Assembly (NCBI GenBank): GCA_013202335.1
Contig: JABMQR010000369.1
Coordinates: 1 to 14,321 of the forward strand
DNA: 14,321 bases
Source: Bacteroidota bacterium
GTDB lineage: Bacteria; Spirochaetota; Spirochaetia; JABMQR01
Reading direction: 5' to 3'
Of the stretch, positions 1-14,321 are shown piece after piece. The position numbers were made by a program, and so were the translations under genes. How positions within the stretch are numbered: position 1 is the first letter of the stretch; every line of letters begins with the position of its first letter. The notes under the pieces are model-generated. The model ran no database searches. It was not told where the DNA came from and was given only the letters and a program-made list of their open reading frames with translations.

Positions 1-125
1 TAGCACAGATTTTTGGTTTGTCAACTTTATTTCTTTACTTTGTTTCATTACTTTATATCCTTGACTTTTCACTCTATTCAACTTACTATTTTTACCATGA
101 CCACGCCCCGCAGCAATCTGGGAAA
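1..125. repeat. Terminal direct repeat, left copy (identical to 14197-14321)
   Basis: The first 125 bases, from TAGCACAGATTTTTGG to AATCTGGGAAA, match the last 125 bases of the window without a difference. The repeat holds the promoter and first 29 bases of the ROK regulator gene plus the -35 box of the opposing iolI-like gene. It has no inverted ends and no transposase nearby, so it looks like an overlap of one continuous sequence and not a mobile-element repeat. The simplest reading is that the molecule or repeat unit closes at 14,196 bp. Confidence 0.97.
61..89 (+). promoter_or_regulatory. Sigma-70-type promoter of the ROK regulator gene
   Basis: A -35 box TTGACT (61-66) and a -10 box TACTAT (84-89) are separated by exactly 17 bases. 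Transcription would start around 96-97, which is the A of the regulator's ATG, so the mRNA would be leaderless or nearly so. The A/T-rich stretch upstream (25-60) contains repeated CTTTA/TTACTTT words that could be a regulator site, but no clear palindrome is visible. A second complete copy of this promoter lies at 14257-14285 in the right terminal repeat. Confidence 0.7.
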
Positions 126-1326
126 AAAACCCAAAAACATCCGCTCGCAAAACAGGAAGCTTATCCTCGAATTGTATCGGGAAAAAGACCTCCTTTCGGT
201 CTCCTCCATTGCCCATACCATAAACTTAAGCCGTACAACAGTGATGAAGATTAATGAGAGCCTCCTCGAGGACGGGATAATCATTGAGGCCGGCAAAGGG
301 GACTCGACCGATGAAGGCGGAAAAAAACCCGCAGTCTACCGGTTCAACACCCAAAATAAATTGATACTCACCTTCTATATTGAATATGATCAGGTACACT
401 TCCGACTCTCTGACCTTAGCTATAACAGCCTGATTGAAGATTCTCTCCCCATGCCGCGTAATGAGAAATTTCCGGAAATTGCACGCAAGATGAAAACCCT
501 TATGGAGACAAACAGCTCCGCTATACCGGACGGCACTGCTGTCCTGGCCTGTATGGTTGCCGTTCACGGTAATGTTGATTCCAATACAGGAGTCTGTCTT
601 CACTCAACCCATTTCCCCTCCTGGGGGACCTTTAATAATTTACATGAGCAGGTGGCAACGACTCTGGAACTTGACTGCCCTATTTATATTGACAACTGGA
701 TTCGTTTCAAGGCCTTTGGGGAAAGCAAGCTCGGTCCGGCAAAGAATCATGAATCTGTGGTGCTTATTGATGCCGGATGGCTCGGTGTTGCCTCAGGAAT
801 CCTGCTGGGAGGAAAAATATTTCCGGGAAATCATTTTCTCTCAGGTGAGATTGGGCATATCTGTCTGAATCCCCTTGATACAGAACCCTGTGCCTGCGGG
901 AGTCATGGCTGTTTTGAACAGCAGATCTCCTGTGAACGGCTTATTGACCGGGCAGAGAACCAGGTAGGGCAGCATGCTTCCTCACTTCTGGGCAACCTGG
1001 ATCATCCGATAGACCTTGCTGCTATTTTTGCTGCTGCTGACCGGGAAGATGTGTTTGCACGGTTACTTCTCGATGACATTATCCAGTGGTTTTCTCTCGC
1101 AATATCAAATATTATTATGTTTTTTGATCCCGAGATTATTCTTATCGAAGGTGATTTTTCTACCGGCTGCCGCTACCTGGAGTCAGAAATCAACATTCAC
1201 GTCAAGAGACTCTCATTACCCAGGCTCTCTCAAAAAACCACTCTCCTGTTTAACGAAGAAAAATCGGCTAACACCCTCAAAGGCGCTGCGGTTCTGGCTG
1301 TTGATTCCTTCTACCACGTCCTTTAG
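97..1326 (+). CDS. ROK-family transcriptional regulator
   Basis: Protein of 409 residues with the layout of ROK repressors such as XylR and NagC. An N-terminal winged helix-turn-helix (about residues 14-65, with the helix pair around SVSSIAHTINLSRTTVMKI) precedes a sugar-kinase-like domain. In that domain a conserved DN lies at about 199-200, EIGH at 251-254, and the zinc-binding signature CACGSHGCFE at 265-274. It probably senses a sugar or inositol-derived ligand and controls this cluster. I chose ATG 97 because it begins just before the conserved N-terminal helix. A TTG at 13 in the same frame would read through the promoter and has no ribosome site. ATG 97 also lacks a Shine-Dalgarno sequence, and the promoter predicts a leaderless transcript. 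Its stop codon overlaps that of the convergent lacI-type gene. It is divergent from the iolI-like gene if the window is closed. The ligand is unknown. Confidence 0.9.
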   Translation: MTTPRSNLGKKPKNIRSQNRKLILELYREKDLLSVSSIAHTINLSRTTVMKINESLLEDGIIIEAGKGDSTDEGGKKPAVYRFNTQNKLILTFYIEYDQVHFRLSDLSYNSLIEDSLPMPRNEKFPEIARKMKTLMETNSSAIPDGTAVLACMVAVHGNVDSNTGVCLHSTHFPSWGTFNNLHEQVATTLELDCPIYIDNWIRFKAFGESKLGPAKNHESVVLIDAGWLGVASGILLGGKIFPGNHFLSGEIGHICLNPLDTEPCACGSHGCFEQQISCERLIDRAENQVGQHASSLLGNLDHPIDLAAIFAAADREDVFARLLLDDIIQWFSLAISNIIMFFDPEIILIEGDFSTGCRYLESEINIHVKRLSLPRLSQKTTLLFNEEKSANTLKGAAVLAVDSFYHVL

Positions 1327-2375
1327 TCTTCCCGGTGTTCTGGTGTTGTGTAGAATTCCAGATTTTCCCGTATGATAAATTCCGGGAATACCCGCTGCCG
1401 GACCAGATCCGGATCTTTCCCGGTAAGAGAATCAAACAAAAGATGCACGGCCTGAAACCCCTGTCGGAATGGGTTCTGATGAACAAGCATATCAACTGTT
1501 CCACGCTCCAGGAACGGCCATAACCGACGGTAAATATCAGTTGAGATAAATGTCACTTTATCCTGAATACCCATTTCCTCCAATTTCTGACCACAGAAAT
1601 GCCCGCCATAAGTAACCAAATACAAACCTTTTAAATCCGGGTATCGATTCCAGGCAGTCTCAACAGCAGCTGCAAGACGTTTCGGATCTTCATGGGTTTC
1701 AATAACTTCTCCAACGGTAAGATGAGGCCAGGATCGTTTAATTTCATTCAGAAAACCTTCTGCTTTATAACGGTGATCCATTACCTCATTACTACCAGAT
1801 AACACACAAACAGTACCGGGAGTATGAATAAAACGCCCCATATATGCTCCTGCAACAGCCCCGGTCTTCCGGGGCGGGACCGCTACCGTTGCCGTACGTT
1901 TACTGTCCGGAGCATCTGTTGCCATGGTCACTACCGGAATACCGGCAGAAACAACTTTATTAATCATAGGGTTAAGCCGTGTCATGTGTCCCGCACAGAC
2001 AGCTATTCCGCTATACCCCTCCTCAAGATATTGCTTTAACAAGAGATTTTCTTCTTTATACCCCAAGGTTTTTGTTTTGGTAATCTTTAGAGATACATTT
2101 AGATCTGACAGCTCTTCTGCCGCCTGAAGTAAACCCTGCTCCACAACATGGTAAAACTCATCCCCTTTATCCGGAATAACGGCAACCAGCCTGTAGCTCT
2201 TGCGGGAAAGAGATTGGGCAAAACGATTTATCCTAAAGCCCTGCTCTTCACACAATCCAAGAATTTTCTCACGTGTCACGGAATTAATTCCCGGCCTGTT
2301 ATGAATTGCCCGATCAACGCTTCCAATAGAAAATCCGCTGATTCTGGCAATATCTTTAACTGTCACTTTTTTCAA
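1323..2375 (-). CDS. LacI-family transcriptional regulator
   Basis: Protein of 350 residues. Residues 1-60 are a typical LacI helix-turn-helix and hinge segment (MKKVTVKDIARISGFSIGSV, then DRAIHNRPGIN and TREKIL). The rest resembles a periplasmic-binding-protein-type sugar-sensing domain. The 'SVDRA' version of the recognition helix replaces the common 'TVSRA'. The start is TTG at 2375, fixed by the conserved MKKVTVKDIA register and by an AAAGGA ribosome site about 7 bases upstream. An ATG at 2379 is in another frame and cannot be used. The gene is divergent from the URO-D-like gene across 160 bases that contain a palindrome with the central CG typical of LacI-family operators. It is therefore likely to control that gene, and possibly the inositol operons. 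The stop codon overlaps the ROK gene's stop (TAA against TAG sharing bases), leaving no room for a terminator. Confidence 0.92.
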   Translation of the reverse strand: MKKVTVKDIARISGFSIGSVDRAIHNRPGINSVTREKILGLCEEQGFRINRFAQSLSRKSYRLVAVIPDKGDEFYHVVEQGLLQAAEELSDLNVSLKITKTKTLGYKEENLLLKQYLEEGYSGIAVCAGHMTRLNPMINKVVSAGIPVVTMATDAPDSKRTATVAVPPRKTGAVAGAYMGRFIHTPGTVCVLSGSNEVMDHRYKAEGFLNEIKRSWPHLTVGEVIETHEDPKRLAAAVETAWNRYPDLKGLYLVTYGGHFCGQKLEEMGIQDKVTFISTDIYRRLWPFLERGTVDMLVHQNPFRQGFQAVHLLFDSLTGKDPDLVRQRVFPEFIIRENLEFYTTPEHRED

Positions 2376-2415
2376 ACATATATCCTTTCAGAGTTCTGTG
2401 GCCTTCCCCGACCTG

Positions 2416-2424
2416 ATTATAACA
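2416..2424 (-). promoter_or_regulatory. Extended -10 promoter of the LacI-family gene
   Basis: On the minus strand the sequence reads TGTTATAAT: a perfect TATAAT with the extended -10 TG one base upstream. No good -35 box is present at 17 bases (GCAAAT), which an extended -10 can tolerate. Transcription would begin near 2409 and leave a leader of about 34 bases before the TTG start. The palindrome at 2501-2514 lies well upstream of this promoter. Confidence 0.6.
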
Positions 2425-2470
2425 TACCAGATCCCGGAATTTGCTAATTTTAAAAAAATAATAAAAACTG

Positions 2471-2498
2471 TTGCATTAACAAAATATTGTGATAGTAT
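2471..2498 (+). promoter_or_regulatory. Promoter of the URO-D-like gene
   Basis: A -35 box TTGCAT (2471-2476), a 16-base spacer and a -10 box TAGTAT (2493-2498) are preceded by an extended -10 TG at 2490-2491. The predicted start is near 2505, inside the palindrome at 2501-2514, so occupancy of that palindrome should block initiation. Confidence 0.6.
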
Positions 2499-2500
2499 AT

Positions 2501-2514
2501 CGTGTACGTACACG
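2501..2514. promoter_or_regulatory. Palindromic LacI-type operator
   Basis: CGTGTACGTACACG is a perfect 14-bp palindrome with a central CG, the usual form of LacI/GalR-family operators. It sits across the predicted transcription start of the URO-D-like gene and upstream of the divergent lacI-type gene. The most economical reading is that the neighbouring LacI-family protein represses from here. The core also resembles the AraR box of Bacillus, whose regulator has a GntR-type reader, so the shape alone does not fix the binding protein. Confidence 0.7.
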
Positions 2515-2535
2515 TAGCAATTAAAGGAGATATTC

Positions 2536-3822
2536 ATGTACCGACACCTAAATGTCCGCGTTGATTACACAGACTGCAACTATACAAATCTCACCATAGA
2601 AAAAGAGGACAGAAACTGCTTAAAGAAGCTCTCTGCCCAGGTTCGGGAAATTGCTGAGCGTCCTGAAAATGCAGAGAAAAAACGGCTCTGGACTCTTCAC
2701 AATAAACTCAAAGGGGAACGCCCAATGATTTTGTGTGATCCGGAGAACGGATGGCATGAAATTGTACCTGAAGCTTCCCTCACCTGTAAGAATGACATAG
2801 CACGCCACTGGGAACTGACTTTGAGAAAACAGTTGTTCTGGGGAAACCGCATGAAAGATGATTATGTTTTTGAGCCGATTTTTGATCTTCCCCATGTGTA
2901 TACGGAAAAACCCTGGAGAATTCGTGATAAAGAGGAGAAAAGCCATGGTTTCCAAACCCAGCTGGATGGAGGAGCATACCACATTGACAACATCATGGAG
3001 TCGTATGATGAAGTGAAAGACATTCTTTCACCGAAAATTACCGTTGATTACACAACAACTGACAAGCTGTTGGATATTGCCAATGAGATTATGGGCGACA
3101 ACCTGACCATTCAAAACCGGACAGTCTGGTTTTGGTCTTTCGGAATGACTGATGAATTTGCACAACTCAGAGGAATGGATTCAATGCTGTTCGATTTTTT
3201 TGATAATCCGGATGGAATACATGCATTAATGAGACGGCTTCAACAGGGTACGATCGAACGCCTTGATTTTCTGGAAAAAAACAATCTGTTATCCCCGAAT
3301 AATAACTATACGTTTGTCGGCTCCGGCGGTGTAGGATATTCAGATGAACTCCCCTCCACAGAACCCGCAGCACTTTCAACTTTATGGGGTCTGGCAGAGA
3401 GCCAGATTACTGTTGGAGTTTCCCCGGATATGTTTGCTGAATTTATTTTTCCCTACCAAAAAGAGATAATGGAAAAATTCGGGCTTACCTGCTACGGCTG
3501 CTGTGAAGGAATGGATTCCCGTTTTGAGACAATAAAAGCAGTCAGGAATCTAAGAAGGATATCCGTTTCTCCCTGGGCAAATCATGAGAAAATGAGCGAT
3601 CTGTTGAAAAAAGATTATATATACTCCTTAAAACCTTCCCCTACTCCTTTATCCTTATCGGAAATAGATAGTAAATCTGCTCGTGATGAACTGATAAACA
3701 ACCTGAAACTTACCCATGATAAGAATAATTTGGAAATAATTATGAAAGATAACCATACATTAGGAAATAATCCGGAAAATGTAATTCAATGGGTTGAGAT
3801 GGCACGGAATCTGATATCTTAG
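2536..3822 (+). CDS. Uroporphyrinogen decarboxylase (URO-D)-fold family protein, function unknown
   Basis: Protein of 428 residues resembling URO-D-like proteins often found near sugar-catabolism genes, not true heme-pathway HemE. The conserved stretch CYGCCEGMDSRF (319-330), followed by RRISVSPWANHEKM, places a cysteine-rich site where zinc-dependent methyltransferases of this superfamily (MtaA/CmuA type) carry metal ligands. True URO-D active-site motifs are not evident. A ribosome site AAAGGAGA lies 5 bases before ATG 2536. The first 20 or so residues look like a non-conserved extension. It is transcribed alone from an operator-controlled promoter and ends at a bidirectional terminator. 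No corrinoid protein lies nearby, so a methyl-transfer role, for example on O-methylated inositols such as pinitol, is only a speculation. The family assignment is fairly safe; the reaction is not known. Confidence 0.8.
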   Translation: MYRHLNVRVDYTDCNYTNLTIEKEDRNCLKKLSAQVREIAERPENAEKKRLWTLHNKLKGERPMILCDPENGWHEIVPEASLTCKNDIARHWELTLRKQLFWGNRMKDDYVFEPIFDLPHVYTEKPWRIRDKEEKSHGFQTQLDGGAYHIDNIMESYDEVKDILSPKITVDYTTTDKLLDIANEIMGDNLTIQNRTVWFWSFGMTDEFAQLRGMDSMLFDFFDNPDGIHALMRRLQQGTIERLDFLEKNNLLSPNNNYTFVGSGGVGYSDELPSTEPAALSTLWGLAESQITVGVSPDMFAEFIFPYQKEIMEKFGLTCYGCCEGMDSRFETIKAVRNLRRISVSPWANHEKMSDLLKKDYIYSLKPSPTPLSLSEIDSKSARDELINNLKLTHDKNNLEIIMKDNHTLGNNPENVIQWVEMARNLIS

Positions 3823-3851
3823 GCTGACCAGCAACACACTTTCCTGAAAAA

Positions 3852-3887
3852 GGCCTGGGTAACGGCTTATCCAGGCCCTCATTTTTT
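3852..3887. terminator. Bidirectional rho-independent terminator between the URO-D-like gene and iolE
   Basis: GGCCTGGGTAA (3852-3862) pairs with TTATCCAGGCC (3867-3877) in an 11-bp stem with one G-U pair and a CGGC tetraloop. TTTTTT follows at 3882-3887 on the plus strand. AAAAA at 3847-3851 gives a T-tract on the minus strand, so the hairpin can end both the plus-strand URO-D-like transcript and the minus-strand operon ending with iolE. It occupies most of the 111-base gap between the two convergent genes. Confidence 0.9.
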
Positions 3888-3933
3888 ATGCTCTATTCAC
3901 AATTTTCCTATACCTGCACGCAGAAAAACGTTT

Positions 3934-4833
3934 CTACAGCCCGGTTTGTTCCCGTATATAATCTCTGGCCATTTTTGCATAGGTAAGCGGGTGTGCTTTT
4001 GCAGGATCCTGTTCAGCCTCAACAACCATCCAGCCTTCATAGTTATTCTCTTCAAGCACAGAAAAGATTGTTGGAAAATCCAGGATCCCGTCACCGGGAA
4101 CTGTAAACACGCCGGATCCTACAGCGTTCATAAAGCTCATATCATTATCACGGCAGCGCTCTCTCTCCCCGGCCCGTACATCTTTCAGGTGAACATGCTT
4201 TGTTCGGCCTACATACTTTTTCAAGGCTGCAACCGGATCCTCAAAAGAGAAGAAGAAATGACCTGAATCATAATTCAGCGCTACATACTCAGGTTTTGTC
4301 TCATGCAAAAGTCTGTCTGTCTCTTTCATAGTCTGGACACCCGTACCCATGTGGTGATGGTAGCAAAACTGAATACCAAACTCTTCAAGGGAAATCTTTC
4401 CCAATTCATTCAATCCACGAGTTAACTTTTTCCATTCATCTTCTGTATATTGGGCCTTTTTGCCCCACACGGAAGCGGTAATATCGCCCTGGGGGGAATG
4501 ACCCTGCTCTCCCCCACCCACAACGACGGCACCCATAGCATTGAGGAAAGTACAGTGCTCTATAAAAGCTGCCTTGTTTTCCTCAAAGGATTTGGTTGTA
4601 AGATAAGGACTGAACCAGGCATTGCAGACCTGCAGACCCCGCAGCTCCAGAGCAGCTTTCAATTCAGTTGGATCTTTAGGAAACTTATTTCCCACTTCAC
4701 AGCCGGTAAATCCTGCCAGTGCCATTTCACTGACACATTGTTCGAAGGGAATATCGCCACCCAGTTCGGGAATATCATCGTTAGTCCATGTAAGAGGCGC
4801 TATGCCCAGCTTTACCTTCGTTGAATCAAACAT
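3934..4833 (-). CDS. iolE: Inosose dehydratase IolE
   Basis: Protein of 299 residues, normal for IolE (myo-inosose-2 dehydratase), which removes water from 2-keto-myo-inositol to give trihydroxycyclohexane-1,2-dione. The match to the Bacillus enzyme runs end to end: GIAPLTWTNDD (10-20), GCEVG (44-48), YHHHMGTG (158-165), YDSGH (188-192), HVHLKDVR (213-220), FTVPGDG (243-249) and VEAEQDP (271-277). These include the metal-binding Glu, Asp and His positions of this TIM-barrel family. ATG 4833 lies 8 bases after AAGGAG. ATG 4839 would be only 2 bases away, and a longer reading from 4872 starts inside iolD. The iolD stop is 13 bases upstream, with this gene's ribosome site directly beside it, suggesting coupled translation. 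It is the last gene of the six-gene minus-strand operon. Confidence 0.96.
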   Translation of the reverse strand: MFDSTKVKLGIAPLTWTNDDIPELGGDIPFEQCVSEMALAGFTGCEVGNKFPKDPTELKAALELRGLQVCNAWFSPYLTTKSFEENKAAFIEHCTFLNAMGAVVVGGGEQGHSPQGDITASVWGKKAQYTEDEWKKLTRGLNELGKISLEEFGIQFCYHHHMGTGVQTMKETDRLLHETKPEYVALNYDSGHFFFSFEDPVAALKKYVGRTKHVHLKDVRAGERERCRDNDMSFMNAVGSGVFTVPGDGILDFPTIFSVLEENNYEGWMVVEAEQDPAKAHPLTYAKMARDYIREQTGL

Positions 4834-4846
4834 CTTCATCTCTCCT

Positions 4847-6715
4847 TTAGAATTGTTTTGCCTCAGCAGCATTCTTTTTCATCTCTTTCCAAACTTCTAC
4901 AACTTCCGGTTTTTCAGAAACTTCCGGTGTACCCACCCGCCACCATGTACTATAGGAATCAGTCATGGATTTTCTTTCAGTCTTACAATCGATTAGTGTG
5001 GATACGGGACTATTCAAGACCCCTTCAACAGCGGTAGTAAAATCCTCACTGTTTTCTACACGCCAGGATTGAAAGCCTAATGCTTTAGCTGACATTGCAT
5101 AATCAACGGGGATGTAATCTCCATCCAGCTGACCGCTCTTTTCGTTCCTAAACCTGAATTCACAGCCGAAATGGGGAATTCCCTGAGAAGCCTGTAAGTT
5201 ATCAATACAATGAAATCCATTATTATCAATCAGGATTATATTTATTTTCAACCCTTCCTGTATACTGCTGAACATTTCCGAATTCAGCATCAAATAGCTG
5301 CCGTCTCCCACCAGACAAAACACCTCCCTTTCAGGTTCGGCAATTTTAACTCCCAAAGCACCTGCTATTTCATAACCCATGCATGAAAAACCATATTCCA
5401 GATGATAGGTATCTCTTGTCCTGGTTCTCCAAAGCCTCTCCATATCAGAGGGCAGTGATCCTGAGGCAGAGACCATAATTGCATTATCGGGTATAAGCTT
5501 CTCATTCAGCAATCCCATAACCTTTGTCTGGGTAAATCCATCGACCTTGTCATCGGTACTGTAGAGCCGATCGTTCTCTTTTTTCCACTCGGCAAATATT
5601 TCCTGAGGCAGGTTCTCCCAATCGGTGAAATATGCAGCTTCAGTCAACCGGCTTCCCATAGCCTGAAGCCCCTCTCTGGCATCACAAAGGAATGGTGATG
5701 CATTCATTTTATATGCATCAAAATTATTCACATTCAGGCTGATTATTTTTACATCAGGATTATGATAGTTCCACTTTGATCCTGTTACAAAATCGTTCAA
5801 TCTTGTACCGACAGCTATAATAACGTCGGCTTCATGAGCTATTGTATTTGCAGCCAGGGTTCCGCACACACCGGTTCCTCCCATATTCATGGGGTGATCC
5901 CAGAGAATCGTTCCTTTACCCGCCTGTGTCTCTCCAAAAGGAATGCCGAATTTCTCTGCAAAGAGGGCCAGTTCATCCCCGGCCTCAGAATACCGCACAC
6001 CACCTCCGCAGATAATCATGGGTTTTTTACTTTTCATAACAATATCAGCAGCCTGATCTGCATCACTGACAGCCATTGGCCTTCGGGAAATACGGTGCAC
6101 CTTTTTCTCAAAAAAGCTTAGTGGATAATCATAAGCTTCCCCCTGAACATCCTGCGGCATTGCCAGGCAAACTGCACCAGCTTCAGCCGGGTCTGTCAGA
6201 ACCCTCATAGCATTGATACAGGCCAGCATAAGCTGGTCCGGGCGATTAACCCGGTCAAAAAACCGGCATACCGGCTTAAAAGCATCATTGGCTGAGACTG
6301 TATAATCAGATGAGTTCTCTACCTGCTGCAGCACAGGGTCAGGTTGACGGCAGGCAAAATTATCACCCGGCAGGAATAATACAGGAATCCTGTTTACTGT
6401 AGCTGTTCCTGCAGCGGTTACCATGTTCAGGGCCCCCGGACCGATAGAACTTGTTACTGCCATTATGCGTCTTCTGTTTGATTGCTTGGCAAATGCTATT
6501 GCAGCGTGACCCATTCCCTGTTCAGAATGACCCTGATAGAATTTCAGTGAATGATTCGGTTCCTGTAGAGCTTCCCCAATACCGGCCACACAACCATGAC
6601 CAAAAATCCCAAATACGCCTTCAATAAACTTATTCTCTACTCCATCCATTTCAACGTATTGATTATCAAGGAATTTCACTAAAGCCTGTGCGGTGGTTAA
6701 TTTTATCGTTTTCAT
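4847..6715 (-). CDS. iolD: 3D-(3,5/4)-trihydroxycyclohexane-1,2-dione hydrolase IolD
   Basis: Thiamine-diphosphate enzyme of 622 residues that opens the ring of the IolE product to give 5-deoxy-D-glucuronate. It follows IolD closely: KTIKLTTAQALVKFL at the start, IFGHGCVAGIG (37-47), the Glu-containing QGHSEQGMGHA (61-71, likely cofactor-activating E65), RQPDPVLQQ (123-131), YHLEYGFSCMGYE (437-449), and the thiamine-diphosphate motif beginning GDGS (470-473) and closing at NNG (498-500). The C-terminal MTDSY-TWWRVG segment is also typical. ATG 6715 is preceded by AAGGAGAAGGA. An upstream in-frame ATG at 6739 abuts the thiolase stop and lacks a comparable site. It lies 24 bases after the thiolase gene and directly before iolE. 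All family landmarks are present, so the enzyme should be active. Confidence 0.97.
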   Translation of the reverse strand: MKTIKLTTAQALVKFLDNQYVEMDGVENKFIEGVFGIFGHGCVAGIGEALQEPNHSLKFYQGHSEQGMGHAAIAFAKQSNRRRIMAVTSSIGPGALNMVTAAGTATVNRIPVLFLPGDNFACRQPDPVLQQVENSSDYTVSANDAFKPVCRFFDRVNRPDQLMLACINAMRVLTDPAEAGAVCLAMPQDVQGEAYDYPLSFFEKKVHRISRRPMAVSDADQAADIVMKSKKPMIICGGGVRYSEAGDELALFAEKFGIPFGETQAGKGTILWDHPMNMGGTGVCGTLAANTIAHEADVIIAVGTRLNDFVTGSKWNYHNPDVKIISLNVNNFDAYKMNASPFLCDAREGLQAMGSRLTEAAYFTDWENLPQEIFAEWKKENDRLYSTDDKVDGFTQTKVMGLLNEKLIPDNAIMVSASGSLPSDMERLWRTRTRDTYHLEYGFSCMGYEIAGALGVKIAEPEREVFCLVGDGSYLMLNSEMFSSIQEGLKINIILIDNNGFHCIDNLQASQGIPHFGCEFRFRNEKSGQLDGDYIPVDYAMSAKALGFQSWRVENSEDFTTAVEGVLNSPVSTLIDCKTERKSMTDSYSTWWRVGTPEVSEKPEVVEVWKEMKKNAAEAKQF

Positions 6716-6739
6716 ATTTCCTTCTCCTTCTTGCTTCAT

Positions 6740-7921
6740 TTATAGTCTTTCAATAATTACGGTCTCGCCCTGCCCTCCGCCAATACAGAGAGAAGCCAGA
6801 CCTTTTTTTGCCCTATTCTGCTTGAGGATATTCAGGAGAGTAATTAATATACGTGCTCCTGAAGCACCTATGGGATGCCCAAGAGCAATAGCCCCTCCGT
6901 GAATATTTACTTTTTCCCTATCAACATTGAGATCCCGAAGCACAGCCAGTGATTGGGCGGCAAAAGCCTCATTTAACTCGACAAAGTCCATATCAGAGAG
7001 CGACATACCTGCAAGCCTAAGAGCTTTCTGCACTGATGGTACTGGGCCAAGCCCCATAAAGGCCGGATCCACCCCGCCTGAACCGTAAGAAACAATCTCA
7101 GCTTCAGGTGTCAGTCCATATTTCTTAACTGCCTCTTCCCCGGCAATAAGAAGCATGGCTGCCCCGTCATTAATACCGGATGAATTACCTGCAGTAACTG
7201 TACCCTCTTTTTTGAAAGCCGGCCGCAGCTTTGAAAGTGTCTCAATGGAAGTTCCCGGCCGTAAGTATTCATCTGAATCAAAAACAATGGGCTTCCCCTT
7301 ACGCTGGGGAATTTTAACAGGTACAATCTCATCAACAAAAAAGCCCTCTTGCTGTGCTGTAAATGCTTTTTTCTGACTTTCAGCAGCAAAAAAATCCTGC
7401 TCTTCTCTGGTAATAGTGTATTTTTCAGCAATATTCTCAGCAGTTATTCCCATATGATAATCATTGAACGCGTCCCATAATCCATCCTGGATCATGGAAT
7501 CTACTGCCTGTACAGACCCCATTGCATTTCCAGTTCTCATTTTGTGCAGCAGATAGGGAGCCTGACTCATATTTTCAGTTCCCCCGGCAAGCAAAAGAGA
7601 TCCATCGCCGGCCTTGATTATCTGGGCAGCCAGGGACACTGACCTAAGCCCGGAACCGCAAACCTTATTAAGCGTCATAGCCCCGCTTGTTTCCGCCATA
7701 CCTGCATGTATGGCTATCTGACGTGCTACGTTCTGGCCCAGCCCTGAAGCAAGCACACAACCGATTATGGCTTCATCCACAGATGCGGGATCAATTCCCG
7801 CCCGTTTAAAAACTGCTTTTGAGCATATTCTCCCCAGCTCAACAGCTGAGACAGAGCTTAAGCCGCCCAAAAATTTACCAATAGGGGTTCTGGCTGCTGA
7901 TACAATATAAACTCGTTCCAT
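6740..7921 (-). CDS. Thiolase (acetyl-CoA C-acyltransferase family)
   Basis: Protein of 393 residues, standard for tetrameric cytosolic thiolases that join two acetyl-CoA or cleave a beta-ketoacyl-CoA. All catalytic elements are visible: the acyl-accepting C88 in NKVCGSG, NEAF (317-320), H349 in [11 protein letters not shown], and C379 in CIGGGQG near the end. It starts 2 bases after the CoA-transferase B stop, with AGGGG as ribosome site inside that gene, and lies 24 bases before iolD. This tight packing ties it to inositol-ring breakdown. Family knowledge would allow acetoacetyl-CoA synthesis (butyrate route) or degradative cleavage. The adjacent CoA-transferase and IolD make cleavage of a hydroxylated beta-keto acid derived from the opened ring an attractive but unproven role. 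Confidence 0.95.
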
Positions 7922-7923
7922 AC

Positions 7924-8700
7924 TTAACCCCTGCCTATAACATACCGATAGGGATCAACCTCTTTCCGAAGGGTTCGTAATTCTTCTTCAGTTGGAGGAG
8001 CTGTATCTTTCAAATTATCGCACCAGAGCAGCTCAAATCCGCAGTTATCCTGCACATCCTTCCGGGTATACCCTGGATTCAGGGATAACACCTGCATACG
8101 TTTTGATTCCTGCTCAAACCCCATTACTGCCATATTCGTTATAATCTTATACGGTCCTGTTCCCAATGGGAGCCCGCTTTTTTCCCTGCTGTCTCCGCCT
8201 GTGAGAAAACCGGGTGATGTAAGAAAATCCAGCTTCTCGACAAATCTCCGGGAATCCTGCGGGGTTATAACCATTGTCCGCCAGCATAAAGAGGCAAAAT
8301 CATTGGCTCCTCCGCTACCGGGAAATCGTACTTTTGGTTTTGCATGATCATCCCCAATCATTGTTGAGTTGATATTGCCATACATATCTATCTGGGCACC
8401 ACCCAGAAAGGTGTAATCCACCATACCCCTGCAGCATGCATCCATAATATCGTTCATGCTGCCGGCCTTGACTGCTTTGTGTGTTGTACGGCTGTCTCCT
8501 ACAGAGATAGGCATTTCCGAAAGCAGCGGGCTGATTCCCCCTGCCTCGAATAGAATTACTAAATGAGGTGCATACAATTTTTGTGCAAGCATAGCTGCTG
8601 CACAAGGCGCCCCGGTACCTACTCCGCAGCTGGATCCGTCAACCAGTTCACGGGCGGCAACACAGATCATCAGTTCCATGGTATTGTATTCAGTACTCAT
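7924..8700 (-). CDS. CoA-transferase subunit B (glutaconate CoA-transferase B-like)
   Basis: Protein of 258 residues matching family I CoA-transferase beta subunits of the glutaconate (GctB)/IpdB branch. It has [16 protein letters not shown] (25-40), then [10 protein letters not shown] (51-60), where E52 falls at the place of the catalytic glutamate of GctB (E54 in Acidaminococcus). It also has [12 protein letters not shown] and [12 protein letters not shown]. Retention of this glutamate favours a transferase over the related hydrolase IpdAB, reported to lack it. Its ATG overlaps the subunit A stop in an ATGA junction, so the two subunits are translationally coupled for stoichiometric assembly. 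The ribosome site GGGAGA lies within subunit A. The CoA acceptor is unknown. The position before thiolase and iolD suggests a beta-keto acid from inositol breakdown. Confidence 0.9.
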
Positions 8701-9686
8701 GTATCTTCTCCCACCATTAATTCCTGCTGCCGAAGCTGTCTCATTTTTTCAGCCCCGCCATTCACATTTATATAATCCTGGTGACAGGTGCAGTCATAAA
8801 TATTTTTTTTGAGAAATGCGCTAAACTTTTCAGGGTCTTTTTCCGCCTGCAGCCACTCCCTCAAGTGCTCCTCATCAGAAAAGTATTCTCCCGGCATGTT
8901 TCCGGGATAAGCTCCTCCGGGAACTTCACAAACAGCATCAACAAGGTAATAGGGTATCTGGACAACATCCGGGTTGTTCCGTATTTCATCATTTGTTATT
9001 AGCCGTTCTGCAGTAATAACCAGTTTCTTTGCTGCATTAGCTGTATCAATATCGGCTGCAGATATACCCTTAAACCGGCAATTTCCGTAAACATCTGCTT
9101 CATGTACATGCAGAAATGCAATATCAGGATAAATTGCTGGTTTGAGAACCAACGGAATTCCGGTGAATGGGCATTTGGTAATAATACCGCAGCCATACTT
9201 AAATGTATCTGTTCCCATCACATTTCGGGCCGGCATGTAGGAGAGTCCCATTGCGGCAGCTTTAAGTCTCAAAGCCAGTCCATAATTGGTATCTTCACAA
9301 ATTTGGACTTTACCGCTTTGCATATACTTCCTGCTGCAGGAAGAGAGACCCCGTGCTTCCAGCCCAACAATATAGGCAACATCAACCCGGTCAAAAACCT
9401 CTCCCGAAGAGAGTACCTGCATATCATGGGTAGACGTATGCCCGGCAAATCCTAAGTTTTTCTTTCCCTGCCTCACTATTTCATGACAAGCTGCCAATGG
9501 GGTTCTGTTAGCACCAAATCCACCGATAACAAGGTAATCGCCATCCTGGACAAACTGGCTAACAGCTGCTTTTAACGACATAAGCTTGCGGACCATCTTT
9601 CTATTTTTATTTCTGAAAAATGCTCTTGCATTGTCTGGATTGGGATCAGTAAAAACAGGCCCTTTCCCTTTTGCTGCTATATCCAT
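8697..9686 (-). CDS. CoA-transferase subunit A (glutaconate CoA-transferase A-like)
   Basis: Protein of 329 residues, close to GctA length (about 320). After an N-terminal segment ending near KLMSLKAAV it shows the CoA-transferase hallmark VIGGFGANRTPLA (53-65), then the family pattern with GLEARGLSSCSR, an AAAMGLSYMP segment, ARNVMGTDTFKYG, and ADVYGNCRFKG. It forms the alpha partner of the next gene, with which it overlaps by 4 bases. ATG 9686 follows GAGG with an A-rich spacer. The roughly 36 residues before the core (FTDPNPDNARAFF) are a recognised extension in related subunit A proteins, so this start is favoured over M31. It sits 51 bases after the Gfo/Idh/MocA gene. The substrate is not readable from sequence. 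Confidence 0.9.
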   Translation of the reverse strand: MDIAAKGKGPVFTDPNPDNARAFFRNKNRKMVRKLMSLKAAVSQFVQDGDYLVIGGFGANRTPLAACHEIVRQGKKNLGFAGHTSTHDMQVLSSGEVFDRVDVAYIVGLEARGLSSCSRKYMQSGKVQICEDTNYGLALRLKAAAMGLSYMPARNVMGTDTFKYGCGIITKCPFTGIPLVLKPAIYPDIAFLHVHEADVYGNCRFKGISAADIDTANAAKKLVITAERLITNDEIRNNPDVVQIPYYLVDAVCEVPGGAYPGNMPGEYFSDEEHLREWLQAEKDPEKFSAFLKKNIYDCTCHQDYINVNGGAEKMRQLRQQELMVGEDT

Positions 9687-9737
9687 TTTTTTCCTCTTGA
9701 TACTTATGATCTACATAAAATTGCACATTGTCTCTGT

Positions 9738-10913
9738 CTAGAAATCTACCCAGACAGACCCCAGGTCCGCAGACTCCACACAGCGCTCAATCAGGCGGAC
9801 ACCTTCAATCCCGGCATTAATATCCGGATACCAATAGTCGTTTTTATATTCATCGCTTCCCCGCTCTGCACTATCCATAACCAACGCAAAGCGGTGATAT
9901 ATATTTGCCCAGGATTCAAACAAACCAACGGCATGGCCTGCTCCAATTCGATTAATACCTACCGCAGGATCATCGTTATAGTTATAGCCATGACCCCGAT
10001 CAAGTATACGTTTCGGCTCTCCCTGTATCTGGTAAAGCAGCTGATTCGGATGCTCATCACACCACTCAATACTTGCTTTTGATCCTACTACACGAATTTT
10101 TTCATCATGCGTTGATCCGGCATTCACACAACTAGCCCAAAGATTGCCGACTGCTCCGTTTTCAAAGTTCATAAGGACAAATGCATTGTCTTCCAGCGGA
10201 GCGCGGGATGGAACAAAACTTTGCCTCATACACATAAGATTCTTTATTTTCAATCCGGGAACCATCACCTCGGCAAGATAATATGCATGCGTCCCTACAT
10301 CTCCCAGTACATAGGAAGGTCCTGCCATCTCAGGGGTAACCCGCCACTTTGTACCCATATCATTCAACTCGACTGCTTCAGAATGCCATCCATGCGCAAA
10401 CTGCATATTAATGATTCGGATCTCCCCAAGCTCACCATTTTTAATCATATTTCGTGCCTGGTGAATCATCTGGTGACCGGAATATCCATAGGTTACACCG
10501 ACTACACGATTGTTTTTTTCTGCAATTGACTTCAACTCTTCTGCTTCTTCTGCCGTAAACGTCAAGGGCTTTTCACACACAACATGCAGTCCTGATTCCA
10601 GAGCGGCTTTTGTCATTTCATAATGAAACTTATTGGGAGTTGCAATTGATACTACCTGAATGCCATCCGGACGTTCCGACTCTTTTTGAAACATCACCCG
10701 ATAATCAGGATAGCAACGACTCTCATCAACTCCTATATTCTTTCCAAACTCAATACATCGTTCATAATTTATATCAAAAGCACCTGCTTTAAGTGTGAAT
10801 AACCTATCTCTTGCAGCAGCTGACCGATGTATATATCCAATCTGGCTTCCCCGTCCGCCCCCAACCATACCCCATTTCAAGGGTTGGTTAAGTCTGAATT
10901 CTTCATTAAACAT
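9738..10913 (-). CDS. Gfo/Idh/MocA-family NAD(P)-dependent oxidoreductase
   Basis: Protein of 391 residues with an N-terminal Rossmann fold (GMVGGGRGSQIGYIHR, 15-30), the conserved catalytic lysine in CEKPLT (113-118), and D205 and H209 in GDVGTHAYYL. This Asp-x3-His pair is used by inositol and sugar dehydrogenases of the family. It differs clearly from the IolG at 12174-13190, having the longer GGG-GS-IG-HR nucleotide loop. It probably oxidises a different polyol, inosose or ring-opened intermediate. AGGAGGAG lies 3 bases before the ATG. It is the first gene of the operon that continues with CoA-transferase A and B, thiolase, iolD and iolE. A strong promoter and a CAAACGTTTG operator stand before it. 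Possible roles are scyllo- or chiro-inositol dehydrogenase, or the dehydrogenase making the substrate for CoA activation. Confidence 0.88.
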   Translation of the reverse strand: MFNEEFRLNQPLKWGMVGGGRGSQIGYIHRSAAARDRLFTLKAGAFDINYERCIEFGKNIGVDESRCYPDYRVMFQKESERPDGIQVVSIATPNKFHYEMTKAALESGLHVVCEKPLTFTAEEAEELKSIAEKNNRVVGVTYGYSGHQMIHQARNMIKNGELGEIRIINMQFAHGWHSEAVELNDMGTKWRVTPEMAGPSYVLGDVGTHAYYLAEVMVPGLKIKNLMCMRQSFVPSRAPLEDNAFVLMNFENGAVGNLWASCVNAGSTHDEKIRVVGSKASIEWCDEHPNQLLYQIQGEPKRILDRGHGYNYNDDPAVGINRIGAGHAVGLFESWANIYHRFALVMDSAERGSDEYKNDYWYPDINAGIEGVRLIERCVESADLGSVWVDF

Positions 10914-10965
10914 AAACTCCTCCTAAAGCATTACCATTCAACTTTATGTAATAGCGCCTATATCA

Positions 10966-10993
10966 TTTATAATCTAGTTTTTCATTTTGTCAA
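10966..10993 (-). promoter_or_regulatory. Strong promoter of the six-gene operon (dehydrogenase to iolE)
   Basis: On the minus strand a perfect -35 box TTGACA (10993-10988) is followed after 16 bases by TATAAA (10971-10966). The start would be near 10959, leaving a leader of about 45 bases before the AGGAGGAG ribosome site and ATG 10913. A long palindrome abuts the upstream edge of the -35 box. Confidence 0.8.
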
Positions 10994-10994
10994 G

Positions 10995-11022
10995 AAAAAA
11001 GACCAAACGTTTGCTCTTTTTT
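10995..11022. promoter_or_regulatory. Operator palindrome upstream of the operon promoter
   Basis: A perfect 10-bp core CAAACGTTTG (11004-11013) has its symmetry extended outward by AAAAAAGA/TCTTTTTT with only one mismatched pair, giving a 28-bp inverted repeat. The central CG is LacI-family style. It begins 1 base upstream of the -35 box, centred near -48. There it could either hold an activator or hinder polymerase. The long A and T arms could also act as a weak terminator for the gene at 11059-11967. The same core recurs at 11987-11996. Confidence 0.7.
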
Positions 11023-11058
11023 TAATTTTTTTCACATTCCCAACCGTACACCTGAATC

Positions 11059-11967
11059 CTATTTCTCAAATCCCTTGCGTATAAGAAAATCCAGACTTTC
11101 CGTAATATCCTGAAAAACACCAGCTGAATCCAGCGGATCACGTTCCTGTTCGATTGTTATCCAGCCCTGATACCCAAGTTGATTCAGAGATTCCTTAATT
11201 GTCCGATAATCCACGCATCCTCTTCCTATTGAGCACATTACACCATCCAGGCAGGCATCAAAAAAACCCTGGTTCTTATAAATGGCCTTATGATACCTAT
11301 CCTTGTTAATATCCTTGAAGTGAAGATAATCAAGCCTTTGGAAATACTTACGTATGCTTTGTGCAGGATCATCCCCGGCATAATACAAATGCCCGGTATC
11401 TAGACACAAACCTGCTTTTTCATCCGGAATATCCTGCAGATAGTGCTCAATTTCATCATCAAACTCAATAAACCCACCCGCATGAGGGTGTACAACCGGT
11501 CTTATACCATATTCCCCATCCGCAATCTGAGCTATGATTTGTATATGATTCATCATAACAGCCCAATCCTCCGGGCCAAGCCGCAGGGCTTTTTCCGATT
11601 GTCCAGCCGTATGGTTTCTCTCATTTTTCACCTTATCAATTATAACAAGACAGGCTTTCTGTCCCACTTCAATTATCGATGACAGAAGCCTGCAGGTGGT
11701 ATGTGTTTTTTCCAGAAGATCGCTTACATTACTGCTGCTCAGCAGGTCATCATACAGTGTGCCGGCAACAAGGGTCAGGCCTCTGGAGTCTAATTCATCC
11801 TTTAGCATAACAGGATCCTGAGGTAAGTATCCATATGGGCCGAGTTCTATCCCCCTGAACCCTCCTTTAGAAGCCTCATCCAATACTGTCATCCAGGAAG
11901 GATTGTTTTTGTTCGATGCATCCTCAACACCCCACGAACAGGGGGCGATTGCCAGGTTTGTTTTCAT
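11059..11967 (-). CDS. IolE/MocC-like TIM-barrel sugar isomerase/dehydratase
   Basis: Protein of 302 residues of the xylose-isomerase-like TIM-barrel superfamily, closest in pattern to inosose dehydratase IolE. It has LAIAPCSWGVEDA (5-17), GIELGPYGYLP (39-49), VVHPHAGGFIE (158-168), CLDTGHLYYAGD (188-199), LHFKD (215-219) and ITIEQERDP (270-278). These supply the Glu, His, Asp and His metal ligands. Compared with the real iolE product it lacks YHHHMGTG (here HPHAGG) and FTVPGDG (here MCSIGRG), so its substrate probably differs. ATG 11967 is preceded by GGAGAG 4 bases away. An ATG at 11979 would start at that site and is less likely. It is transcribed from its own operator-bearing promoter just upstream of the main operon, whose promoter lies 66 bases past its stop. 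Confidence 0.87.
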   Translation of the reverse strand: MKTNLAIAPCSWGVEDASNKNNPSWMTVLDEASKGGFRGIELGPYGYLPQDPVMLKDELDSRGLTLVAGTLYDDLLSSSNVSDLLEKTHTTCRLLSSIIEVGQKACLVIIDKVKNERNHTAGQSEKALRLGPEDWAVMMNHIQIIAQIADGEYGIRPVVHPHAGGFIEFDDEIEHYLQDIPDEKAGLCLDTGHLYYAGDDPAQSIRKYFQRLDYLHFKDINKDRYHKAIYKNQGFFDACLDGVMCSIGRGCVDYRTIKESLNQLGYQGWITIEQERDPLDSAGVFQDITESLDFLIRKGFEK

Positions 11968-11983
11968 AAATCTCTCCATTTAA

Positions 11984-12000
11984 GGACAAACGTTTGCTCT
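11984..12000. promoter_or_regulatory. Second CAAACGTTTG operator, over a transcription start
   Basis: The 10-bp palindrome CAAACGTTTG (11987-11996) is followed by CTCT exactly as in the copy at 11004-11013, so the two sites share a 14-base asymmetric word as well as the palindrome. Here it lies directly after the -10 box and covers the predicted start near 11994, a classic repressor position. The outer symmetry is weaker than at the other site. Confidence 0.7.
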
Positions 12001-12030
12001 ATTGTACCTCAAAAGGCTCCCCCTTGTAAA
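12001..12030 (-). promoter_or_regulatory. Promoter of the IolE/MocC-like gene
   Basis: On the minus strand TTTACA (12030-12025) and TACAAT (12006-12001) are spaced by 18 bases, each one mismatch from consensus. The start near 11994 falls in the CAAACGTTTG operator and gives a leader of about 27 bases. Confidence 0.7.
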
Positions 12031-12073
12031 TAAAATAAACTTAAATCTCTTTGAATAACCTGCAGCTGTGCAG

Positions 12074-12110
12074 AAAAAAGTTAACCCCAAGCTGACAGCC
12101 GGGGGTTAAC
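12074..12110 (-). terminator. Rho-independent terminator of iolG
   Basis: GTTAACCCC (12080-12088) and GGGGTTAAC (12102-12110) form a perfect 9-bp stem around a 13-base loop. On the minus strand the hairpin is followed directly by TTTTTT (complement of 12079-12074). It lies 64 bases past the iolG stop and isolates iolG from the next promoter at 12030. The plus-strand side lacks a T-tract. Confidence 0.93.
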
Positions 12111-12173
12111 ATAGTATGGAGGATTCGTAACATTCTAACTCTTCCAGTGCAGGAAAACCCCCTAACCACTGGT

Positions 12174-13190
12174 TTAAGTATATATAACCTTCTCTTTTTT
12201 CCCGGAAACCAATGATCTTAATGCTGCCTTAGCGACAAGGACTGGAATAAGTCCATCCATCCCGGTGACAGGAACAGGATTATTATTATTGAGGGCATGA
12301 ACAAAAGACTTCATCTCCTCCGCAAATGCCTGCACATATCTATCAAGAAAAAAGTTGAGCGGTTTTTGGCCTGTAATTCCATTTTCTGTACTTAACACGG
12401 CTGTATGAAGTGTATCATTTCCTGATGCAGCAGCCCCAAGGGAGCCGAAAACTTCTGCCCTCTGGTCATATCCGTAGGTTGCTTTACGAGAATTATCAAT
12501 AACAGCTATTGAACCGTTTTTCATTTCCATGGTGATCACAGCTGTATCAATATCCCCGGCCTTTCCTATCTCCTCATCAACAAGCACCGCACCGCTGGCG
12601 AAAACATATTCCACCTCACTCCCTGATAAATACCGAACCATGTCAAAATCATGGATAGTCATATCCATAAACATTCCGCCGGAAACCTTCACGTAATCAA
12701 TGGGGGGAGGTCCCGGATCCCGGGATGTAACCTTGACCATATGAAGATCACCGATCAGTTTCTCAGTTACAGCTTCCCGTAATGCAATGAAATTATGGTC
12801 AAATCGTCTGTTAAATCCAACCTGAAGTTGAACACCCGCTTTTTCCACAATCTCCAAAGTCTTTACTATTTCCTTCTCATCCAGGTCTATTGGCTTTTCA
12901 CAAAAAATATGTTTCCCTGCCTGGGCTGCTTCCCGTGTAATTTGGGCGTGAGTGTTCGTTGAGGAACAGACAAGTACAGCATCAATTTCCGGATCATTTA
13001 TAATATCCCTATAATCCAAAGAGGTTTTCTTTACCCCAAGTTCTTTCGTCCAAATTCTGGCACTATCAGAGAGGTAGGGATCCGCAACCATTTTCACTTC
13101 TGCTTCCGGTATATGAAAAAAGAGGCTCTTAGCATGTACCTTAGCAATTCTTCCAGCACCAATGATCCCAATTTTCAATTTTTCAGACAT
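12174..13190 (-). CDS. iolG: Inositol 2-dehydrogenase IolG
   Basis: Protein of 338 residues, the usual length for IolG, which oxidises myo-inositol to 2-keto-myo-inositol (scyllo-inosose) with NAD+. It has the Rossmann motif GIIGAGRIAKVHA (8-20), the catalytic K99 in FCEKP (96-100), the diagnostic SRDPGPPPIDYVKVSGGMFM segment (156-175), and D176 and H180 in MDMTIHDFDM. Later IolG-type features include AVIDNSRKATYGYDQRAEV. AGGAG lies 8 bases before ATG 13190. It follows the iolI-like gene on the same strand across 122 bases, in which no convincing promoter of its own is seen, so the two are probably cotranscribed. A strong terminator follows. This is the entry enzyme of the pathway and the clearest evidence that the substrate is an inositol. 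Confidence 0.95.
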   Translation of the reverse strand: MSEKLKIGIIGAGRIAKVHAKSLFFHIPEAEVKMVADPYLSDSARIWTKELGVKKTSLDYRDIINDPEIDAVLVCSSTNTHAQITREAAQAGKHIFCEKPIDLDEKEIVKTLEIVEKAGVQLQVGFNRRFDHNFIALREAVTEKLIGDLHMVKVTSRDPGPPPIDYVKVSGGMFMDMTIHDFDMVRYLSGSEVEYVFASGAVLVDEEIGKAGDIDTAVITMEMKNGSIAVIDNSRKATYGYDQRAEVFGSLGAAASGNDTLHTAVLSTENGITGQKPLNFFLDRYVQAFAEEMKSFVHALNNNNPVPVTGMDGLIPVLVAKAALRSLVSGKKEKVIYT

Positions 13191-13276
13191 ATCTTAACTC
13201 CTGGTTTCTTTATTGCCCTTCGCTAGCATAAATCGTAACCATGTCATTAATAAGGGCATTCCATGGCTTATCTTAT

Positions 13277-13301
13277 ATAGGTTTTATCCAAAACAACCTA
13301 T
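13277..13301. repeat. Inverted repeat between the iolI-like gene and iolG
   Basis: ATAGGTT (13277-13283) and AACCTAT (13295-13301) are 7-base arms 11 bases apart, with TTTT/AAAA inside offering an alternative pairing. It starts 12 bases past the iolI-like stop. No T-tract follows on the minus strand, so it is not a good terminator. It could be a regulator site, a processing hairpin, or chance in an A/T-rich gap. Confidence 0.35.
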
Positions 13302-13312
13302 TCCTGATTCTA

Positions 13313-14134
13313 TCAGCTGAAAAGAAAGTTGTTACTCGCTGCAAGGTTTTTCTTAAGTTCGGAAACAGATTGTTTTTGGACCACCGGTGAAAAAGGTTCA
13401 TAGGAAATTGGTTCAGTATAGCCGCTATCTAAAAGTTGCCTGATCTGTGCCTTGTTGTTCATAATATCTTCTCTATCAACCAGCACCCTGTCATCATCCG
13501 AGATATCTTCCATACTTTTTCCTGCATACACACCGGATATATGAACCAATCCGGTCCATTCTCCAAACACCTGAGTTTCACCGCTCAAATAATGATGAAA
13601 GGTATCATGAACCAGTCTGTATAATTGAGTATACCCACTCTCCTTAATAGCATTAACAGCCTGCTCTTTATACCGCACACTGCAGATTGAAAATCCGAGA
13701 GGTTCAATAAGGCCTATTATTCCTTCTTCCGCCAGCAGCGGCGCGTAGTTCTTCAAGGCTTCAACCAGGTCACTTTTCTGCCTGGCCGCAGATCGCCTAT
13801 CCTTCAGATCGTTAACCGGACAAAGAACAATCTGTGAGCACCCTACACTTTTTGCTTCCCTGATCAAGGAGAAAAGTTCTTCTTTTTTACTACTAAAAAG
13901 AAGAGGATCGTTAAACCTTTGAAGTGCATTTATAGTAAGAATTTTTACCCCTTCACGTTTACAGGATGCTAGTATGTCATCAGCCTTCTCATCCCCCAGT
14001 ACCCGCGGATCTTCCAGGTCGTTCCTCAATTCTACTTTGGAAAAACCGGATTCAGCGGCAAAGTGAATAAATTCTGTTACGGAAAGATCTGGTTTAATAA
14101 TTCTATTGATTGAGAGTTTGTTGGAATAATTCAT
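13313..14134 (-). CDS. iolI: IolI-like inosose isomerase (TIM barrel)
   Basis: Protein of 273 residues resembling IolI, which interconverts 2-keto-myo-inositol and 1-keto-D-chiro-inositol. Shared landmarks with the Bacillus enzyme are KVELRNDL (33-40), LTINALQRFN (66-75), IEPLGFSICSV (143-153), VHDTFHHY (175-182), LVHISGV (196-202), DDDRVLVDRED (213-223) and SYEPFSP (244-250). Together they provide E144, D177, H198 and E246 as likely metal ligands. AAGGAGGGG stands 6 bases before ATG 14134. A longer in-frame reading from 14176 adds 14 unconserved residues and ignores this site. It is likely cotranscribed with iolG and would let D-chiro-inositol or its ketone enter the pathway. An uncharacterised relative of IolI remains possible, so the symbol is less certain than for iolG, iolD and iolE. 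Confidence 0.78.
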   Translation of the reverse strand: MNYSNKLSINRIIKPDLSVTEFIHFAAESGFSKVELRNDLEDPRVLGDEKADDILASCKREGVKILTINALQRFNDPLLFSSKKEELFSLIREAKSVGCSQIVLCPVNDLKDRRSAARQKSDLVEALKNYAPLLAEEGIIGLIEPLGFSICSVRYKEQAVNAIKESGYTQLYRLVHDTFHHYLSGETQVFGEWTGLVHISGVYAGKSMEDISDDDRVLVDREDIMNNKAQIRQLLDSGYTEPISYEPFSPVVQKQSVSELKKNLAASNNFLFS

Positions 14135-14192
14135 ACGTATCCCCTCCTTCACCTTTACAGTAAAACAAGTCATCAAGGCCTTTACTTATTCT

Positions 14193-14220
14193 AGAGTAGC
14201 ACAGATTTTTGGTTTGTCAA
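14193..14220 (-). promoter_or_regulatory. Promoter of the iolI-like/iolG unit, spanning the closure junction
   Basis: On the minus strand a perfect -35 box TTGACA (14220-14215) is followed after 16 bases by TACTCT (14198-14193), with a predicted start near 14186 and a leader of about 52 bases. The -35 box lies inside the 125-base terminal repeat, while most of the -10 box lies just outside it. The copy at 1-125 therefore has only the -35 part. The promoter is back-to-back with that of the ROK gene, as expected for a regulator controlling its neighbour. Confidence 0.6.
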
Positions 14221-14256
14221 CTTTATTTCTTTACTTTGTTTCATTACTTTATATCC

Positions 14257-14285
14257 TTGACTTTTCACTCTATTCAACTTACTAT
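14257..14285 (+). promoter_or_regulatory. Second copy of the ROK gene promoter
   Basis: TTGACT (14257-14262) and TACTAT (14280-14285), 17 bases apart, repeat the promoter at 61-89. In this copy the full upstream context through the iolI-like gene is present, so it shows the natural divergent arrangement. Confidence 0.65.
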
Positions 14286-14292
14286 TTTTACC

Positions 14293-14321
14293 ATGACCAC
14301 GCCCCGCAGCAATCTGGGAAA
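14293..14321 (+). CDS. 5' end of the ROK regulator gene (partial, cut by the window end)
   Basis: ATG followed by 26 more bases encodes MTTPRSNLG and the start of the next codon, identical to the beginning of the gene at 97-1326. It is either the same gene seen again across a circular join or the start of a second copy in a tandem array. Confidence 0.7.

What the first reader, a model, noticed from the sequence alone, without database searches (positions are those of the whole stretch)
3934..10913. Possible CoA-dependent lower branch of inositol degradation replacing IolB/IolC/IolJ/IolA
Seen: one tightly packed operon encodes a Gfo/Idh/MocA dehydrogenase, CoA-transferase A and B, thiolase, IolD and IolE. 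Gaps are 2 to 51 bases, with one ATGA overlap. Known: IolD yields 5-deoxyglucuronate, normally processed by isomerase IolB, kinase IolC, aldolase IolJ and dehydrogenase IolA; none is present here. Inference: 5-deoxyglucuronate has a CH2 next to its carboxylate and a hydroxyl on the beta carbon. Oxidising that hydroxyl gives a beta-keto acid, which a CoA-transferase could activate and a thiolase cleave to acetyl-CoA plus a four-carbon acyl-CoA. The route would need no kinase and would keep the thioester energy.
Basis: inference. Interest (0 to 1): 0.78.

Follow-up and report, generated by a model that had tools for sequence, protein, structure and literature searches.

The report
Inositol operon carrying CoA-transferase and thiolase
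A bacterial gene cluster for breaking down inositol also carries two enzymes that attach coenzyme A to acids and split the products; they probably handle a later product of inositol breakdown, but the proposed replacement of all the usual lower steps is not shown, and one gene it relied on probably belongs to the ordinary upper steps.

Summary
Window 3934-10913 is a tight six-gene minus-strand operon: Gfo/Idh/MocA dehydrogenase, GctA, GctB, thiolase, IolD, IolE. No IolB, IolC, IolJ or IolA relative was found in the 14.3 kb, but the source genome is not held, so absence from the genome is untested.

The proposed route is only partly supported. The dehydrogenase is a misplaced pillar: its closest plasmid relative (67%) sits inside iolE-iolD-Gfo-iolC-iolB-like-aldolase in Photobacterium, and six of eight relatives read sit beside a TIM-barrel gene like the one upstream here. 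It probably belongs to cyclitol oxidation, not to a bypass of IolB/C/J.

The CoA module is real. GctAB belongs to a family that in some genomes stands near beta-keto-acid enzymes. Its clade seems to occur with IolD on two more metagenome contigs, inferred from matching contig lengths. The thiolase keeps a short-chain acetoacetyl-type active site.

I therefore favour action on a small beta-keto acid made further downstream, most likely 3-oxopropionate: activation by GctAB, then splitting to acetyl-CoA and formyl-CoA. That would replace IolA only. A six-carbon thiolytic route is not excluded. My searches listed no paper on this gene set. New variant of a known kind.

The parts
9738..10913 (-). 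Gfo/Idh/MocA dehydrogenase, 391 aa; related to dehydrogenases found in iol operons that keep iolC, probably a cyclitol dehydrogenase
   Evidence: PF01408/PF02894; 579 bits to PDB 7d5m/7d5n; 63-67% to the plasmid relatives read; inside iolE-iolD-Gfo-iolC-iolB-like-aldolase in L103; EKP at 114 and DVGTH at 205
8697..9686 (-). GctA-like CoA-transferase subunit A, 329 aa; Asp at residue 132 where 113 of the 120 best hits (window included) have Trp
   Evidence: PF01144; 127 bits to 1poi_A; clade support 99/89
7924..8700 (-). GctB-like CoA-transferase subunit B, 258 aa; catalytic-type Glu52 kept
   Evidence: 156 bits to 1poi_B; Glu in 58 of 58 aligned rows (window plus the 57 cluster members of 245-275 aa); ATGA overlap with GctA
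6740..7921 (-). thiolase, 393 aa, acetoacetyl-CoA (ThlA) type
   Evidence: PF00108/PF02803; 498 bits to 4dd5_A; VCGSG, HMG, MGLGP, NEAF, GHP, CIGGG motifs; next best of the scored proteins 66%; most deviant of its row set
4847..6715 (-). IolD, 622 aa (ORF could start at 6739)
   Evidence: TIGR04377 916 bits, cut-off 715; most listed homologs 618-626 aa
3934..4839 (-). IolE (ORF listed from 4872; likely start 4833-4839)
   Evidence: TIGR04379 392 bits, cut-off 290; start region read
11059..11979 (-). IolE2: IolE-like TIM barrel, recurrent partner of the dehydrogenase
   Evidence: 169 bits to TIGR04379, below cut-off 290; 45-48% to the TIM barrel next to Gfo in 6 of 8 plasmid loci
12174..13190 (-). 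IolG, inositol 2-dehydrogenase
   Evidence: TIGR04380 458 bits, cut-off 355
13313..14176 (-). third TIM-barrel gene (isomerase-like, role open)
   Evidence: PF01261; 136 bits to 2q02, 36 bits to IolI 1i60
11004..11016 (-). operator-like GAGCAAACGTTTG upstream of Gfo, just before a TTGACA-16-TATAAA promoter-like pair
   Evidence: the promoter pair was read by eye and is not in the list
11987..11999 (-). second exact GAGCAAACGTTTG, just after the promoter-like site 12030-12001 of IolE2
3926..3933 (.). third AAACGTTT core, directly after the IolE stop
   Evidence: 3 found; mean 0.17 in shuffles
12085..12104 (-). terminator-like hairpin between IolG and IolE2
   Evidence: terminator scan as a whole near chance: 15 found, 13.1 expected

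Best explanation
This is a cyclitol (inositol) breakdown operon. IolG, the dehydrogenase with IolE2, IolE and IolD form the ordinary upper branch as far as 5-deoxyglucuronate (inferred from family membership). GctA, GctB and the thiolase are an added module that activates a small beta-keto acid made further down and splits it. The most likely substrate is 3-oxopropionate from IolB/IolC/IolJ steps encoded elsewhere in the genome: GctAB would move CoA onto it, and the thiolase would split 3-oxopropionyl-CoA into acetyl-CoA and formyl-CoA, which could donate its CoA to the next molecule and leave formate. The module would then stand in for IolA alone, without making NADH or CO2. Shown here: gene order, families, kept catalytic motifs, family context. 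Inferred: the substrate, the direction and the presence of IolB/C/J in the genome.
For: Relatives of the dehydrogenase occur with iolC and iolB-type genes, so it does not argue for a bypass of IolB/C/J. GctAB relatives (A 60-68%, B 63-78%) lie near a BKACE-type gene in 10 of 75 loci and near an HMG-CoA-lyase-like, a carboxyltransferase and an enoyl-CoA-hydratase gene in 5 of 75, settings whose beta-keto acid is acetoacetate-sized (inference). The thiolase keeps the short-chain motifs. Anaerostipes is predicted to put CoA on 3-oxopropionate from inositol with a different CoA-transferase (PMC8355322, opening parts and passages read). Malonate semialdehyde is carried to acetyl-CoA and formate with BKACE, CoA-transferase and thiolase in an engineered cycle (PMC11961710, passages).
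Against: No iolB, iolC or iolJ is visible in the window and the genome is not held. A thiolase acting on 3-oxopropionyl-CoA is not known to me; the engineered cycle used BKACE, and no BKACE was found in the window (12 ORFs scanned). The thiolase is the most deviant of 121 aligned rows (20 of 198 conserved columns, median 3), which may mean a different substrate. The W-to-D change in GctA may also point to a polar substrate. 60 of the 75 GctA loci have neither kind of beta-keto-acid neighbour.
Confidence: 0.38

Rival explanations
1. One reading: 5-deoxyglucuronate is oxidised at the beta carbon, activated by GctAB and cleaved by the thiolase to acetyl-CoA and a C4 acyl-CoA, replacing IolB/C/J/A.
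For: All activities sit in one operon with IolD; no IolB/C/J/A found in the window; the GctA clade seems to recur with IolD; phloroglucinol breakdown is a known parallel: ring hydrolase, hydroxyacid dehydrogenase, beta-keto cleavage, with thiolase and CoA-transferase in the cluster (PMC10470551, passages).
Against: The dehydrogenase's relatives live with iolC and iolB-type genes or with the TIM barrel, with GctAB or thiolase in 0 of the 8 loci read; the thiolase is of short-chain type.
Confidence: 0.12
2. A C6 beta-keto acid arises without any oxidation of the linear acid: the second IolE-type enzyme (IolE2) removes a further water before or after IolD, or an isomerase shifts the carbonyl, and GctAB with the thiolase then cleaves it to acetyl-CoA and a C4 acyl-CoA.
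For: Two IolE-type genes with the same operator-like sequence upstream of their units; Asp at GctA 132 next to invariant Glu131; deviant thiolase.
Against: The IolE2-dehydrogenase pair exists without IolD or GctAB hits nearby in 6 of 8 plasmid loci, so IolE2 has a use of its own; no chemistry tested.
Confidence: 0.14
3. The module is ordinary acetoacetate/acetyl-CoA traffic (2 acetyl-CoA to acetoacetyl-CoA and exchange with acetate or butyrate), co-expressed because inositol fermentation floods the cell with acetyl-CoA.
For: ThlA-type thiolase; GctAB relatives near BKACE and HMG-CoA-lyase-like genes; the thiolase-gctA-gctB trio near an electron-transfer flavoprotein gene, with no inositol-gene hit in the locus and no IolD over cut-off in that genome (L063).
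Against: The module lies between the dehydrogenase and IolD with 51 to -4 b spacing and seems to recur with IolD on other contigs; no hbd-, crt- or bcd-type gene among the 12 ORFs scanned.
Confidence: 0.26

Closest known systems
Canonical myo-inositol (iol) pathway of Bacillus/Klebsiella type
   Same: IolG, IolE, IolD over curated cut-offs; a 67% relative of the Gfo dehydrogenase lies in such an operon
   Different: iolB, iolC, iolJ, iolA not found in the window; gctA-gctB-thiolase stand between the dehydrogenase and iolD
Anaerostipes inositol-to-propionate pathway (PMC8355322)
   Same: A 3-oxoacid CoA-transferase serves inositol breakdown in an anaerobe
   Different: Anaerostipes keeps IolB/C/J, and its oxcT operon has enoyl-CoA hydratase and acyl-CoA dehydrogenase genes; the word thiolase does not occur in the main text. 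Its transferase groups with propionate CoA-transferases in the paper's tree
Anaerobic phloroglucinol cluster of Clostridium scatologenes (PMC10470551)
   Same: Ring-opening hydrolase, dehydrogenase, CoA-transferase and thiolase in one cluster
   Different: Hydrolase is not IolD; carbon-carbon cleavage is by a BKACE-family enzyme, not found here
Alternative inositol route of Thermotoga maritima (recalled, no call)
   Same: Inositol breakdown that departs from the canonical order
   Different: Recalled to branch before IolD and to use other ring-opening and epimerase enzymes; here IolD and IolE are present
Glutaconate CoA-transferase (1poi)
   Same: Both subunits match by sequence; catalytic-type Glu kept
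   Different: Substrate unknown here; some close relatives stand near acetoacetate-forming genes

Membership tests
Canonical iol pathway | IolG, IolE and IolD present | tested here: met
   All over NCBIfam cut-offs
Canonical iol pathway | IolB, IolC, IolJ, IolA present in the genome | not testable with these tools
   Not found in the window; whole genome not held
Class I (Gct-type) CoA-transferase | Two PF01144 subunits with the catalytic Glu in the B subunit | tested here: met
   Glu52 in 58 of 58 rows. That this Glu is the catalytic one in 1poi is recalled
Class I (Gct-type) CoA-transferase | CoA transfer activity and substrate | not testable with these tools
   Needs an assay
Acetoacetyl-CoA thiolase (ThlA) | Catalytic Cys-His-Cys and short-chain pocket motifs | tested here: met
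   VCGSG, GHP, CIGGG, HMG, MGLGP, NEAF; roles of the motifs recalled
   Relatives sit with iolC and iolB-type genes or with IolE2-like genes; GctAB or thiolase hits in 0 of 8 loci
   Two further contigs by length coincidence; 0 of 80 genome loci, the best of 413
Anaerostipes propionate pathway | CoA-transferase next to enoyl-CoA hydratase and acyl-CoA dehydrogenase | tested here: not met
   None among the 12 ORFs scanned; definition from PMC8355322
Phloroglucinol-type pathway | BKACE cleavage enzyme in the cluster | tested here: not met
   No PF05853 among the 12 ORFs scanned

The most novel reading that the evidence does not exclude
A phosphate-free, thiolytic lower branch of inositol breakdown: IolD, alone or with a second IolE-type dehydratase, leads to a C6 beta-keto acid that GctAB charges with CoA and the thiolase splits to acetyl-CoA and a C4 acyl-CoA, so that no isomerase, kinase, aldolase or semialdehyde dehydrogenase is needed.
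Probability: 0.24. Interest if true: 0.8.

Novelty: new variant of a known kind. Interest (0 to 1): 0.45.

Why it matters
Inositol released from phytate is food for gut anaerobes, and the one anaerobic route that I read in detail (Anaerostipes, PMC8355322) passes through IolB, IolC and IolJ. If a CoA-transferase and thiolase do serve inositol carbon, either the last step gains a formate-releasing, NADH-free form, or the whole lower branch has an unphosphorylated alternative. Both would change product and ATP yields, and both can be tested with a few purified proteins.

Tried and rejected
Rejected: that the dehydrogenase points to oxidation of 5-deoxyglucuronate. Rejected: that the Anaerostipes paper already describes this operon. 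Rejected: my own note that 1poi_A also has Asp at the GctA 132 position; the alignment pairs it with Tyr (corrected). Led nowhere: scans of IMG/VR with the dehydrogenase, IolD and GctA (no relatives); IolD in 395 genomes of one phylum at E<=1e-150 (none; the tool itself warns that an empty answer without a positive control shows nothing); Asp-type GctA pattern in 155 genomes of one class (only the genome it came from, so that contig may be misbinned); single-sequence fold of the dehydrogenase (pLDDT 33, not used); PDB search with the 2536-3822 protein (none). Contig lengths were typed by hand: 118 of 120 for GctA, 120 and 120 for IolD and thiolase; the two left out (1447 and 1408) are in neither other list.

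Full report
What is there. The minus strand of 3934-10913 encodes, in order of transcription, a Gfo/Idh/MocA dehydrogenase, GctA, GctB, a thiolase, IolD and IolE. IolD, IolE and the neighbouring IolG pass their curated cut-offs. GctA and GctB match both subunits of glutaconate CoA-transferase 1poi, and the GctB catalytic-type Glu is kept in 58 of 58 aligned rows (the window plus the 57 of 66 cluster members that are 245-275 aa long). Gaps are 51, -4, 2 and 24 bases down to IolD, and IolE starts right after the IolD stop. Upstream lie an IolE-like TIM barrel (IolE2), IolG and a third TIM barrel. An exact 13-base sequence, GAGCAAACGTTTG, stands before both IolE2 and the dehydrogenase and nowhere else in the window; 0 of 200 shuffles held it twice, but the pattern was taken from the two copies themselves, and the 10-base core with one mismatch allowed occurs twice or more in 13 of 200 shuffles. 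Each copy lies beside a promoter-like pair (the one before the dehydrogenase, TTGACA-16-TATAAA, was read by eye; the promoter scan as a whole is near chance, 30 found and 28.3 expected). This looks like co-regulation of two units; a LacI-type gene at 1323-2375 is a candidate regulator, by inference.

What the dehydrogenase is. Plasmid relatives of 63-67% were read in 8 loci. In Photobacterium (L103) it stands inside a run of iolE (424 bits, cut-off 290), iolD (866, 715), Gfo, iolC (375, 300), an iolB-like gene (161, below the cut-off of 205; PF04962 241 bits) and a class II aldolase of the kind that IolJ is (PF01116 266 bits). In Vibrio ponticus it shares a 48-kb plasmid with iolB, iolD, iolE, two iolG and a PfkB kinase. 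In the other 6 of 8 (L098, L099, L100, L104, L105, L106) it directly follows a TIM barrel 45-48% identical to the window's IolE2. GctA, GctB or thiolase hits: 0 of 8, in flanks of about 8-12 kb. The eight are not independent: they include two Priestia megaterium and two Sinorhizobium fredii plasmids. The dehydrogenase thus goes with cyclitol oxidation and IolE2, and is found together with IolC and IolB-type genes. The closest solved structures, 7d5m and 7d5n, are named only Oxidoreductase; I recall, without a call, that they were deposited as inositol dehydrogenase homologs.

What the CoA-transferase is. A scan of species genomes kept the best 80 of 413 relatives, with GctA 60-68% identical; GctB was found beside it in 77 of 80, at 63-78%. 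None of the 80 has an IolE, IolG or dehydrogenase hit within the flanks held; the only IolD hits, in L034 and L036, are 24% identical. Of 75 loci where GctA was called, 10 have a member of one cluster close by whose two scanned members are BKACE, and 5 others an HMG-CoA-lyase-like gene with a carboxyltransferase and an enoyl-CoA hydratase; 60 have neither. That suggests 3-oxo acids, mostly of acetoacetate size, but only for part of the family. Of 7 genomes with such GctA genes searched for IolD, one has a true IolD, in an ordinary iolC-aldolase/iolD/iolE/iolG run with no GctAB or thiolase hit in the 4.8 kb read. In the protein search, GctA residue 132, beside invariant Glu131, is Trp in 113 of the 120 best hits, Asp in 6 (the window among them) and Gly in 1; among 76 genome-locus proteins it is Trp in 61, Asp in 1 (L063), and 14 escaped the search pattern but show Trp when read. 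The Asp and Gly rows form one group (support 99/89; 107 rows, and the column itself was not left out of the tree). Two Asp-type proteins other than the window's have longest contigs of 51370 and 8804 bases, lengths that recur exactly among IolD relatives ranked 9th and 10th. Shifting the lengths gave 0.1 coincidences above 8 kb on average (maximum 1), and 0.56 (maximum 3) over all lengths. I read this as two further contigs with gctA and iolD, but I could not see them. The closest IolD relatives of all (79-84%) show no such match. In L063 the trio thiolase-gctA-gctB stands without inositol genes, so the Asp type is not proof of an inositol role.

What the thiolase is. It is closest in the PDB to acetyl-CoA acetyltransferase 4dd5 and keeps all catalytic and short-chain motifs that I looked for. 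Among the 8000 candidates scored the next best protein is 66% identical, and it is the most deviant of 121 aligned rows, at 20 of 198 conserved columns against a median of 3 and a next highest of 16. None of its 119 best relatives has a longest contig of 51370 or 8804 bases, so the thiolase's link to IolD is seen in the window alone.

How it probably works. The enzymes present carry inositol to 5-deoxyglucuronate. GctAB and the thiolase need a beta-keto acid. The established pathway makes one only after IolB, IolC and IolJ: 3-oxopropionate. CoA transfer to it has been predicted in Anaerostipes (PMC8355322; opening parts and passages read). Carriage of malonate semialdehyde to acetyl-CoA and formate with a CoA-transferase and thiolase exists in an engineered cycle, though there through BKACE (PMC11961710, passages). 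I therefore favour a module that replaces IolA, splitting 3-oxopropionyl-CoA to acetyl-CoA and formyl-CoA, with IolB/C/J elsewhere in the genome. Nothing here shows the substrate.

Novelty. Searches for inositol with thiolase, CoA-transferase, iolD, iolE, 5-deoxyglucuronate, glutaconate CoA-transferase or Spirochaetes listed no paper that by title or abstract start describes this gene set; beyond the five papers opened, only listings were seen. A 2025 review of gut inositol metabolism speaks of CoA transferases only for Anaerostipes and has no thiolase (PMC12482443, passages), and a 2026 pig-gut study has none of the six terms (PMC12838507). The library lacks most subscription journals.

Noticed in passing
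window 11004-11016, 11987-11999, 3926-3933: Palindromic AAACGTTT cores, two within exact GAGCAAACGTTTG, flanking the operon; LacI-type operator-like.
   Followed up: partly
window 2536-3822 (+): 428-aa protein, convergent with the operon, with no Pfam, NCBIfam or PDB match at the thresholds used.
   Followed up: partly
window 13-1326 (+) and 1323-2375 (-): A ROK-family regulator-like gene and a LacI-type gene with a sugar-binding domain, overlapping by 4 bases at their stops.
   Followed up: no
L098, L099, L100, L104, L105, L106: A two-gene unit, IolE-like TIM barrel plus Gfo dehydrogenase, on Priestia, Agrobacterium and Sinorhizobium plasmids; of the four annotated loci, four have a LacI-type regulator and three a sugar porter nearby; substrate unknown.
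   Followed up: partly
L063:5670-8670: Thiolase-gctA-gctB trio with an Asp-type GctA near an electron-transfer flavoprotein gene in a Syntrophaceae MAG; the only match to the Asp-type pattern in 155 genomes of the class, so perhaps misbinned.
   Followed up: partly
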